DNA of 64,000 bases from Flammeovirgaceae bacterium (GTDB taxonomy: Bacteria > Bacteroidota > Bacteroidia > Cytophagales > Cyclobacteriaceae): the NCBI GenBank assembly GCA_021298015.1, contig JAJTGY010000006.1, forward strand, positions 62,001-126,000, given 5' to 3'. Below, piece by piece: positions 1 through 64,000 of this stretch. The notes under the pieces were generated by a model. The model was not told the origin of the DNA. It saw only the letters and a program-made list of their open reading frames with translations, and made no database searches. The translations under genes and the position numbers were made by a program. The first letter of the stretch is position 1; each line of letters opens with the position of its first letter.

Positions 1-2
1 TG

Positions 3-611
3 TTTGTGCACGGCTGGGCCGGGCGTGGCACCCAGTTTCGAAAATTTATTGAGCCGTGTAACCGTGCGGGCTGGCAGGTGGTGGCGTTTGACGGGCCCGC
101 CCATGGTGAAAGCTCTGGTAAACGGACAACGGCATTACAGTTTGCTGAGGTTTTGCAAAAAATTGTGGACACGCGGGGCAAGCCGCAGGCCATTATCGCG
201 CACTCGTTTGGCGGAGTAGCTACGCTGCGCGCCATCATGCTGGGGCTGGTGGTGGATCGGGTCATCAATATTGCCAGCCCCACCCTTGGCGACTTGATTA
301 TCAACAGTTACCTGAAAGCGATTGGTGGCTCAACCCGAACGGGGGATTGGTTTAAAAAATACATTGAGCGTACCACGGGTAAACCATTTTTTGAGTTCAC
401 CTCGCTGTATACCGTACAGCACCTGCCGCGGCCCCTGCACCTGTTGCTGGTGCATGACGAAGGTGATATGGAAACGCCCATTGCCCATGCGCATGCCTTA
501 CTAAACGTTTACCCGGCTGCCACGCTGCATCAAACCACCGGTTTGGGTCACAACCGGATTTTGAAAGACGAGGGCGTGATTAAAAAGTGTTTGGAGTTTG
601 TGGAAGGCTGA
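3..611 (+). CDS. alpha/beta hydrolase, 5'-truncated by window edge
   Basis: The reading frame is open to the left edge, so the N-terminus is missing. The first residues seen (FVHGW) are the oxyanion-hole strand that normally lies 60-100 residues into an alpha/beta hydrolase. The nucleophile elbow is AHSFGG, with the Ser as nucleophile. A candidate acid lies in the HDEGD segment and the catalytic His in GLGHNRIL. The visible 202 residues therefore hold a complete triad. The fold covers esterases, lipases and similar enzymes, and the substrate cannot be read from the sequence. The next gene is on the other strand and convergent. Confidence 0.85.
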   Translation, partial: FVHGWAGRGTQFRKFIEPCNRAGWQVVAFDGPAHGESSGKRTTALQFAEVLQKIVDTRGKPQAIIAHSFGGVATLRAIMLGLVVDRVINIASPTLGDLIINSYLKAIGGSTRTGDWFKKYIERTTGKPFFEFTSLYTVQHLPRPLHLLLVHDEGDMETPIAHAHALLNVYPAATLHQTTGLGHNRILKDEGVIKKCLEFVEG

Positions 612-658
612 TGGGCAAACCTTTTCAACACTTTGTTACAAGACCTTTGGAAGTTATT

Positions 659-1222
659 CTATTCTACTATCAGTGAGGCCTCGTCAAAGTAAACCTCGCC
701 TGTTGAGTTGGGGAGTAAAATGAGATAAATGGTCAACGATTTGATATCGCGCTCAATGCCGGTCAGCCGCACGGTATAGGTGGTCCAGTCAAAGGTGCCT
801 GTAATATTGGTTGTGCCTTGTGTGGTGCTGCCTTGTTCGGCAGGACCACCCGGGGAAGATTCTGCATCACCTCTTATGACGATGGAAACCCCTTGGCCGG
901 TTAAGTCTTTGCCCTTCACGCTAACAGACAACACAACGTTTTTCTCCACCGGGATACTGCCCGAAAAGGTTTGTGCCCAGAACGCGAAGTTGATTGGATC
1001 TGTTTGGCTCGCACTTATCTTCAATGATTTGCTGCCTTTGCTGGCTTCTTCTGTTGTCCATTCAGTACTATATACCGTTTGCTCGCGGTTCCACCAACTG
1101 TTGGGGGAGGCAGCACCGGTTTCCATATCTCCGTTAACAAGTAATTGAATTACTGGTTCGGGGTCGTCCTGGCAACCAATTAGCAGTGGCAGGAATAAAC
1201 AGAAGGTTAGGAAATATTTCAT
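659..1222 (-). CDS. predicted lipoprotein with carbohydrate-binding-like fold
   Basis: The 187-residue product starts with a lipoprotein signal: hydrophobic residues 3-15, then the lipobox LIGC with Cys17. It is therefore probably exported and lipid-anchored. The rest starts with an N-G-D-M-E-T-G...W segment and is Thr/Ser-rich and beta-rich, ending in a Y-F-D-E-A-S-L strand. This layout resembles family 4/9-type carbohydrate-binding jelly rolls, but no binding residue can be assigned. The gene stands alone and converges with the upstream hydrolase gene. The family assignment is an inference; the lipoprotein call is firm. Confidence 0.75.
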   Translation of the reverse strand: MKYFLTFCLFLPLLIGCQDDPEPVIQLLVNGDMETGAASPNSWWNREQTVYSTEWTTEEASKGSKSLKISASQTDPINFAFWAQTFSGSIPVEKNVVLSVSVKGKDLTGQGVSIVIRGDAESSPGGPAEQGSTTQGTTNITGTFDWTTYTVRLTGIERDIKSLTIYLILLPNSTGEVYFDEASLIVE

Positions 1223-1261
1223 AGCATTTTGATTTTTATATAGACAATGATGGCCTGGCGG

Positions 1262-1287
1262 TTATGCCAGAAAAAGCTTTGGCATAA
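1262..1287. repeat. 8-bp perfect inverted repeat in intergenic gap
   Basis: TTATGCCA (1262-1269) pairs perfectly with TGGCATAA (1280-1287) around a 10-nt spacer. It lies in the 334-bp gap 1223-1556, about 40 bp upstream of the minus-strand lipoprotein start. It could be an operator or a weak hairpin. No T-tract follows it, so a terminator is unlikely. Confidence 0.4.
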
Positions 1288-1342
1288 TTACCCACAGCAA
1301 ATACCTCTACATGAGAAATTTAAATGCTGGCGTTGTCTGGTA

Positions 1343-1477
1343 TTAGCTTGTTTTTCGATTCTGCCGAGGATTGAGCGGCCCAGTTAGGTATTGGATGAGG
1401 GCGGACTGGCTAGCCGCGAAAGCCCCATAGGCCGCCAATCCAAACCAGAAATTACCCCTTCGAAACGCCTTCGGCAT
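1343..1477 (-). CDS. possible small single-pass membrane protein (44 aa)
   Basis: This short frame runs from ATG (1475-1477) to TAA (1343-1345). It encodes 44 residues: a basic start (MPKAFRRGN), one hydrophobic segment of about 20 residues (FWFGLAAYGAFAAS onward), and a polar basic tail (NPRQNRKTS). That plan is typical of small inner-membrane proteins. A purine-rich stretch (AAAAAGGCGG) lies about 7 nt before the ATG. It fills most of an otherwise empty 334-bp gap. There is no homology evidence, and a chance frame is possible. Confidence 0.35.
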   Translation of the reverse strand: MPKAFRRGNFWFGLAAYGAFAASQSALIQYLTGPLNPRQNRKTS

Positions 1478-1525
1478 AATAATTCCGCCTTTTTCGGGTA
1501 AAAAATGAAACTTTGCAGGGATTTT

Positions 1526-1549
1526 TAAGTTCTTACCATCTAGAACTTA
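1526..1549. repeat. 8-bp inverted repeat before ABC ATPase start
   Basis: TAAGTTCT (1526-1533) and AGAACTTA (1542-1549) form a perfect 8-bp inverted repeat with an 8-nt spacer, ending 7 nt before the ATPase ATG. If transcribed, the hairpin would sit on the ribosome-binding region. If bound by a protein, it would be a promoter-proximal operator. A weak -7-like AAACTTTG lies at 1508-1515, just upstream. Confidence 0.45.
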
Positions 1550-1556
1550 CCTGCAC

Positions 1557-2273
1557 ATGGCTAACATCATCAAAACCACCCACATCTCCCGCATGTATAA
1601 AATGGGCGATAACATCGTAAACGCGCTGCAAGACATTAGTATCTCTATTGAGCGGGGCGAGTATGTGGCGTTTATGGGCCCCTCGGGCTCGGGCAAATCC
1701 ACGTTGATGAATATTGTTGGCTGCCTGGATACGCCCACAGCCGGTGAATACTGGCTGAACAACCAACTGGTGAGCGACATGACGGAGAACGAACTGGCCG
1801 AGGTGCGCAACAAAGAAATCGGGTTTGTATTTCAAACCTTTAATTTACTTCCGCGCGCCACTGCACTTGAAAACGTAGCGTTGCCGTTGATTTATGCGGG
1901 TTATGGCCGCAGTGACCGTGACGAGATGGCGATGGCCGCGCTCGAAAGTGTCAGCCTGGCCGATCGCTGGCATCACAAACCAAATGAACTCTCGGGCGGG
2001 CAGCGCCAGCGGGTGGCCATTGCACGCGCGTTAGTTAATAATCCATCCATTATTCTGGCCGATGAACCCACGGGTAACCTGGATAGCAAGACCAGTTACG
2101 ATATTATGGGCCTCTTCCAGGACCTCCACGATAAGGGCAACACCATTATTATGGTAACGCACGAAGACGACATCGCTCATTACTCGCACCGCATCATTCG
2201 CCTGAAGGACGGGTTGATTGAGTGGGACCGCAAGAACGAAAATGTGAACCGCAGACCGGCCGTGCTGGCCTGA
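1557..2273 (+). CDS. ABC transporter ATP-binding protein, MacB/LolD type
   Basis: This 238-residue nucleotide-binding subunit carries all the expected motifs: Walker [10 protein letters not shown] at residues 41-49, Q-loop Gln93, signature LSGGQ at 145-149, Walker B IILADE at 165-170 followed by PTGNLDS, and switch His202. The PTGNLDS form and the length place it in the MacB/LolD/FtsE branch, which energises lipoprotein release, macrolide or peptide efflux, or cell-division permeases. No permease gene is adjacent, so its partner must be encoded elsewhere. An inverted repeat lies directly upstream. Confidence 0.93.
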
Positions 2274-2343
2274 TGCAGGTCCGATTTCAAATTTCAGGGA
2301 TCAAAATTCAAAATTGCGTTCCTTTGAACTTTGAGTCAGCTCC

Positions 2344-2892
2344 ATGAAAATTTATACCAAAACCGGAGACCAGGGTGAAACATCCCTCTTTGGTGGCAAG
2401 CGCGTGCCGAAGTCGGACGTGCGCATCACCGCGTATGGCACCGTAGATGAATTGAATGCATGGCTGGGTGTGTTGCGCGATCAGCCCGTGAATGCCGGGC
2501 GGTCAGCCGAGTTGATTGAAATTCAGGATCGTCTTTTTGTGGTGGGTTCGATGCTGGCTACCGAACCGGGTAATACCAAAGTGAAAATTCCGCTGTTGGC
2601 GCAAACCGACATTACTTTTCTGGAAAGTAAAATTGATGCCATGGATGCCCGGCTCGAACCGTTGCGCACGTTTGTGCTTCCGGGCGGCCATCCTTCGGTT
2701 TCATTTGGGCATGTCGCGCGCACGGTTTGCCGCAGAGCCGAGCGGTGTGTGATTGAATTGCATGAAGTGGAGCCGGTGAATGTGCACGTGGTGCAATACC
2801 TGAATCGTCTTTCCGACTACTTGTTTACGCTTTGCCGCATAATGGCCAGCGAGTTGAATGCTCCAGAGGCACCGTGGAAGCCGCGGATGTAG
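2344..2892 (+). CDS. cob(I)yrinic acid a,c-diamide adenosyltransferase, PduO type
   Basis: The 182-residue product transfers the adenosyl group of ATP to cob(I)alamin, making coenzyme B12 in the cytoplasm. It starts with the ATP-binding signature TKTGDQGETSLFGGKR at residues 5-20. The conserved arginine/aspartate block RTVCRRAER and YLNRLSDYLFTLCR near the C-terminus is typical of the PduO/MMAB fold, a five-helix bundle trimer. There is no other B12 gene nearby. The organism therefore probably salvages cobalamin or makes it elsewhere, for example for methylmalonyl-CoA mutase or ribonucleotide reductase. Confidence 0.93.
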   Translation: MKIYTKTGDQGETSLFGGKRVPKSDVRITAYGTVDELNAWLGVLRDQPVNAGRSAELIEIQDRLFVVGSMLATEPGNTKVKIPLLAQTDITFLESKIDAMDARLEPLRTFVLPGGHPSVSFGHVARTVCRRAERCVIELHEVEPVNVHVVQYLNRLSDYLFTLCRIMASELNAPEAPWKPRM

Positions 2893-2984
2893 CATCTCAG
2901 TGATTCTTCCGCTCACGCGGTTGGTGTACATGGGTTTGATTGCTCTGACAGGCGTTGTACCTTGACGCCTGAAAATTTTGGAGC

Positions 2985-4100
2985 ATGCTCAACCCTTCCC
3001 TCAAGCGCATATTTCTTCCCGGTATCATTTTGCAATCGGTTTTGATCGGAGGCGGCTATGCTACCGGTCGTGAGATTGTTGAGTATGGAGCCAAGTTCGG
3101 AGCCAGTGGTTGGGTGTGCGGGCTGGCGATCTTCTTTGGATTTTCTCTAATGTCATTTCTTTCGATTGAGGCCTGTCGCCAATGGCAGGTGTACGACTAT
3201 AAATCGTTGCTGAAACGGATGATCGGCCCGGCCTGGGTTGCCTATGAAATCGTGTATTTGCTTTTGGCCATTCTCATCATTGCGGTCATGGCCTCAGCGG
3301 CCGGAGAGATCTTACATACCACGCTGGGTTTTAGCCGTTGGGTGGGCGTGTTGCTGATTGTTGTGCTGGTAGGTTTTCTCAACTACAAGGGTGAAGAGGT
3401 GATCGCCAAACTTGAAACGCTGGGCACCATCGCACTATTTGCGGCTTATATCCTGTTTGCCGTAGTCGTTTTTGCCGACCGGGGCGAAGCCATCGAAACT
3501 GTTTTTGAAAACTGGCGAACGGATTACCTGCCGCAGCCAGCCGGAATGGGATTGTTGATCTGGACTGGTTTTTTGTATGTGGGCTACAATCTGGCCGTGT
3601 ACCCGGCCGCCTTCTTTACCTTCAAAGGCGTTCACCATGTGCGCGAGAGTTTGCTCGCTGCGGTGATCTCCGGTTTGCTCATGACCGTGCCCTGGTTTCT
3701 CACGTACTTTGCCATACTCGCGTATTATCCAGGTGCCGGTGTGCTGGCCGCTACCGTGCCGTGGTTGCAGATTCTGCAATTCTACCACCCCGCTTTGGTG
3801 ATTGTTTTCGGAATTGTGGTGGGGTGGACCCTCGTGGAAACGGCCACGGGTATGATCCATGCGTTTATCAGTCGTGTGGAAACGGAAATTCAGGCGCGGC
3901 AGCAGGCACCGTTGAAGAAAGCAGTCAAGGCGTTAATCTCTACCGCGGCACTGGTTGCCTCCCTGCTGCTGGCGCAGGTGGGCATCATCGACTTGGTCGC
4001 GAAAGGCTATGAGATCATGGCTTATGCCATGATGGCCGTGTTTGGCGTACCGCTCATTCTTTATACACCCAAGTTATTACAGTCAAAGCGGGCATGGTGA
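2985..4100 (+). CDS. YkvI-like membrane transporter (LeuT-type fold)
   Basis: The product is a 371-residue polytopic membrane protein with about ten hydrophobic segments. The opening PGIILQSVLIGGGYATGREIVEYGAKFG, containing the broken first helix GGGYATGRE, is characteristic of the YkvI family, relatives of amino-acid/cation symporters. The substrate is unknown. Its TGA overlaps the start of the next hydrolase gene, so the two are probably translated together. A TACCTTGA box about 21 nt upstream may be the promoter. Confidence 0.8.
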   Translation: MLNPSLKRIFLPGIILQSVLIGGGYATGREIVEYGAKFGASGWVCGLAIFFGFSLMSFLSIEACRQWQVYDYKSLLKRMIGPAWVAYEIVYLLLAILIIAVMASAAGEILHTTLGFSRWVGVLLIVVLVGFLNYKGEEVIAKLETLGTIALFAAYILFAVVVFADRGEAIETVFENWRTDYLPQPAGMGLLIWTGFLYVGYNLAVYPAAFFTFKGVHHVRESLLAAVISGLLMTVPWFLTYFAILAYYPGAGVLAATVPWLQILQFYHPALVIVFGIVVGWTLVETATGMIHAFISRVETEIQARQQAPLKKAVKALISTAALVASLLLAQVGIIDLVAKGYEIMAYAMMAVFGVPLILYTPKLLQSKRAW

Positions 4101-4756
4101 TGACCGAACACAGCGAGCAGCTAAAAGTTGGAGATCAAGCCGTCTCGGGTTCCTGGTTGATACCCCCCAGGGTAGACGCAGTTCTGCCGCTGGCCCACGG
4201 AGCGGGCGCAGGTATACATCACCCTTTTCTCAAGGGGCTGGCTCATGAATTGGCGTTGCACCAAATGGCATCCCTTCGGTTCAATTTTTTGTACATGGAG
4301 AAAGGCAGCAAGCGGCCCGATCTGCCAGCGCGGGCCCACGCGGTGATCGAGGCAGCCGTGGAGGCGGCTGCAACCGCGTTTCCCGATAAGCCACTGTTTC
4401 TGTCCGGCAAATCATTTGGCGGGCGCATGAGCTCACAATGGCTTGCGGCTCATTCTGATGCTGAGGTAAAGGGGATCGTATTTTTTGGATTTCCGTTACA
4501 CCCACCCGGCAAACCCGCCACCGACCGGGCCAACCATCTGAAAAAAATTTCCCGGCCGATGTTGTTTCTGCAGGGTACACGTGATGAATTCGCCACCGTC
4601 CATTTGTTGAATAGCGTAATCCAGCATCTGCCTCAGGCAACCGTGGAATGGTTTCAGGGTGCCGACCACTCCTTCAAAGCGGGCAAAAAAAACCTGTTGC
4701 CTGACCTCGCTGCCGCAACCGCTCAGTGGTTGGCCAAAAATCTAAGCCCCTTCTAA
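4094..4756 (+). CDS. alpha/beta hydrolase, KANL3/Tex30 (dienelactone-hydrolase-like) family
   Basis: The product has 220 residues from ATG 4094; a second in-frame ATG at 4100 overlaps the upstream stop as TGATG and is equally plausible. The oxyanion-hole region AHGAGAG is the family hallmark. The nucleophile elbow is GKSFGGRM, the acid lies in LQGTRDE, and the His in GADHSFK. Relatives are annotated as alpha/beta family hydrolases related to mammalian Tex30/KANL3. The reaction is unknown. It is coupled to the YkvI-like transporter gene. Confidence 0.87.
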   Translation: MVMTEHSEQLKVGDQAVSGSWLIPPRVDAVLPLAHGAGAGIHHPFLKGLAHELALHQMASLRFNFLYMEKGSKRPDLPARAHAVIEAAVEAAATAFPDKPLFLSGKSFGGRMSSQWLAAHSDAEVKGIVFFGFPLHPPGKPATDRANHLKKISRPMLFLQGTRDEFATVHLLNSVIQHLPQATVEWFQGADHSFKAGKKNLLPDLAAATAQWLAKNLSPF

Positions 4757-4823
4757 TCAGCAGTTTGTATTATTTGCTAACAATTGTTAGTCTGTGCCGT
4801 TTATCTTTCGGGAAATTTCCATC

Positions 4824-5888
4824 ATGACTGAAACTCAGACCATCGCCATACAGCGGACTGCCGCCTCCCGGCTTGCGGAGGTGGACTTTGCAACGGTGCC
4901 CTTCGGTAAAGTATTTGCCGATCACATGTTCGTAGCTGACTTCCGGAATGGCGAGTGGAAGAATCTCCGCATCATTCCGTTTGGTCACTTGCCGATGAGT
5001 CCGGCCACACCGGCCATCCATTATGGGCAAGCGATCTTCGAAGGCATGAAGGCTTTTCGTGGAGGCTCAGGTGAAATCAATTTGTTTCGTCCGCTCGACA
5101 ACTGGAAACGTCTCAACATTTCAGCCGAGCGCATGTGCCTGGCGCAAGTACCTGAAGAGATTTTCATGGACGGACTCACCGCTTTAATTACGCTCGACCG
5201 CCAATGGGTGCCGAACACGCCCGGTGGTTCTCTGTACATACGCCCGTTCTTGTTTTCAGCCGATGAGTACATCGGCATACGGCCGTCTGAGAATTTCACA
5301 TTCATGATCATTAACTGCCCGGTTGGCCCGTATTATTCTACTCCCGTTAAAGTTTGTATCGAAACGCATTACACGCGAGCTGTTGCCGGGGGCACGGGGT
5401 ACGCCAAAGCTGGCGGCAATTATGGCGGTGCGATTTACCCGGCCAAGTTGGCGCAAGACAAAGGGTATCACCAACTGATCTGGACCGATGGTAAGAATCA
5501 TGAGTACATTGAAGAATCAGGTACCATGAATGTGATGTTTGTGATGGATGGCGTGCTGGTAACCCCAGCTCTGAGCGACTCCATCCTGGCCGGTATTACG
5601 CGCGATAGTGTTTTGAAACTCGCCCGTCACTGGGGCATGAAGACGGAAGAACGGAAAGTATCGGTTAACGAGTTGCTGGCCGCGTTAAAGGAAAAGCGTG
5701 TGCAGGAAGCCTTTGGCGCTGGCACAGCCGCTACCATAGCGCCCATCGAACTGATCGGTTTCGAGGGAACAGATTACTACCTTCCACCCGTGAGCGAGCG
5801 CCCCTTCTCCGGCCGTGTGCTTCGTGAGATGGATGCCATCAAGCGTGGCCAACAACCCGACCCGTTTGGTTGGATTCACAAAGTCTGA
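4824..5888 (+). CDS. ilvE: branched-chain amino acid aminotransferase
   Basis: This PLP-dependent class IV aminotransferase of 354 residues interconverts Leu, Ile and Val with their 2-oxo acids, using 2-oxoglutarate/glutamate. The sequence shows the long type II form: IHYGQAIFEGMKAFRG near the N-terminus, GGNYGGAIYPAKLAQDKGYHQLIWTD with the PLP Lys in the middle, and the class IV signature EYIEESGTMNVMFV with the E..G.MN core. I chose ATG 4824, which begins MTETQ. An ATG 30 nt earlier would add ten untypical residues. Confidence 0.95.
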   Translation: MTETQTIAIQRTAASRLAEVDFATVPFGKVFADHMFVADFRNGEWKNLRIIPFGHLPMSPATPAIHYGQAIFEGMKAFRGGSGEINLFRPLDNWKRLNISAERMCLAQVPEEIFMDGLTALITLDRQWVPNTPGGSLYIRPFLFSADEYIGIRPSENFTFMIINCPVGPYYSTPVKVCIETHYTRAVAGGTGYAKAGGNYGGAIYPAKLAQDKGYHQLIWTDGKNHEYIEESGTMNVMFVMDGVLVTPALSDSILAGITRDSVLKLARHWGMKTEERKVSVNELLAALKEKRVQEAFGAGTAATIAPIELIGFEGTDYYLPPVSERPFSGRVLREMDAIKRGQQPDPFGWIHKV

Positions 5889-5909
5889 TTTTATTTGTTT
5901 CAAAACGTG

Positions 5910-5917
5910 TACCTTTT
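5910..5917 (+). promoter_or_regulatory. -7-like box TACCTTTT, 4 nt before ATG
   Basis: TACCTTTT matches the Bacteroidota -7 consensus TAnnTTTG at seven of eight positions and ends 4 nt before ATG 5922. Transcription would start at or next to the start codon. Confidence 0.4.
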
Positions 5918-5921
5918 CGGC

Positions 5922-6416
5922 ATGCGGACTGCCTTGGTTATTCTGTTGTTCAGTATCGCGGTGCCCGTGATGGGTCAGGAACAACTGGTGTTGTTGAAAC
6001 GCGATCGCGTAATTGGCCGCCTTACCGAAGGCGACTACATCTACTGCAAAATGAAAGATGGCGCGCTTCGCCAGGGCATTATCAACGAGCTGGAAGAGTT
6101 AAGCATTATTACCAACAACGACACCATCCCGTTTTCGAAAATCGCAAGCATTAATCTACGCCATAGACGGGGAGCGTTGCCCACGATCGGCCGTGGATTG
6201 ATAACAGCCGGAGTGTTGTATTTCGCGGTTGACCAGGTGAACACCTTGATTGTGGATGGGCAGGAGGGCATTGACTCCGGTGTTGTCACAGCATCCGCAG
6301 CCCTGGTGGGTACCGGCTTGATCTTGATTTACTCGAAAAGCAAGTACCAGCGGGTGGGTGGGGGAATTGTCTTGAGGACGATTGATTACACATCACGTTT
6401 CTATAAATTGAACTAA
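5922..6416 (+). CDS. exported protein of unknown function with C-terminal hydrophobic segments
   Basis: Starting at ATG 5922, the 164-residue product begins with a signal peptide (MRTALVILLFSIAVPVMGQ). Next comes a short beta-rich domain (LLKRDRVIGRLTEGDYIYCKMKDG), which looks like a small barrel reading out a ligand or partner. Two hydrophobic stretches follow (ITAGVLYFAVDQV and GVVTASAALVGTGLILIYS). I do not recognise a family. An upstream in-frame ATG at 5895 would put extra residues ahead of the signal peptide and is less likely, since the -7-like box lies between the two. Confidence 0.7.
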   Translation: MRTALVILLFSIAVPVMGQEQLVLLKRDRVIGRLTEGDYIYCKMKDGALRQGIINELEELSIITNNDTIPFSKIASINLRHRRGALPTIGRGLITAGVLYFAVDQVNTLIVDGQEGIDSGVVTASAALVGTGLILIYSKSKYQRVGGGIVLRTIDYTSRFYKLN

Positions 6417-6424
6417 GGGATCGC

Positions 6425-6432
6425 TATATTTG
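6425..6432 (+). promoter_or_regulatory. -7 promoter box TATATTTG for prfB
   Basis: TATATTTG is an exact match to the Bacteroidota -7 consensus TAnnTTTG and lies 17 nt upstream of the prfB ATG. A TTG at 6408-6410 is too close for a standard -33 element. Confidence 0.65.
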
Positions 6433-6449
6433 CAGCTTCTAAAATTACT

Positions 6450-7554
6450 ATGACTGCAGAACAACTGAAAGACTTGAAGGCCCGTGTGGCTGCCTTGAGG
6501 AGGTATCTTTGACTACGATCGCAAGATCGTAGAAATCCGAGACGAAGAGCTGATTACCCATCAGGCCGACTTCTGGAACAACCCCAAACAAGCTGAAACC
6601 ATTTTGAAAAATATCCGGGCCAAAAAGGTTTGGACGGATGCCTACGATCACGTCAACAAGTTGCTGGATGATGTGGATGTGCTCCAGGAATTTGCGCTGG
6701 CCGGTGAGGCTACGCCTGAAGAGGTTGATAGCGAATTCGAGCGGGCTGCCAAAGCCGTGGAAGATCTGGAGTTCAAAAAGATGTTGAGCCGCGAGGAAGA
6801 TCAACTGAGTGCCGTGCTGGAGATTAACCCCGGGGCAGGCGGAACAGAGAGCAACGACTGGGCCGATATGCTCAACCGTATGTACATCATGTGGGGCGAA
6901 AAGAACGGCTACAAGGTTTCTCAAATTGACTACCAGGCCGGTGAAGTAGCGGGCATCAAATCGGCCACATTGGAGATTGAAGGGCCTTTTGCTTACGGAA
7001 AATTGAAATCCGAAATTGGTGTGCATCGCCTGGTGCGCATCTCTCCCTTCGACAGCAACCAGCGCAGACATACGTCATTTGCTTCCGTGTTCGTCTACCC
7101 AAAGGTGGATGACTCCATACAAATTGAAGTAAACCCGGCTGATGTCGAGATCCAAACATCCCGTTCGGGTGGTGCAGGCGGCCAGAACGTAAACAAAGTG
7201 GAAACCAAAGTGCAGCTTACGCATAAGCCCACCGGCATTGTCATTGTTTGTCAGGTAGAACGATCTCAGCACGCTAACCGCGAACGCGCCATGCAAATGC
7301 TGAAGTCAAAGCTGTACCAGGTGGAGATGGAGAAGCGGAATGCCGAGCGAGACAAGATTGAGGCGGGTAAGATGAAGATTGACTTCGGTTCGCAGATTCG
7401 CAATTATGTGCTTCATCCATACAAACTGGTGAAGGATGCGCGCACAGGGGTAGAACGCCACGATGCACAAAACGTGTTGGATGGTGATTTGGATGACTTT
7501 ATCAAAGCCTACCTGCTCGAAGATCAGGAGTCGCGCACCCAAGTTTCGTCCTGA
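6450..7554 (+). CDS. prfB: peptide chain release factor 2, programmed +1 frameshift
   Basis: RF2 releases nascent chains at UGA and UAA codons. It is encoded in two overlapping frames. The zero frame (6450-6509) gives 20 residues ending CTT and then TGA. Skipping T6510 continues at GAC 6511 to the stop at 7554, for a full product of 367 residues. The anticodon-like tripeptide SPF lies at about residues 198-200 and the catalytic GGQ at about 243-245, in [19 protein letters not shown]. This is the classic autoregulated arrangement: scarce RF2 leaves the UGA unread and favours the shift. The MFS gene begins one base after the stop. Confidence 0.97.
6498..6513 (+). promoter_or_regulatory. prfB programmed frameshift site
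   Basis: The internal Shine-Dalgarno-like AGGAGGT (6498-6504) lies 2 nt before the slippery CTT-TGA-C (6507-6513). This matches the known RF2 recoding cassette: the SD pulls the ribosome, and the slow UGAC stop lets the CUU-decoding tRNA slip +1. Confidence 0.96.
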
Positions 7555-7555
7555 C

Positions 7556-8728
7556 GTGTCCTCCCGCTCGATTTATTCTTCCCAGTTCTGGCTGCTCTGC
7601 ACCAGCTCGCTGCTGTTCTTTGCGAGTTTTAACATGTTAATCCCTGAATTGCCGGCTTATCTCAGCAGTTTGGGCGGGGAGGAGTACAAGGGCTTTATCA
7701 TAGGCTTGTTTACCATCACCGCCATGGCTTCCCGGCCGTTCAGCGGCAAGCTGGCCGATCGAATCGGGCGTGTACCGGTAATTATGTTTGGTTCCATCGT
7801 CTGCCTGGTGTGCAGTTTGATCTATCCGGTGCTCACTTCGGTTTGGGGATTTTTATTCTTGCGTTTAGTGCATGGATTTTCCACGGGCTTCACGCCCACC
7901 GGACAAACAGCCTACTTGTCGGATATCATTCCGGCCGAACGAAGAGGCGAAGCGGTGGGCTACCTGGGCACTGCCGGCACGCTGGGTATGGCCTGTGGCC
8001 CCGCGCTGGGCGGATTTGTCGCTACCTATTTTTCGGTTGATGCGATGTTCTTTACCTCTTCGGCCCTGGCCTTGCTCTCCGTGTTGATTGTCGTCAACAT
8101 TCGCGAAACACTCGAAACCAAACAACGCTTCAACACGGATGCCTTGAAAATTCAGCGAAAGGATTTGTTCGAACCGCGGGTGATTGCGCCCAGTCTCGTC
8201 ATGTGTCTCACAGCTTTTTCCTATGGCGCGGCTTTCACCCTCATCCCCGACATGGGAAGAAGTATGGGCATAGAGAACAAAGGATTGTTGTTCACCTATT
8301 TTACGGTAGCGTCTTTGGTGATCCGGCTGTTGGCCGGCAAAACCAGTGACCGTGTCGGTCGTGTGGCGGTACTCCGGGTGTCTACCGGTTTGGTCATTTT
8401 GTCGATGATTGTTATTGCGATGGCGGAGACCAAACTCCAATTGATCATCGGTATGGTATTGTATGGCCTTGCGCAAGGTGCCACGTCTCCCACGTTGCTG
8501 GCGTGGGCTACGGATCTGAGCGATCCGGCCCACAAAGGGAAAGGTGTAGCGTCACTTTACATCTTTATGGAGTTTGGTATTTTTCTCGGTGCCATGGTGA
8601 CGGGCTGGTGGGCCGGTACGGAAATCGAGAATGCTTCCTATGCATTCCTTGCGAGCGCTGTCCTAAGTCTTTTTTCTTTTGTGTTTTTGGTGAAGTCGTA
8701 TAAAGATAAACTTCAACAAGCCGTATGA
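7556..8728 (+). CDS. MFS transporter, drug/metabolite efflux-like
   Basis: This twelve-helix major facilitator protein has about 390 residues. I chose GTG 7556 as the start: it lies one base after the prfB stop and just before the first helix. The extension further upstream reads through prfB out of frame and is untypical. Motif A is present as GKLADRIGRVPV between helices 2 and 3, with a copy GKTSDRVGRVAVL in the second half. The HGFSTGFTPTGQTAYLSDIIP helix resembles YfcJ/YajR-type exporters. The substrate is unknown. The last codons overlap the next gene by 4 nt. Confidence 0.88.
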   Translation: MSSRSIYSSQFWLLCTSSLLFFASFNMLIPELPAYLSSLGGEEYKGFIIGLFTITAMASRPFSGKLADRIGRVPVIMFGSIVCLVCSLIYPVLTSVWGFLFLRLVHGFSTGFTPTGQTAYLSDIIPAERRGEAVGYLGTAGTLGMACGPALGGFVATYFSVDAMFFTSSALALLSVLIVVNIRETLETKQRFNTDALKIQRKDLFEPRVIAPSLVMCLTAFSYGAAFTLIPDMGRSMGIENKGLLFTYFTVASLVIRLLAGKTSDRVGRVAVLRVSTGLVILSMIVIAMAETKLQLIIGMVLYGLAQGATSPTLLAWATDLSDPAHKGKGVASLYIFMEFGIFLGAMVTGWWAGTEIENASYAFLASAVLSLFSFVFLVKSYKDKLQQAV

Positions 8729-9393
8729 AAAAGTCATGGTTGATTGCCTTCGCGGGGTTGTCGCTGGTTCATGTTGCGGGCCATGCGTTTGGCGTCCCGA
8801 TGTTATTTGCCGCAACAAAGCCCCTCTTGATGCCGGTGGTATTGGCTGGATATCTGGCCGGTAACAGGCGTTGGTCGCGTTGGGTGGTGGCGGGTCTTGG
8901 GCTGGGCTGGCTGGGTGATGTAGCCCTGATGTTTTCGGGTGAACTTTATTTCATGTTCGGGCTCGGGGCTTTTTTACTCGGTCATCTGGCCTATGTGATC
9001 GCGTATCGCGAACATCGTACGGCCGGCATGGCTGAGCCCTTCAGCAAACCTGCCCAGCTCCGGATTGCGCTGCCCATACTTTTGCTGGCAAGCCTTTTGG
9101 TGACGGTGCTCCGCCCCGCGTTGGGAGGCTTGCTTGTGCCGGTGATGGTGTATGCTTTTGTTATTTCGCTGATGGTGATACAAGCGGCCTACCGTAAAGG
9201 ATTTACAACCCCTACTAGTTTTTCTTACGTAATGGCGGGAGCAATACTGTTTATGGTCTCGGACTCGCTCCTGGCCGTGAATAAATTTCTGGATCCGCTG
9301 CCCCTCAGTGGCGTGTGGGTTATGACCACCTATCTGGGCGCACAATACCTGATTGTCGCTGGGCTACGGCAGCACCCTCATCAAAATTCGTAG
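8725..9393 (+). CDS. lysoplasmalogenase-like membrane protein (YhhN/TMEM86 family)
   Basis: The 222-residue integral membrane protein has about eight hydrophobic helices. Family-typical features are KPLLMPVVLAGYL in helix 2, GLGLGWLGDVALMF with its conserved Asp, LGHLAYVIAY, and a late GAILFMVSDSLLAVNKF segment, where D and N/K are the conserved polar residues. Characterised members cleave the vinyl ether of lysoplasmalogens. Whether this bacterium has plasmalogens is not shown here. The start overlaps the MFS stop as ATGA, indicating coupled translation. Confidence 0.85.
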   Translation: MKKSWLIAFAGLSLVHVAGHAFGVPMLFAATKPLLMPVVLAGYLAGNRRWSRWVVAGLGLGWLGDVALMFSGELYFMFGLGAFLLGHLAYVIAYREHRTAGMAEPFSKPAQLRIALPILLLASLLVTVLRPALGGLLVPVMVYAFVISLMVIQAAYRKGFTTPTSFSYVMAGAILFMVSDSLLAVNKFLDPLPLSGVWVMTTYLGAQYLIVAGLRQHPHQNS

Positions 9394-10019
9394 GATATCA
9401 CGCGGTCATCTTTTTGAAGAAAGGCCGTGAAGTCATCCAGTTTTTTTTCTGAGCCATAGATTTCGTAGACCAACACCAGCTGATCACGTTCTTTGGTCAG
9501 CTTTTTCTTTTTGAAACGGAGTTTTTCACTTTTCAGCCAGTCGTTAATCGTATCGCTGAGCTCGATTGATTTCCCGAAACAAATGCGGTAAACGCGGGCA
9601 TGATGAAGACGCTCAATAAACTCCTGAACGCGATTAAACAAACTCAATACCACGACCACTACCCCGGTGGTGACGATGGCAATAAAGTACTCTCCGGCAC
9701 CTACGGCCATACCGAGCGCGGCTGAGATCCAAATGGTAGTAGCGGTGGTGAGGCCGCTCACATTCAATCCATCTTTGAAAATGACACCTGCCCCCAGGAA
9801 GCCGACTCCCGTCACAATGTTGGAGGCAATGCGATCGGCTGTATTTCCGCCCAAGGCTATCGAAATTTCCGTGAACACGGTGGAGCCCACACAAATCATA
9901 ATCATGGTGCGTAGCCCCGCTGCCTTGCTGCGGTACTCACGCTCGAGGCCGATGGCCGTACCAATCGCAAAGGAAATCAGCAGTCGAAGGCCAAGTTCCA
10001 GATCAAATGAAATATCCAT
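9381..10019 (-). CDS. MgtC/SapB family membrane protein
   Basis: The 212-residue product has four or five N-terminal helices with the family signature IGLEREYRSKAAGLRTMIMICVGS at residues 23-46 and TGVGFLGAGVIFKDG further on. A soluble C-terminal domain follows (residues 145-212) that looks ACT-like. MgtC relatives inhibit the F-type ATP synthase or help cells at low magnesium; either role is an inference here. The gene converges with the lysoplasmalogenase-like gene and overlaps its end by 13 nt. Confidence 0.9.
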   Translation of the reverse strand: MDISFDLELGLRLLISFAIGTAIGLEREYRSKAAGLRTMIMICVGSTVFTEISIALGGNTADRIASNIVTGVGFLGAGVIFKDGLNVSGLTTATTIWISAALGMAVGAGEYFIAIVTTGVVVVVLSLFNRVQEFIERLHHARVYRICFGKSIELSDTINDWLKSEKLRFKKKKLTKERDQLVLVYEIYGSEKKLDDFTAFLQKDDRVISYEF

Positions 10020-10046
10020 AGTTTACACTTTGACCGAAGGTAAAAC

Positions 10047-10175
10047 AAAAAAAGCGGCTGTCTCCTATCAATTTTCAATTGTCAGCCTGAGCCTGTCGAA
10101 GGCATTTCTGAACCGAAACCGGTTTCGACAAGCTCAACCTGACAACAACTGGTAGTTTTGAGACAGCCGCTTTTT
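10047..10175. terminator. long nested inverted repeat, likely bidirectional terminator
   Basis: GCGGCTGTCTC (10054-10064) pairs with GAGACAGCCGC (10160-10170), extended by A-tract/T-tract pairs on the outside, for a stem of about 16 bp. An A-run on the left and a T-run on the right make it terminator-like on both strands. The loop is 95 nt and holds a second imperfect inverted repeat. It lies between the start of mgtC-like and the stop of the DUF2807 gene, both on the minus strand. It would therefore end the DUF2807 transcript. Confidence 0.65.
10081..10143. repeat. inner REP-like inverted repeat (CTGTCGAA family)
   Basis: The 20-nt arm 10081-10100 (GTCAGCCTGAGCCTGTCGAA) pairs with 10124-10143 at 17 of 20 positions. 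The arm resembles a short interspersed palindromic unit that I recall as widespread in bacterial genomes (a CAGGCTGAGCTTGTCGAAGG-like core). A CCGAAACCGGTTTCG palindrome sits at its centre. Confidence 0.6.
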
Positions 10176-10196
10176 AAAATGAAGTTCTAAGATCGG

Positions 10197-11009
10197 TTAC
10201 ATCTTGCGCACCGAGCCGCTACCGGAGGCATTGCTGCTTACGTGTTGTGGATTCCCTTTGTAGGATACGCTGCCGCTGCCGCTGATCGTGGCGTCAAGCT
10301 CCTTGTTCACGTGAATTTCCACATCTCCAGATCCGCTAATGCGCACTTCGCACTCATCCGTCACCAGGCCTGCGGCCAAGATTTTTCCCGAACCGCTGAT
10401 ATCAGTCCGCACGTCCCGGGCTGTGCCTTCGGCCTCAATTTTTCCCGAACCGGAAATGCCAAACGAGGCGCGGTCGCGAATGGTGCACGCTACCCGGGCT
10501 TTGCCCGAGCCGGTCACATCGCTGTCTACGCTTCCCGCAGTTCCGTTGATGGTAAGCTGGCCAGATCCGGACACATCGGCACCCAACCGGGCTTTCACAT
10601 CAGCCGTTGCCTCGAGCGAGCCGGATCCGCTGACTTGGAGGTTAAGATCATCTGCATTGATTTTATTTTTTACGATCAGACTACCCGAGCCGCCCACGCT
10701 CAGGCCGTCAACCACCGGCAACGTCACAAACGCGCGAATGCGATCATTCGAGTTCCAGCGCCAGTTGTTCCACCGATCGCCCGTGCCAATGATCAGTCGA
10801 TTACCCTCTACCCGCGTCTCAATTTTCTCCAAAATGCCGGGGTCGCCTTCCAACTCGACTTTAAACGTGCTGCCCTGAGTCACTTCACACGTGCCAGGTA
10901 CTCCGAAAGAGACCTTGGTGAAATCTTTGACATTTCGTTGCTCGCGCTTTTGCGCCAATCCGGCAAAGGCAAGAAGCAAACAGAACAACAGCAGTGATAG
11001 CTTTTTCAT
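10197..11009 (-). CDS. DUF2807 head-GIN-domain secreted protein
   Basis: From ATG 11009 the product has 270 residues with a signal peptide (MKKLSLLLFCLLLAFAGLAQ). The mature part starts with an RNVKDFTKVSFGVPG segment and then repeats short beta units, each ending in S-G-S-G, about nine times from residue 105 to the C-terminus. This is the DUF2807/GIN right-handed beta-helix common in Bacteroidota and loosely described as putative autotransporter adhesin. No function is established. An upstream in-frame ATG would place 33 residues before the signal peptide and was rejected. Confidence 0.9.
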   Translation of the reverse strand: MKKLSLLLFCLLLAFAGLAQKREQRNVKDFTKVSFGVPGTCEVTQGSTFKVELEGDPGILEKIETRVEGNRLIIGTGDRWNNWRWNSNDRIRAFVTLPVVDGLSVGGSGSLIVKNKINADDLNLQVSGSGSLEATADVKARLGADVSGSGQLTINGTAGSVDSDVTGSGKARVACTIRDRASFGISGSGKIEAEGTARDVRTDISGSGKILAAGLVTDECEVRISGSGDVEIHVNKELDATISGSGSVSYKGNPQHVSSNASGSGSVRKM

Positions 11010-11164
11010 ATCCGCGATGGGTTTTAAATGATGCTGTGAAGAGACCGGGGTTGGATCCCAAAGGTTGCACACCCCGCTAATATTCTTTCCATAGACGTAA
11101 AACGACAATGGCGCGTTTCAGACTCAGCCAAATTGAGGCAAAATTCAATACCTTGCCCTATCCC

Positions 11165-12394
11165 ATGAAGCCTGCCCGTAGCCCCGCCTTGGTTTTTATT
11201 TTCATTACGCTGCTGATCGATGTTACGGGGCTAGGTATCATCATACCGGTTATGCCTAAGCTTATTCAGGAGTTAACGGGCGGCACCGTGGCAGAGGCCG
11301 CAACCTTTGGCGGTTGGCTGGTGGCTGCCTATGCCATTACGCAGTTTTTCTGCGCACCGGTAATGGGTGGCCTTAGCGACCGGTTTGGTCGCAGGCCCGT
11401 GTTGCTTGCCTCGTTATTCGGCTTTGGTCTTGATTATCTGTTTTTGGCTCTGGCGCCAACCTATGGCTGGCTGTTTGTCGGGCGGGTAATTGCCGGAGCC
11501 ATGGGCGCGAGTTTTACCACAGCCGGAGCCTACATTGCCGACATCAGTACGCCCGAGACACGCGCGCAGAACTTTGGTATCATTGGGGCGGCCTTTGGGC
11601 TTGGCTTTATCCTCGGGCCGGTGATTGGCGGATTCCTGGGTGCCCTCGGGCCTCGTACGCCTTTTTATGCTGCAGCCGCGCTCACGTTCGTGAACTGGCT
11701 TTACGGATATTTCATTTTGCCAGAGTCATTAAAGCCGGAAAACCGCAGACGATTTGAATGGAAGCGGGCTAACCCGGCCGGCACGCTCCTGCGGCTGTGG
11801 CAGTATCCGGTTATTGCCGGGTTATTGCTTGCCCTGGCGCTGGTTTACATTTCGTCACACGCGGTGCAAAGCAACTGGAGTTATTACACGATTGAAAAAT
11901 TCGGCTGGTCGGAAAAACTGATTGGTATTTCGTTAGGTGTCGTGGGCATAGTGTTCGCGTTCGTCCAGGGATTTCTCATTCGAAAAATTATTCCGGCCTG
12001 GGGGCAGGAGCGGAGTGTCTATGCCGGGCTGGCATTGTATGCAGCCGGATTCCTGTTGTATGCCTTCGCCACGCAAAGCTGGATGATGTACGCCTTCACG
12101 GTGGTCTATTGCCTGGGTGGAATTGCCGGCCCGGCCCTGCAGGGAATTATGTCCTCGGCTGTGCCGCCCAATGCCCAGGGCGAATTGCAAGGCGGGTTCA
12201 CGAGCCTGATGAGCCTGGCTTCGATTATTGGGCCACCGCTGATGAATAATCTTTTTGCCTTTTTCACCGACACCGATGCACCCGTATACTTTCCGGGTGC
12301 GGCCATGCTGTTGGGGGCCGTTCTCACGCTCATCAGCACGTTACTGGCGAGGCGTACGCTCAAAAGCCACCTGGCCGGTAAAAAGGAAACTTAA
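11165..12394 (+). CDS. MFS transporter, TetA/TCR-like
   Basis: This is a 409-residue twelve-helix transporter. Motif A reads [14 protein letters not shown] after helix 2. The first helix carries [14 protein letters not shown], typical of the TetA tetracycline/H+ antiporter branch, and GPVIGGFLG is the antiporter motif C in helix 5. Resistance cannot be concluded, since many chromosomal members have other substrates. I chose ATG 11165 over the ATG 57 nt upstream because it gives the normal short N-terminus. The 3' end overlaps the convergent exonuclease gene by 4 nt. Confidence 0.88.
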
Positions 12395-12978
12395 CGCAAC
12401 GCGCGCACCCTTCTGAAAATCTCCAGGCACACCCAGGCATCGGTGGCCGCATATTGAATTTGCTTTTCCGTGAGTGTGGGTGCCTCCCAGTTACTGGTTT
12501 GTGCGCTTTTCGAAATTCGGAACCCCAGCAGCAAGCCGGTTAACTTTTTTACGCTCTCGGCCTCCAGGCCAACCGACTTGGTCAGGTGTGTGATTTCGAC
12601 AAAGCCACCGGGGTTAAACGACCGGAGTTTTTTCAGGGCTACCAGGTCATCGCGAATCGCCACTCCCGCTTTTTCAATGGTCGCTGATTCGAGGAATTCG
12701 GCCAACTCATCCGTCATGCCGGTTTGCTGCAACCGGATCAGGAATACTTTTTCCGGCAACGCCAATTGCAGCAAGGCTACTTTGTTGGAGTGGCCCCGCA
12801 CAAAAACAGGCTTGGTCTCGGTATCAAAGCCGAGCATTTCCTGGTCGTACAGTTCGGGCAGAATCTTTTTGATGCGCGCGGTCTCCTGGACTACCACTAC
12901 TTTTCCGGTGAACATGCCGAAGGGCAGTTCGTTCAGCTCTTCGTTGCTGATATTAGATTTCAGAGGGGGTTTTGTCAT
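12391..12978 (-). CDS. RNase D-like 3'-5' exonuclease domain protein
   Basis: The 195-residue product is a bare DEDDy exonuclease domain. The Asp/Glu pair is in LGFDTETKP, the second Asp in GVAIRDDL, and the Tyr and last Asp in YAATDAW near the C-terminus. It lacks the HRDC domains of full RNase D. Relatives trim RNA or DNA 3' ends. Its start lies inside the 3' end of nhaC (26-nt overlap), so it is the second gene of that operon. Confidence 0.9.
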
Positions 12979-14410
12979 CAGTAAATCTCCGAATCTTGTA
13001 GTTAAGATAAGCCTGCGTTACCGTCATCAGCGGACTGATCAGGCAGAAGAACGAGTAGGGCAGATAGGCCACCGTGGCTACACCCAAAACGTTGGATTGC
13101 GTAGCTCCGCAGGTATTCCAGGGAATCAGCACAGAGGTTACGGTTCCGGAATCTTCCAACGTGCGGCTGAGTAACTCGGGCTTATACCCACGTTTGCGAT
13201 AAGTGTCGGCATACATGCGCCCCGGTACGGCAATCGCCATATACTGATCGGATGCTGTGAAATTAAAGAAGATGCACGTGGCAGCGGTTGAAAACACCAG
13301 CGAGCCCGTGCTATGAGCAAAGCGGATAATTTCCCGCGCAATCCGGTTCAACAATCCTGACGCTTCCATGGCACCCCCGAAAATCATAGCGCAGATAATC
13401 AGCCAAATGGTATTGAGCATGCCGGCCATTCCCTTTGCCTTCAACAACTCCGTGATCATCGCATTGTCGGTGTTGACCTGAATGGTGGTGGTCATCGCCT
13501 TCATCACAGCCAGAAAGGAGGCCTCGAGGTAGCTATCAGATGAACCCGCAATGGTGCGCACAACATCGGGTTGAAAAATTACCGCACACAAACCACCCAG
13601 CAGAGCGCCAACCAAAAGAGCCGGCAAAGCGGGTACTTTTTTTACAATCATGACAATCACCAATACTGGTACAACAAAAAGAAGCGGGTTCAGATCAAAA
13701 CTGTTTTCGATGGCAGCCAGCACCGCTTGCGAGTCAGTCGCGGTAGTGGAGGTGTCGAGGGTAAAACCCCACACCATGAAAATCAACAGCGTGATGATCA
13801 GCGTGGGTACCGTGGTGTACATCATGTACTTGACGTGTGTGAACAAATCGGTGCCCGCCATAGCCGGAGCCAGGTTCGTGGTGTCGCTCAGGGGCGACAT
13901 CTTGTCGCCAAAATAAGAACCCGATATGATGGCACCGGCAATTACACCCTCGTGAATATCTAACGCTTTTCCGATTCCGAGTAGCGCAATACCAACGGTG
14001 GCCACCGTACTCCATGAACTGCCCGTGGCAAGAGAAACAATTGCGCAGACTACACAAGCCGCTAGCAGGAAAATGGTCGGATTCAGAATTTTTAATCCAT
14101 AGTAGATCATGGCAGGTACAATGCCGCTGAGCAACCACGTGCCTGAAAGTGATCCGATGGTGAGTAGGATAAGCATGGCGGCCATGGCCGAACTGATGCT
14201 GCGAACAATACTCACTTCGATTTCGTGCCAGGAATGACCTAATTGAAATGAGATAACTCCCGCTACAGCGGCACCCAGCAGCAAGGCAATTTGATTGGCG
14301 CCTTCAATAGCACCAGAGCCCAGCACGATTACGTTAATGGTCAGTAAGACAATCAGGAACAGGATTGGAATCAGGGCTTGGAGCAGCGTGGCTTCTTTTT
14401 TGGCCGTCAT
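12953..14410 (-). CDS. nhaC: Na+/H+ antiporter NhaC family
   Basis: The product is a 485-residue protein of about twelve helices. Family-typical stretches are GSLSGTWLLSGIVPAMIYYGL, SLATGSSWSTVATVGIAL with the unwound polar helix, and SGSYFGDKMSPLSDTTNLAP, the NhaC hallmark with a conserved Asp pair. A later half repeats the pattern (TASDQYMAIAVPGRMY, SVLIPWNTCGATQ). It exchanges sodium for protons across the inner membrane. It shares an operon with the exonuclease gene downstream. Confidence 0.93.
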   Translation of the reverse strand: MTAKKEATLLQALIPILFLIVLLTINVIVLGSGAIEGANQIALLLGAAVAGVISFQLGHSWHEIEVSIVRSISSAMAAMLILLTIGSLSGTWLLSGIVPAMIYYGLKILNPTIFLLAACVVCAIVSLATGSSWSTVATVGIALLGIGKALDIHEGVIAGAIISGSYFGDKMSPLSDTTNLAPAMAGTDLFTHVKYMMYTTVPTLIITLLIFMVWGFTLDTSTTATDSQAVLAAIENSFDLNPLLFVVPVLVIVMIVKKVPALPALLVGALLGGLCAVIFQPDVVRTIAGSSDSYLEASFLAVMKAMTTTIQVNTDNAMITELLKAKGMAGMLNTIWLIICAMIFGGAMEASGLLNRIAREIIRFAHSTGSLVFSTAATCIFFNFTASDQYMAIAVPGRMYADTYRKRGYKPELLSRTLEDSGTVTSVLIPWNTCGATQSNVLGVATVAYLPYSFFCLISPLMTVTQAYLNYKIRRFTDDKTPSEI

Positions 14411-14441
14411 GCAATAGGTGCGAAAAGGATAAAGGTAGTAT

Positions 14442-15563
14442 TTATTTGTTTTCGGATACCACGTGATAGATCACACCCCGGTCTTGCAGGTAGGTATTCA
14501 CCTCAGCAAAATGACGACCCAGGAATTCGGGCGGTGAGATGCCGGGCTGGCGGTATATACCTTCCGCTACCAGGTGAGCCACGGCCGTACAGGTGTAGCC
14601 CGTAGTTCGGGCCATTGAGAGCGTACCCCGGCTATCCGTGCGGTCAAGCAACTGGTATTCGTATGTCTTGGGTTTTCCGTTTTCTTCCCCCGAAATCCGG
14701 ATGCGCATGACGGTAAACTCCCGTTCCCCCGGCTTCAGCTTCCACTTCGGGAAAAGCAGTTGGGCCGTAACATCAATGGGCCGCACCGGCACGCCTTTGA
14801 TATCAACCGGCTCATAGTTGAAGAAACCCGTTTCCCGCAGCACGCGCAGGTACTCGATCGTGCCGGGGTAGCGCAGGGTTTTTTCAATCATGTTGGGGAT
14901 ATGCGGCATTGTTGTGATCAGCGACCGAAGTCCGTCTGAGTTCCACGATTCGAGTGTGCCCACACCGGGGAAGTGAACAAGCTCGGCATCCGATAATGCC
15001 TCCTGCACGATAACCGTACGGTTTTGCACATACCGGGCCGGCCGAATGTATTCTTCAATGACATCGATGGGCGAAAACACGGCTTTGTATTCAAACGGCC
15101 ACTCGCGCACTTCCGGCAGCCCGCCCACGAGGCACTCGTAGGAATCGATTTTCATGGACAGGTTGTGATGCCCCAGAATGATGTTACCCATGCCCGGAGC
15201 CACTCCGCAGTCCGTAACAATCGTAACACCCTTTTCTTTTGCCAGGGCGTCAAGGCCAAACGGGTCTTCGGGAAAGAAGGAGATATCAACCATGTTGCGT
15301 CCGGCTTCAATCACCGCCTGCGCTATTTGGTACCCCAGAAAGCCGGGTACTGCACCGATCACCAGATCAAATGGCTTTACCAATTCCCGGATCTGATCAG
15401 GTTGCGAAAAATCGGCCTGCACGGTTTGGATGCCCAGGCGGGCTACGTATTGCAACGCTGCTTCGCTCAGATCGGCCGAGGTGACAGCAAAGTGGGTACT
15501 CAAATCCTCCGCCATTACCTTGCCCACCAAGCCGGCTCCCAGTACAATAACTTTTCTCTTCAT
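14442..15563 (-). CDS. saccharopine dehydrogenase-like oxidoreductase
   Basis: From ATG 15563 the product has 373 residues. The Rossmann glycine motif is VIVLGAGLVGKVMAEDL at residues 5-21. A saccharopine-dehydrogenase C-terminal domain follows, with DCGVAPGMGNIILGHH and the ECLVGGLPEVREWPFEYKAVFSP segment. Members include L-lysine 6-dehydrogenase and saccharopine reductase; the segments here match the lysine-6-dehydrogenase-like subgroup best, an inference. It is distinct from the second saccharopine dehydrogenase at 34900. It is divergent from the DUF4442 gene with a 39-bp spacer that must hold both promoters. Confidence 0.85.
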   Translation of the reverse strand: MKRKVIVLGAGLVGKVMAEDLSTHFAVTSADLSEAALQYVARLGIQTVQADFSQPDQIRELVKPFDLVIGAVPGFLGYQIAQAVIEAGRNMVDISFFPEDPFGLDALAKEKGVTIVTDCGVAPGMGNIILGHHNLSMKIDSYECLVGGLPEVREWPFEYKAVFSPIDVIEEYIRPARYVQNRTVIVQEALSDAELVHFPGVGTLESWNSDGLRSLITTMPHIPNMIEKTLRYPGTIEYLRVLRETGFFNYEPVDIKGVPVRPIDVTAQLLFPKWKLKPGEREFTVMRIRISGEENGKPKTYEYQLLDRTDSRGTLSMARTTGYTCTAVAHLVAEGIYRQPGISPPEFLGRHFAEVNTYLQDRGVIYHVVSENK

Positions 15564-15602
15564 GTCAAAATGCGTAAATCGGGAATCGTAAAATGAACGT
15601 CC

Positions 15603-16112
15603 ATGTTCGATCCCGCCAAAATTATTCAAAAAGCCAAGACTTCTTCCTTTTATCTCTGGTTACTCAATTTCAATCTCGCGCGCACCATACCCTTTAACAT
15701 CCCCCATGGATTTGAGATTACACAAATCACGGATACTTCCTTGCGCACACGACTTCCCTATAAGCGCAAGAATTTGAACCATATCCGCGGGCTACACGCC
15801 TGCGCCCTGGCCACACTCAGTGAGTTTACCACCGGTTTTCTACTTATCTCCCGGCTGGGTATGACCAACTACCGGATTATTCTTAAACGGCTGGAGATGG
15901 ACTATCACTTTCAGGGCAAAATGGGCGCGTGGGCCGAATTCGTGATCACACCGGATTGGCTGGAACGCGAAGTCGTGCAGCCCCTGCAGCAGTCGGAATC
16001 CGTGGTGGTGAACTGCGAAGTAAAAATTTTTGACGAGCAACAGAACCATCTCACGACCGGGCATGTCCATTGGCAAATCAAGGACTGGAAGAAGGTAAAA
16101 ACCCGCACTTGA
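15603..16112 (+). CDS. DUF4442 hotdog-fold putative thioesterase
   Basis: The 169-residue product matches the DUF4442/PaaI-like hotdog group. Features are a polar N-terminal helix, PFNIPHGFEITQI, then NHIRGLHACALATLSEFTTGFLL, which corresponds to the central hotdog helix with its conserved N-H...G.H pattern and E. Beta strands follow to the C-terminus. Family members hydrolyse acyl-CoA thioesters, but the substrate here is unknown. It sits 46 bp before the Mpo1-like gene and may share its transcript. Confidence 0.82.
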   Translation: MFDPAKIIQKAKTSSFYLWLLNFNLARTIPFNIPHGFEITQITDTSLRTRLPYKRKNLNHIRGLHACALATLSEFTTGFLLISRLGMTNYRIILKRLEMDYHFQGKMGAWAEFVITPDWLEREVVQPLQQSESVVVNCEVKIFDEQQNHLTTGHVHWQIKDWKKVKTRT

Positions 16113-16158
16113 CAAGTTGTTAAGTTTCGGGTAGGTTTGACTACTAAACACCACCCGT

Positions 16159-16638
16159 ATGAGACGAATTGACGAGTTATTGGCCGAGTATGGTGAGAGT
16201 CACCAGAATGCGACCAACAAAGCCATTCATTGGATCTGTGTTCCGCTGATTTTTTTTAGCGTAGTGGGACTCATTGCCTCCATTCCTTCGAGCCCCTTAC
16301 AAGCTTTGCTGGGTGAGGGTAACCCTTACGCCAACTGGGCTACCGTGGTGCTGGTCTTGGTTACTGTGTACTATGTAACACTCTCTATTCCGCTTAGCAT
16401 CGGACTTGTTCTTTTTGCCTTGGTCTGCGTTTTTCTTACCAATTTGATCATCACGTTGAATGTGGCGCCCCTGTGGGCTGTCTCGCTGGGCATCTTTGTG
16501 GTGGCCTGGATCGGCCAGTTTTATGGTCATAAAGTGGAGGGCAAGAAACCTTCTTTTTTTAAAGACGTGCAGTTTTTAATGATCGGTCCGGCCTGGCTGA
16601 TGCACTTTATCTACAAGCGCTTAGGTATACCCTATTGA
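16159..16638 (+). CDS. Mpo1-like (DUF962) membrane protein
   Basis: The 159-residue protein begins with the DUF962 signature LAEYGESHQNATNKAIHWICVP, whose two His residues (HxNxxNxxxH) bind iron in yeast Mpo1, a 2-hydroxy fatty acid dioxygenase. Three to four membrane helices follow. A second His motif, GQFYGHKVEGKKPSFFKD, is also present, as is a late MHFIYKRLG. The complete set of His residues suggests an active dioxygenase; the bacterial substrate is not known. A TAGGTTTG box lies about 22 nt upstream. Confidence 0.88.
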   Translation: MRRIDELLAEYGESHQNATNKAIHWICVPLIFFSVVGLIASIPSSPLQALLGEGNPYANWATVVLVLVTVYYVTLSIPLSIGLVLFALVCVFLTNLIITLNVAPLWAVSLGIFVVAWIGQFYGHKVEGKKPSFFKDVQFLMIGPAWLMHFIYKRLGIPY

Positions 16639-17573
16639 GTGATCTGGAATTTCGCTGTGGTCAGCCGGAGGATTTTGAATGGACGGAACCGGTTTCGCTC
16701 TTTCATGAACCACATCACTTGCGTCTTCAGGCCGCAACAGGCTGGATTTCCTTTGCTGCCTACCGCGGAAACAACCATCTCTCGCTTCTGATTCATTTTC
16801 ATGTTCAGCAGGGGATGGCCGCCAGCCCGGGGCGGGCTCCGTTTGGCTCATTTCTTTTTTTGCCTGATGTTTCCGCGGCCGATTGGTCAAACTTCCTCCG
16901 CTATATCGAAGCTGAATGTATTCAGCGCGGCATTCGTCAACTCGAAATCAAGTGCCCACCCATGCCGTATTGCTCAGATGACAAGCGAGTTGTGGATGAA
17001 GCCCTGGCACGCGCGAACTACATTAGCCATGAAGATGTGGTGGCCAGCATACCGATTCTGCCCGTTGCGTTTTATGCGTTGCTCCATCGGGCGGAGAAAA
17101 AGAAGTTGCGCAAGAGCGACACTGGGGGTGCGGAGTTTCAACTTTTGCCGCTGGCCCAACTTGAAAACGTTTACCGGCACTTGAGCGAATGGCGGGCGTC
17201 AAAAAACTTGTCGCTTAGCCTCTCGCTCGCGGATTTGCAGAAACTCGCAGCCGCATTTCCAAACCACGTTCTCCTGACCGCGGTCAGGTTGAAGGATCAA
17301 TGGATCGCAGCGAACGTGTCGTTGCGTGTGACCGGACATATCTTGTACAACTTTTATCATGATCATGATCCGGCTTGGGATTCACTCAGCCCGGTGGTCA
17401 AATTGAACGAAGGCTTATACCATCTTGGACGTGCGCAAGGCATGCAGTGGCTTGATTTAGGAACAAGCCTTGACAACGGCCGGCTTCGGCCATCCCTGCT
17501 AGAATTCAAAGAGCGCCTCGGTGCCAAATTATTCCCCAAGCTCACATTCCGCAAAGTTTTGACTCATGACTGA
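16635..17573 (+). CDS. GNAT/FemAB-like acyltransferase, uncharacterised
   Basis: The 312-residue product lacks a signal peptide. The second half contains a GNAT-like core: VYRHLSEWRASKNLSLSLS, LLTAVRLKDQWIAANVSLRV and an LYHLGRAQGMQWLDLGTSLD stretch that resembles the acyl-CoA-binding end of FemAB/BioF2-type GNAT folds. The best start is TTG 16635, which overlaps the TGA of the preceding gene; no in-frame ATG or GTG fits the N-terminus. It overlaps the downstream glycosyltransferase by 8 nt, suggesting a role in sugar or surface modification. Confidence 0.7.
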   Translation: MSDLEFRCGQPEDFEWTEPVSLFHEPHHLRLQAATGWISFAAYRGNNHLSLLIHFHVQQGMAASPGRAPFGSFLFLPDVSAADWSNFLRYIEAECIQRGIRQLEIKCPPMPYCSDDKRVVDEALARANYISHEDVVASIPILPVAFYALLHRAEKKKLRKSDTGGAEFQLLPLAQLENVYRHLSEWRASKNLSLSLSLADLQKLAAAFPNHVLLTAVRLKDQWIAANVSLRVTGHILYNFYHDHDPAWDSLSPVVKLNEGLYHLGRAQGMQWLDLGTSLDNGRLRPSLLEFKERLGAKLFPKLTFRKVLTHD

Positions 17574-18432
17574 GCCGCTGGTATCCGTGATTTGCCTTTG
17601 CTACAACCATGCGCGATACGTGCAGGAAGCCATTCAATCGGTCTTGAATCAAAGCTACCCGCACATTGAACTGGTTGTTGTTGATGATGCCAGCACGGAT
17701 GACAGCGTTGCCGCTATCGAGCATGCTCTGGTCGGACGAGCTGACGTGCGGTTCATCCGCCACGAGCGCAACGTGGGCTATACCCGGTCATTCAATAAGG
17801 CGTGGAAGCAGTGCTCTGGCGAATTTGTCATTGATCTCGCAGCCGATGATGTCTTACGGCCCGACCGTATAGCCCGGGGTGTGGCGGCCCTTCAGCAGGT
17901 TGGACCGGCTTACGGCATTCAGTTCTCGGATGGCGAATACATCGATGCGGCAGGTGAAACACAAGGCCTTCATTCCATTCGATTCCCCCACGCCCATGTG
18001 CCTCAGGGTGATGTTTACGAGCAGGTGATCAGCCGGTATTTTATTTTATCACCTTCGGTGATGATGCGGCAATCGGTGTTGGTTGCCCTGGGGGGATATG
18101 ATGAAACGCTGGCGTACGAAGACTTTGACCTTTGGATTCGGGCTGCGCGCGATTTCAAATTTTTATACCTGCCGCAGCCGCTGGTGAAGAAACGTATACT
18201 CAGCAGTTCCATGTCTGCGGCCCAGTTTGCATTTCGGAGCCCGCAGCAGGAAACCACCTATCGCGTGTTGCACAAGGCGATTAAACTCAATCGTACCCAG
18301 CGCGAGCAGGTAGCCCTGGCCCACCGGGTCCGGTACGAAATCCGAACCTGTTTGCGATTGGGGTTGTGGAAACTCGCCTTCCGTTACGGGCAGTTACTAC
18401 GCCAAAATAAACAACTGAAGTATCAGTCGTGA
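17566..18432 (+). CDS. family 2 glycosyltransferase
   Basis: The 288-residue enzyme has the GT-A fold of family 2. PLVSVICLCYNHARYVQEAI opens the nucleotide-sugar domain, VVVDDASTDDS holds the first Asp pair, and LAADDVLRPDRI contains the metal-binding D-D motif. An acidic EDFDLWIRAA segment follows, where the catalytic base is expected. It has no membrane helix, so it acts on the cytoplasmic face. Donor and acceptor are unknown. It is translationally coupled to the GNAT-like gene and converges on rsgA with a 2-bp gap. Confidence 0.9.
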   Translation: MTEPLVSVICLCYNHARYVQEAIQSVLNQSYPHIELVVVDDASTDDSVAAIEHALVGRADVRFIRHERNVGYTRSFNKAWKQCSGEFVIDLAADDVLRPDRIARGVAALQQVGPAYGIQFSDGEYIDAAGETQGLHSIRFPHAHVPQGDVYEQVISRYFILSPSVMMRQSVLVALGGYDETLAYEDFDLWIRAARDFKFLYLPQPLVKKRILSSSMSAAQFAFRSPQQETTYRVLHKAIKLNRTQREQVALAHRVRYEIRTCLRLGLWKLAFRYGQLLRQNKQLKYQS

Positions 18433-18434
18433 TT

Positions 18435-19346
18435 TTACTTGCGGTTGTCTTCACCGGCAATCATGCTCAGGTAACTTTGATAACGTGACTCTGCGATGTC
18501 GCCCTTTTCCACGGCCGTGCGGATGGCGCATTTCGGTTCAGTCTGATGCAGGCAGCGGGCGCCCAACTTGCAGTCCAGCCTCCGGTCGCGCATCTCAGGG
18601 AAGTAATCCGAGATTTCTTCAGCCGTCATGTCCACCAATCCCCATTCTTTTACACCCGGGGTGTCGATAATGTGGGTTTGCTCATTGAGCGAGAACATTT
18701 CGGCAAAAGTGGTCGTGTGCGTACCCTTATTGGAGAAGTCCGAGATGTCACCAACTGTTTGTTTGATATCAGGCGACAGCCGGTTGAGCAGGGTAGACTT
18801 GCCTACACCGGAGTGACCGGCCACCAGCGTTGTTTTTCCCTGAAGGATTTGTAACAGCGGTTCGAGCTCATCGCGAAAAGCGCACATGAGCAACACGCGT
18901 GCGCCAGTTGTTTCATACAGGTTAATCAACTTGTTTACTTCTTCGCGTTCGTCCGCGGTAAGCAAATCGCGTTTATTGAACATGATCACTTGCGGAATGC
19001 GGAAGGCCTCGGCCGAAACCAGAAAGCGATCAATAAAGCCCAACGAAGTACGTGGTTGTTTGATCGTGGCGACTACCACGGCCTGGTCGATGTTGGCAGC
19101 CAGCACGTGACTGTGCCCGGTTTTCTTAACGGACTGGCGCAGCATGTGATTGATCCTTGGCTGAATGGCGGTAATGATTGCCTCATGGCCCTCGATGTCA
19201 ACATCCACATGGTCACCTACAGCAATGGGATTGTTCTCTTTGATTCCTTCCAGGCGTAATCTGCCGCGCACGCGAGCCGGGTAATGCCGTCCGTCCACCT
19301 GCACATCGTACCAAGAACCTGTCGATTTGAAGACCAGGCCCGTCAT
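18435..19346 (-). CDS. rsgA: ribosome small subunit-dependent GTPase A
   Basis: The 303-residue circularly permuted GTPase assists late 30S subunit maturation. An OB-fold N-domain precedes the GTPase. Permuted motifs appear in order: FNKRDLL (G4), LVAGHSGVGKSTLLN (G1) and DTPGVKEWG (G3). The C-terminal zinc domain has CKLGARCLHQTEPKC with a C..C.H.C ligand set. ATG 19346 overlaps the waaA stop as ATGA. The longer frame starting at 19421 only adds sequence lying inside waaA. Confidence 0.95.
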   Translation of the reverse strand: MTGLVFKSTGSWYDVQVDGRHYPARVRGRLRLEGIKENNPIAVGDHVDVDIEGHEAIITAIQPRINHMLRQSVKKTGHSHVLAANIDQAVVVATIKQPRTSLGFIDRFLVSAEAFRIPQVIMFNKRDLLTADEREEVNKLINLYETTGARVLLMCAFRDELEPLLQILQGKTTLVAGHSGVGKSTLLNRLSPDIKQTVGDISDFSNKGTHTTTFAEMFSLNEQTHIIDTPGVKEWGLVDMTAEEISDYFPEMRDRRLDCKLGARCLHQTEPKCAIRTAVEKGDIAESRYQSYLSMIAGEDNRK

Positions 19347-20587
19347 GTCGTGAGTAAGTTGCGGCAGTACGCCATGATCTTTTCCGTTGCGCCCTGGTTT
19401 TGTTCCACGTAACTGCGGCAAACTTCGCAGACCAATACATAATTCTCGGGTTCGCTCACGGTTTGATATCGCATTTTGAGTTCTGTGTAGTCGGCAACCG
19501 CGAAGGCACCTCCGCGGTTGATCAGGTCATGCGCTTCCTGAAACTTGTCGTAGTTACGGTTGCCAAAAAAGACAGGTATGCCATAGCCAGCAGCTTCCAG
19601 AATGTTATGGAGCCCATCGCCAAATGCTCCGCCCACAAACGCAAATTCGCCATAGCGGTACAGCCGTGCCAACAGGCCGATGTTGTCAATGATGAGCACC
19701 TGATAACGTTCGATTTCGTTTACCGAATTTGCCCGCGAGTATCGCACATGTGGGCCTGAGATTTGTTTTTCCAGTTTTTCCAGACCGTCTTCACTCAGCT
19801 CGTGTGGCGCAACAATAAACTTTAACCGGTTTTTTTGCTCGTGGATGAAAGGTGCCAGTACATCCATATCGTCTGGCCAACAACTACCGATCACCATCAC
19901 CTTGTCATCACCTTTAAAGCGTTTGGCCAATTCAAGTTCGTCTTTTAGTTGAACGATGGCTTGCACACGATCAAACCGGGTATCACCGCTGATGGCTATC
20001 TTATGTATACCGATTTGGTTGAGAAGCTTTTTCGACTCCTCGTTCTGCACAAAAAAGTAGTCTACCGTGCGCAACGCTTGTCGGAAAAATCCGCCATACC
20101 AGGAGAAGAAATGCTGACCGGGCCGGAAAATACCGGAAATGGAAACCACCGGAATGTTTCGGGCGGCCAGCGCGAAGAGCAAGTTCGGCCAGAACTCGTA
20201 CTTGACCAAGAAGGCAGCTGAGGGCTTAATCAGGTCGAGGAAACGAGCACAAGCCGCTGGCGTGTCCCACGGGATGTACGAAACAAAATCGGCACCATCA
20301 TAATTCTTCCGAACCTCGTAACCAGAAGGGGAAAAAAAGGTTAGCAGAATCTTATGTCCTGGGAATTCTTTTCGGAAAGCCTCAATGACCGGGCGCCCTT
20401 GTTCAAACTCGCCCAGGGAGGCGCAGTGAAACCAAACCACGGGTGCGGTTTGGGGAAAAAAGTTCTCTAGGTTCCGCCATAGGTGGTGTCGTCCGGTTAC
20501 AAATTTCTTTAACTTGGGATTTACCAGCGCCAATACCAGCGTGATGCCTTTTGTGAAGAAAATGAGTAAGCGATATAGGATTCGCAC
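19343..20587 (-). CDS. waaA: 3-deoxy-D-manno-octulosonic acid (Kdo) transferase
   Basis: This roughly 414-residue GT30 enzyme transfers Kdo from CMP-Kdo to lipid A precursor at the inner membrane. There is an N-terminal membrane anchor (ILYRLLIFFTKGITLVLAL). FHCASLGEFEQGRPVI holds the catalytic Glu, and LLTFFSPSGYEVRKNYDGADFVSYIPWD is the classic N-domain. A C-terminal GT-B donor domain has FVGGAFGDGLHNILEAA. I prefer GTG 20587: the other possible start, TTG 20593, lies inside the -7 box TATATTTG. It forms an operon with rsgA. The sugar it handles links it to the decayed kdnAB locus at 22.8 kb. Confidence 0.93.
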   Translation of the reverse strand: MRILYRLLIFFTKGITLVLALVNPKLKKFVTGRHHLWRNLENFFPQTAPVVWFHCASLGEFEQGRPVIEAFRKEFPGHKILLTFFSPSGYEVRKNYDGADFVSYIPWDTPAACARFLDLIKPSAAFLVKYEFWPNLLFALAARNIPVVSISGIFRPGQHFFSWYGGFFRQALRTVDYFFVQNEESKKLLNQIGIHKIAISGDTRFDRVQAIVQLKDELELAKRFKGDDKVMVIGSCWPDDMDVLAPFIHEQKNRLKFIVAPHELSEDGLEKLEKQISGPHVRYSRANSVNEIERYQVLIIDNIGLLARLYRYGEFAFVGGAFGDGLHNILEAAGYGIPVFFGNRNYDKFQEAHDLINRGGAFAVADYTELKMRYQTVSEPENYVLVCEVCRSYVEQNQGATEKIMAYCRNLLTT

Positions 20588-20590
20588 GTC

Positions 20591-20598
20591 CAAATATA
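20591..20598 (-). promoter_or_regulatory. -7 box TATATTTG, 3 nt before waaA GTG
   Basis: Read on the minus strand, this is an exact TAnnTTTG box followed by GAC and then GTG. It implies an almost leaderless waaA-rsgA transcript and argues for the GTG start. Confidence 0.5.
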
Positions 20599-20661
20599 CA
20601 TGGCGTCAGCGCGTTTTAGGGCTAGCTTAAAAAATCGTTTATTTACATGTAAAACCTCCCC

Positions 20662-21669
20662 ATGAAAGCCCTTCGATTGCTCATCCTGTTTTGTTGTGTA
20701 ACGGTTACCGCCCATGCGCAAAGCGGACTTGAAGAACTGTTGCGCTCGGGCTCGCAAGATGCCTCAAAACTCATTCAAGGTTATACCGAGCCTGTTCTAA
20801 AGTCACTGGCATTTGGATTGAATCAAGGTTGGTACAACACGGCCAAACCGCACAGCTTGCTGGGTTTTGATCTCACCTTCACCGGCAGCGCCATTTTTAT
20901 ACCGGATGATGAATTGTTCTATAATGTTGCCGGACTAAATCTTCAGAACATTGATTTGGTGAACCCAACGGATGGGCAGGCACCCACCATTTACGGACCC
21001 GACATAACCCCGCGTTATGCTTATAAAGCCGCACCGGGGGTGCAGTTTGATGGCCCCCCCGGCATTGATCCGCCCAAAGCGTTTGGCCGAAACATCTTTC
21101 CTGCCCCCATCGCACATCTCGGTATAGGACTTATTAAAGGTACCGATGTTCGCATTCGTTTTTTGCCCGAAGTTGGTTTCGGTGACGGCAACAGTGCCAA
21201 GTTGTTGGGCTTTGGTGTTATGCACGATGTAAAGCAATACATCCCGGGTATCAAGGCGTTGCCATTTGATCTTTCTCTGTTTGCTGCGTACACCAAAATG
21301 GAAGCCCGGGTTAACCTGGAAGGTACATTTGCCTCCAATGGTACCGAGCAATTCGGTCAGTATGATGTCAGCGCCTGGACTGTGCAAGCACTCATCTCGA
21401 AAAAAATTGCGGTTCTCACGGTGTATGGTGGGGTGGGCTACAATGCAGCCTCGACAGGATTAGATATTAAGGGTTCGTATGAGATTACTAATCCCCCGCC
21501 AATTGGAAACCTTACACTGGTTGACCCGGTGGCCATTAGTCTGAGTGAATCCAGTTTCCGGGCAACGGGCGGATTACGACTCAAGCTAGCCGTATTCACC
21601 CTGCATGCGGATTACACGTTGCAGAAGCGTAGTATTTTTTCTGCCGGCTTTGGTATTAGTGTTAGATAA
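20662..21669 (+). CDS. exported DUF6588-like beta-rich protein, copy 1
   Basis: The 335-residue product has a signal peptide (MKALRLLILFCCVTVTAHAQ) and a beta-rich body with alternating aromatic and glycine residues, consistent with an outer-membrane or surface beta structure. It shares its whole plan with the next gene: LNQGWYNTAKPH..GFDLT, a late GGVGYNAASTGLDIKGSYEI block, and a final ...AGFGISVR. Proteins of this type are grouped as DUF6588 in Bacteroidota; I assign this from memory of the pattern. No function is known. Confidence 0.75.
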   Translation: MKALRLLILFCCVTVTAHAQSGLEELLRSGSQDASKLIQGYTEPVLKSLAFGLNQGWYNTAKPHSLLGFDLTFTGSAIFIPDDELFYNVAGLNLQNIDLVNPTDGQAPTIYGPDITPRYAYKAAPGVQFDGPPGIDPPKAFGRNIFPAPIAHLGIGLIKGTDVRIRFLPEVGFGDGNSAKLLGFGVMHDVKQYIPGIKALPFDLSLFAAYTKMEARVNLEGTFASNGTEQFGQYDVSAWTVQALISKKIAVLTVYGGVGYNAASTGLDIKGSYEITNPPPIGNLTLVDPVAISLSESSFRATGGLRLKLAVFTLHADYTLQKRSIFSAGFGISVR

Positions 21670-21684
21670 CAAATCATCCCAACT

Positions 21685-22737
21685 ATGAAAAAACTGATTA
21701 TCCTACTCACTTTGGTGGTCTTGTTTAACAATGCTACAGCGCAAAAGGCGGTGACGCGTTACTTTCCGGCAGCCGCAACACCCAGCAACGGCAATGAAAA
21801 CCTTCAGGCGTTGCTTAGTGCTTACCTGCAACCTATCATGGAGGACTACGGGTCCGTGTTGAACAGTGGTTGGGTCAACACGGCAGCCACCCACAAGCGG
21901 TTTGGCTTTGACCTTTCGATTACCATGAACACCATCACGGCAAAAAGTTCATCCAATTACTTCGTGCCACCCAACACAACCGGTTTGGTGTTTCAGGCTA
22001 CCACGGCCAACAATGATCAGGCGCCTACGGCCTATGGGCCAACGGGAGAGTATCCCACCTTTCAGTTTCAAAGTGGTGCCAACATTGGCAGAGTTTTTCT
22101 TGGCGCTGACGGTGCCAGCATCAGCGAAGACATTCCCGTAGGCTCCATTATGGTGCCAACCATTCAAGGCGGACTTGGGCTGTTTGCCAGCACCGACATC
22201 CGTTTTCGATTCACACCCAACGTGACCATCAGCGGCACCGAATTGGGCAACTGGGGTTTGGGTATCCACCACGATATTAAACAACACATTGGGCCTTTAA
22301 AGGCATTGCCGTTCTCGCTCTCGGTTTTTGCCGGCTATAGTCAACTAAAGGCAACCACCGATCTGAGCGGTGTGTATTCCGGAACGGACCAAATGGGAGA
22401 AGCCAAGACGACTTCCATTACGGCACGGCTGCTCATAAGTAAGAAGCTGGCTATTTTCACATTTTACGGTGGCGTGGGGTACAACTCGGCAACCACCAAC
22501 TTTGATATCAAAGGCAGTTATGACGTAAACAGCGCCAAAGGTCCAGGAAACATCGATTTTAATCTTCCCCAAGGAGTTGTTTTGAACGATCCCTTCAGTC
22601 AGGAATTTAAGAGCAGCGGAGTTTCCTTCACGGGTGGGCTTAGGCTCAACCTCGGTCCGGTAACGCTCAACGGTGACTACAGCCTGTTAAATGCTGAGGG
22701 TTTGCTCACGGCCGGCTTCGGATTTACCGTGCGTTGA
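21685..22737 (+). CDS. exported DUF6588-like beta-rich protein, copy 2
   Basis: The 350-residue paralogue of the preceding gene follows after 15 bp. It has a signal peptide (MKKLIILLTLVVLFNNATAQ), LNSGWVNTAATHKRFGFDLSITMN, GGVGYNSATTNFDIKGSYDV, and a C-terminal ...AGFGFTVR. Ending in an aromatic or hydrophobic residue and Arg is common for barrel-like Bacteroidota proteins. The pair probably arose by tandem duplication and is co-transcribed, ending at the hairpin terminator just downstream. Confidence 0.75.
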   Translation: MKKLIILLTLVVLFNNATAQKAVTRYFPAAATPSNGNENLQALLSAYLQPIMEDYGSVLNSGWVNTAATHKRFGFDLSITMNTITAKSSSNYFVPPNTTGLVFQATTANNDQAPTAYGPTGEYPTFQFQSGANIGRVFLGADGASISEDIPVGSIMVPTIQGGLGLFASTDIRFRFTPNVTISGTELGNWGLGIHHDIKQHIGPLKALPFSLSVFAGYSQLKATTDLSGVYSGTDQMGEAKTTSITARLLISKKLAIFTFYGGVGYNSATTNFDIKGSYDVNSAKGPGNIDFNLPQGVVLNDPFSQEFKSSGVSFTGGLRLNLGPVTLNGDYSLLNAEGLLTAGFGFTVR

Positions 22738-22758
22738 GCTCCTATGCATGACGAAACG

Positions 22759-22784
22759 AAAGGCCGGCAACCCCGGCCTTTTTT
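22759..22784 (+). terminator. rho-independent terminator after DUF6588 pair
   Basis: GGCCGG (22762-22767) pairs with CCGGCC (22773-22778) around a 5-nt loop, with flanking A and T pairs and a run of six T. It ends the plus-strand pair just before the kdnA promoter. Confidence 0.85.
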
Positions 22785-22786
22785 GT

Positions 22787-22794
22787 TACTTTTG
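22787..22794 (+). promoter_or_regulatory. -7 promoter box TACTTTTG for kdnA
   Basis: TACTTTTG is an exact TAnnTTTG match located 22 nt before the kdnA ATG and immediately after the terminator, so the broken kdnAB pair still has its own promoter. Confidence 0.6.
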
Positions 22795-22816
22795 CGGGTC
22801 AAAAATCTTCAGCATT

Positions 22817-24020
<1,204 letters not shown>

Positions 24021-24028
<8 letters not shown>

Positions 24029-25100
24029 GAATTTTAAAGGCATTGAAAAAACGGTGTTTGGCCGCGGTAGCTTCGGCCAACTGGGTGGCATTGTGGAAGA
24101 ACAGCGCAAGTCACCGAACGATTTCATGTTGTACCTGGTGGATGCCTACTTCAAAGGTCATGCATTGGAAAAGCGAATTCCGGCCAAGACTCAAGATATC
24201 GTCCGATTCATTGATGTAGATCCCTACGAGCCTACCACCGACCAGATTGATGAAATACGGGACACCACGCTTCAGCAGAAAGGGTTGCCCGCTGCCGTCA
24301 TCGGCATTGGCGGGGGAAGCATTATGGATATCGCCAAGGCGGTATCGTTGATGTTTACCAACGAAGGGCCATCGAAAAATTACCAGGGACTGAATCTGAT
24401 AAAAAAGCCTGGGGTGTACCACATTGGGGTGCCGACCATCTCCGGCACCGGTGCCGAAGTTTCGATGATGGCTGTACTCACGGGCCCTGAGAAAAAACTG
24501 GATTTGAAGTGCGAGTGGACGGTGTTCAACCAGGTGGTGCTTGACCCGGAATTGATTGCCAGCGTGCCGCGCGATAAGTGGTTTTACACCGGCATGGATA
24601 CCTACATCCACTGCATCGAATCGCGCGATGGAATTTTAAATAATGCGTACAGCATGGCCTTTGGCGATCAGGCACTAACCCTCTGCCGGGAGATTTACCT
24701 GGGCGACCAGTCGGGACAAACCCCTGAGAATGATGACAAGCTGATGGTGGCCTCGCTGATGGGTGGCCTCAGTCTGACGTATAGCGAAGTGGGCATCGTG
24801 CATGCGCTGAGCTATGGCCTCTCCAAAATTTTGGGCACCAAGCATTGTTTTGCCAATTGCGTGGCCTTTCAGCACCTGGGTGATTATTAACCGGATGGCG
24901 TGGCGGAGTTCAACGAAATGCGCAGGAAGTATAAGATTGAATTGCCCACTGGTTGGGCCAAAGGTTGGACAGACGAGCAGATCACGGCCATGGCCCAGGT
25001 ATCGATCAAACTGGAACACATGTGGAACCACGCCATCGGCACCGACTGGAAAACCAAAGTGACGCTGGATACGGTGAAAGATTTGTTTAGGAGGATGTAG
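24021..25100 (+). pseudogene. kdnB: Kdo 8-oxidase KdnB (iron-alcohol dehydrogenase fold), one in-frame TAA
   Basis: The frame encodes a group III iron-dependent alcohol dehydrogenase that in the Kdo8N pathway oxidises C8 of Kdo. The NAD-type loop is IGIGGGSIMDIAKAVSL, PTISGTGAEVS is family-typical, and metal ligands lie in GMDTYIHCIES, IVHALSYGL and GTKHC. A TAA at 24888-24890 cuts the product at 289 residues; TAC Tyr to TAA is the likely change. The frame then stays open for 69 more residues to TAG 25098-25100, ending as full-length relatives do. It overlaps kdnA by 8 nt. A shortened protein lacks the C-terminal helices. Confidence 0.85.
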
Positions 25101-25874
25101 TTATTTCCCCTTAAACTCCGGCTTTCTCTTTTCTACAAAAGCGGCCATACCTTCTTTTTGATCTTGTGACGCAAACGTGAGGTAGAAATTCTTGCGCTCG
25201 AGCGTGAGACCTTCATCCAAATGTGTTTCAAACGAACGATTGACGGCCTCCTTAGCCAGTTGCACGGCAATGGGCGACATCGCGGCAATTTCTTTCGCCA
25301 GTGTTACAGCCTCTTGTAAGTACATTTCAACCGGCACTACCTTGATGGCCAACCCGTAGAAATGAGCTTCCTGTGCGGAGATAAAACGCCCGGTGAGAAT
25401 CAACTCCATCGCCTTGGCTTTGCCTACAGCCCGCGTTAACCGCTGGGTGCCGCCCGCCCCGGGTATGGTGCCAATCTTGATCTCGGGCTGGCCGAATTGA
25501 GCCGTTTCGCTGGCCACAATCATGTCGCACATCATGGCCAGTTCACATCCGCCTCCGAGCGCAAAACCCGACACCGCTGCGATGATCGGCTTCTTCACTT
25601 TGCGGATCTGGTCCCACGTGCTGAACTGATCCAGCACCAGCATATCAATGGCTGATTTATCGGCCATTTGCTTGATGTCGGCCCCGGCCGCGAAGGCGCG
25701 CTCGTTGCCGGTGATGACGATGGCGCGCACGGTGTCGTCTTTGTCGAGGCGCACCAGGGAGTCGCGCAGTTCGCCCATGAGTTGCGGGTTAAGCGCGTTC
25801 AGTTCTTTGGGGCGGTTGAGTTCAATGAGGGCAACAGCCGGTGCATAGTGGTCGGTAACTTTGATGAGTTCCAT
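25101..25874 (-). CDS. enoyl-CoA hydratase/isomerase family protein
   Basis: The 257-residue crotonase hydrates trans-2-enoyl-CoA in fatty-acid or amino-acid breakdown. The oxyanion-hole segments are AFAAGADIKQM and GFALGGGCELAMMCD. The two catalytic Glu residues sit in GGCELA and in QPEIKIGTIPGAGGTQRL, as in true hydratases. Length and C-terminus (EGMAAFVEKRKPEFKGK) are normal. It stands alone and converges on the kdnB remnant with no gap. Its exact substrate, short- or medium-chain, is not clear. Confidence 0.93.
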   Translation of the reverse strand: MELIKVTDHYAPAVALIELNRPKELNALNPQLMGELRDSLVRLDKDDTVRAIVITGNERAFAAGADIKQMADKSAIDMLVLDQFSTWDQIRKVKKPIIAAVSGFALGGGCELAMMCDMIVASETAQFGQPEIKIGTIPGAGGTQRLTRAVGKAKAMELILTGRFISAQEAHFYGLAIKVVPVEMYLQEAVTLAKEIAAMSPIAVQLAKEAVNRSFETHLDEGLTLERKNFYLTFASQDQKEGMAAFVEKRKPEFKGK

Positions 25875-25995
25875 GGTGGAGGATTATTCCGAAAAGTAGT
25901 TAACAACCGCCACGAAGCCAAGGGGCGGATTACCGACAGCAATAGAAGTCATTTCAAGGAAACCCAAATTCTGTCCATACCGAATGAGATCACGG

Positions 25996-26024
25996 CATCC
26001 CGCAAATGCGGGACCGGGATGACA
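25996..26024. repeat. REP-like palindrome 1 near GIY-YIG gene
   Basis: CCCGC (25999-26003) pairs with GCGGG (26008-26012), and CATCCC (25996-26001) can pair alternatively with GGGATG (26016-26021). Read on the minus strand it carries TGTCATCCCGG (26014-26024), the signature shared with the two palindromes that bracket the nuclease gene. Confidence 0.7.
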
Positions 26025-26057
26025 GTTTATTTTTAAGATGCGCTCTATTTAAATTGC

Positions 26058-26103
26058 TGTCATTCCGGGCAAGTCACGGGTTTCCCGTGACGCGTCCCGG
26101 AAT
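26058..26103. repeat. REP-like nested palindrome 2, left of GIY-YIG gene
   Basis: Two nested perfect stems: outer ATTCCGGG (26062-26069) with CCCGGAAT (26096-26103), inner GTCACGGG (26073-26080) with CCCGTGAC (26084-26091) and a 3-nt loop. The plus strand carries the signature TGTCATTCCGG at 26058-26068. Confidence 0.85.
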
Positions 26104-26129
26104 CCCCTTCGGTATACTCAGTGGCCTTT

Positions 26130-26498
26130 ATGACCAACTTTGTTTACATGATGACCAACCTGAATCACTCCGTTTTTTACACAGGTGTTACCAGTAATCT
26201 GGAAGACCGTGTTTTTCAACACAAAACCGGACTAGACAAAAGGAGCTTTACGTTTCGATATAATTGCGTGAGGCTCATCTATTATGAGGAATTTGAAAAT
26301 GTCGTCACGGCAATTGATCGTGAAAAACAGTTGAAACGCTATAAGCGATCGTTTAAGATCAACTTGATCGCTTCAATGAATCCTGACTGGAAGGATTTGA
26401 GCGAGGATTGGTTTAAGCCTGAAGAATTTGAATTATCACGTAAGTTGAATAAAGAAAAAGAACGGAGAAAGAATGCATTAAGGGATTCTAAGAAGTAA
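26130..26498 (+). CDS. GIY-YIG nuclease family protein
   Basis: The 122-residue protein is a single GIY-YIG domain. The first strand is VYMMTN, YTGVTSNLEDRVFQHK supplies the YIG-like Tyr and the catalytic Arg, and DREKQLKRYKRSFKINLI holds the catalytic Glu. A basic Lys/Arg-rich tail (KLNKEKERRKNALRDSKK) could bind DNA. I chose ATG 26130; a GTG at 26121 would add three residues. The gene lies between inverted nested palindromes at 26058 and 26627 that share a signature, so nuclease and repeats probably form one unit. Confidence 0.88.
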   Translation: MTNFVYMMTNLNHSVFYTGVTSNLEDRVFQHKTGLDKRSFTFRYNCVRLIYYEEFENVVTAIDREKQLKRYKRSFKINLIASMNPDWKDLSEDWFKPEEFELSRKLNKEKERRKNALRDSKK

Positions 26499-26578
26499 GT
26501 TTCAGTTAGAATCCGTTTAAAAGCAAAGTGATCATCAATGCCCTGCACTGGTATCCGGTTCGGTGTAGTTGGAATGAG

Positions 26579-26627
26579 ATACCGGCATGCGCCCCGGCCT
26601 TAGGGCCGGGACTAAGCCGGTATGACA
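26579..26627. repeat. REP-like nested palindrome 3, right of GIY-YIG gene
   Basis: Outer ATACCGGC (26579-26586) pairs with GCCGGTAT (26616-26623); inner CCCGGCC (26593-26599) pairs with GGCCGGG (26604-26610) around a 4-nt loop. The minus strand carries the signature TGTCATACCGG (26617-26627), in inverted orientation to palindrome 2. Confidence 0.85.
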
Positions 26628-26667
26628 TGTCAAATTTTGGGAGAGGTATTTCGAAATGCCCATTAAC

Positions 26668-26699
26668 AAAAAAAGAAAGGCCCCTCCGTCTGAGGGGCC
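26668..26699 (-). terminator. orphan minus-strand terminator
   Basis: GGCCCCTC (26679-26686) and GAGGGGCC (26692-26699) form an 8-bp GC-rich hairpin with a 5-nt loop. The A-rich run 26668-26678 becomes a T-tract on the minus strand. No minus-strand gene lies within reach to its right; the neighbour at 26785 is on the plus strand. Confidence 0.7.
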
Positions 26700-26758
26700 G
26701 TTCCAAACCAAAAGGCAAATAAAAAAATGTGCTATGCAGGTGTATATCCCGGCCCGGC

Positions 26759-26766
26759 TACCTTTG
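26759..26766 (+). promoter_or_regulatory. -7 promoter box TACCTTTG for phosphatase gene
   Basis: An exact TAnnTTTG box 18 nt before ATG 26785, in a non-coding gap that also holds the orphan terminator. Confidence 0.55.
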
Positions 26767-26784
26767 TAACCTGTCTTTTTTCGC

Positions 26785-27252
26785 ATGCAAAAAGTATTGT
26801 TCGTTTGCCTGGGCAACATCTGCCGCTCACCCCTGGCTGAGGCAGTTTTTAACCACAAAATCAGCCAACGCGGGCTGGAAAGGCATTTTTTAGCTGATTC
26901 CTGCGGTACCAGCCATTACCACATAGGCGACCCGCCCGACCCGCGCACCCTGCACAGCGCCCGGCAAAATGGCGTGCCCATTCAGCACCTGGGGCGGCAA
27001 TTACACCCAGCCGACCTCGATCGGTTCGACTGGATTTTCGCGATGGATCGCAGCAACCACCACCACATCCTGACCTTGGCCCGAGCGGAACATCACGTCA
27101 AAGTGCATCTCATGCGCAGATGGGATCCACAACCCGACTCGCATGATGTGCCCGATCCCTATTATGGCGATGAGCGTGATTTTCAGGAAGTCTTTGCCAT
27201 TCTCTCCCGGTCCATCGATGCGTTTTTGGATGAACACGGATCAATAAACTAA
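26785..27252 (+). CDS. low-molecular-weight protein-tyrosine phosphatase
   Basis: The 155-residue enzyme removes phosphate from tyrosine, typically in control of exopolysaccharide synthesis. The P-loop CLGNICRS (Cys8, Arg14) is at the N-terminus and the general-acid loop DVPDPYYG carries Asp124, both complete. The YYGDERDFQEVFAIL tail is typical of the acid phosphatase-like group. No partner tyrosine kinase gene lies in the window. The 3' end overlaps the convergent CPBP gene by 4 nt. Confidence 0.93.
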   Translation: MQKVLFVCLGNICRSPLAEAVFNHKISQRGLERHFLADSCGTSHYHIGDPPDPRTLHSARQNGVPIQHLGRQLHPADLDRFDWIFAMDRSNHHHILTLARAEHHVKVHLMRRWDPQPDSHDVPDPYYGDERDFQEVFAILSRSIDAFLDEHGSIN

Positions 27253-28040
27253 AAGGGAAGCCGGCCTTTTTGCCACAACGATAAAACATCCATACCCACG
27301 GCTACCGTGCCGTGTATGGCTACGCCCAGCCAGATGGAGCGGCTGCGCAGACTCAATACGCCCAGCACAAAGCCGGCTACCACGGCTGCCTGCGTTTCAG
27401 CCAGCGGCTTGTTGAAGTGAATCATGCAGTAGGGGATGATCATGACGAAGATGCTGTAAAACCCCAGCGTCTTCTTCGTGGCGTGGAGCATGAACCCGCG
27501 AAAGAAAAACTCGAGCGCAAAAAACTGCAGGAGGTAGGCCACCTCCCAAATGACCAGCCGGGGAAACAACGGTTCGTCTGCACCCGGCATGAAGAACGGA
27601 TATTTGCTTTGAAAGGCTGGGCTGAATGACACGATTACCAGAACCGGAATCATGATCAATAACATAATCAGATACAGCTGCCGGTACTCCAACGCTCCTT
27701 TCAATTTCACTCCGTAGTCGGTGATTTTTTCTCTGAAGATAAATCGGATCACCAAGGCCGGGATGATCAGATAGAAAAAGATCACGATTGCCGCCCACCA
27801 CAGCAAAGTGTATAAGCGCACATCGGGTGCTGACAAACTCGCCAGCCAATCCGATAAGCCAATGAATCGAAAGAATGAATAAAAAGCTGCGTTACCGCCC
27901 CAGTATTTGGATAGGGCAAGCGATAGGCAAACGACCACACAAGTGATTAGGGTCTTGGTGCTGACAACACCCGCGGGGTCGCGGGCCGCCTCGGCATCTC
28001 GAAAGGTTTCGTGTACCAAAGCCGTGAACCGGCCCATCAT
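27249..28040 (-). CDS. CPBP-family intramembrane metalloprotease-like protein
   Basis: The 263-residue membrane protein has about seven helices. The three CPBP (CAAX protease/bacteriocin-processing) motifs are recognisable: ALEFFFRGFML (usual form EExxxR, here Leu-Glu), MIIPYCMIHFNKP with the first His, and GVAIHGTVAVGMDVL with the second His. One Glu of motif 1 is replaced, which may or may not abolish activity. Start ATG 28040 overlaps the lysC stop as ATGA, so it is translated from the lysC message. Confidence 0.85.
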   Translation of the reverse strand: MMGRFTALVHETFRDAEAARDPAGVVSTKTLITCVVVCLSLALSKYWGGNAAFYSFFRFIGLSDWLASLSAPDVRLYTLLWWAAIVIFFYLIIPALVIRFIFREKITDYGVKLKGALEYRQLYLIMLLIMIPVLVIVSFSPAFQSKYPFFMPGADEPLFPRLVIWEVAYLLQFFALEFFFRGFMLHATKKTLGFYSIFVMIIPYCMIHFNKPLAETQAAVVAGFVLGVLSLRSRSIWLGVAIHGTVAVGMDVLSLWQKGRLPF

Positions 28041-29284
28041 GATTCTTTGATCAGTAATTGCACGGTGGAACGCGAAGCCTGCTCCATGACGATGCCTGGC
28101 TTATGCCGATACTCCTCCAGAGTGCGGCTATCATAATTTTTTACCGTTACCAGGGTTAAGCCAGTGTTGTAATACACTTCAAACGACTGGCTGAGTTCGT
28201 CAATAAGCGGCAGAACTTTCGATTCGCGAAAATCGACACAGAACGAAAATGTGATAGCCGAGTTTTGCATCAGGTTGATTTTGATGCCGTACCGCGATAC
28301 CACCTGGAAGATGTGCCCCACCTGCTCCTCGGTAACGAAACTGTAGTCCGTTACCTTGCACGACACCAGGCATTGGTTTTCTTTCAGCACGATCAGCGGA
28401 GGCAATCGGAGAACTTTGCACTCATGGATGCGCGTGCCCGGCAGCTCGGGGTTCATAAAACTTTTGACATACAGAGGTATGTCGTGTTGGGCGAGAGGTT
28501 TGATGGTTTTCGGGTGAATGACGGAGGCTCCGTAGTAGGTCATCTCGGCAGCCTCGCGAAAGGGAAGTTCCCCAAAGACTACCGCAGCCGGCAGTTTTTT
28601 TGGATCGGCATTCATCACGCCCGGCACATCTTTCCAGATCGTCACCGATTCGGCCCCCAGGCAACTCGCGATTATGGCAGCGGTGTAGTCGGAACCCTCA
28701 CGACCCAGCGTGGTGGTGAATCCATCGGGTGTTGATCCGATAAAGCCCTGCGTGACCACGATGCCTGCAGCCAATTCCGGTTGCCAGCCGGCTAGCTTGC
28801 CGCGCGTGGCCTCCCAGTTAACACGACCTTCGCGAAACGTGCTGTCCGTGGCAATCACCTGTCGGGCATCTTTCCAGAAAACCGGAAATCCTTCCTGCTG
28901 CAGAAATGCTGACACCAGCGTGGTGGAAATCAATTCGCCCAGCGACACCACTTGGTCGTAGACCCGGTCTTCTTCGTGGACAAGGGCAGCCTGTTGCCTC
29001 GCGGTCATCAAGTATCCGGTCAATTGTTGGAACACCGGATGTGCGGGTGCAAAAAGTTTTTCCATCTCGGCCCGGTGATAGCGGTCAATTTCAGCCAGCA
29101 ATGGATCGATGGTTCGGCCGGCCCTTGACTCGGCCACCACTTTTTCAAGGGCGTTGGTGGTTTTGCCCATGGCCGACACCACCACCACCAGGTTATGCGG
29201 CTCAAAGCGCGAGAGAATTCGCGCCAGATTGCGGATGCCATCCGCATCGCGCACCGAGGCGCCACCAAACTTAAAAACCTTCAT
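28037..29284 (-). CDS. lysC: aspartate kinase
   Basis: The 415-residue monofunctional aspartokinase phosphorylates aspartate at the first step towards lysine, threonine and methionine. The substrate-binding start [15 protein letters not shown] is exact for the family. [39 protein letters not shown] is the kinase core. The C-terminal third carries ACT-like regulatory domains ([20 protein letters not shown]), so feedback control by an end product is likely. It is the first gene of a pair with the CPBP gene and divergent from fbp. Confidence 0.95.
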
Positions 29285-29354
29285 CTCCGTAGTTCAATCG
29301 ATTGCAATGCTTAATTTTGAACAGTACCGCCAAAGATATCTAAGAATAGCCGTT

Positions 29355-30347
29355 ATGATGGAATCTTCCCGCATTGCCTTACCCATAGGCACCGCCCTGG
29401 ATCGCTTTATCAAGAACAACCAGGAACAATTTCAGTATGCCAGCGGTGAACTTTCGCAACTGCTTCGCGATATCGCCCTGGCCAGTAAGGTGGTGAACCG
29501 CGAAGTGAACAAGGCGGGTCTTATCGATATCATGGGGCCGATGGGGTCCATGAACACGGCCGGGGACCAGCAACAAAAACTGGATGTGCTGGCCAACATT
29601 CGTTTCACGCGCGCCCTCACCAAAGGGGGTGAGGCGTGTGCCTTGATTTCGGAAGAGACGGAGTCGTTTGTTGACCTCAATAACGAGGGCAAGTATGTCA
29701 TCGCGATTGATCCGCTGGATGGTTCCTCCAATATTGATGTCAACGTATCGATCGGTACGATCTTTTCCATCTACCGGAGAAAAACGCCCGTTGGCACGCC
29801 TATACAGGATGAAGACATATTACAAAAGGGATCGGAGCAGGTGGCAGCCGGCTATGTGTTGTACGGATCGTCTACCATGCTGGTGTACACCGCGGGTCAT
29901 GGTGTGAATGGCTTTACCTACGAACCCTCGCTGGGCGAGTACGTGTTGTCGCATCCGGATATGAAGATGCCGGAGGATGGAAAAATATTCTCGGTCAATG
30001 AGGGCGGCTACCATACGTTTCCCGAGGGCGTGAAAAAATACCTCAGCTACTGTAAAGAGAAGCAATTTGTGGGGCGCTACATTGGTTCACTGGTAGCGGA
30101 TTTCCATCGCAATTTGTTGAAGGGTGGCATTTACATCTACCCGGCCAGCGCGAAAGCCCCGGAAGGGAAGCTCCGTCTTATGTATGAGTGCAATGCGCTG
30201 GCTTTCGTAGCTGAACAAGCGGGCGGCAAAGCCACCGATGGCAAGCGAAGAATTTTAGACATTCAACCGAAGAGCCTTCACCAGCGCGCTCCGTTTTTTG
30301 TGGGCTCAAAACAAATGGTGGAGATGGCGGAGGGGTTGCTGGATTGA
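29355..30347 (+). CDS. fbp: fructose-1,6-bisphosphatase class I
   Basis: The 330-residue enzyme dephosphorylates fructose-1,6-bisphosphate in gluconeogenesis. The metal-binding core is [23 protein letters not shown], preceded by ISEETES with its acidic ligand. [22 protein letters not shown] and [20 protein letters not shown] complete the substrate pocket. I start at ATG 29355 ([19 protein letters not shown]), where family similarity begins. ATG 29307 would add 16 residues and is possible. The long upstream open frame only mirrors lysC. Confidence 0.94.
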
Positions 30348-30410
30348 CCCGCACAGTGTGGTAGCTGCTTTGCGAGAGTAATATCTTCTAGAAACGAACA
30401 GCCTCACGGG

Positions 30411-30830
30411 CTACGATCCTTTTTCCGGGGTAGTACCATCGAGTACTTCGGGCGCCTCCTTCAGCAGAATGCCGTACCATTTGACCAGCTTCTTCATGTC
30501 GGACACGTAAACACGGTTTTCGTCAAACTCCGGCAATACCGATTTTAGAAATGCCTTTAATTCCGTTCCATCGCTTTCGCTGTCGACACCGAGGTCAGCA
30601 CCAAAACTCTGTTTGATTTTCTTCAGAACCTCTTCCAGGGGCACGGTGCCCTTTTTGGTCGTGGTGTAAATCGAAATCTCACTTAACACTGAAATACGGT
30701 TGGAGCCGCCCGCCACGAGTTTGGATTTGCCGGCATCCAGCGATTCCAACAGTACACCCGACTTGCCGGGTTTCAAGATTTTATACAACCCCCCTTTACC
30801 ACTCACTGATGCGATGTCCGATAATGTCAT
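30411..30830 (-). CDS. DUF5606 domain protein
   Basis: The 139-residue cytoplasmic protein matches the Bacteroidota-specific DUF5606 pattern. MTLSDIASVSGKGGLYKILKPGKSGVLLESLD forms an N-terminal SH3-like region. ISVLSEISIYTTTKKGTVPLEEVL follows, then a helical C-terminus ending VSDMKKLVKWYGILLKEAPEVL. Function is unknown. I chose ATG 30830; a TTG 6 nt upstream is the only longer option. It precedes no gene closely on its strand. Confidence 0.9.
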   Translation of the reverse strand: MTLSDIASVSGKGGLYKILKPGKSGVLLESLDAGKSKLVAGGSNRISVLSEISIYTTTKKGTVPLEEVLKKIKQSFGADLGVDSESDGTELKAFLKSVLPEFDENRVYVSDMKKLVKWYGILLKEAPEVLDGTTPEKGS

Positions 30831-30853
30831 AAACAAAAACTAAGGCGGCAAAA

Positions 30854-31462
30854 CTACTCAACTCCGGAGGAATCGGAAAGGGCGGATTCGATAAAGCCGA
30901 GGATGTCATCCCGCCCCTGGCGTTTTTCGGACGAGGTGAGAAAGAATGGTGGCAATTCTTCCCAGATCCGTAAAAGACGGTTTTGGTACAGTTGCACGCT
31001 TTGTCGAAGGTGATTGCGCGAAAGCTTGTCGCATTTCGTTAAAACAAGTGCGAGCGGTTTTTCATTTTTTCCAAGCCAGGAGATAAAATCGAGGTCTTTG
31101 GCCTGGGGTTCAAGCCGGCTGTCCAGCAACACAAAGGTGCACAGCAAATTTTTTCGATGGAGGAAATAGTCGTCCATCAGGGCCGTCCAGTTGCTGCGCT
31201 GCGTCTGGCTGACTCCGGCATAGCCATACCCGGGCAAATCAACCAGATACCAGGCCCCGTTAATCCGGTAATGGTTGATGGTTTGGGTTTTTCCCGGTCT
31301 GGCGGACGTTCGCGCCATTTGTTTGCGCTGCACCAGCATATTGATCAACGATGACTTGCCCACATTCGATCGTCCGATGAAGGCGAATTCCGGCAGATCG
31401 GGTGGCGGACATTGAACGAGTTTTGTACTGCTGGTGACAAATTCGGCCTCGCGAATAATCAT
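30854..31462 (-). CDS. engB: ribosome biogenesis GTP-binding protein EngB/YsxC
   Basis: The 202-residue TRAFAC GTPase is needed for 50S subunit assembly. G1 is FIGRSNVGKSSLIN, the Thr-containing switch region lies in KTQTINHYRI, G3 is DLPGYGYAGVS and G4 is LTKCDKLS. Length and the single-domain plan are normal. ATG 31462 is the start; a TTG 6 nt upstream is less likely. A TTATTTTG box sits 3 nt before it. It is divergent from menG. Confidence 0.95.
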   Translation of the reverse strand: MIIREAEFVTSSTKLVQCPPPDLPEFAFIGRSNVGKSSLINMLVQRKQMARTSARPGKTQTINHYRINGAWYLVDLPGYGYAGVSQTQRSNWTALMDDYFLHRKNLLCTFVLLDSRLEPQAKDLDFISWLGKNEKPLALVLTKCDKLSRNHLRQSVQLYQNRLLRIWEELPPFFLTSSEKRQGRDDILGFIESALSDSSGVE

Positions 31463-31550
31463 GCACAAAATAAGTTCAAAGCGGGCGATTAATCGTGCTA
31501 ATCTTTCTAAACTTGCAAACTTGTTTTCGATCTGTTGGTTATTTCCACAA

Positions 31551-32276
31551 ATGGCGGTAGTACCTTATCAAAATGACCCGGCTGCAAAAAAGGCGCAGGT
31601 GGCCCGCATGTTTGACAGCATCAGCGGCAAGTATGATTTGCTCAATCATACGCTCAGCCTTGGTATTGATAAGTTGTGGCGCAAAAAGGCCATTCAGCAG
31701 TTAAAAGAAATCAAACCCCGCCATGTTTTAGATGTGGCTACCGGCACGGGCGATTTTGCCATTGCTGCGCTGGCTGCCCATCCGGAAAAGGTAGTGGGGG
31801 TAGATATCAGTGAAGGCATGTTGGACGTTGGGCGCGAAAAACTCCGGAAGCAAAAATTAGATTCCAGGATTGAACTTCGTTCCGGTGACTCGGAGAATTT
31901 GCCTTTTCAGGACAATTCGTTTGATGCCGTGATGGCCGCTTTTGGGGTGCGTAATTTCGAAAACTTACTGGCTGGGCTCACCGAAATGCAACGTGTGCTG
32001 CGCCCGGGCGGCAAGCTGATCATTCTGGAGTTCTCAAAACCTCGTATCTTTCCGTTCAAACAGATATACCACGCGTACTTTCATTTCGTTTTACCTAAAA
32101 TCGGACGATGGGTCTCCCGCGACAAAGCTGCTTACACCTATTTACCCGAGTCGGTAAATGCTTTTCCGGATGGTCAGGCGTTCACCGACATTCTGGTGAA
32201 GGCCGGATTTCATCGTCCCGAAGCCAGGCCGCTCACGTTCGGCATCAGTACCTTGTATACGGCCGGCAAGGCATAA
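31551..32276 (+). CDS. menG: demethylmenaquinone methyltransferase
   Basis: The 241-residue SAM-dependent enzyme makes the last step of menaquinone synthesis. ARMFDSISGKYDLLNHTLSLGIDKLWR is the UbiE/MenG signature 1. The SAM-binding motif is VLDVATGTGDFAI. Signature 2 is VLRPGGKLIILEFSKP. In this phylum menaquinone is the usual quinone, so MenG is preferred to UbiE. I chose ATG 31551 because the upstream extension has no family resemblance. Its TAA overlaps the beginning of porT. Confidence 0.94.
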   Translation: MAVVPYQNDPAAKKAQVARMFDSISGKYDLLNHTLSLGIDKLWRKKAIQQLKEIKPRHVLDVATGTGDFAIAALAAHPEKVVGVDISEGMLDVGREKLRKQKLDSRIELRSGDSENLPFQDNSFDAVMAAFGVRNFENLLAGLTEMQRVLRPGGKLIILEFSKPRIFPFKQIYHAYFHFVLPKIGRWVSRDKAAYTYLPESVNAFPDGQAFTDILVKAGFHRPEARPLTFGISTLYTAGKA

Positions 32277-32962
32277 CGGCCCTGCTGCTATTGGGCCTGG
32301 TGTTTACAGCCGAAGGTCAGTCCTTTTTTAAAAAGCGGAAAAATGTGAATTATGATGAGAAGCTGATCACCTACGGATTTTCCATCGGTATTCACACCTC
32401 AGCCTACCAGGTTCAATATTCCGATCAATTTGTAACCGATCAATTGGACACGGTGCACTCGGTTATGGCCGAGTTTTCCCCCGGCTTTTCACTTGGCTTT
32501 TTGGTGAACTATCGCTTCAACGAGTTTTTGGATCTACGCCTCATGCCCAAAGCCGGGTTTTATGAGCATCGCTTGCAATACAACTATACCGATGAGTCCG
32601 TGAAATCGCAACTGGTGGAAACCACGATGGTTGAGTTTCCCATTTTGTTGAAATACAAATCGATGCGCAGGGGTGACACCCGCATGTACATGGTAGGAGG
32701 GGTAACGCCTTCCTTTGAAGCCTCAGGAAAGAATGATACCATAGGCGGCAATAATGATTTGGCGATTGATATCAAGCCTCGCAATCTCACGCTGGAGGCG
32801 GGCATTGGCTTTGATTTTTATTTTCCGCTTTTCAAGCTATCGCAGGAAATCCGGTTTCAGCACGGCATCGTAGACATGCTGGGCGCAGACCCCGGCCCCT
32901 TTCGCGAGCCGCTTAAACGGTTGAACACGAACACCATCTCCGTTTATTTTATCTTTCAATAA
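32273..32962 (+). CDS. porT: type IX secretion protein PorT, non-standard start
   Basis: The product is an outer-membrane beta-barrel component of type IX secretion. The visible part begins with a hydrophobic signal (ITALLLLGLVFTAEGQ). It continues with FFKKRKNVNYDEKLITYGFSIGIHTS, typical of PorT, and ends in an aromatic C-terminus (ISVYFIFQ). No ATG, GTG or TTG lies between 32108 (deep in menG) and TTG 32291. The reading frame begins sensibly at ATA 32273, which overlaps the menG stop as ATAA. TTG 32291 would cut the signal peptide. Exact start is uncertain; the menG-porT order is one I recall from other Bacteroidota. Confidence 0.87.
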   Translation: MTALLLLGLVFTAEGQSFFKKRKNVNYDEKLITYGFSIGIHTSAYQVQYSDQFVTDQLDTVHSVMAEFSPGFSLGFLVNYRFNEFLDLRLMPKAGFYEHRLQYNYTDESVKSQLVETTMVEFPILLKYKSMRRGDTRMYMVGGVTPSFEASGKNDTIGGNNDLAIDIKPRNLTLEAGIGFDFYFPLFKLSQEIRFQHGIVDMLGADPGPFREPLKRLNTNTISVYFIFQ

Positions 32963-32966
32963 CACC

Positions 32967-33719
32967 ATGCGTACGGTACTGATTACAGGTGCTACCTCCG
33001 GAATCGGAGAGGCCACCGCCCGCCTGTTGGCCCGGAATCATTTTCGATTGATCCTCTGCGGCCGCAGACAGGATCGCCTGCATCGTCTTCAGGCTGAGTT
33101 GAAACAGCACACCGAGGTCATCACGTTAGTATTTGATGTTCGCGACAAGAAAAAAATTGATGAGGCCTTGGCATCACTCCCGGCTGAATGGAAGACAATA
33201 GACGTGCTGATTAATAATGCCGGCAACGCTCACGGTCTCGCGCCTGTGCAGGGGGGTGACGTGGAAGACTGGGATGCGATGATCGACATCAATGTCAAAG
33301 GTCTGTTGTATGTATCGCGCCACATCATCCCGGGTATGGTGGAGCGGCAGCGCGGGCACATTATTAATATCGGCAGCATTGCCGGCAAAGAGGTGTACCC
33401 GAACGGTAACGTATACTGCGCAAGCAAGTTTGCAGTAGATGCCCTTACTCAGGGTATGCGTCTTGACCTCAATCCAAGTGGCATAAAGGTTACCGCCATC
33501 CATCCGGGCCTTGTGGAGACGGAGTTTTCACTCGTGCGATTTAAAGGAGATGCTGAGCGTGCGAAGAGCGTGTATAAAGGTCTTGAGCCCCTGCATGGCG
33601 AAGATGTAGCCGATCTGATTCTGTTTGCGCTTACCCGACCCGACCATGTGGTGGTAGCCGACCTGGTGGTATTGCCCCGTGCCCAGGCCAGTGCTACCGT
33701 TGTGAAGCGACAGGTTTAA
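32967..33719 (+). CDS. short-chain dehydrogenase/reductase, YdfG-like
   Basis: The 250-residue NADP-preferring SDR starts with the cofactor loop TGATSGIGEATA at residues 7-18 and has CGRRQDR after strand 2, where the Arg residues favour NADP. NNAGNAHG, a Ser in INIGSIAGKEVYPN, and the catalytic YCASKFAVDAL follow. The pattern resembles the serine/3-hydroxy acid dehydrogenase YdfG. It follows porT by 4 bp, so it may be co-transcribed, though a functional link is not evident. Confidence 0.92.
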   Translation: MRTVLITGATSGIGEATARLLARNHFRLILCGRRQDRLHRLQAELKQHTEVITLVFDVRDKKKIDEALASLPAEWKTIDVLINNAGNAHGLAPVQGGDVEDWDAMIDINVKGLLYVSRHIIPGMVERQRGHIINIGSIAGKEVYPNGNVYCASKFAVDALTQGMRLDLNPSGIKVTAIHPGLVETEFSLVRFKGDAERAKSVYKGLEPLHGEDVADLILFALTRPDHVVVADLVVLPRAQASATVVKRQV

Positions 33720-34375
33720 CCGAGCGAAAGCAACGTTGCTTCGTGTAACTCGTGCTTACCTTCAAAGCGTAAAACGGTGGGCGCATCTGAAATACGCTGC
33801 GCGAGTTCTTTCATTTCCGCAAAGCGTGAGTCCGTCACGAACGGATCATCTGTGCCGTACACATGAACAACTTCCTTGCCCGCGAACAGTTTCCTGCCCT
33901 TGTCAAAGTCCATATCGTGCGGCAACAAGCCCGCCCACAAAATCAGCCGACTGACGGCAACCGACTGATGCATAACCCAGCGAGTGGCTGTGGCAGCGCC
34001 TTGTGAAAACCCCAACACGGTGACAGGCGGAACATGTTCGAGATGTCGTGTTTCATTCTGAAAGACAGTGTCGAGGTAGCCGATGTAGTTGTGGATGTCC
34101 ATGAGGCGGTTTTCGCGGGTCATCCAGCTGGCGCCCACCCGCTGACTTCCGCCTTGCGAGCGGGTTTGTACGTCTTCGAGATAAAACCGCGATAGTCCCT
34201 CCGGCACCAGCACACAAATGTTTTGGTACGTCAGGGGTTCCAGCTTACGGGCGAAGTATTGGGCCAACTGCCCATAGCCATGCAGCGCAATCCACACTTG
34301 CCGCGTGTCGGGAGTCAAATGGCCCAGCCGGTAGTAACGTGCCTGAAACGAAAAGGAAGCGGTGCACTCCTGCAT
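33716..34375 (-). CDS. phospholipase/carboxylesterase-type alpha/beta hydrolase
   Basis: The 219-residue cytoplasmic hydrolase has ALHGYGQLAQYFARKL at the oxyanion-hole strand. The nucleophile elbow is LGFSQGAATATRW, the acid lies in YGTDDPFV and the His in FEGKHELHE. GFSQG and the overall length match the phospholipase/carboxylesterase group, which also includes acyl-protein thioesterases. Its ATG shares one base with the cdd stop (TGATG), so it is translated from the cdd transcript. Confidence 0.88.
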   Translation of the reverse strand: MQECTASFSFQARYYRLGHLTPDTRQVWIALHGYGQLAQYFARKLEPLTYQNICVLVPEGLSRFYLEDVQTRSQGGSQRVGASWMTRENRLMDIHNYIGYLDTVFQNETRHLEHVPPVTVLGFSQGAATATRWVMHQSVAVSRLILWAGLLPHDMDFDKGRKLFAGKEVVHVYGTDDPFVTDSRFAEMKELAQRISDAPTVLRFEGKHELHEATLLSLG

Positions 34376-34860
34376 CAGTCCAGGTTTTCCTTCGCGAAAC
34401 GAAGTGGCAATAGCGAATCAGCGGACGGAGCCTTGATCCACTTGCCGTCATAGCCAAACATCACAATCTCGATCGGTTTATGCTGTCGCTCTTCAAACTC
34501 TAACAACACCTGCCGGCAGCCGCCACAGCAAGTGGCCCCGGTTAGTTCTTTGTGATTTTTCTTGTGCGCGGCCACTGCGATTTTTACAATCCGCTTTCCG
34601 GGGTGAGTAGCCGCTGCGGTATAAAGTGCCACGCGCTCGGCACACATGCTGAGCGGATACGTGGCATTTTCCTGGTTCGATCCCGTTATCAAGGTTCCAT
34701 CTTCCAAAATCAACGCAGCCCCTACATGAAATTTGCTATATGGGGCATAGGCGTGCTGGGTGGCTTCCTTCGCTTTGTGCGCGAGGTATTTACTTTCGTT
34801 GTCCAGTTCTTCAATGTTGCTGAAGAAGGAGAATTCCGTTGACTTTTTCACGATGCTCAT
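34375..34860 (-). CDS. cdd: cytidine deaminase
   Basis: The 161-residue enzyme converts cytidine and deoxycytidine to uridine forms in pyrimidine salvage. The zinc site is complete: CAE in YPLSMCAERVALYTA and the two Cys in GATCCGGCRQVLLEF. The N-terminal 30 residues are an extra helix compared with short forms. It is the first gene of a pair with the esterase and divergent from the saccharopine dehydrogenase gene. Confidence 0.95.
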   Translation of the reverse strand: MSIVKKSTEFSFFSNIEELDNESKYLAHKAKEATQHAYAPYSKFHVGAALILEDGTLITGSNQENATYPLSMCAERVALYTAAATHPGKRIVKIAVAAHKKNHKELTGATCCGGCRQVLLEFEERQHKPIEIVMFGYDGKWIKAPSADSLLPLRFAKENLD

Positions 34861-34887
34861 AATTGATGCAGGTAAGATACAAAATCC

Positions 34888-34895
34888 TAACTTAC
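34888..34895 (+). promoter_or_regulatory. -7-like box TAACTTAC, 4 nt before ATG
   Basis: TAACTTAC matches TAnnTTTG at four of its six fixed bases and lies 4 nt before ATG 34900, the same geometry as at 37268 and 39960. Confidence 0.35.
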
Positions 34896-34899
34896 CGCC

Positions 34900-36216
34900 A
34901 TGAATCGAATTCTCGTTTTGGGGGCGGGGCGGTCGTCCTCACTTCTCTTCGATTATTTGGCTACCTGGTGTGCCCAAACCGGACGGCAGCTGACGGTGGG
35001 CGATGTTTCGGTGATGGCAGCGGAGAGTCGCCTCAACGGCCGGGGAACGGCAGTTCATTTTGACATTGAGCAGCCGGCCGAGCCGTTGGTTGCTAATGCG
35101 GATATAATCGTGTCGCTGGTACCCGCGCATTTTCACCCGCGCGTGGCCCGTTTGTGCCTGATGTTCGGTAAGCACCTGATCACGGCCAGTTACGTTTCGG
35201 ACGAAATGCAATCTCTTGCTGAAGAGGCAAAGCAACGCGGGCTGCTCTTTCTTAACGAGTGTGGATTGGATCCCGGCATTGATCACATGAGTGCTATGGA
35301 GGTGTTGGACCGCGTTCGGCAACGGGGCGGCCAGCTAACCAGTTTTGAATCCTACACGGGTGGATTGATAGCCCCCGATACCGATCCGGAAAATCCGTGG
35401 CGCTATAAGTTTACGTGGAACCCCCGAAATGTGGTGATGGCCGGCCAAAGCGTGGCCAAGTACCTGGAAGGTGGCGTCAACAAGTTTATTCCCTACCAAC
35501 AGTTGTTCAGCCGGGTAACACCGATTGAAGTTCCCGGGCACGGACGTTTTGAAGGATATGCCAACCGCGATTCCCTGAAGTATCAGTCCGCCTATGGATT
35601 GCAATCCGTTGACACGATGATCAGGGGTACTTTGCGTTTTGAAGGTTTTTGCAGCGCCTGGAATGTGCTGGTGCAGTTGGGCTGCTGCGATGATACCTAT
35701 ACCTTGAAAGAATTAAGCGGAAAAACGCATCGCGATTTTGTTGATTCCTTCCTGCCTTCGGGAACGGCCTCCACGCCCGATCGCCTGGCGAGGCAACTGA
35801 AGTTGGACCCACGTGGCCCGGAACTTAAGCGCCTTGCCTGGTCAGGCTTTTTTGCTGAAGAAAAAATTGGCATGCAAGAGGGTACACCGGCACAGGTGGT
35901 TGAACGTGTGTTGAACAAAAAATGGAAGTTGGCCGAGCACGATCGCGATATGATTGTGATGTGGCATCGGTTCCGGTACCAATTTGAAAACCAGCAACGC
36001 GAGATTCAATCTTCGCTGGTAGTATTAGGTGATGATGCCGACCGCACGGCCATGGCGAAAACGGTGGGATGGCCATTGGCCATTGCCACTAAACTTCTGG
36101 CTGAAGGGACGATGGGTGTGCGAGGCGTAGTAGTACCAACGCAGGCAGAAGTCTACTTGCCCATTTTACACGAATTGAAAAAGCTGGGTGTTGTTTTTGA
36201 CGAGCGGGAAAACTAG
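34900..36216 (+). CDS. saccharopine dehydrogenase (glutamate-forming type)
   Basis: The 438-residue enzyme has an N-terminal Rossmann motif (ILVLGAGRSSSLLFDYL), HLITASYVSDEM and NECGLDPGIDHMSAMEV, all hallmarks of the Lys9/LYS7-type saccharopine dehydrogenase. The middle, ESYTGGLIAPDTDPENPWRYKFTWNPRNVV, is the substrate-domain signature. It interconverts saccharopine with glutamate and aminoadipate semialdehyde in lysine metabolism. Together with the lysine-6-dehydrogenase-like gene at 14.4 kb it suggests a lysine degradation route. Confidence 0.92.
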   Translation: MNRILVLGAGRSSSLLFDYLATWCAQTGRQLTVGDVSVMAAESRLNGRGTAVHFDIEQPAEPLVANADIIVSLVPAHFHPRVARLCLMFGKHLITASYVSDEMQSLAEEAKQRGLLFLNECGLDPGIDHMSAMEVLDRVRQRGGQLTSFESYTGGLIAPDTDPENPWRYKFTWNPRNVVMAGQSVAKYLEGGVNKFIPYQQLFSRVTPIEVPGHGRFEGYANRDSLKYQSAYGLQSVDTMIRGTLRFEGFCSAWNVLVQLGCCDDTYTLKELSGKTHRDFVDSFLPSGTASTPDRLARQLKLDPRGPELKRLAWSGFFAEEKIGMQEGTPAQVVERVLNKKWKLAEHDRDMIVMWHRFRYQFENQQREIQSSLVVLGDDADRTAMAKTVGWPLAIATKLLAEGTMGVRGVVVPTQAEVYLPILHELKKLGVVFDEREN

Positions 36217-36672
36217 TTACGAAACACTGTTTTCGTAGCCCTCATCGCGCAGCAAGCCGCTGCCGGTGGCCGCTGCCACGGCCAGTTGATCGCAACGTTC
36301 ATTTTCCGGATGGCCGGCATGGCCGCGAATCCAGACGAATCGGGGCTTAAACTTTTTGTGCAACGGCAGGTAACGTTGCCACAAATCCGGATTCGCTTTT
36401 TTAGCAAAGCCTTTCTTTTCCCAACCCATCAGCCATCCCTTTTCAACCGCGTCTACAACATACCGTGAGTCGGAGTAAATTGTGACCGGTATGCCTTCTT
36501 TTCGGATGGCCTCAAGGCCCACGATCACGGCCAGTAGTTCCATACGGTTGTTGGTGGTAAGCCGGAAGCCCTGACTTAGTTCTTTTTCATGTTGCCCATA
36601 TCGAAGTATGGCGCCATAACCGCCCGGCCCGGGATTGCCCTGTGCAGCACCATCGGTGAAGAGGTAGATCAC
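36217..36672 (-). CDS. rnhA: ribonuclease HI
   Basis: The 151-residue enzyme cuts RNA in RNA-DNA hybrids, for example Okazaki primers and R-loops. Active-site carboxylates are in FTDGAAQGNPGPGGYG, NNRMELLAV, TIYSDSRYVV and RGHAGHPENERCDQLA, a full D-E-D-D set with the His of the last loop. It overlaps the marC-like gene upstream by 4 nt. Confidence 0.96.
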   Translation of the reverse strand: MIYLFTDGAAQGNPGPGGYGAILRYGQHEKELSQGFRLTTNNRMELLAVIVGLEAIRKEGIPVTIYSDSRYVVDAVEKGWLMGWEKKGFAKKANPDLWQRYLPLHKKFKPRFVWIRGHAGHPENERCDQLAVAAATGSGLLRDEGYENSVS

Positions 36673-37232
36673 GGGTAGTTCGATTTGAAGATCTTCACCG
36701 CGATCGCCAGCAGCACTACGCCAAATACTCTGCGTAGCACAGCGAATCCCGATTCGCCAATCACCCGCTCCAGCCAGTTGGACCAGCGCAATACGATGTA
36801 CACGATGATGAGGTTAAGGACAATGCCTATCAGGATGTTGACCTCGGCATAAACCGCGCGAATGGACAAAATGGTCGTCAGCGTTCCGGCCCCCGCAATA
36901 AGCGGAAATGCAATGGGAACAACCGATCCGGTACCCTTGGCGTTTGGATCATCCTTTATTAAAGTAATTCCCAAGATCATCTCCATGGCAATGATGAACA
37001 TGACAATGGAACCCGCCACGGCAAAGGAGGCTACGTCAAGACCAAATAGTTTTAGAATAGACTGACCGAGGTAAAGAAAGACAATCATCAGCACCGCGGC
37101 AATCAGCGTTGCTTTTTCGGCATAGATTCTTCCTTCGCGCCTGCGGATGAGAATGATAAACGGAATGGACCCGATAATGTCGATCACCGAAAACAGGATC
37201 AGCGTTACGGAGAGAATTTCCTTCAGATTCAT
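36669..37232 (-). CDS. MarC-family integral membrane protein
   Basis: The 187-residue protein has six helices. SVTLILFSVIDIIGSIPFIILI, SIVMFIIAMEMILG and IPFPLIAGAG-like IAFPLIAGAGTLTTILS are the family signature. MarC proteins were once linked to multiple antibiotic resistance, later withdrawn, and the true role is unknown. I chose ATG 37232 because a -7 box lies 5 nt before it. It forms an operon with rnhA and is divergent from the gene at 37280 with a 47-bp spacer. Confidence 0.9.
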   Translation of the reverse strand: MNLKEILSVTLILFSVIDIIGSIPFIILIRRREGRIYAEKATLIAAVLMIVFLYLGQSILKLFGLDVASFAVAGSIVMFIIAMEMILGITLIKDDPNAKGTGSVVPIAFPLIAGAGTLTTILSIRAVYAEVNILIGIVLNLIIVYIVLRWSNWLERVIGESGFAVLRRVFGVVLLAIAVKIFKSNYP

Positions 37233-37237
37233 ACCGG

Positions 37238-37245
37238 CAAAAGTA
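37238..37245 (-). promoter_or_regulatory. -7 box TACTTTTG for marC-rnhA
   Basis: An exact TAnnTTTG box on the minus strand, 5 nt before ATG 37232. It shares the 47-bp divergent spacer with a second box at 37268-37275 for the plus strand. Confidence 0.55.
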
Positions 37246-37267
37246 GCCAAAAAACAAAAGGGCTTCG

Positions 37268-37275
37268 TAACTTGC
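37268..37275 (+). promoter_or_regulatory. -7-like box TAACTTGC, 4 nt before ATG
   Basis: TAACTTGC keeps TA and TT of the TAnnTTTG consensus and lies 4 nt before ATG 37280. Confidence 0.35.
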
Positions 37276-37279
37276 TTCC

Positions 37280-37768
37280 ATGGCACAGCGCAAGGGTTTG
37301 ATTTTTGGCATCAGTGTGGTGGTCACCCTTGCCTTTGCTGCGTTTATGGGCTCACAGGTGAAACCCCTCAACTCGGGTGACATCATTTCTTTCGAATTCG
37401 CGTTTACGATGGATCGCGTGAATATTCTGCTGGAGCATTGGCAGGAGCGCAACATCATCTATAATGCGTTTGTCAGTCTATATCTTGACTTCATTTTTCT
37501 GGTGTTGTATTCGGCAACGCTCACGTTTGGTGCGCGGTGGGCAGCTGCGCGGTTGCAACCGGGTCTTTTCCAGCGCAGCGCACAGTGGCTTTCGGGCAAC
37601 ACCGGTTGGGCTGGCGTGTGTGACGCGATAGAGAACTGTTGCCTTCTGATGTTGCTACAACAGTACACCTATGCTGCGTTGCCCATTCTGGCGGCATTGT
37701 TTGCCGGTGTCAAGTTTTTCATTGTCCTTCTTGCCATTATCACTATCATTAGAAGTTTTTTCAAATAA
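37280..37768 (+). CDS. uncharacterised four-helix membrane protein
   Basis: The 162-residue protein has four predicted helices: residues 8-24 (LIFGISVVVTLAFAAFM), 64-84 (FVSLYLDFIFLVLYSATLTFG), about 105-130, and 133-160. A soluble stretch between helices 1 and 2 carries FTMDRVNILLEHW. I do not recognise a family. It ends exactly where the SulP gene begins (adjacent stop and ATG), so it may be the first gene of the bicarbonate operon. Confidence 0.75.
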   Translation: MAQRKGLIFGISVVVTLAFAAFMGSQVKPLNSGDIISFEFAFTMDRVNILLEHWQERNIIYNAFVSLYLDFIFLVLYSATLTFGARWAAARLQPGLFQRSAQWLSGNTGWAGVCDAIENCCLLMLLQQYTYAALPILAALFAGVKFFIVLLAIITIIRSFFK

Positions 37769-39319
37769 ATGCTTCGGCAGCTGAGAGAAAATATTGTAAA
37801 CGACCTTCCGGCTTCGGTAGTCGTGTTCCTGGTAGCGCTGCCGCTTTGCCTGGGCATTGCGCTGGCATCGGGCGCTCCCCTCGCGTCCGGCCTTATTGCC
37901 GGTGCAGTAGGCGGTATTGTGGCCGGGTTCCTTAGTCAGTCCCAACTGGCGGTAAGTGGGCCGGCTGCCGGTCTCACGACCATCGTGCTGGCTTCTATTC
38001 AGGACCTGGGTTCTTTTCAGGCGTTTCTGGCCTGCGTGGTGCTTGCAGGGTTGTTGCAGATCGGTCTAGGTTTTGCACGCGCAGGTGTAATCGGGCACTT
38101 CTTCCCGAATTCGGTGATCAAGGGTATGCTGGCGGCAATCGGTTTGATTTTAATTCTTAAGCAAATTCCGCATGCACTGGGCTATGATGCCGACTACGAA
38201 GGGGACGAAAGCTTTGTGCAACCGGATGGCCAAAACACCTTTACTGAAATTTTTCAAGCCATTCAGAACCCTACTTCGGGAGCCATCCTAATTTCATTGA
38301 TTTCCTTGTTGATCATTTTGTTTTGGGAAACCCCCAGGGTAAAGCGGCAGAATTGGGCCAGGTATGTGTCGGGTGCCTTGGTTGTGGTAATGGTGGGCGT
38401 AGTCATGAACCAGGTCTTTGTTTCGTGGTATCCGCATCTGAGCATTCAAGATACTCACCTGGTTAACCTGCCTGATTTTTCGGCCACTTCGATTTCATCC
38501 ATATTGACGTTTCCGGATTTTGCTCAACTTTTCTCACAAAAAGCGCTGATCGTGGCGGTTACTCTGGCTATGGTGGCCAGTCTGGAGTCACTACTAAGTG
38601 TGGAAGCAACCGATCGCCTCGATCCTTACAAACGCATTACACCGCTTAGTCGCGAATTGAAAGCACAAGGTGTTGCCAATATGGTGTCGGGATTATTGGG
38701 CGGGTTGCCGGTTACAGCTGTCATTGTTCGAAGCACGGCCAACATCGCAGCCGGGGCAAAATCAAAATGGTCTGCCATTTTCCACGGGTTCATTTTGATC
38801 ATTGTAGTGTTCTCCTTTCCCCGCGTGCTGCGCCTCATACCCCTTGCCTGTTTGGCCGGTATCTTAATCATGGTGGGCTATAAGCTCACTTCCCCGTCTA
38901 TGTACCTTGATATGTGGAGACGGGGACGGGATCAGTTCCTTCCTTTTGTTGTCACCATCGTAGCCATTTTACTTACGGATTTACTGGTGGGAATTTTTAT
39001 CGGCATTTTGGTGGCCTTGTATTTCGTGTTGAAAACTAACTTTCACTCCGCTGTGGTGCTGGTCAACGATGACGATCAATACTTATTAAAGTTTACACGG
39101 GATGTTTCTTTTTTGAATAAGGCCGCGCTGCGCAGGTCCCTGGAGAAGATTCCCGACAATGCGCGCATCATCATTGATGGTTCACGCAGTCACTTCATTG
39201 ATGCCGATGTGGTAGAAACCATTCAGGACTTTATGAAGACGGCCGAGACCAAGAATATTGAGGTAGAATTGAAGCGGAACAAGCATGCCACGCATCCTAT
39301 GTTTCGTGAAAGTGAATAA
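37769..39319 (+). CDS. SulP-family anion (probable bicarbonate) transporter
   Basis: The 516-residue permease has about twelve to fourteen helices and a short cytoplasmic STAS-like domain at the C-terminus (from about residue 425, with ARIIIDGSRSHFIDADVVETI). DLPASVVVFLVALPLCLGIALASGAP is the SulP opening. SLLSVEATDRLDPYKR and GLLGGLPVTAVIVRSTANIAAGAKSKW are signature regions. SulP proteins carry sulfate, bicarbonate or other anions. The carbonic anhydrase gene 9 bp downstream and SbtA after it favour bicarbonate, as in BicA; that is inference. Confidence 0.9.
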   Translation: MLRQLRENIVNDLPASVVVFLVALPLCLGIALASGAPLASGLIAGAVGGIVAGFLSQSQLAVSGPAAGLTTIVLASIQDLGSFQAFLACVVLAGLLQIGLGFARAGVIGHFFPNSVIKGMLAAIGLILILKQIPHALGYDADYEGDESFVQPDGQNTFTEIFQAIQNPTSGAILISLISLLIILFWETPRVKRQNWARYVSGALVVVMVGVVMNQVFVSWYPHLSIQDTHLVNLPDFSATSISSILTFPDFAQLFSQKALIVAVTLAMVASLESLLSVEATDRLDPYKRITPLSRELKAQGVANMVSGLLGGLPVTAVIVRSTANIAAGAKSKWSAIFHGFILIIVVFSFPRVLRLIPLACLAGILIMVGYKLTSPSMYLDMWRRGRDQFLPFVVTIVAILLTDLLVGIFIGILVALYFVLKTNFHSAVVLVNDDDQYLLKFTRDVSFLNKAALRRSLEKIPDNARIIIDGSRSHFIDADVVETIQDFMKTAETKNIEVELKRNKHATHPMFRESE

Positions 39320-39328
39320 TTGAAAACT

Positions 39329-39958
39329 ATGGAAAGCTATCGCAGACTATTATTGGAGAACAAAGCCTGGGCAAAGGAGCGAACGGAAATTGACCCCAAC
39401 TACTTCAAGCGCCTGGTGGACATCCAGCGACCCGATTTCCTTTGGATTGGGTGCTCCGATAGCCGCGTTCCGGCCAATGAAATAACCAATACTGACCCGG
39501 GCGAAATTTTTGTTCATCGAAACATTGCCAACATGGTCGTGCACACAGATCTTAATCTCTTAAGCGTGCTGCAGTATGCCGTTCAGGTATTGGAAGTGAA
39601 GCATGTGATTGTCTGTGGCCACTATGGTTGCGGTGGCGTAAAAGCCGCCATGACACACCGGGAACTGGGTTTGATTAACAAATGGCTTCGTAACATCAAG
39701 GATGTTTATCGGTATCATCAGGATGAACTGGAAGCGATGGACGAAGAACACCGTACCGATCGCCTGGTGGAACTGAATGTTATGGAGCAGGTGATGAACC
39801 TGGCCAAAACTTCCATCATACAGGCTGCCTGGAGCCGACATCAACGACCCATGCTGCACGGCTGGGTCTATCGCCTGCAAGATGGATTGCTGCATGAGTT
39901 GTGTCAGATGGATTATGACGCCAAACTGGAGGATATCTACCGGTATGACATTCCTTAA
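39329..39958 (+). CDS. beta-class carbonic anhydrase
   Basis: The 209-residue zinc enzyme interconverts CO2 and bicarbonate. Zinc ligands and the Asp-Arg dyad are intact: Cys42, Asp44 and Arg46 in GCSDSRVP, His98 and Cys101 in VCGHYGCGG. The long form with [15 protein letters not shown] at the C-terminus is like E. coli Can. I chose ATG 39329 over TTG 39320. It lies between SulP and SbtA genes, so it probably hydrates CO2 or equilibrates imported bicarbonate. Confidence 0.95.
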
Positions 39959-39959
39959 G

Positions 39960-39967
39960 TAACTTTG
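39960..39967 (+). promoter_or_regulatory. -7 box TAACTTTG, 4 nt before sbtA ATG
   Basis: An exact TAnnTTTG box in the 13-bp gap between the carbonic anhydrase stop and the SbtA start. It suggests a separate, leaderless transcript for SbtA. Confidence 0.5.
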
Positions 39968-39971
39968 TGCC

Positions 39972-40925
39972 ATGCACAGTTACCTGGACCCGGTCGTTTT
40001 GTTTTTCGTACTGGGCGCCATAGCCGGCATCGCCAAATCGGAACTCCGCATTCCGGCTTCTTTCTATAACACCATCAGCATCTATCTTTTGCTCTCCATC
40101 GGAATAAAAGGAGGCATTGAATTATTTCATATCTCGGTCCGTTCGTTTCTGTTGCCCGCCTTCGGCACGCTGGCGTTGGGCATGTTGATCACCTATCTCG
40201 CCTATCGCATACTCGTATCAATCGGCAAATTCGATCGCAACAATGCTATCAGCATCGCAGCCCACTATGGTTCAGTGAGTGCCGTAACGTTTGCAGTGGT
40301 TATATCCTACCTCAACGACAAACATGTGACCTATGAGGCGTACATGACAGTTCTGCTGGTGATGTTGGAGGTGCCTGCGCTGGCATTGGGTGTGTTCATG
40401 GCTAAGCTGGAACACTTCCGGGAAAACTGGGATGTGAAAAAAATACTGCACGAGGTTTTCCTCGGCAAGAGTGTCTTATTGCTCACGGGAGGATTACTGA
40501 TTGGGGTCTTCACGGCCTATAGCGCCAACAAGCAACTCAACTTCTTTTTCTTCGATCTTTTCAAGGGTTTCCTCGCCATCTTTATGTTGGAGATGGGGGT
40601 TGTGGCGTCAGAGCGATTCAAAGACCTGCGCAAGGTGGGTGTCTTCCTGATTTTTTTTGGCGTGGGCATGCCTGTTCTTTCGGCTGTGGTGGGCATCCTG
40701 ATGGGTATTGCCACCGGGCTTTCCATGGGTGGCACGGTGGTACTGGCCACCATGGCCGCCAGTGCCTCCTACATTGCCGCACCAGCGGCTATGCGCCTGG
40801 CGATACCGGAAGCAAACCCAACCTATTCCATCACGCCCGCGTTGGGTATTACGTTTCCCTTTAACATTCTGGTTGGCATTCCGCTGTACCATCGGTTGGC
40901 GGAGTGGCTATGGCAGTGGGTCTAG
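39972..40925 (+). CDS. sbtA: SbtA-family sodium-dependent bicarbonate permease
   Basis: The 317-residue protein has ten helices in two inverted halves. PVVLFFVLGAIAGIAKSELRIP opens half one, and AAHYGSVSAVTFAV contains the substrate-site helix. The second half ends with ASASYIAAPAAMRLAIPEANPTYSITPALGITFPFNILVGIPLY, the most diagnostic SbtA block. Characterised cyanobacterial SbtA imports bicarbonate with sodium. No SbtB regulator gene is adjacent. The neighbours SulP and carbonic anhydrase support a carbon-supply module. Confidence 0.9.
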   Translation: MHSYLDPVVLFFVLGAIAGIAKSELRIPASFYNTISIYLLLSIGIKGGIELFHISVRSFLLPAFGTLALGMLITYLAYRILVSIGKFDRNNAISIAAHYGSVSAVTFAVVISYLNDKHVTYEAYMTVLLVMLEVPALALGVFMAKLEHFRENWDVKKILHEVFLGKSVLLLTGGLLIGVFTAYSANKQLNFFFFDLFKGFLAIFMLEMGVVASERFKDLRKVGVFLIFFGVGMPVLSAVVGILMGIATGLSMGGTVVLATMAASASYIAAPAAMRLAIPEANPTYSITPALGITFPFNILVGIPLYHRLAEWLWQWV

Positions 40926-41344
40926 CTCCGATTGGTAAAATGGGAGAGTGCGAGTGCGTAGCTCTCGAGCCCGAAACCCGCCACCAGGCCTTTGCATTTT
41001 GAGGAAATGATACTCTTATGGCGAAATTCTTCGCGGGCATAGATATTCGAAATGTGAACTTCCACCACGGGACAGGGCACGGCTGCAATGGCATCGTGAA
41101 GGGCAATGGACGTGTGCGTATACCCACCGGCATTCAGCAAAATACCGTCAAATGAAAATCCGACTTCCTGAATCTTGGAAACTAATTCCCCTTCAATGTT
41201 AGATTGAAAGCAGGAGAGCTGGATTGTCGGAAATCGCTTTCGAAGTTCCTCAAGGTATTTGTCAAAGTCACGGTTTCCGTAAATCGACTCTTCGCGAACA
41301 CCCAGTAAGTTCAGGTTGGGGCCGTTAATAATCTGAATTTTCAT
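40922..41344 (-). CDS. aroQ: type II 3-dehydroquinate dehydratase
   Basis: The 140-residue dodecameric enzyme makes 3-dehydroshikimate in the shikimate pathway. IINGPNLNLLGVREESIYG is the family opening with the active-site Tyr. LLNAGGYTHTSIALHDAI and VEVHISNIYAREEFRHKS supply the anion pocket and catalytic His/Arg. The convergent end overlaps sbtA by 4 nt. A -7-like TACCTTCG (41350-41357) lies 5 nt before the ATG. Confidence 0.95.
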   Translation of the reverse strand: MKIQIINGPNLNLLGVREESIYGNRDFDKYLEELRKRFPTIQLSCFQSNIEGELVSKIQEVGFSFDGILLNAGGYTHTSIALHDAIAAVPCPVVEVHISNIYAREEFRHKSIISSKCKGLVAGFGLESYALALSHFTNRS

Positions 41345-41387
41345 GGAAACGAAGGTAGCAAAAATCCGGTGTGCGCAGGCAAACCCT

Positions 41388-41395
41388 TACCTTTG
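41388..41395 (+). promoter_or_regulatory. -7 promoter box TACCTTTG for xerD
   Basis: An exact TAnnTTTG box 24 nt before ATG 41420. It argues for that start and against the ATG-like codons upstream. Confidence 0.55.
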
Positions 41396-41419
41396 ACGGG
41401 TGCGTATTCATCTCCTTTT

Positions 41420-42319
41420 ATGAGTTGGGCAACCTACATCCGTCAGTTTGGGCACTATCTGAAACTCGAGCGGTCGTTGTCCGAAAATTCGATTGAGGCG
41501 TACATACGTGATGTGGAAAAGCTCCACCAGTTTGTAGAGCTGAAAAAGCCGGGTGTTAGCCCGCTTAAGGTTGATCTTCAACTGCTCAAAGATTTTCTGA
41601 CCTTCGTCAATGAGTTGGGCATGAGTGCCTACAGCCAGGCCCGAATTCTCTCGGGCATCAAGAGTTTTTTCAAGTATCTCATGTTTGAGGAACTCATCGC
41701 GGACGACCCCACCGTGCTGTTGGAAGGCCCGAAGATCGGGCGGAAATTACCCGACACCCTGGATTACACCGAAGTAGTACGTTTGCTGGAGGCGATAGAT
41801 CTTTCACACCCGGAAGGGCAGCGTAACCGGGCCATGCTGGAGGTTTTGTATGGCTCTGGCCTTCGCGTATCGGAACTGGTTGATCTTCGGTTGAATAACA
41901 TTTATGCCGACATTGGTTTTGTGCGCGTGATCGGCAAAGGAAACAAGGAGCGCTTAGTGCCGATCGGAAAAGATGCGTTGAAGTTTGTTAAAATTTATGT
42001 TGATCAGGTTCGTGTTCATGTGCCGGTGAAACAGGGAAATGAGTCAGTGGTTTTTTTGAGCAAGCGTGGCCAAAAAATGTCGCGCGTCTCCGTCTTTTTG
42101 TTTATCAAGGGCCTGGCTGCCCGCATTGGGTTAAAGAAAACGATAGGGCCGCATACCTTTCGGCATTCCTTTGCTACACATCTGATCGAAGGTGGAGCCG
42201 ACCTGCGGGCTGTTCAGGAGATGCTGGGTCATGAATCGATCACAACCACCGAGATTTACACACACCTGGATCGGGATTATTTGCGGCAGGTGATCACCGA
42301 ATTCCATCCCCGCAGTTAA
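41420..42319 (+). CDS. xerD: site-specific tyrosine recombinase XerD
   Basis: The 299-residue recombinase resolves chromosome dimers at dif together with FtsK and its partner. The N-terminal SAM-like DNA-binding domain (residues 1-100) precedes the catalytic domain with all residues present: Arg149, Lys173, His245, Arg248, His271 and Tyr280. I chose ATG 41420 (MSWATYIRQFGHYLKLERSL). XerD versus XerC is assigned by overall pattern only; FtsK is encoded 12 kb downstream. There is no sign of an integrative element here. Confidence 0.93.
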   Translation: MSWATYIRQFGHYLKLERSLSENSIEAYIRDVEKLHQFVELKKPGVSPLKVDLQLLKDFLTFVNELGMSAYSQARILSGIKSFFKYLMFEELIADDPTVLLEGPKIGRKLPDTLDYTEVVRLLEAIDLSHPEGQRNRAMLEVLYGSGLRVSELVDLRLNNIYADIGFVRVIGKGNKERLVPIGKDALKFVKIYVDQVRVHVPVKQGNESVVFLSKRGQKMSRVSVFLFIKGLAARIGLKKTIGPHTFRHSFATHLIEGGADLRAVQEMLGHESITTTEIYTHLDRDYLRQVITEFHPRS

Positions 42320-42340
42320 ACTAATTCACTATTTTTGAGC

Positions 42341-42862
42341 ATGTTCCTACGCGCCTCGCTTTTGCTGATGATCCCGCTGTATACCTGGGGTCAGGGTATC
42401 CAAACCCGCTTTGACAAAGATCGCGACTACACCGTCTACAAAACATTTTCATTTGGCGAGGGCGAGATCATCACACCGAAAGATCAGCGTCAGCTCGATG
42501 ACCAGTCGCTGCACCGCTGGATTCGTGATGCTGTGGCTGGTGAGCTTCAGCAAAAGGGCCTTCAGCCTGCCGACTCGTTGGGCGATCTGGTGATATCCTA
42601 TATCGTTGGGGCCACCACACAACGGGATTTTCAAAATCTCGGCCCGTTGGGTACAGCCCCGGGGAATCCATCACAAACCTGGTCGCATGATGTGCGCACG
42701 GGCAGCCTGGTGATTGATCTCAATGACCGAAATGGCTTTTTAATCTGGCGAATTGATGCCACGATGGCACTTAGTGCCGGGGCGGCTGTGGAAAAGCAAA
42801 TCGATCAGGTCGTTTTTCAGGGCTATAAGAAATGGCCTAAGCCGAAGAAGAAAAAGAAGTGA
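42341..42862 (+). CDS. DUF4136 exported protein
   Basis: The 173-residue product has a signal peptide ([18 protein letters not shown]). It has the DUF4136 plan: [17 protein letters not shown], a [13 protein letters not shown] strand after a helix, and [22 protein letters not shown]. The tail is Lys-rich. Such proteins are small periplasmic or lipoprotein-like domains of unknown role. A TATTTTTG box ends 3 nt before the ATG. The pyrD GTG overlaps the stop (GTGA). Confidence 0.88.
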
Positions 42863-43896
42863 GCCTTTACAAGCTTTTTGTACGTCCCCTGCTTTTTTTG
42901 TTTGACGCAGAGCGCATTCACCACACCATGTTTGGCCTGTTGCGCTTTAATCAAAATCTTCCGGGTTTTTTAGCTCTGCTGCGCGCGCTGTATCGTGTGC
43001 GCGATTCAAAACTGAAACGAACTCTTTTTGGTCTTGAGTTTGAAAATCCGGTTGGGCTGGCGGCCGGGTTTGATAAAGATGCCCGGTTGGTAGATACGAT
43101 GGCAGCCTTTGGTTTTGGTTTCGTAGAGGTGGGCACTCTTACACCACGACCACAACCCGGTAACGACAAGCCACGACTTTTTCGTCTGCCGACCGATCGT
43201 GCGCTGATTAACCGGATGGGCTTTAACAACGAAGGAGTTTTGGCAGCGGTCAACCGCCTGAAGGGCCGAAAGTCGCGGGTGATTGTGGGAGGGAATATCG
43301 GCAAGAACAAGGCAACACCTAACGAGAAAGCATTCGAGGACTACAACTACTGCTTTGAAGCGCTTTACCCGTATGTGGATTATTTTGTGGTGAATGTGAG
43401 TTCGCCCAACACGCCCGGTTTGCGTGAACTGCAGGAAAAGGAACCGTTAACGAACTTGCTGGCGCATGTAAAATCCTTAAGCGCAACCAAACCGAAAGCA
43501 AAGCCGGTGTTGTTGAAAATCGCACCAGACCTCACCCCATCGCAATTGGATGACATCGTGGAGATTCTGAAGGCGACCAAGACAGATGGGATCATCGCCA
43601 CGAATACCACGATCTCACGCGAGGGACTTACTACACCGGCAGCGAGGGTAGCTGCGCTTGGCACAGGCGGACTAAGCGGTGCACCGTTGTCTATAAAATC
43701 AAACGAGGTAATTCGTTATCTGCGCGATCGCCTGGGTCCCGGGTACCCGATTATCGGAGCAGGGGGAATTATGTCGGTGGAAGACGCGCTGGAGAAAATA
43801 AAGGCCGGTGCCGACCTCATTCAGATTTATACCGGCTTCATCTACGAAGGGCCCGGGTTTGTGAAAAAAATCAACCGGGTGCTAGCCCACGCCTAA
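42859..43896 (+). CDS. pyrD: quinone-dependent dihydroorotate dehydrogenase
   Basis: The 345-residue class 2 enzyme oxidises dihydroorotate and passes electrons to menaquinone at the membrane. An N-terminal membrane-associating helix ([20 protein letters not shown]) is followed by [47 protein letters not shown] and [16 protein letters not shown] with the catalytic Ser. [15 protein letters not shown] and [11 protein letters not shown] bind FMN. The GTG start is overlapped with the DUF4136 stop. The pathway partner pyrF is at 57.2 kb. Confidence 0.95.
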
Positions 43897-44825
43897 AACC
43901 GGATCATCGACCGGTCATGAAAACTAAGCACGGGCATGGAGAACCCCAGCGTGATTTCGTGGCTCGTAAAATTCAGCCCCGAATCGGAGCCGGACGGTAA
44001 TTCCAGGATATAGCCCAGGCGCATGCTCTTGAAAACGGCTTGTACCAATAAACCGTACGTTTTGAAATTGCGCGTAAACAAGCCGGCTGAGTAGAGCTCC
44101 TGAAAATTAAACGTAGCATTCAAATCGACCGAAGCGGGTGCACCGCTTGTAGTGCGCAGCAGGGTGGAAGGTTTGAAGCGCCAATCTTCGTTAATGAAAA
44201 AGGTGTACTGACCGAACAGGTAAACGTGTTGTTGATAAAGTTCGATATCCTGTCCGCCCTGGCTAATGGTAGTTGGCAGCAGGCGGGGCACGGAGAGACC
44301 AACGGTATACCGACCGCTTTTGAGCAGCAGCCCGGCACCCGTGTTGAATTTGGTTTCCGTCAGATTGGCAAAGAGCGGGTCTCCACTGTCATACGGATTG
44401 ACCCGTGAAGGGTCATTGGTGTAGCGAACAAATCCGGTTTGCAGTCCGAATGAAAAGGAGGCATTGTTCAGATCAATCTTATAGGAATAAACCCCGGCAA
44501 ACTCGGTAGTTGTGTTTTCGCCAATCTTATCCTGAACCACCTGAATACCCACGCCCACTTTGTTTTGAAACACGGACATATGGCTGTTGAAGTTCAACGT
44601 GATGGGGTTTGCCTCAATGCCGGCCCACTGGGTTCGGTACTGCACGTTGGCATTAAACCGGTTATTACTTCCGGCAAAGGCGGGGTTGATCGCCATCGGG
44701 TTGTTGATGTACTGTGCGTACACCGGGTCTTGCTGCGCGTGGGCAGGTAACCATCCCAATGCGGCAATCAGTAGTACTGATCCTTGCCTGAGGTGTCGCC
44801 TCCTTTTTTCATGATTCCAAAACAT
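43893..44825 (-). CDS. type IX secretion PorP/SprF family outer-membrane protein
   Basis: The 310-residue product has a signal peptide (cleavage near PAHAQQ) and the PorP/SprF signature [27 protein letters not shown]. The rest is barrel-like, with strands ending in aromatic residues. Members are outer-membrane partners of type IX secretion; many paralogues sit next to single cargo genes. Here the neighbour upstream is the lipoprotein at 44833, separated by 7 bp, so the two are probably co-transcribed and fall under operator A. Confidence 0.92.
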
Positions 44826-44832
44826 ACCCTCG

Positions 44833-45336
44833 TTACTTTACCGTAAAGTCCAGTTCCGTTACAATTTCAGCTTTGCCTTTTTTATCAAATATGCGCATCG
44901 TACAGTGGTAGTTTTTGCCTGCTTTCATCGGGTCGCCAACGGTAACGGTGCCGGTAAGCACAGAAGCATCTTGTGCCGAAACGCCCTCGGTGTAGTTGGC
45001 AAATAAGTCGACTTCGTTCAAAACGGCCTGCCCTGCGCTATCCGTTACCTGTAATGATAAGCCGGGGAATACTTTTTGGTTCTCCACCGTGTATCCGGTT
45101 ATGCCGTTATACACAATAGAGAAAGAGGAGTTGAGCGGGACCTCAATACTACTCATGACTTCGTTGTTGCCGTCAACGAGGCTAACGTCTTCGAGGTCAA
45201 ATCCTTCGTATCGCGTGGAGGCCCCCGTGGAAAAATCTTTCTTTACCCCAGATGAAAACGAAACGCCTTTGCCGCCACAGGCAGTGAAAAGCCAGGCAAG
45301 GGTCAGAACGAAAATGGCCGAGGTCAAACGTTTCAT
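44833..45336 (-). CDS. predicted lipoprotein, downstream of operator A
   Basis: Starting at ATG 45336, the 167-residue product has a lipoprotein signal with lipobox LFTAC (Cys20). The mature part is beta-rich (VSFSSGVKKDFSTGASTRYEGFDLEDVSL...), ending ...KGKAEIVTELDFTVK, and looks like an Ig-like or C2-like sandwich. I do not recognise a family. It is preceded by a TACTTTTG -7 box and, 25 nt further up, by the 21-bp operator shared with the gene at 49427. Longer upstream starts would bury the signal peptide. Confidence 0.78.
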   Translation of the reverse strand: MKRLTSAIFVLTLAWLFTACGGKGVSFSSGVKKDFSTGASTRYEGFDLEDVSLVDGNNEVMSSIEVPLNSSFSIVYNGITGYTVENQKVFPGLSLQVTDSAGQAVLNEVDLFANYTEGVSAQDASVLTGTVTVGDPMKAGKNYHCTMRIFDKKGKAEIVTELDFTVK

Positions 45337-45357
45337 GGCGTCATATTTTGGTGTATC

Positions 45358-45365
45358 CAAAAGTA
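45358..45365 (-). promoter_or_regulatory. -7 promoter box TACTTTTG for lipoprotein gene
   Basis: An exact TAnnTTTG box on the minus strand, 21 nt before ATG 45336. The 21-bp site begins 25 nt upstream of it, next to the expected -33 position, where an activator would sit. Confidence 0.6.
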
Positions 45366-45389
45366 GGCTGAAATGCCTGGATTTCCGCT

Positions 45390-45410
45390 CCCCCAAAAAG
45401 GGGATTTTTG
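45390..45410. promoter_or_regulatory. shared 21-bp operator, copy A
   Basis: The site reads CCCCC, A5, GGGG, ATTTTTG on the plus strand. It matches copy B at 50813-50833 at 19 of 21 positions, with the same spacing to the nearest minus-strand start codon (53 versus 45 nt). It also lies 51 nt before the plus-strand kinase gene, so it could serve both directions. The CCCC/GGGG arms can form a small hairpin, but two upstream copies argue for protein binding. Confidence 0.65.
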
Positions 45411-45442
45411 CATTAGTCTGCGGCATCTGCACAAAAGGCGCT

Positions 45443-45450
45443 TAGCTTTG
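45443..45450 (+). promoter_or_regulatory. -7 promoter box TAGCTTTG for sensor kinase
   Basis: An exact TAnnTTTG box 11 nt before ATG 45462 on the plus strand. Operator A lies 32 nt upstream of it. Confidence 0.5.
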
Positions 45451-45461
45451 TTTCAGCTACT

Positions 45462-47438
45462 ATGCAAGTCGGGCGTTTCATACTCAAGAAAATACCGTGG
45501 GCTAATCGCTTATTACCTCATTTGGTGAAAGTGATTTTTGTTGGGGGGATCTGCTTATGCCTGCCGCTTTATGCGAGTGCTCAAGTGACAAAAGCGGATA
45601 GCAGTAAGGTATTGCACTTGTTTACAGAAGGCGAAAAGTTTGAGTTTACAAATCCTGAAAAGGCGATGGCTTACTACGATAGCGCCCGTCAACTTGCTAC
45701 CCAAATTGGGTTTTTGCGCGGTCAAGGTACCTATGCCGGCTACGCTATTGTGGTGCTCAACAACCAGGGTAAGTTTCGCGAGGCGCTGGCATTGTGCCAG
45801 GAGGCACTTCGAATTTTTGAAACAGCCGGAACTCAGCGCGACAAAGCGGTAGCGCATATCAACCTTGGCAATGAGTGGCAGTACTTATCAGATTTTGAGC
45901 TGGCGGCCGAGCATTACCTGAAAGCCAAAAGCATTACCGAAAAGATTGGAGATCGGCCGCTGCTGCGTGTGATCATCAACAACCTCGCTTCAATTTTCAA
46001 CAGCCTGAAGCAGTTTGATAAAGGAAAGCAATATGCCAGTGAAGCACTGGAAATAGCCCGCGACATCAACAGCGACTATAGTGTTGCGTCATCCCTGATC
46101 AATTTGGCGCAAGCCGAATCTAACCTAAATCAATATGCTGAGGCGCTTGCGCATTTTCAGGAAGTGGAAAAAATCGGGGTGAATATATCGGATACGATAT
46201 TGACTATGGACGGATGGCAAGGCCAGGCGGATGTGCAGAAAGTTACGCAGTGCACGGAGGAGGCATCGATTTTATACAAGAAAATTATTCAGCTGGCGGA
46301 GCAACAACAAATGCCCACTTACCAAATGTATAGTTGGATGGGGTTGGCTGATTGCTACTTATTCATGAAAAGATTTGGGCCGGCCGAAGAGGCGATTCAA
46401 AACGGTATTCGCATTGCCCTGGAAACAGGCTCATCGTTTGAACTTCTGGAGCTTTACCGTCAACGATCGGAATTGGCTGAGTTGCGCGGCAACTTTGCAC
46501 AAGCACTGACTTACCGTAAGCAGTTTGAAGTGTTAAAAGATTCTGTAGCTGGCGAGAAAGCCAAAGAAAGTATCAATTTGCTTGAGGCACGGTTTGAATC
46601 GCAGCGCAAGGATGATCAAATCGTTCAACTTGAAAAAGAAAAGGCCACTCAGCAAAGTATTATAAGGCAGAAGAATAGAGTTACCTATCTGCTGATTGCT
46701 GTGGTGTTGGCGGTGCTGCTGCTCATGGGGTTACTCTACCTGAGCTACGCCCAGCGGCAAAGACTACAGAAGCAACGTATTCGCGAGTTGGAAACCGAAA
46801 AGCAACTCATGGCCAGCCAGGCGGTGATCAAGGGCCAGGAAGAAGAACGTGGCCGCCTTGCCAAAGATTTACATGACGGACTGGGTGGCATGTTATCCGG
46901 TGTGAAATTTTCTCTCTCCAATATGAAATCAAATATGGTGTTAGATGCCGACAGTGCATTGGTATTCGAGCGGTCGCTCGACATGCTCGATCACTCCATT
47001 TCTGAGCTTAGGCGCGTGGCGCATAACATGATGCCAGAAGTGCTGGTGAAGTTCGGTCTGGAGGAAGCATTAAAAAGCTACTGCGATTCAGTGCAGCAGT
47101 CGGGTATGCTTGCGGTTAACTTCCAAACCATTGGCGTTTATCAGCGAATGCCAAGTGAAAAGGAGATTATTGTTTATCGGATTGTTCAAGAGTTGGTTGC
47201 TAACGTAGTGAAGCACTCGCGTGCTCGCGCTGTGCTGGTTCAGTTGGCGTGGCAACCTGCCATACTTGATCTCACGGTAGAAGATGACGGAGCCGGCTTT
47301 GATATTGCCATGCTTGAATATTCGCGCGGGGCCGGGTGGGCCAACATTCGCTCGCGCGCAGAATTTTTACGGAGTAAATTGGATATTCAATCATCCGCGG
47401 GTGCGGGCACTTCAGTTCACATGACCATACCTTTATGA
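45462..47438 (+). CDS. TPR-containing sensor histidine kinase (NarL-type, HisKA_3)
   Basis: The 658-residue kinase has a signal peptide or N-terminal membrane segment (residues 22-41) and a sensor region of tetratricopeptide repeats (about 60-370). A coiled coil precedes a membrane helix (408-430). The cytoplasmic part begins with a coiled coil and HisKA_3 box RLAKDLHDGLGGMLSG with phospho-acceptor His471. The ATPase domain has N-box Asn581 in ELVANVVKHS and G-box DDGAGFD near 608. A TPR domain outside the membrane suggests sensing of a protein partner or peptide. The stop overlaps the regulator ATG. Confidence 0.94.
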   Translation: MQVGRFILKKIPWANRLLPHLVKVIFVGGICLCLPLYASAQVTKADSSKVLHLFTEGEKFEFTNPEKAMAYYDSARQLATQIGFLRGQGTYAGYAIVVLNNQGKFREALALCQEALRIFETAGTQRDKAVAHINLGNEWQYLSDFELAAEHYLKAKSITEKIGDRPLLRVIINNLASIFNSLKQFDKGKQYASEALEIARDINSDYSVASSLINLAQAESNLNQYAEALAHFQEVEKIGVNISDTILTMDGWQGQADVQKVTQCTEEASILYKKIIQLAEQQQMPTYQMYSWMGLADCYLFMKRFGPAEEAIQNGIRIALETGSSFELLELYRQRSELAELRGNFAQALTYRKQFEVLKDSVAGEKAKESINLLEARFESQRKDDQIVQLEKEKATQQSIIRQKNRVTYLLIAVVLAVLLLMGLLYLSYAQRQRLQKQRIRELETEKQLMASQAVIKGQEEERGRLAKDLHDGLGGMLSGVKFSLSNMKSNMVLDADSALVFERSLDMLDHSISELRRVAHNMMPEVLVKFGLEEALKSYCDSVQQSGMLAVNFQTIGVYQRMPSEKEIIVYRIVQELVANVVKHSRARAVLVQLAWQPAILDLTVEDDGAGFDIAMLEYSRGAGWANIRSRAEFLRSKLDIQSSAGAGTSVHMTIPL

Positions 47439-48046
47439 CGCGCGTTTTTATTGTTGACGACCACCCGATGGTGATTGAAGGTATGCGCGCCATGCTGACC
47501 CATGTGCCCAACGTGCAGTTGTGTGGTTATGCGATGACCGCAGCATCCTGCCTGGGTTATTTTGCTTCCAATCCGGCCGATGTCGTGCTGCTGGATATCA
47601 ATCTGCCGGATCAAAGCGGAATTGACGTTTGTCGTGTATTGATGCAGAAGCAACCGCAATTAAAGGTAGTAGCATTGACCAATTTTGATCAGCTCGCCTA
47701 TCTGCAACAAATGAAAGATGCCGGGGCGCGCGGCTATCTGCTCAAGAATGCCTCGCTCGATGAATTAGGTGCAGCTATTGCTGCCGTAACCAGCGGTGGC
47801 GAATATTGGCTTGGCAAAGACTCCCTTCGCGAAAGCTTCGGCCAGCAGAATCAATTGCTGCTCACCAGGCGCGAGATTGAAGTTCTGCGTCTTATTGCGG
47901 AGGGCCTGACCAATCACGAGATTGCTGCAAAACTGTTTATCAGTGACAGTACCGCGGACTCGCATCGCAAGAATTTGATTTCCAAACTTCAAGTGAAAAA
48001 TACGGCTGCGTTGGTGCGCACCGCGATTGAAAACAAAATTATTTAG
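47435..48046 (+). CDS. LuxR/NarL-family response regulator
   Basis: The 203-residue regulator has a receiver domain with Asp8-Asp9, phospho-acceptor Asp54 in VVLLDINLPDQSG, Thr/Lys in KVVALTNF and GYLLKNASLDEL. The C-terminal helix-turn-helix (LTRREIEVLRLIAEGLTNHEIAAKL onwards) is of LuxR type. It is the cognate partner of the kinase by overlap (ATGA). It is the most likely protein to bind the 21-bp site, though binding has not been shown. Confidence 0.95.
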   Translation: MTRVFIVDDHPMVIEGMRAMLTHVPNVQLCGYAMTAASCLGYFASNPADVVLLDINLPDQSGIDVCRVLMQKQPQLKVVALTNFDQLAYLQQMKDAGARGYLLKNASLDELGAAIAAVTSGGEYWLGKDSLRESFGQQNQLLLTRREIEVLRLIAEGLTNHEIAAKLFISDSTADSHRKNLISKLQVKNTAALVRTAIENKII

Positions 48047-48048
48047 GC

Positions 48049-49425
48049 ATGAGATCGCTCGTTTTTCTGCTGGTTCTGTTGGTGCCATGGTTTTTACTTC
48101 AGGCGCAACCGCGCGAGAAATTTGATATCACAAGTTTTACACCGCCCAGCGGGTGGCAACGGGAAGCTACGGACAATGTGGTTTCGTTTGTGAAAACCAA
48201 CGAGGTCTCTCGTGGCTGGTGCAGGATCTCTGTATTTAAGAGTATGAACAGCACCGGCACTCCTCGCTCTGATTTTGACAATGAGTGGCGGCAATTGGTG
48301 GCGGGTACTTACTCAGGTGCCGTAAAGCCTCAGCCCGAGCTGACGGATGAAGACGGCTGGACGTCCTGCTCGGGCGTTTCCACTTTCGAGTTTGAACAGA
48401 GGACCGCTTACCTGCTGCTGACCAGCATTACCGGGTATGGTCTCCGGTTTTCGGTATTGGTGCTCATGAACAATGAAGAATTTATGCCTCAGGTCGAAAG
48501 CTTTTTGGGTTCGATTGATCTCACCAAACCAACGGCAGTTGCTGCACCGCCAGTCGTACAGCCCGGCTCCGGAACTGCGGTTAGCACGACATCCGGCCGC
48601 GCATTTACGGCACCCATCACCAAAGCAACGACCAACTTCAACGATGGATGGGTTGCCACGATGGCGGCCGGGAAAGTGGTGGTTGTGCGCGGTAAGGTTC
48701 GCGTTCACCTATACTATCCGCTCGGCTATGATGACGCGTCAAGACGTGCCGGGCGGGATTTTTTCTGGGATAACCGACTCGGATCAGAGTTCCAGTTGCT
48801 CACCAAGCAATACCGGGATCACGGTGAAATGATTTCCTCTTTCCAGGCACCGTACATCGAAGGAGAGGCAATTGATCGCCAGACGAATCAACGCGTGTTT
48901 CTCGGTTTGTATGTAAACTCGGAAGGGGGCAACATGTTTCCGATACTGGCCGTAGCGCCCGATGAACAAACCCTGCGCAATACATTTCCAAAGGCCGAGA
49001 ACCAGTTCGAGTCCGATCTGGCCGCCATGAACGGCTACAACAAGTTTGCGGTAACGCTGAAAGATTTGGAAGGCAGATGGACAGGCGGTGGAACAACCGC
49101 AGCGAACTATTACAACGCGTACACAGGCGCCTATGCGGGCATGGGTGCTGTGGCGATGAGCGATCGTTTTGAGTTTATGGCAAATGGTGACTATACCAGC
49201 CGCCACCAGGGTGCGTCTGGCATGGTAGGTTCCATGTCCACGTATTCACAAGACTATAAAGGGAAGGCAACCGTTACGGATTGGAATGCCGTGCTCACGA
49301 ATCGGTTCAAAGGAGCAACCACCAACTTTAACGCGTGGTTTGAGGCGGTACAAGGCGGAGTAGTTCTTCACTTACAAGACTCCCAGTACAGCGGCCTGAA
49401 GTTTGACCTGGTGCGCGAGCGTTGA
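48049..49425 (+). CDS. exported protein, paralogue of gene at 49427
   Basis: The 458-residue product has a signal peptide (LVFLLVLLVPWFLLQAQ) and two parts. The N-terminal half (DITSFTPPSGWQREATDNVVSFVKT..) has an extracytoplasmic domain similar to those that read stress or export signals. A Pro/Thr-rich linker (residues 165-190) follows. The C-terminal half carries TTNFNDGWVAT, MNGYNKFAVTLKDLEGRWTGGG and a beta-rich end, all shared with the convergent gene. It starts 2 bp after the regulator stop, so it belongs to the kinase-regulator operon. No family is recognised. Confidence 0.8.
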   Translation: MRSLVFLLVLLVPWFLLQAQPREKFDITSFTPPSGWQREATDNVVSFVKTNEVSRGWCRISVFKSMNSTGTPRSDFDNEWRQLVAGTYSGAVKPQPELTDEDGWTSCSGVSTFEFEQRTAYLLLTSITGYGLRFSVLVLMNNEEFMPQVESFLGSIDLTKPTAVAAPPVVQPGSGTAVSTTSGRAFTAPITKATTNFNDGWVATMAAGKVVVVRGKVRVHLYYPLGYDDASRRAGRDFFWDNRLGSEFQLLTKQYRDHGEMISSFQAPYIEGEAIDRQTNQRVFLGLYVNSEGGNMFPILAVAPDEQTLRNTFPKAENQFESDLAAMNGYNKFAVTLKDLEGRWTGGGTTAANYYNAYTGAYAGMGAVAMSDRFEFMANGDYTSRHQGASGMVGSMSTYSQDYKGKATVTDWNAVLTNRFKGATTNFNAWFEAVQGGVVLHLQDSQYSGLKFDLVRER

Positions 49426-49426
49426 A

Positions 49427-50767
49427 TTATTCTTTGCCAAAGCCCGTAAATCCACCGTATGACGTATCCTGTAGCCAGAGAATACGTGCGCCTTTGCGTT
49501 CGCACGTGAAATAGGCATTATAAAGCCGGGGTTTCTTTTCAATTTCGGAAAAGTTGATCTGCCAGTTGTTTGGCATGGTAAACCTTCCGCCCGACTTGGC
49601 ACCGTCAAATTTGATGTTACCTACGAACCCGCTGGCGGTACTCAACTGCCAGTCATAGGTGCCATCCTCCCGAAACGCAAACCATTCGGCAGAGGAGTGC
49701 GTGTTAGTAGAGGTTGCTCCGGTGTACACATTGATATAATTCGTAAATCCTCCGAACGAACTACTCCAACGGCCGGTCAGGTCAGCAGGGGCAACCGCAA
49801 ATTTGTTGTATCCGTTCATCTTGCGGAGGGGGTCAAATGTGGTCGTAGCGTAATAGTCAACCTGATTGATGTTTACACCAAACGCCTGGATAAAGGTATC
49901 TTGGTCAGGCGCAATAAACTCCATCCAGTTGGATTGCCCCATTTTGAAGAGCACGACAAACTTGTTCAATCCGCTTTCGGGCTCACGGACCTGCGCCAGG
50001 AGAAGATGTGGACGTTCAAAACCAATACTCGAGGGGCCTTCGGTGTAGGAAACCGATCCGTAGCGGGGTACGATGAAGGTATTCCAGGCCAGCCGGTCCT
50101 CCTCGCGGTAGTCGGAGATATAAGCGCTCGTTTCTTTGGTGTGGAAGTGTATCAGGATTTTGATGCCCGATTTGGTCACCTCGACCCAATCGTCTTTGGC
50201 GGTGGCTACCCAACCATCGTCAAAGTTCGTGGTGTGAAATGCGAAACGGCTATTTGTCAAAGCCGAGTTGCCTTTTGATGTCGGGTTTATGGCCGCCTGG
50301 TCCGGAGTATTCACCGGGGGTTCAACAACCTGCGAGGGAGGAGATGGGTTTTCGGCTGTCTGTACGGAGCACAAATAAAAAGTGGTTTCTTTTGACGCGG
50401 ACTTCAGATAGATGAGTACCCGTTGTTGACCCCGTTGAAGAAGGTAGTTAGATGGCGTGGGAAGCGCGAGGACGGTCCAATTATTTTTGGCTATCTCGTC
50501 CCAAATCCATTTTTCAGAAGCGGCACCGGGTGGCAGGCTCAATACCTCCGTGTCGTTGCTTAGCTTGAGGTTATTGTCTTCCGCCTCCATGTCGAGCAGG
50601 GTTTGCGCGGCTGCCGTGGACAACAGCCGGCTATCGCGCTTACTGCCTGTCGGCAATGAGATGCCCATGACATTCGATGAACCGGCCAAAACCAGTTTGC
50701 TTTGTGCTGAACTGGTGCCGGCAGCCAATAGCCAAAAGAATGCGAAGACTACACGCAACGTTTTCAT
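49427..50767 (-). CDS. exported protein, paralogue of gene at 48049, under operator B
   Basis: From ATG 50767 the product has 446 residues with a signal peptide (VVFAFFWLLAAGTSSAQ). The N-terminal half differs from its paralogue. After a Pro-rich linker (SPPSQVVEPPVNTPDQA) the C-terminal half matches it: TTNFDDGWVATAKDDWVEV, MNGYNKFAVAPADLTGRWSSS and NYINVYTGA. The two genes converge tail to tail with one base between their stops. Copy B of the 21-bp site lies 45 nt upstream of the start codon. Confidence 0.8.
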   Translation of the reverse strand: MKTLRVVFAFFWLLAAGTSSAQSKLVLAGSSNVMGISLPTGSKRDSRLLSTAAAQTLLDMEAEDNNLKLSNDTEVLSLPPGAASEKWIWDEIAKNNWTVLALPTPSNYLLQRGQQRVLIYLKSASKETTFYLCSVQTAENPSPPSQVVEPPVNTPDQAAINPTSKGNSALTNSRFAFHTTNFDDGWVATAKDDWVEVTKSGIKILIHFHTKETSAYISDYREEDRLAWNTFIVPRYGSVSYTEGPSSIGFERPHLLLAQVREPESGLNKFVVLFKMGQSNWMEFIAPDQDTFIQAFGVNINQVDYYATTTFDPLRKMNGYNKFAVAPADLTGRWSSSFGGFTNYINVYTGATSTNTHSSAEWFAFREDGTYDWQLSTASGFVGNIKFDGAKSGGRFTMPNNWQINFSEIEKKPRLYNAYFTCERKGARILWLQDTSYGGFTGFGKE

Positions 50768-50812
50768 GGGGTTTTCGGAGACGAAATTCTCAAAAAAACT
50801 ACACAACGAAAT

Positions 50813-50833
50813 CCCGCAAAAGGGGGATTTTTG
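50813..50833 (-). promoter_or_regulatory. shared 21-bp operator, copy B
   Basis: The site reads CCCGC, A4, GGGGG, ATTTTTG on the plus strand. It differs from copy A (45390-45410) at only two positions. No plus-strand gene starts nearby, so this copy should control the minus-strand gene at 49427. Confidence 0.65.
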
Positions 50834-50862
50834 TCCGATCAGCGAAGTGCCAGTGTCGGGTT

Positions 50863-51612
50863 CTAGTCGTTTTTTCGTTGAATAGACTTCTCGTACAGTT
50901 CTTTGTTGACCCGGTAGGTTGTCTTGCTCGGCTCTCCTTTTTCAAAAATCAGATCATTCCCTTCTGTTGTGGCAACGGGAGCCTGGGCAAGCCAGTTCAG
51001 TATTCCTCGGTACTCGGTAGTAAAATAGTCCGCCAGTTGGATAACACGTGTGGAGTCCACCACATTAACCAATACTTCGGAGGACGTCAAATCGAAGGTG
51101 ACTCCGCAGGTCGGACATTCTTTTGTCAGTATTCGCTCCCGTAGTCGTTGGCTATCCTGGCCGCGAGTATCCGTGTCTGAGTAGCCAGCGATGAGCGTAT
51201 CCTGACGGAACAGGTAGACTGACCTTGTTTTGATGACTTCATTTTCGCGTTCTTCTGTGAAAACCCAAAGCCGCCCTTGCTGATCGAGATACCACGACTT
51301 TTCGCCTGTTTGAATGCTGAAGTACTTTTGGCGACCATATTCCTCAAGAAGGGGAAACAACCCGGACCCAATCGTTGACTCGTTCTCATCCCTTGTCAAA
51401 ATTTTGGTCGAGTACTTAGGCAGCACCGGGAGTGAGGCGAACCTTAGATCGGGTATGGTTGCTGCCGAGGCGTCAGCCGGTTGGCTTCCGGGATTGGCTT
51501 CTTTGGCTTCTTGTTGATTTTTGCTACACGAAACCAATAAAATCAGGAATAGGAGGTGAAGCGATTTCACCGGCAAGGACAATCGATTGAGCACGTTTTG
51601 GCCTTTAATCAT
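50863..51612 (-). CDS. predicted lipoprotein of unknown function
   Basis: From ATG 51612 the 249-residue product has a lipoprotein signal (LHLLFLILLVSC) followed by a polar linker (EAKEANPGSQPADAS). Beta-rich sequence follows that includes an ECPTCG Cys pair. No family is recognised. The start overlaps the S9 peptidase stop by 8 nt, so it is transcribed with that gene. Its 3' end lies about 30 bp from operator B, so its transcript may read into it. Confidence 0.72.
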   Translation of the reverse strand: MIKGQNVLNRLSLPVKSLHLLFLILLVSCSKNQQEAKEANPGSQPADASAATIPDLRFASLPVLPKYSTKILTRDENESTIGSGLFPLLEEYGRQKYFSIQTGEKSWYLDQQGRLWVFTEERENEVIKTRSVYLFRQDTLIAGYSDTDTRGQDSQRLRERILTKECPTCGVTFDLTSSEVLVNVVDSTRVIQLADYFTTEYRGILNWLAQAPVATTEGNDLIFEKGEPSKTTYRVNKELYEKSIQRKND

Positions 51613-53746
51613 TGACGCCAACCAGATCTAATGCAAACGCATATTTCAATGCCGTCTCCTTCAACTCGCGGAAACGCCCACTGGCACCGCCATGTCCGGC
51701 ATCCATATTGGTACGCAGGAAGAGTCGATTGTTGTCCGTTTTCATCACCCTCAGTTTGGCCACCCACTTGGCCGGCTCCCAGTACTGAACCTGCGAGTCG
51801 TGTAGGCCGGTTGTCACCAACAGGTTGGGGTAGTTCTTTTTCTCCACATTATCGTAAGGCGAATAGGAAAGCATGTAGTCGTACTGCTCTTTGTTATTTG
51901 GATTGCCCCATTCCAGCCATTCAAACGTAGTTAACGGAATGCTTTCGTCTTCCATCGTTGTAATCACATCAACAAAGGGCACGTGGGCAATTACGCCCCG
52001 ATACAGATCTGGGCGCATGTTGGTAATGGCTCCCATTAATAAACCACCGGCACTTCCACCCTCGGCAAACAACTTGTCTTTCGCCACATATTGGTTTTGG
52101 ATCAGCCACTCGGAGCAATCAATGAAGTCATTGAAGGTGTTTTTCTTTTTCAGCATTTTGCCGTCTTCATACCAGGCACCACCCATTTCCTGCCCACCCC
52201 GCACGTGAGCAATGGCAAATACAAATCCGCGATCGAGCAGACTTATCTCATCGCGACCGAAAAACGCATACATCGAAATGCCGTAGGAACCGTACGCATA
52301 AATCCAGCCGGGGTTAGTGCCATCTTTTTTGAATTTGTCTTTTCGGTAGGCGATCGACAGAGGAATTTCTTTTCCATCGCGCGATTTCACCATGATCCGC
52401 TCGGTGGCGTAGTTCGTCTTATCAAAACCTCCGAGCACCGGAGTTTCCTTTTTTAACTCACGCTCCTTCGTATCCATATTGTAGTCAAATGTGGAATTAG
52501 GCGTAGTCATGGATTGGTAATTGTACCGGAGCAAATTGGAATTGAATTCCGGATTATTGCCCAACCCCGCATAGTAGGCCGGTTCATCAAAGCTTACAAA
52601 GTTCTCACTTTTGTCGGCCCACTTGATCGTTCGGATTCTTACAAGACCTGCACTCATTTCGCCCAATGCGAGGTAGTCGCGGAAGTACTCCACATCCTGC
52701 AAGAACACATCTTCGCGGTGGGCAATCACATCTGCCCAGTTTTCGCTGGAAGGTTTTCCGATGGGCGCGCTTACCAGCCGGTAGTTCTTGGCGTTTAGGT
52801 TGGTATAAATAAAGAACCGATCGCCCTCCGTATGATTGACGCTGTATTGCACATCATCTTTTAACGGCTGAATAATCACTGGCTTTCCGGGTTTGTCTGC
52901 GCTGAGGTACCGGGCATACGAAGCATCGGTTCGCCCGCTGCTGATGATGAAGTATTTTTTTGACCTTGTTTTGCTCACACCGACATCCAGCGTTTGATCT
53001 TTCTCTTCGTATATCACCTGGTCGGATTCAACAGGTGTTCCCAAAATATGGCGTTTGATCAAATAATTGCGCAGTGTCTGTTTATCGGGCACAGCATAGA
53101 GAATGGATTGGTTATCGTTGGTCCAAACATAACCCCCTCGGGTGTCGGCAATCCGGTCCGCGAGATATTGGCCTGTTTTCATATCCTTGAATTTGACCGT
53201 GTAGAAGTTGCGGCCTACAGTATCCAGCACGATGGCAGCCATTTGATGATCCGGGCTAACCGAGGTGAATAAGTTGAGGAAGGACTGGCCTTTGCCAATC
53301 GCGTTTCCATCGGCAACAATTTCTTCGATGCCATCCATCGAGTCTTTTTTCCGGCAATAGATGGGATACTCACCGCCCTCAATGTAACGCGTGTAATAAT
53401 AGTAGTTATCAATAAGAGCCGGAACCGAGGAGTCGTCTTCTTTGATTCTGGCTTTCATCTCGTTGAATAAGCTCGTTTGTAAAGGCTTGGTGTGAGCCAT
53501 CATCGTGTCGAGGTAATCGTTCTCCGCTTTCAGGTAATGGATCACGCTGGAGTCTTCCCGGTTTTTCAGCCAGTAGTAGTTATCGATTCGTTTATCGCCA
53601 TGCTTGGATGTGATTTCGTATGGTTGAACTGCGGCCACCGGAGGAGGAACATCAGGGAGTTTCATATTTTTTTCTTTTTGCGTACAAGCGGCTAGTAAAG
53701 CCAGGGATATGCCGACCAACCAAAGATTTGACAGTAACTTTTTCAT
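51605..53746 (-). CDS. S9A oligopeptidase B-like lipoprotein
   Basis: The 713-residue serine peptidase has a lipoprotein signal (LALLAAC, Cys21), an N-terminal seven-blade propeller (about residues 80-430) and an alpha/beta hydrolase domain. The nucleophile Ser565 is in GGSAGG, the acid Asp650 in GLHDSQVQYWEP and the His685 in DAGHGG. These are complete, and IAHVRGGQEMG is typical of oligopeptidase B. It should cleave short peptides after basic residues at the cell envelope. It is co-transcribed with the downstream lipoprotein gene. Confidence 0.94.
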   Translation of the reverse strand: MKKLLSNLWLVGISLALLAACTQKEKNMKLPDVPPPVAAVQPYEITSKHGDKRIDNYYWLKNREDSSVIHYLKAENDYLDTMMAHTKPLQTSLFNEMKARIKEDDSSVPALIDNYYYYTRYIEGGEYPIYCRKKDSMDGIEEIVADGNAIGKGQSFLNLFTSVSPDHQMAAIVLDTVGRNFYTVKFKDMKTGQYLADRIADTRGGYVWTNDNQSILYAVPDKQTLRNYLIKRHILGTPVESDQVIYEEKDQTLDVGVSKTRSKKYFIISSGRTDASYARYLSADKPGKPVIIQPLKDDVQYSVNHTEGDRFFIYTNLNAKNYRLVSAPIGKPSSENWADVIAHREDVFLQDVEYFRDYLALGEMSAGLVRIRTIKWADKSENFVSFDEPAYYAGLGNNPEFNSNLLRYNYQSMTTPNSTFDYNMDTKERELKKETPVLGGFDKTNYATERIMVKSRDGKEIPLSIAYRKDKFKKDGTNPGWIYAYGSYGISMYAFFGRDEISLLDRGFVFAIAHVRGGQEMGGAWYEDGKMLKKKNTFNDFIDCSEWLIQNQYVAKDKLFAEGGSAGGLLMGAITNMRPDLYRGVIAHVPFVDVITTMEDESIPLTTFEWLEWGNPNNKEQYDYMLSYSPYDNVEKKNYPNLLVTTGLHDSQVQYWEPAKWVAKLRVMKTDNNRLFLRTNMDAGHGGASGRFRELKETALKYAFALDLVGVND

Positions 53747-53795
53747 AGAGGGTTGTTGAGGGTGGACAAAAGTGCTAAAAAGGAGACGGAACTCC

Positions 53796-53990
53796 TTATC
53801 TCTTCAGCGACAAAAATCCGGTGCGGGCAGGCAAGCCGCTGGAAAACTCAATTTTGTAGAAATAGGTACCCGCGGGTAGATCGTTACCGGTTTTACTCAT
53901 GCCCGTGAACGCTATCGTACCATTGTTGCAGTTTTCGCCTTCCCACACCACATCACCCGAACCAATCACAAGCAAAGCATTAAGACCTTG
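53796..53990 (-). pseudogene. remnant of a type IX C-terminal sorting domain
   Basis: The minus strand is open for 64 residues between a stop at 53991-53993 and TAA 53796-53798. It reads GSGDVVWEGENCNNG, then LPAGTYFYKIEFSS and GLPARTGFLSLKR to the end. That is the gliding-motility-associated/type IX type B sorting domain (RWGxxVWEG...DLPAGTYFY...GFLTLKR in intact relatives). The RWG motif has become GSG, and nothing upstream continues the gene. It is the stump of a lost secreted protein, and most of the 343-bp gap 53747-54089. Confidence 0.8.
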
Positions 53991-54063
53991 TTAGCCACCT
54001 TTCCATAAGGTCGGCAAAGTAAAATCATGACATTGTCACTGTCGGCCAAATAGCTTTTTTCGT

Positions 54064-54071
54064 TAGTTTTG
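54064..54071 (+). promoter_or_regulatory. -7 promoter box TAGTTTTG for ftsK
   Basis: An exact TAnnTTTG box 18 nt before ATG 54090. The TTG inside it (54069) is in frame with ftsK but is part of the promoter, so it is not the start. Confidence 0.6.
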
Positions 54072-54089
54072 CTATACTTTTTAAACTTA

Positions 54090-56552
54090 ATGGCCGAAAA
54101 CACCTACAAATCCAACACCTTTAAAAAGCCCGAAAAGGAAAAGAAAGCCAAAAGCGGAAAATCAAAACCACGTTTTAACTTAGACTTTTTTACCGACCCC
54201 CGCTTTGTTTTGGCATCCGGTTTTTTCCTGATCATCGTTGCTCTGTTTCTGTTTATCGCCTACCTCTCCTACATTTTTACAGGTAAGGCCGACCAAAGTA
54301 TTGTCGAGTCGTGGAGCTCCGCCACCCTGGCCGAATCGGGTGCGGAGGTAGAAAACTGGCTTGGCGTGGCAGGCGCATTTGTATCTCACTACACCGTGTT
54401 TCGCTGGTTGGGGATCTCGGCCTTTTTTGTTCCACCGCTTTTGTTTCTGCTGGGTTTTAAAATGGTGTTCAAGCGCAGCTTGTTACCCATTTTTTCAGTT
54501 TTCATTTTTTCCGTTTTTGCCGGGTTGTGGTTAAGTCTGCTGCTTGGGTATATCACGCACAGCGTAGCAGGGGTTAACGAAATCAGTTTTCTCAGCGGAG
54601 GATTAGGCTATGCGCTAGCCGTTTTCTCCAATGGCCTGTTTGGCTGGGGAACATTTCTGATTCTGGCCCTTACGCTTTTTATTTTCATCATTTACTATTT
54701 TAACGTTACGGCCATCCACGCGTTCCGGGTAAGAGACCCAAAGCCCATGGGCACCGATGCACTCGTACCAAACGATGAGGCCGCACCACCCACCTATACC
54801 GATGAAAAAGACAACTGGCCTGAAATCAAAAAGCAAGAGCCGATTCAGGATCCGGTAGTGTTGGTGGCTCCGCCCGTAGGCGAACCAGCCGTTGCCTTGC
54901 CGGAGATCAAGCTCGAAGTTGACAAATCGGCTGAGAAAACAGAAAAGGGTAAAACACCTACGTTTACCGTGGAAGAGCCCAAGTCGGACACGGATGAGTT
55001 GGCCGAACAGTTGGTGGAAGAAAAGGGATTTTACGATCCTACCCTTGACCTTTCAAATTATCGATTCCCCCCGCTCGAATTGCTCAACGAGTATGACACA
55101 GGGAAAGTTCAGGTAACGCAGGAGGAGCTGAACCAGAACAAAGACAAGATCATTGCCACGCTCGTCAATTTCAAAATTGGCATTCAGAGCATCAAGGCCA
55201 CCATTGGGCCCACCGTTACGCTGTATGAGATCGTGCCAGATGCGGGCATCAAAATTTCCCGGATCAAGAACCTGGAAGACGACATTGCCCTGAGCCTGGC
55301 TGCCCTGGGCATTCGCATCATTGCGCCAATACCCGGCAAGGGCACCATCGGTATTGAGGTGCCCAACAAAAATCGGGAGATGGTGAGCATCCGCTCGGTA
55401 CTAAGCACCGAGCGCTTTCAGAGAACTGACAAAGAACTACCCGTGGTGTTGGGTAAAACCATCAGTAACGAGGTGCTCGTGATTGATTTGGCCAAAATGC
55501 CGCACTTGCTGGTGGCCGGTGCCACGGGGCAGGGTAAGTCTGTAGGGCTAAACGTGATTTTGACTTCCCTGCTGTACAAGCGCCACCCCAGTCAGTTGAA
55601 GTTTGTATTGGTGGACCCCAAAAAAGTGGAGATGTCCTTGTTCTCCAAGATTGAACGGCATTACCTCGCCAAGCTACCCAATAGCGAAGAAGCCATCATT
55701 ACCGACACACGTAAGGTGGTGCATACGCTCAATTCGTTATGCATTGAAATGGAAAACCGCTACGAAATCCTGAAAGATGCCGGAGCACGCAACCTGAAAG
55801 AATACAATGCCAAGTTTGTCTCACGCAAACTGAACCCGAAAGAAGGTCATCGCTTTTTGCCCTACATTGTTTTGGTGATTGACGAGTTGGCCGACCTGAT
55901 GATGACGGCCGGCAAAGAGGTAGAAACTCCGATTGCCCGATTGGCACAGTTGGCCCGTGCCATTGGCATTCACCTGGTGGTAGCCACCCAGCGTCCGTCC
56001 GTCAACGTTATTACGGGGGTGATTAAGGCGAACTTCCCCGCACGCCTGTCCTTCCGCGTTACGGCCAAGGTCGACTCACGCACAATTTTGGATGCGGGTG
56101 GAGCCGATCAACTGGTGGGCCAGGGCGATATGCTGTTGTCCAGCGGGTCGGATATTATTCGCCTGCAGTGTCCTTTTGTGGATACGCAGGAGATCGAGAA
56201 GGTATGCGATTTCATCGGCATGCAGCGTGGCTATGACTCGGCCTACCTGCTGCCCGAGTATGAAGGCGAAGATGAAGGCGGTGCTGCGGATGTGGACTTG
56301 TCGGAGCGCGATGCCTTGTTTGAAGACGCAGCCCATCTGATTGTCATGCACCAGCAGGGGAGTACTTCGCTGATTCAACGAAAACTGAAACTTGGCTATA
56401 ACCGGGCTGGCCGCTTGATTGATCAACTCGAAGCCGCGGGCATTGTGGGCCCGTTTGAAGGATCAAAGGCCCGCGAAGTTTTAGTAAAAGATGAGTTAAG
56501 TTTGGAACAATTATTGAACTCACTGAAAGAGAAACACGATACCTCGAAATGA
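54090..56552 (+). CDS. ftsK: DNA translocase FtsK
   Basis: The 820-residue protein pumps DNA at the division septum and activates Xer recombination. Four N-terminal helices (within residues 40-215) anchor it, followed by an acidic Pro-rich linker (to about 300). The motor has Walker A GATGQGKS at about 477-484, LVDPKKVEMSLF, VIDELADLM (Walker B) and the VVATQRPSVNVITGVIKANFPARLSFRV block. The C-terminal gamma winged helix (LIVMHQQGSTSLIQRKLKLGYNRAGRLIDQLEAAGIV) reads KOPS-like DNA. Its stop overlaps the lolA-like start. Confidence 0.96.
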   Translation: MAENTYKSNTFKKPEKEKKAKSGKSKPRFNLDFFTDPRFVLASGFFLIIVALFLFIAYLSYIFTGKADQSIVESWSSATLAESGAEVENWLGVAGAFVSHYTVFRWLGISAFFVPPLLFLLGFKMVFKRSLLPIFSVFIFSVFAGLWLSLLLGYITHSVAGVNEISFLSGGLGYALAVFSNGLFGWGTFLILALTLFIFIIYYFNVTAIHAFRVRDPKPMGTDALVPNDEAAPPTYTDEKDNWPEIKKQEPIQDPVVLVAPPVGEPAVALPEIKLEVDKSAEKTEKGKTPTFTVEEPKSDTDELAEQLVEEKGFYDPTLDLSNYRFPPLELLNEYDTGKVQVTQEELNQNKDKIIATLVNFKIGIQSIKATIGPTVTLYEIVPDAGIKISRIKNLEDDIALSLAALGIRIIAPIPGKGTIGIEVPNKNREMVSIRSVLSTERFQRTDKELPVVLGKTISNEVLVIDLAKMPHLLVAGATGQGKSVGLNVILTSLLYKRHPSQLKFVLVDPKKVEMSLFSKIERHYLAKLPNSEEAIITDTRKVVHTLNSLCIEMENRYEILKDAGARNLKEYNAKFVSRKLNPKEGHRFLPYIVLVIDELADLMMTAGKEVETPIARLAQLARAIGIHLVVATQRPSVNVITGVIKANFPARLSFRVTAKVDSRTILDAGGADQLVGQGDMLLSSGSDIIRLQCPFVDTQEIEKVCDFIGMQRGYDSAYLLPEYEGEDEGGAADVDLSERDALFEDAAHLIVMHQQGSTSLIQRKLKLGYNRAGRLIDQLEAAGIVGPFEGSKAREVLVKDELSLEQLLNSLKEKHDTSK

Positions 56553-57223
56553 AAAAGCCCGTTTTTGGCCTGTTTTTGGCCTTCATTAGTCAGACAGCCT
56601 CTGCTCAATACGACCCGAAAGCCCTGGAGACCCTCGATGCGATGAGCAAACGGTACAAGGAAATCAATGCTTTTGAAGCCAGTATTTCTTCGGTGATGAC
56701 CAACGAAGTGGAAAAGCTGCGGGAAGAGATGAAGGCCCGCATCACCGTAAAAGGCGAAAAATTCCGACTGGTGTTGTTGTCGTTTGACCCCGAGAAAAAG
56801 ACGGAGGTAACGGATCAGGAAGTGATCAATAATGGAACAACCGTTTGGACCTATGTCGCTTCGGCCAAGGAGGTAACGATAGACGATGTTGACCCGACTT
56901 CGGATGAAATCAACCCCGCCAAGATTCATGAGATTTACAAAAAGGGGTATAAATACCTCTATTTAGGTGAGCAAACCGAGGCCGGTGTGCCGGTGGAAGT
57001 TGTGGACCTGGTGCCTGAGAAGCGCAATGCGCAGTACTTCAAAATCAGAATGAACATTAGCAAGAAAGATCGCACGATCAAGAGTTGGGTGATGTTTGAC
57101 AAATCGGGCAGCCGCTATACCTACACGGTAACCAAGTTTACGCCCGGTGCCAAAGTGGACGATGCCTTTTTTGTATTCGATCCCAAAAAGTATCCGGGTG
57201 TAGCGGTAGAAGATCTTCGCTGA
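56549..57223 (+). CDS. LolA-like outer-membrane lipoprotein carrier
   Basis: The 224-residue exported protein has a signal peptide (VFGLFLAFISQTASAQ) and the LolA half-barrel fold. A first helix region (LETLDAMSKRYKEINAFEASISSVMT) is followed by long antiparallel strands (MKARITVKGEKFRLVLL) and a NNGTTVWTYVASAKEVTIDD block. It would carry lipoproteins across the periplasm. The ftsK-lolA order resembles the known arrangement in other bacteria. Translation is coupled to ftsK by an ATGA overlap. Confidence 0.88.
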   Translation: MKKPVFGLFLAFISQTASAQYDPKALETLDAMSKRYKEINAFEASISSVMTNEVEKLREEMKARITVKGEKFRLVLLSFDPEKKTEVTDQEVINNGTTVWTYVASAKEVTIDDVDPTSDEINPAKIHEIYKKGYKYLYLGEQTEAGVPVEVVDLVPEKRNAQYFKIRMNISKKDRTIKSWVMFDKSGSRYTYTVTKFTPGAKVDDAFFVFDPKKYPGVAVEDLR

Positions 57224-57235
57224 TCGATTTCTTCG

Positions 57236-57243
57236 TACTTTCA
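57236..57243 (+). promoter_or_regulatory. -7-like box TACTTTCA, 4 nt before pyrF ATG
   Basis: TACTTTCA keeps TA and TT of TAnnTTTG and lies 4 nt before ATG 57248, the same geometry as several other boxes in the window. Confidence 0.3.
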
Positions 57244-57247
57244 CGTT

Positions 57248-58054
57248 ATGACCCGTGCCGATCTGCTGGCCAGCATCAAAGCCAGAAAGTCTTTCTTGTG
57301 TGTTGGTCTGGATCCGGATTTGGAAAAGATTCCGAAACACCTGCTCCGCCATGAAGATCCCGTCCTGGCGTTCAACCGGCAAATCATAGAAGCCACCCTG
57401 CCGTACTGTGTTGCCTACAAACCTAACCTTGCCTTTTTTGAAGCCCTAGGCCCATCCGGCTGGGTAACGCTGCAAAAGACGTTGGCTTTAATCCCAAAAA
57501 CTCATTTTACCATTGCCGATGCCAAACGCGGTGATATCGGAAACACCTCCACGTTGTATGCACGAGCATTTTTCGAGAAGCTGAGCGTTGACGCGATTAC
57601 GGTTGCACCTTACATGGGTGAAGATTCCGTCAAACCCTTTCTTGCATTTCCCGGCAAATGGGCTATTCTGCTGGCCCATACATCAAACCCCGGCAGTGAC
57701 AATTTTCAAACCCTGGAAACCCGCGGTGGCAACAGGGTGTATGAAGAGGTGATCGTTCAGGCCCAGCGCTGGGGTACGCCAGACAATTTGATGTTTGTCA
57801 TCGGAGCTACGCAGGCAGACAAAATTGCAGCCATACGCCAGTTAGCGCCCGATCATTTCTTCCTGGTGCCGGGCGTAGGTGCACAGGGTGGCGATCTGGA
57901 TGTCGTTTGCCGGGCCGGGCGAAATGCTCAAATTGGTCTGCTCGTCAATGCCTCACGAAGCATTTTGTACGCCTCGTCTGGTGAAGATTTTGCCGCCCAC
58001 GCGGAGGCGGAGGCCCGGTCGCTTCAGCAACAAATGACTACGTTTATTCCCTGA
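57248..58054 (+). CDS. pyrF: orotidine-5'-phosphate decarboxylase, type 2
   Basis: The 268-residue enzyme makes UMP, the last step of de novo pyrimidine synthesis. FLCVGLDPDLEKIP, the catalytic block DAKRGDIGNTSTLYARAFF (K-x-D-I) and VNPYMGEDSVKPF-like VAPYMGEDSVKPF are type 2 (UMPS/Mycobacterium-like) features. PGVGAQGGDLDVVC holds the phosphate loop. It is separate from pyrD at 42.9 kb. Confidence 0.95.
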   Translation: MTRADLLASIKARKSFLCVGLDPDLEKIPKHLLRHEDPVLAFNRQIIEATLPYCVAYKPNLAFFEALGPSGWVTLQKTLALIPKTHFTIADAKRGDIGNTSTLYARAFFEKLSVDAITVAPYMGEDSVKPFLAFPGKWAILLAHTSNPGSDNFQTLETRGGNRVYEEVIVQAQRWGTPDNLMFVIGATQADKIAAIRQLAPDHFFLVPGVGAQGGDLDVVCRAGRNAQIGLLVNASRSILYASSGEDFAAHAEAEARSLQQQMTTFIP

Positions 58055-58109
58055 CGGGGCACTTCGTTTTCGCAGTTAATTTTTTGCCATATTCGTAGGT
58101 GCAGACACC

Positions 58110-59390
58110 ATGACGGAATCCTTTCTCCATTACATATGGCAAATGCAGTATTTTGACAAGAACGACCTATGTACGGTTGACGATGAGCCTGTTACAGTCT
58201 TTCAACCGGGTTTCCTCAATACAAATGCCGGCCCCGATTTCAGCCAGGCCCGAATTCGCATCGGCTCGTTGGATTGGTCGGGCCAGGTGGAGATTCATGT
58301 GCGCTCCTCGGAATGGGATGACCATGCCCATCGAACCGATCATACGTACGATAATGTCATTCTTCACGTGGTCTGGGAAGATAACCGCCCCGTGTTGCGT
58401 GCCGATGGTACGCCTATGCCCACACTTTTACTCAAGGGTCGCGTAAACACCGGACTGCTGCACACCTACCAAAAGTTAATGGCTACCGCTCATGTTATTC
58501 CCTGCCAGGGTTCGCTTGCAGCCGTGCCTTCGCTGATCCGGTTATCCATGATCGAGAAGTCCTTGGTTCGCAGGCTGCAGCGTAAAGCCACGGAGATGCT
58601 CGAGGTAGCGCAGGCAACCCGATTCGACTGGGACGAAACTGCGTACCGGTTTCTGGCTCGGAATTTTGGATTCAAGATCAACGCTGATCCTTTCTTTGAA
58701 TTGGCCAGGCGAGTGGAGTATCGGCAGGTGCTCAAAATTGCCGATCGGCTCGGTACCGTGGAGGCACTCCTATTCGGGCAGGCGGGTTTTCTGGAGGCGG
58801 TGAGTTCGGACGAATATGTGCAACAGCTGAAAAATGAATACCGTCACCTCGCGGCACGTTGGAAGCTGGAAGATCGGCAAGTTGATACGGCCCGATGGAA
58901 GTTTCTCCGGTTGCGGCCGGCAAATTTTCCTACACTTAGATTAGCCCAGTTTTGTGCATTCCTGAACGGGAATCGTAATCTCTTTTCGAGCTTGCTGGAG
59001 TGGCGGAATTTAGCGGCTGTGGCAAAGGGGCTTTCCGTTGCACCCTCCGCCTATTGGCATAGGCATTACCATTTTGGGAAGCAATCCAACGTGCTTCATC
59101 CGGCTATGGGCCAGGCGAGTGTGCACAACATAGTGGTTAACACACTGGCACCGTTGTGGGTAGCCTACGGCTTGTCGCAAGACGATGAATCGTGGATTGA
59201 GCGGGCGGTTGAGTTGCTGCGGCAGGTGCCGGCTGAATCGAATGCGATTATAAAAAAATGGAAGGCTTTGGGTTGGGCGTCCACTTCGGCTGCCGACACG
59301 CAAGGTCTGATCGAACTTTTTAATGAATTTTGCCAGTCGAAAAACTGCCTGAACTGCGCCATTGGTGCCAGTCTGATTAAGCCCGCATGA
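58110..59390 (+). CDS. DUF2851 family protein
   Basis: The 426-residue cytoplasmic protein matches DUF2851, a family I know mainly from Bacteroidota. ESFLHYIWQMQYFDKNDL is the diagnostic start, and NAGPDFSQARIRIGSLDWSGQVEIHVRSSEWDDH is the most conserved block, with several Asp/Glu/His residues recalling restriction-like nucleases. A C-terminal zinc-like CQSKNCLNCAIG Cys cluster follows. Function is unknown. It overlaps the next gene by 4 nt. Confidence 0.9.
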   Translation: MTESFLHYIWQMQYFDKNDLCTVDDEPVTVFQPGFLNTNAGPDFSQARIRIGSLDWSGQVEIHVRSSEWDDHAHRTDHTYDNVILHVVWEDNRPVLRADGTPMPTLLLKGRVNTGLLHTYQKLMATAHVIPCQGSLAAVPSLIRLSMIEKSLVRRLQRKATEMLEVAQATRFDWDETAYRFLARNFGFKINADPFFELARRVEYRQVLKIADRLGTVEALLFGQAGFLEAVSSDEYVQQLKNEYRHLAARWKLEDRQVDTARWKFLRLRPANFPTLRLAQFCAFLNGNRNLFSSLLEWRNLAAVAKGLSVAPSAYWHRHYHFGKQSNVLHPAMGQASVHNIVVNTLAPLWVAYGLSQDDESWIERAVELLRQVPAESNAIIKKWKALGWASTSAADTQGLIELFNEFCQSKNCLNCAIGASLIKPA

Positions 59391-60628
59391 TCGCTGTCTA
59401 TTATTCCGTACACATCATAACATTTCTGGGTGTCGGGTATTGGCTCTATCGCCAGCGGCCCGACTCTTTGTTTTGGCCCGCGTTGATTCTGAAAATCTGT
59501 GCCGGTGTGGTGCTGGGTCTTCTCTACCGTTTTCACTATCAATCGGGCGACACCCTTCTTTTTTTTCAGGATGCAATATTCCTGAGTAAAAAATGTTTTG
59601 AGTCTCCGGTTGACTACCTGCAGTTCTTGTGGAATGACGAAGGCAGCCCATGGTTAACCGGTTTAACCTACTCGCAGTATCGCTCCCTGTTTTTTGTCAA
59701 GGCCATCAGTCTGGTTGCCATCTTCACATTTCAACAATACGGGTTGGCCGCAGCCTGGTGTTCGTTCCTCTCGTTCCTGGGGTGCTGGTTGTTGTATCGA
59801 ACCCTTTGTGCGCGTTGGCCTGAGGGCCGCGTGGCCGCGGCAATTGGTTTTTTGTTTTTCCCCTCGTTCGTGTTCTGGAGTTCGGGGTTAATCAAGGAGA
59901 GTCTTGCAGTGGCCGGCCTGATGGCACTTACGGCTATTCTGCACCGCGCACTTTGGGGCAAGGCGCGCCCGGCCGAAGTGTTTCTGTTTGTTTTCTCCGG
60001 TTGGATCGTGTGGGGACTGAAGTACTACTGGCTGGCCGTGTGGCTGCCGGTTGCCATAGCACTGGTGGTGCACCAGGCCTCGAAAGTGAGGACGCGTGCG
60101 GGTGTGCAGGCTTTGGTCGCTCTCGCTTCGGCTGCAATTGTACTTCTGGTGGTCAGTCGTGTCCACCCGAATTTTGACTTTAACTATTTACCTACTGTTA
60201 TTGTCGAGAATAACCGGGCCTATACGGCCAGCGGGGGTACTGATCACGCTATTGTGTTTGCTGATTTGGAACCGGACTGGGTTAGCCTTGCCCGGCATGC
60301 ACCCTGGGCGGCATTCAGCGGTATGTTCCGGCCGCTGCCGGGCGAGTCGTTTAACTTTCTTTCATTTTTTTTCTCTCTGGAAAATGGTGTCGTTTTGTTG
60401 CTTACCCTTTGGTCACTTTTTCGCTGGGGGAAAACACGCCAGGTGAATTCCTGGATGATAGCCGTGCTCCTGTACACGGTGGTGTTAGCCCTTTTGTTAG
60501 CCCTCTCTACGCCAAACTTTGGCAGCCTGGCCCGGTATAAAACTGGGTTCATGCCCTTTTTTGTGTACTTGATTTTATTTAATCATCCCGTTGCACAGGC
60601 GTTACAGAGGCGGCTCAAATTCCTGTAA
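59387..60628 (+). CDS. polytopic membrane protein of unknown function
   Basis: The 413-residue protein has about ten hydrophobic helices with a periplasmic loop (FNYLPTVIVENNRAYTASGGTDH to about residue 300). The pattern of short cytoplasmic Arg/Lys loops and a large outer loop resembles GT-C glycosyltransferases or EpsG-like polymerases, but no signature motif is certain. GLIKESLAVAGLMALTAILHRALW is a conserved-looking segment. It lies between DUF2851 and the NeuD-like gene, so a link to surface glycan synthesis is possible. Confidence 0.7.
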   Translation: MIAVYYSVHIITFLGVGYWLYRQRPDSLFWPALILKICAGVVLGLLYRFHYQSGDTLLFFQDAIFLSKKCFESPVDYLQFLWNDEGSPWLTGLTYSQYRSLFFVKAISLVAIFTFQQYGLAAAWCSFLSFLGCWLLYRTLCARWPEGRVAAAIGFLFFPSFVFWSSGLIKESLAVAGLMALTAILHRALWGKARPAEVFLFVFSGWIVWGLKYYWLAVWLPVAIALVVHQASKVRTRAGVQALVALASAAIVLLVVSRVHPNFDFNYLPTVIVENNRAYTASGGTDHAIVFADLEPDWVSLARHAPWAAFSGMFRPLPGESFNFLSFFFSLENGVVLLLTLWSLFRWGKTRQVNSWMIAVLLYTVVLALLLALSTPNFGSLARYKTGFMPFFVYLILFNHPVAQALQRRLKFL

Positions 60629-60633
60629 CTTTG
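60626..60633 (+). promoter_or_regulatory. -7 box TAACTTTG, 4 nt before ATG
   Basis: An exact TAnnTTTG box across the stop codon of the preceding gene, 4 nt before ATG 60638. It suggests an internal, leaderless promoter. Confidence 0.45.
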
Positions 60634-60637
60634 ACCC

Positions 60638-61276
60638 ATGCAAAATCCCGTGATCATTTTTGGTGCACAGGCTGTCGGCCGTCAAGTGAAAGAAATTTTT
60701 GAAAGTAACGATGTAGTTGTGTATGGCTTTTTGGATGACAATAAAACATTGCACCAGACGGAGGTGGACGAAGCGATGGTGCTGGGTGCCACCGATGATG
60801 ATGGTTTTTTGAAACTGATTGGGAAGAAATGTGAGGCATTTGTTGCCGTTGATGATATGCGGTTGCGCAAAGGCATTGTTAAGATGTTAAATGACGTGCG
60901 GCATGTGCAGCCGGTGAACGCCATTCATCGCCAGGCCCTTATTTCTTCGCGCGCTTCGCTGGGCCATGGGTGTCTGGTGGATGCACGGGTAACGGTACAG
61001 CCAGGCGTTTCCATCGGTAACCATTGTCTGATTCATGCGGGTGCCACTATTGGTGCAGAAGCGAAAATAGGCCAGTTTGTTCAGGTGGGAATGGGTAGCC
61101 AGATCAACCCAGGGGTTGTGGTGGAGGACGAAGTGTTCATCGGTTCCGGAGTTACCGTAGTGTCCGGTGTTACCCTTGGCAAAGGTGCGCGTGTGGGTGC
61201 TGGTTCGGTTGTTGTATCGTCCGTGAAGGCCGGGGATACTGTTTTCGGCAACCCGGCACAACCCATCAAGAGCTAG
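60638..61276 (+). CDS. NeuD/PglD-like sugar acyltransferase
   Basis: The 212-residue enzyme has an N-terminal Rossmann-like PglD domain (VIIFGAQAVGRQVKEIF) followed by a left-handed beta-helix of hexapeptide repeats from about residue 105. NHCLIHAGATIGAEAKIG holds the catalytic His, and VSGVTLGKGARVGAGSVV gives the acetyl-CoA edge. Such enzymes acetylate amino-sugar nucleotides or sialic acid precursors. The neighbours (membrane protein, nucleoside phosphorylase) do not settle the substrate. Confidence 0.9.
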   Translation: MQNPVIIFGAQAVGRQVKEIFESNDVVVYGFLDDNKTLHQTEVDEAMVLGATDDDGFLKLIGKKCEAFVAVDDMRLRKGIVKMLNDVRHVQPVNAIHRQALISSRASLGHGCLVDARVTVQPGVSIGNHCLIHAGATIGAEAKIGQFVQVGMGSQINPGVVVEDEVFIGSGVTVVSGVTLGKGARVGAGSVVVSSVKAGDTVFGNPAQPIKS

Positions 61277-61278
61277 CC

Positions 61279-62133
61279 ATGCCAATTTCCCCAACCGATC
61301 TGATTTTGAATCCGGATGGCAGCGTTTATCATCTCAACTTGCTACCCCGGCACATCGCAGACACGGTTATTGCCGTAGGCGACCCCAACCGCGTGAGTAT
61401 GATCGGGGAGTATCTGGATTCGATTGAATACGAAATCAACAAACGGGAGTTTATAACCATTACCGGTAAGTACAAGGGCAAGCGCGTCACAGTGATCAGC
61501 ACCGGCATTGGAACCGATAATGTTGAGATTGTGCTGACGGAGTTGGATGCGTTGGTGAATATTGACCTGAAAACACGGGAGCCAAGGGCACGGAAAAAAA
61601 AGCTGCGAATCATCCGCCTCGGTACCTCCGGGGCTTTGCAAGAGGATATTGCTGTCGGAAGCCACGTAATCAGCGAGTTTGGCATTGGGCTGGATAATCT
61701 CATGATGTTCTATCGGTTTTCGATGAACGAGTGGGAGTGCGAGTTGGCTGGAGAGATTCACCGGCAAGTCAGGCTGCCGTTTCAGCCCTACGTGGTAGAA
61801 GGTTCGGCTTCTTTGTTGAAGCAGTTTGGGCCCGACATGGTAACGGGAAATACCGTCACGTGTCCGGGATTCTACGCGCCTCAGGGTCGGCAGGTTCGGG
61901 CACAAACAGCCTTGCCTGACCTGCTCGATAAGTTGACTTTTTTTCATTACCAGGATTTCTGGCTGACCAATTTTGAAATGGAGACATCGGCCTACTATGC
62001 CCTGGGTCGCCTGTTGGGTCATGACGTCATCAGTCTGAATGCCATCATTGCCAACCGGGTTAAAAATATGTTTGCAAAGGATCCGTATGCGGTTGTGCGA
62101 TCGCTGATTGAAAAGACGCTTGACTTGCTCTAG
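61279..62133 (+). CDS. nucleoside phosphorylase (uridine phosphorylase-like)
   Basis: The 284-residue enzyme belongs to the PNP/UDP family. AVGDPNRVSMIGEYL binds phosphate, ISTGIGTDNVEIVLTELDAL and IRLGTSGALQEDIAVGS are family motifs, and NFEMETSAYYALGRLLGHD closes the ribose/base pocket. Whether it prefers uridine or purine nucleosides is not certain. It starts 2 bp after the NeuD-like stop, so the two are in one operon. Confidence 0.9.
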   Translation: MPISPTDLILNPDGSVYHLNLLPRHIADTVIAVGDPNRVSMIGEYLDSIEYEINKREFITITGKYKGKRVTVISTGIGTDNVEIVLTELDALVNIDLKTREPRARKKKLRIIRLGTSGALQEDIAVGSHVISEFGIGLDNLMMFYRFSMNEWECELAGEIHRQVRLPFQPYVVEGSASLLKQFGPDMVTGNTVTCPGFYAPQGRQVRAQTALPDLLDKLTFFHYQDFWLTNFEMETSAYYALGRLLGHDVISLNAIIANRVKNMFAKDPYAVVRSLIEKTLDLL

Positions 62134-62381
62134 GAGGCAATGGCACTATCCATGCGCATGATGTATTGGCCTGCCCGATAAGGTTCGTTGTTGTAGAAAC
62201 CCGACAAGATGCGATGGGCAATCTGTTCGACAACCAGTTCATCGTCCGACTTCCCTTCCTTACCGCGCCAAAACACCCGATTCGGGTGCAGTCGCATGTC
62301 GTCTACGTAGGCTTTGGCATGCTGGTATTGCTCTTCCGTAAATGTAATGGTGAAGCAGGTTTTTACTTTTTTTGAATCCAT
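62130..62381 (-). CDS. small conserved-looking protein of unknown function
   Basis: The 83-residue soluble protein (start ATG 62381) has a beta-type start (MDSKKVKTCFTITFTEEQYQHAK) and ends in a helix with RILSGFYNNEPYRAGQYIM. Charged and well balanced codon use suggests it is real. No family is recognised. It overlaps the nucleoside phosphorylase end by 4 nt and is divergent to nothing close. Confidence 0.6.
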   Translation of the reverse strand: MDSKKVKTCFTITFTEEQYQHAKAYVDDMRLHPNRVFWRGKEGKSDDELVVEQIAHRILSGFYNNEPYRAGQYIMRMDSAIAS

Positions 62382-62497
62382 AGCGGTAAACCATTTACAA
62401 GGCATGTGCCAGAAATGTGGTCGATTTTAGCAAAAAAATAACTTCAAAAAATGGAGTTGACCGCAGGCGAACAACTTCGTTCGGGAGTGGGAAAATG

Positions 62498-64000
62498 TCA
62501 GATGTCTTTTGCCTTTTGTACGGTGAAATAGAACGTACTCCCTTTACCTTCCTCGGTCTCGAGCCGGATAGTTCCTCCATTCTTCTCCACAAACTCCTTG
62601 CACAAGATCAGGCCCAGGCCTGTACCTTTTTCATTTGCCGTGCCGCGCGTGCTGTAGCCGGTCGTTTTTTCAAACAAAAGTTTTTGCACTTCCGGCTTTA
62701 TGCCCACGCCATTGTCGGCAATGGCAATTTCGTAAAAGGAGCCGAGGTCCTGAGCCGAAATTTTGATAACCCCTCCGGCATCGGTGAATTTGATTGCATT
62801 TAGAATCAGATTGCGGAATACCAGATTAATCATGTTAAGGTCTGCCCAGCCCATAGTGCCCTCCCGAATGTTGTTTTCCATCCGAATATCTTTCGTGTGC
62901 AAAGAGCTCAGCAGCGAGAAATTGGTTTGAGCCACCACCCGCAAGTCAATTTTTTCGGGAATGATTTTTAGTTTCTCCATTTGCAGCAAGGCCCAATCCA
63001 GTAAATTGTTGATTAAGGAGCGCGTGTGATTAAACTGTACTTTCAATTCCTTGGTTAGTCGGGCGAACTCTTCCGGCTTGATCTGGTTGTTATCCAGCAG
63101 CGTGAGAATAGCGGCCAGCGCATTCATGGGTGACCGCAAGTCGTGCGAAATGATGGAGAAGAATTTGTCTTTCACCTGGTTGAGTTGCTCCAATTCAACG
63201 CTGCGTTTTTTGATTTCTTCCTGGTGCTCCATCAGCAGCTTGTTGATGCGAATTCTCCGCTGACCACTCCGGTAAATGGTAAACATGAGAATGCCGGTGA
63301 GCGCAATGGCTACTACCAATATGCTTTGTATAAGCTCCTGCCGCCTGATTTCGTCTTCGCGCTCGGCCTTAAATATATTGAGCTGAGCAATTTCTTTATC
63401 CTTACCCTCTGTTTCGAATTGCAACTGATCGCGAAAGAGTTGCTGCTCCATGTCCTGGCTAAACAGGCTGTCGCGTACGGAGTGGTAGCTCTTAAAATAG
63501 CGCAAAGCCTCAGCTGGATTTCCTTCTTGTTCTGCCAGCTGCGAAAGTTGCAAGTAGCATTCCATCTCCAGTTTTTGCGCATTCATCCGCTCAGCCGTGG
63601 CCAAACTTGTTTCAAAAAGTTGCTCGGCTTCCCTGAATTTTTTCTGGGCCACAAATACTTTGCCTTTGCCGAGGTACGTGTTGGCCAGGCCAAAAACGTT
63701 ACCGGTCTTTTGGTACAGCCTCGTGGCCGAATCGTAGTACAGCAGGGCAATGTCGTTTAACCCCTGCACTTGGTACAGCGAAGCCAGTTTGCCATAAATA
63801 CGGGGCTCGATAAACGCAATACGCTGCGCGCGTGCCGACTGCAGGGCACGCAGCAGGTACGTTTCGGCTTTTTCATATTCGCCCATGCGCATAAATAGAT
63901 CACCCTCTTCTTCAAACGTATAGGCTTCCGCTTCGGTGTCTTTAATGCCTTGGCTAATCTTTCGGCTAAACTCAAAATGACTTAAGGCGATGTCGTATTG
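62498..64000 (-). CDS. TPR-containing sensor histidine kinase, 5'-truncated by window edge
   Basis: The frame is open to the right edge, so the N-terminus is missing. The visible 500 residues start in tetratricopeptide repeats. A membrane helix (ELIQSILVVAIALTGILMFTIYRS) follows, then a coiled coil and the HisKA domain DKFFSIISHDLRSPMNALAAIL with the phospho-acceptor His. The ATPase domain has NLILNAIKFTDAG (N box), IADNGVGIKP (G1), a KTTGYSTRG F-like segment and GTGLGLILCKEFVEKNGG (G2). No receiver domain is visible. Its regulator is not in the window. Confidence 0.93.
   Translation of the reverse strand, partial: QYDIALSHFEFSRKISQGIKDTEAEAYTFEEEGDLFMRMGEYEKAETYLLRALQSARAQRIAFIEPRIYGKLASLYQVQGLNDIALLYYDSATRLYQKTGNVFGLANTYLGKGKVFVAQKKFREAEQLFETSLATAERMNAQKLEMECYLQLSQLAEQEGNPAEALRYFKSYHSVRDSLFSQDMEQQLFRDQLQFETEGKDKEIAQLNIFKAEREDEIRRQELIQSILVVAIALTGILMFTIYRSGQRRIRINKLLMEHQEEIKKRSVELEQLNQVKDKFFSIISHDLRSPMNALAAILTLLDNNQIKPEEFARLTKELKVQFNHTRSLINNLLDWALLQMEKLKIIPEKIDLRVVAQTNFSLLSSLHTKDIRMENNIREGTMGWADLNMINLVFRNLILNAIKFTDAGGVIKISAQDLGSFYEIAIADNGVGIKPEVQKLLFEKTTGYSTRGTANEKGTGLGLILCKEFVEKNGGTIRLETEEGKGSTFYFTVQKAKDI

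Follow-up and report, generated by a model that had tools for sequence, protein, structure and literature searches.

A conserved 20-bp element, AAAATCCCCTTTTTnGGGGA, is probably the operator of a NarL/LuxR-type response regulator (47435-48046), which would activate genes for secreted proteins as well as its own operon. The proposal draws on what can be read from the sequence, namely the element and its conservation, the class of genes that it precedes, the distances at which -7 boxes tend to lie to either side of it and its co-occurrence with one regulator clade. The host, an uncultured Cytophagales bacterium, looks to switch on a handful of cell-surface proteins through two putative docking sites in the window, which is the whole 64-kb stretch of DNA analysed. 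Two-component control of surface proteins is a known kind of system; in the open-licence literature searched, no title or abstract describes this motif or regulon, and a search with the exact letters was likewise empty.

The regulator, encoded on the plus strand, combines a receiver domain (PF00072, E 2e-23) with a GerE-type helix-turn-helix (PF00196, E 6.8e-19), and its PDB sequence matches are ChrA, DevR, VraR and NarL. Its likely cognate kinase is a TPR sensor histidine kinase with HisKA_3 (E 6.3e-9) and HATPase_c domains (45462-47438, plus strand), whose gene overlaps that of the regulator by 4 nt. The gene for SecP1, a secreted protein of 458 aa (48049-49425, plus strand), starts 2 nt after the regulator gene, and it directly follows the regulator in 14 of 24 genomes of the regulator clade. 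SecP1 has a C-terminal region of 8 strands and an N-terminal domain resembling PsbP/Mog1, the fold match to PsbP (TM 0.62 of target) being a weak hint. SecP2 (49427-50767, minus strand) is a secreted paralogue with about 27% identity over the C-terminal part. Divergent from the kinase, on the minus strand, lies the gene for a 167-aa lipoprotein without a Pfam match (44833-45336), a predicted beta-sandwich with a weak fold-search hint of NPC2 (TM about 0.5-0.6), followed after 7 nt by a PorP/SprF-family outer-membrane protein gene (43893-44825, minus strand; PF11751, E 6.6e-65).

An earlier note on this DNA had drawn attention to two near-identical 21-bp sites, and both were found where it had placed them. 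Direct comparison of site A (CCCCCAAAAAGGGGATTTTTG, 45390-45410) and site B (CCCGCAAAAGGGGGATTTTTG, 50813-50833) gave identity at 19 of 21 positions, and they are the sole matches at up to three mismatches within the window, 100 shuffles of which gave a mean of 0.05 matches and at most 1. The sites were said to lie 45-55 nt upstream of minus-strand starts, in agreement with the 53 nt counted from site A to the lipoprotein ATG (45336) and the 45 nt from site B to the SecP2 ATG (50767); the 51 nt from site A to the start of the kinase gene (ATG at 45462) likewise proved right. Both sites are copies of the conserved element, which in register with relatives is the minus-strand 20-mer at 45389-45408 (copy A, AAAATCCCCTTTTTGGGGGA, where the lipoprotein and kinase genes diverge) and at 50812-50831 (copy B, AAAATCCCCCTTTTGCGGGA, upstream of SecP2). 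The exact -7 box claimed at copy A is present 23 nt past the operator (TACTTTTG, 45358-45365, minus strand), as part of the proposed lipoprotein-PorP/SprF promoter; a second exact box, overlooked in that claim, lies 34 nt past the operator on the other side (TAGCTTTG, 45443-45450, plus strand) and belongs to the proposed promoter of kinase, regulator and SecP1. At copy B, a weak candidate box for SecP2 (4/6; GAATTTCG, 50782-50789, minus strand) lies 22 nt past the operator. The genome itself (3.6 Mb, 99.5% complete) holds one further copy at one mismatch, outside the window (G000:C67:1128-1147), upstream of a gene for a secreted, beta-helix-like protein. At three mismatches there were 34 forward or reverse matches against 15 for the backward control, so weaker copies in this genome are inseparable from chance. 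The suggestion of a local regulon is supported as to the regulon; with the third site, and more in relatives, it is not purely local.

A scan of 62 genomes of the genus, allowing up to one mismatch, gave 69 sites, while the backward-read control gave 5. By our own reading, 38 of the 69 are forward sites, which precede a same-strand gene; another 7 separate a kinase gene from a regulator gene, 9 are palindromes, 6 stand before NSVGIG genes, and 9 others are inside genes or have no clear target. The palindromic copies (AAAATCCCGCTTTC/TGCGGGA, in 8 genomes) were set aside as terminator- or repeat-like, and the NSVGIG copies because they fit no spacing and so break the spacing rule described below. 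Four exact copies lack a convincing forward secreted target (G027:C13, G081:C109, G081:C112 and the upstream copy at G011:C194). The run of T's in the loop of the element is kept across sites, in a sequence logo whose fixed pattern positions carry a bias. The motif recurs before orthologues of the lipoprotein and secreted-protein genes, and the expectation that matches precede signal-peptide genes was borne out by a crude, lenient, home-made rule, under which 30 of 31 chosen forward genes were signal-peptide-like, compared with 220 of 432 other genes; one lipoprotein gene is counted twice here, since this set, also used for arm pairs, includes site 4 and not site 48. Most of the genomic checks suggested in the earlier note came out in favor of the proposed set of surface-protein targets, to which the kinase-regulator-SecP1 operon should be added as a likely target itself.

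Within the genus the element follows the clade of this regulator, a check that the earlier note had proposed. Of the 24 regulator-clade genomes 15 carry an exact copy, and of the 38 others none does (Fisher p 1.4e-8); when up to one mismatch is allowed and palindromic CCCGC sites are excluded, the counts are 19/24 and 8/38 (p 8e-6). The 38 were classed as lacking the clade because they fell outside it by tree, which took in some and not all of them, or because their best match did not exceed 47% identity or no match was found at 1e-38. Motif labels on the tree were set by the analyst, and G032 and G018 are unlabelled despite one-mismatch matches elsewhere in the genome. Five clade genomes have no match at up to one mismatch, three of them cut by contig ends; G024 carries a variant one base shorter, and G071 has no match within three mismatches in its 3.6-kb locus. 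Beyond the 62 genomes, an exact copy precedes the regulator in all four loci whose regulators are 74-80% identical, in the place of the kinase-divergent copy, and in G203, a further genome found through the motif, the regulator (74%) adjoins the site; locus L214 (regulator 48% identical) has no exact copy. The 25 near loci, mostly from genomes that had already served to derive the motif, contain 20 exact copies in 330 kb, while 54 loci with regulators below 48% (761 kb) hold 0 exact copies and one at one mismatch. In eight sister-clade loci no copy was found within four mismatches of the original 21-mer, nor any common dyad. Exact matches are rare outside the genus: leaving aside G147 and G203, where the regulator is beside the site, and G354, where the site is upstream of an orphan 46% kinase (L280), the sets for family and order give 8 sites, equal to the 8 matches of the backward control.

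This distribution bears on whether the element might be a true activator operator of another regulator, one that controls the two-component system and its targets while the LuxR-type regulator merely travels along. The pairing of regulator and operator being a prediction, there is some room for such an arrangement; at E <= 0.001 the regulator finds 18 matches in its own genome (6 to 53 regulator-like matches per genome in 36 genomes of the genus), and well-placed motif-like sites occur in a few genomes without a clade regulator. Most of the 8 non-clade genomes with a one-mismatch match look like chance; two look real, G064 (89% complete), with two sites, one of them between lipoprotein and SecP1 orthologues, and G034 (100% complete), with a site before a TVSNNP protein and a 5/6 box 23 nt away. 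However, the motif tracks a single regulator clade and was not found in the eight sister-clade loci, many clade loci have sites at the kinase or regulator promoter, and both the dyad and its placement agree with a NarL-family dimer, which together make another owner quite unlikely.

The spacing between element and promoter was compared on both sides. According to PMC9723704, the source of the -7 box used here, Flavobacterium sigma-A promoters carry TAnnTTTG at -12 to -5; that paper describes sigma-factor motifs, and its main text contains neither "LuxR" nor "response regulator". On the secreted-protein side the box lies 22-23 nt past the element, and 17 of the 31 chosen sites score at least 5/6, a number reached by 0 of 500 shuffles. 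A box of at least 4/6 occurs at 21-25 nt in 29/31, and it is perfect in 4/31. These 31 were taken from the 38 forward sites by dropping five near-copies and two second sites at one promoter, and hold site 48, which has no downstream gene called, and not site 4. Six of the seven sites left out of the fit have a box of at least 4/6 at 21-24 nt, one of them without the TTT core; the other, L195 11329, has none there.

The reverse set of 24 joined the sites that face a kinase or regulator gene in this direction with five additional ones; several come from close relatives. Perfect TAnnTTTG boxes were found in 11, all at 34 or 44-46 nt and none elsewhere in 0-79, which is one or two helical turns beyond the forward spacing; the other 13 have no perfect box at any offset. 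Boxes of at least 5/6 also cluster, with 8 sites in a 2-nt window, which 0/500 shuffles reach. The site of the nearest relative, G007, was left out of the 24 as a near-copy and breaks the 34/45 rule, its best box being 5/6 at 70. In Bacteroidota, sigma-A promoters have a TTG -33 element 19-21 nt upstream of the -7 box. TTG was counted at the seven kinase-regulator intergenic sites, which include some close relatives: each has it at 11, with a 4/6 or 5/6 box following at 34-35, which makes the -33/-7 distance 20-21 nt. Copy A showed no TTG -33 element. With the -7 box at -12 to -5, as in PMC9723704, the element would therefore be centred at about -44.5, -56.5 and -67.5.

These positions also bear on the sign of regulation. 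The regulator might bind the element and repress, or activate one side and repress the other; kinase-side boxes, where perfect, might need no activator, and a dimer bound nearby could also interfere. The forward boxes, however, are mostly degenerate and have the site just upstream, the usual place of an activator, and a spacing that changes by about 11 bp at a time would point to contact with polymerase more than to steric block. Repression on either side is accordingly given a low, though not negligible, likelihood.

It is far less probable still that the element is an intrinsic terminator or attenuator. Its plus strand reads as a short hairpin, CCCC-AAAAA-GGGG, then ATTTTT; site A is terminator-like on that strand (5 pairs), and in the seven intergenic sites the element comes close after the kinase stop codon, with T's past the hairpin. 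Yet both promoters proposed at copy A point outward from the element, so neither transcript would contain it, and the terminator-like match there is unremarkable, since the region has 5 such matches and shuffles average 7.1. In 15 of 31 sites one arm pair or more is broken, with 0 compensatory double changes, though the search pattern disfavours such changes, and 38 of the 69 sites come before a same-strand gene and not at a gene end. Conservation of the T-run in the loop and of the spacing to the -7 boxes also counts against termination.

As an activator operator, the element would work as follows. The TPR kinase would phosphorylate the regulator, a dimer of which would bind TCCCC-N6-GGGGA, the dyad, together with the A-tract beside it. 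From about -44.5/-45.5, the dimer would activate the lipoprotein-PorP/SprF pair at copy A, SecP2 at copy B and the beta-helix-like protein elsewhere in the genome; from about -56.5, on the other side of copy A, it would activate its own kinase-regulator-SecP1 operon, and in several relatives it may do so from about -67.5. Binding, phosphorylation, the direction of activation, transcription starts, operon structure and the signal all enter this scheme as predictions.

Similar two-component control of Bacteroidota surface proteins is known from PorX-PorY and ECF-sigma control of type IX secretion, reportedly described by Kadowaki in 2016. PorX is not known to be of the GerE type and works with an ECF sigma factor. 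The operator of DevR/DosR, a NarL-family regulator and the second-best PDB sequence match here, is a 20-bp palindrome. According to PMC3029386, its promoter-proximal box overlaps the -35 element, a further likeness; operator, kinase and targets differ, and promoters there are cooperative and multi-box, whereas mostly single sites are found here. Sites at -44.5 and -77.5, and one engineered at -67.5, serve E. coli NarL, also a GerE-type response regulator, in activating ogt (PMC7419079), so that dimer sites at -44.5 and -67.5 compare with the -44.5, -56.5 and -67.5 predicted here. The NarL system has 7-2-7 sites of other sequence, a sigma70-type -10 and a nitrate signal, in contrast to the longer A-tract/TCCCC-N6-GGGGA dyad, the Bacteroidota -7 box and the TPR sensor of this system.

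G007 has had everything between the far end of operator copy A and the regulator start codon replaced, such that its kinase is only 37% identical, while regulator, operator and target genes are otherwise 94-99% identical. Because the kinase was replaced and the remainder is near-identical, the regulon would keep one output while its input was swapped. It is a tentative and rather speculative idea that the locus is an exchangeable-sensor unit, in which SecP1 could be a secreted partner reading the system's own products and the bidirectional operator sets both sides by helical phasing. To our knowledge, few NarL/LuxR-type operators are known in Bacteroidota. One such regulator now has a sequence-defined predicted operator, a list of testable targets, in large part proteins of unknown function that are secreted or lipid-anchored, and a promoter geometry from which clear predictions follow; the combination of footprint and spacing used here could assign operators to other uncharacterised TPR-kinase/LuxR pairs.

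The locus comprises tightly packed plus-strand genes for a TPR/HisKA_3 kinase (45462-47438), a Response_reg-GerE regulator (47435-48046), placed in the NarL/FixJ family by its domains, and the secreted protein SecP1 (48049-49425), together with minus-strand genes for a lipoprotein (44833-45336), a PorP/SprF protein (43893-44825) and SecP2 (49427-50767), a convergently encoded SecP1 paralogue. The named records whose loci are related to this one, or near-identical with it, belong to uncultured Cyclobacteriaceae and other Cytophagales. The Pfam search found no family for SecP1, whose N-terminal domain weakly matches PsbP/Mog1-like proteins and whose C-terminal region has 8 strands. The lipoprotein is confidently modelled as a beta-sandwich (pLDDT 86.5), with weak predicted resemblance to NPC2/ML lipid-binding proteins. 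The two near-identical 21-mers claimed in the earlier note are both present, identical at 19 of 21 positions, and are the sole matches in the window at up to 3 mismatches (0.05 expected). In the whole genome (G000; 3.6 Mb in 115 contigs) the exact 20-mer AAAATCCCYYTTTNNNGGGA occurs twice, both times inside the window (copy A, 45389-45408, and copy B, 50812-50831, minus strand). A third copy, with 1 mismatch, is at G000:C67:1128-1147, outside the window. The start codon of a secreted protein follows it after 88 nt; this protein has a marginal beta-helix match that falls short of the Pfam cut-off.

Of 20 regulator loci fetched from relatives, five (L035, L036, L037, L038 and L039) have the element ahead of the orthologous lipoprotein gene, and three more (L043, L045 and L046) have it in the gap separating kinase from regulator. 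A scan of 62 genus genomes, allowing 1 mismatch to AAAATCCCYYTTTNNNGGGA, gave 69 sites in 27 genomes, and the pattern read backward as a control gave 5 matches. The finding is thus larger than the local regulon that the earlier note proposed, with a copy outside the window and more in relatives. Sorted by our own reading, 38 of the 69 precede a same-strand gene, with nearly all targets secreted proteins or lipoproteins, 7 fall in the kinase-regulator gap, and 9 are within genes or have no clear target. Another 6 are reverse-oriented upstream of NSVGIG secreted proteins (L115 4005, L121 4076, L129 4028, L133 3995, L144 4079, L105 1501); four of these carry a conserved CGATTACCTG stretch, and no good -7 box was found at the usual distances in the six. 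The other 9 were set aside as a different, terminator- or repeat-like palindrome, AAAATCCCGC-TTTC/T-GCGGGA, found in 8 of the 62 genomes (L112 4072, L116 4076, L118 2470, L122 2570, L125 4054, L131 4027, L132 4070, L136 4046, L108 1501).

In 31 chosen forward sites, those directed toward secreted-protein genes, a box resembling the Bacteroidota -7 box TAnnTTTG lies 22-23 nt past the element. At least 5 of its 6 fixed bases are matched in 17 sites and at least 4 in 29, at offsets of 21-25; in 500 shuffled controls no 5-nt window reached 17 (maximum 10). Six of seven forward sites outside this set have a box of at least 4/6 at 21-24 (one of these boxes is poor); the seventh has none. The earlier note proposed testing whether the matches precede genes with signal peptides: by a simple rule, 30 of the 31 targets look signal-peptide-like, versus 220 of 432 other genes of at least 150 aa from the fetched loci. 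Targets include the lipoprotein family, SecP1/SecP2-type, beta-helix-like and TVSNNP proteins, an outer-membrane beta-barrel protein (PF13568) and an NHL-repeat protein. That the element is instead a terminator is unlikely, since both proposed promoters at copy A are directed away from it, an arm pair is broken in 15 of the 31 sites with no compensatory change, and the T-run in the loop is conserved.

A second test proposed in the note was whether the motif follows the regulator in phylogeny, and within the genus it does so. A tree built from 44 regulators groups the rows from 19 motif-bearing genomes in one 23-member clade (support 99/94), which corresponds to 24 of the 62 genomes once G010, whose regulator is interrupted by a contig end, is added. 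Exact copies occur in 15 of the 24 clade genomes versus 0 of 38 others (p = 1.4e-8), and copies with at most 1 mismatch, palindromes excluded, in 19 of 24 versus 8 of 38 (p = 8e-6), p-values that overstate independence because the genomes are related. Of the five clade genomes with no match, three (G010, G029, G070) lose the relevant region at a contig end, G024 has a variant shorter by one base at the expected place, and the 3.6-kb locus of G071 lacks a copy even at 3 mismatches. The element was not found in the fetched loci of the sister clade (8 rows), two members of which (G018, G032) have a 1-mismatch match elsewhere in the genome. Outside the 62 genomes, the element occurs without mismatch in each of four loci with regulators 74-80% identical (L193, L194, L195, L209), roughly 2 kb ahead of the regulator and in the place of the kinase-divergent copy; at L214, with a regulator 48% identical, an exact copy before the regulator is absent. 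Ownership of the operator by the NarL/FixJ-family regulator is inferred; the element may instead belong to another regulator, a reading that accounts less simply for the clade-specific co-occurrence. A genome from another family also has an exact 20-mer (L280 4044). It precedes the gene for an orphan kinase that shares 46% identity with the window's kinase, and that 8-kb locus gave no regulator match.

On the reverse side, facing kinase or regulator genes, a perfect TAnnTTTG occurs in 11 of 24 sites, at offset 34 (4 sites) or 44-46 (7 sites) and at no other offset in 0-79; the remaining 13 have no perfect box. At the 7 kinase-regulator intergenic sites the box matches 4 or 5 of the 6 bases, sits at 34-35 and is preceded by TTG at a distance of 20-21 nt. 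In G007, whose site is not among the 24, the best box is 5/6 and lies at offset 70. The offsets 22-23, 34 and 44-46 are separated by steps of about 11 bp, one helical turn. Since PMC9723704 places the sigma-A box of Flavobacterium psychrophilum at -12 to -5, the operator centres would lie at about -44.5, -56.5 and -67.5. Escherichia coli NarL, according to PMC7419079, activates ogt from -44.5, -77.5 and, when engineered, -67.5; the first and last coincide with centres predicted here. The regulator may repress rather than activate, above all on the kinase side.

Among 29 loci examined, 16 have the SecP1 gene directly 3′ of the regulator, and 14 of these 16 are within the 24 clade genomes; some of the remaining loci stop shortly past the regulator. 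Sister-clade regulators (L052, L050, L053) are also near genes for proteins with a SecP1-type N-terminal domain, so the association of these regulators with SecP-like proteins may predate the operator.

No prior description of the motif or regulon was found in a search of open-licence papers. Taken together, the sequence comparisons indicate that the finding is real and that the element is the conserved operator of a small secreted-protein regulon, with the two-component operon itself probably among its members. The sensor appears to have been swapped between the window and its nearest relative, G007 (locus L035; regulator 99% identical). DNA identity is 98.5% over 47434-50900 and 95.8% over 43894-45408; across 45408-47434, which runs from copy A's outer edge up to the start of the regulator gene, G007 aligns over a short catalytic stretch only (74%), and its kinase is 37% identical to the window's. 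The apparent replacement would mean either that the sensor changed while output and operator stayed, or that the newcomer is the window's kinase.
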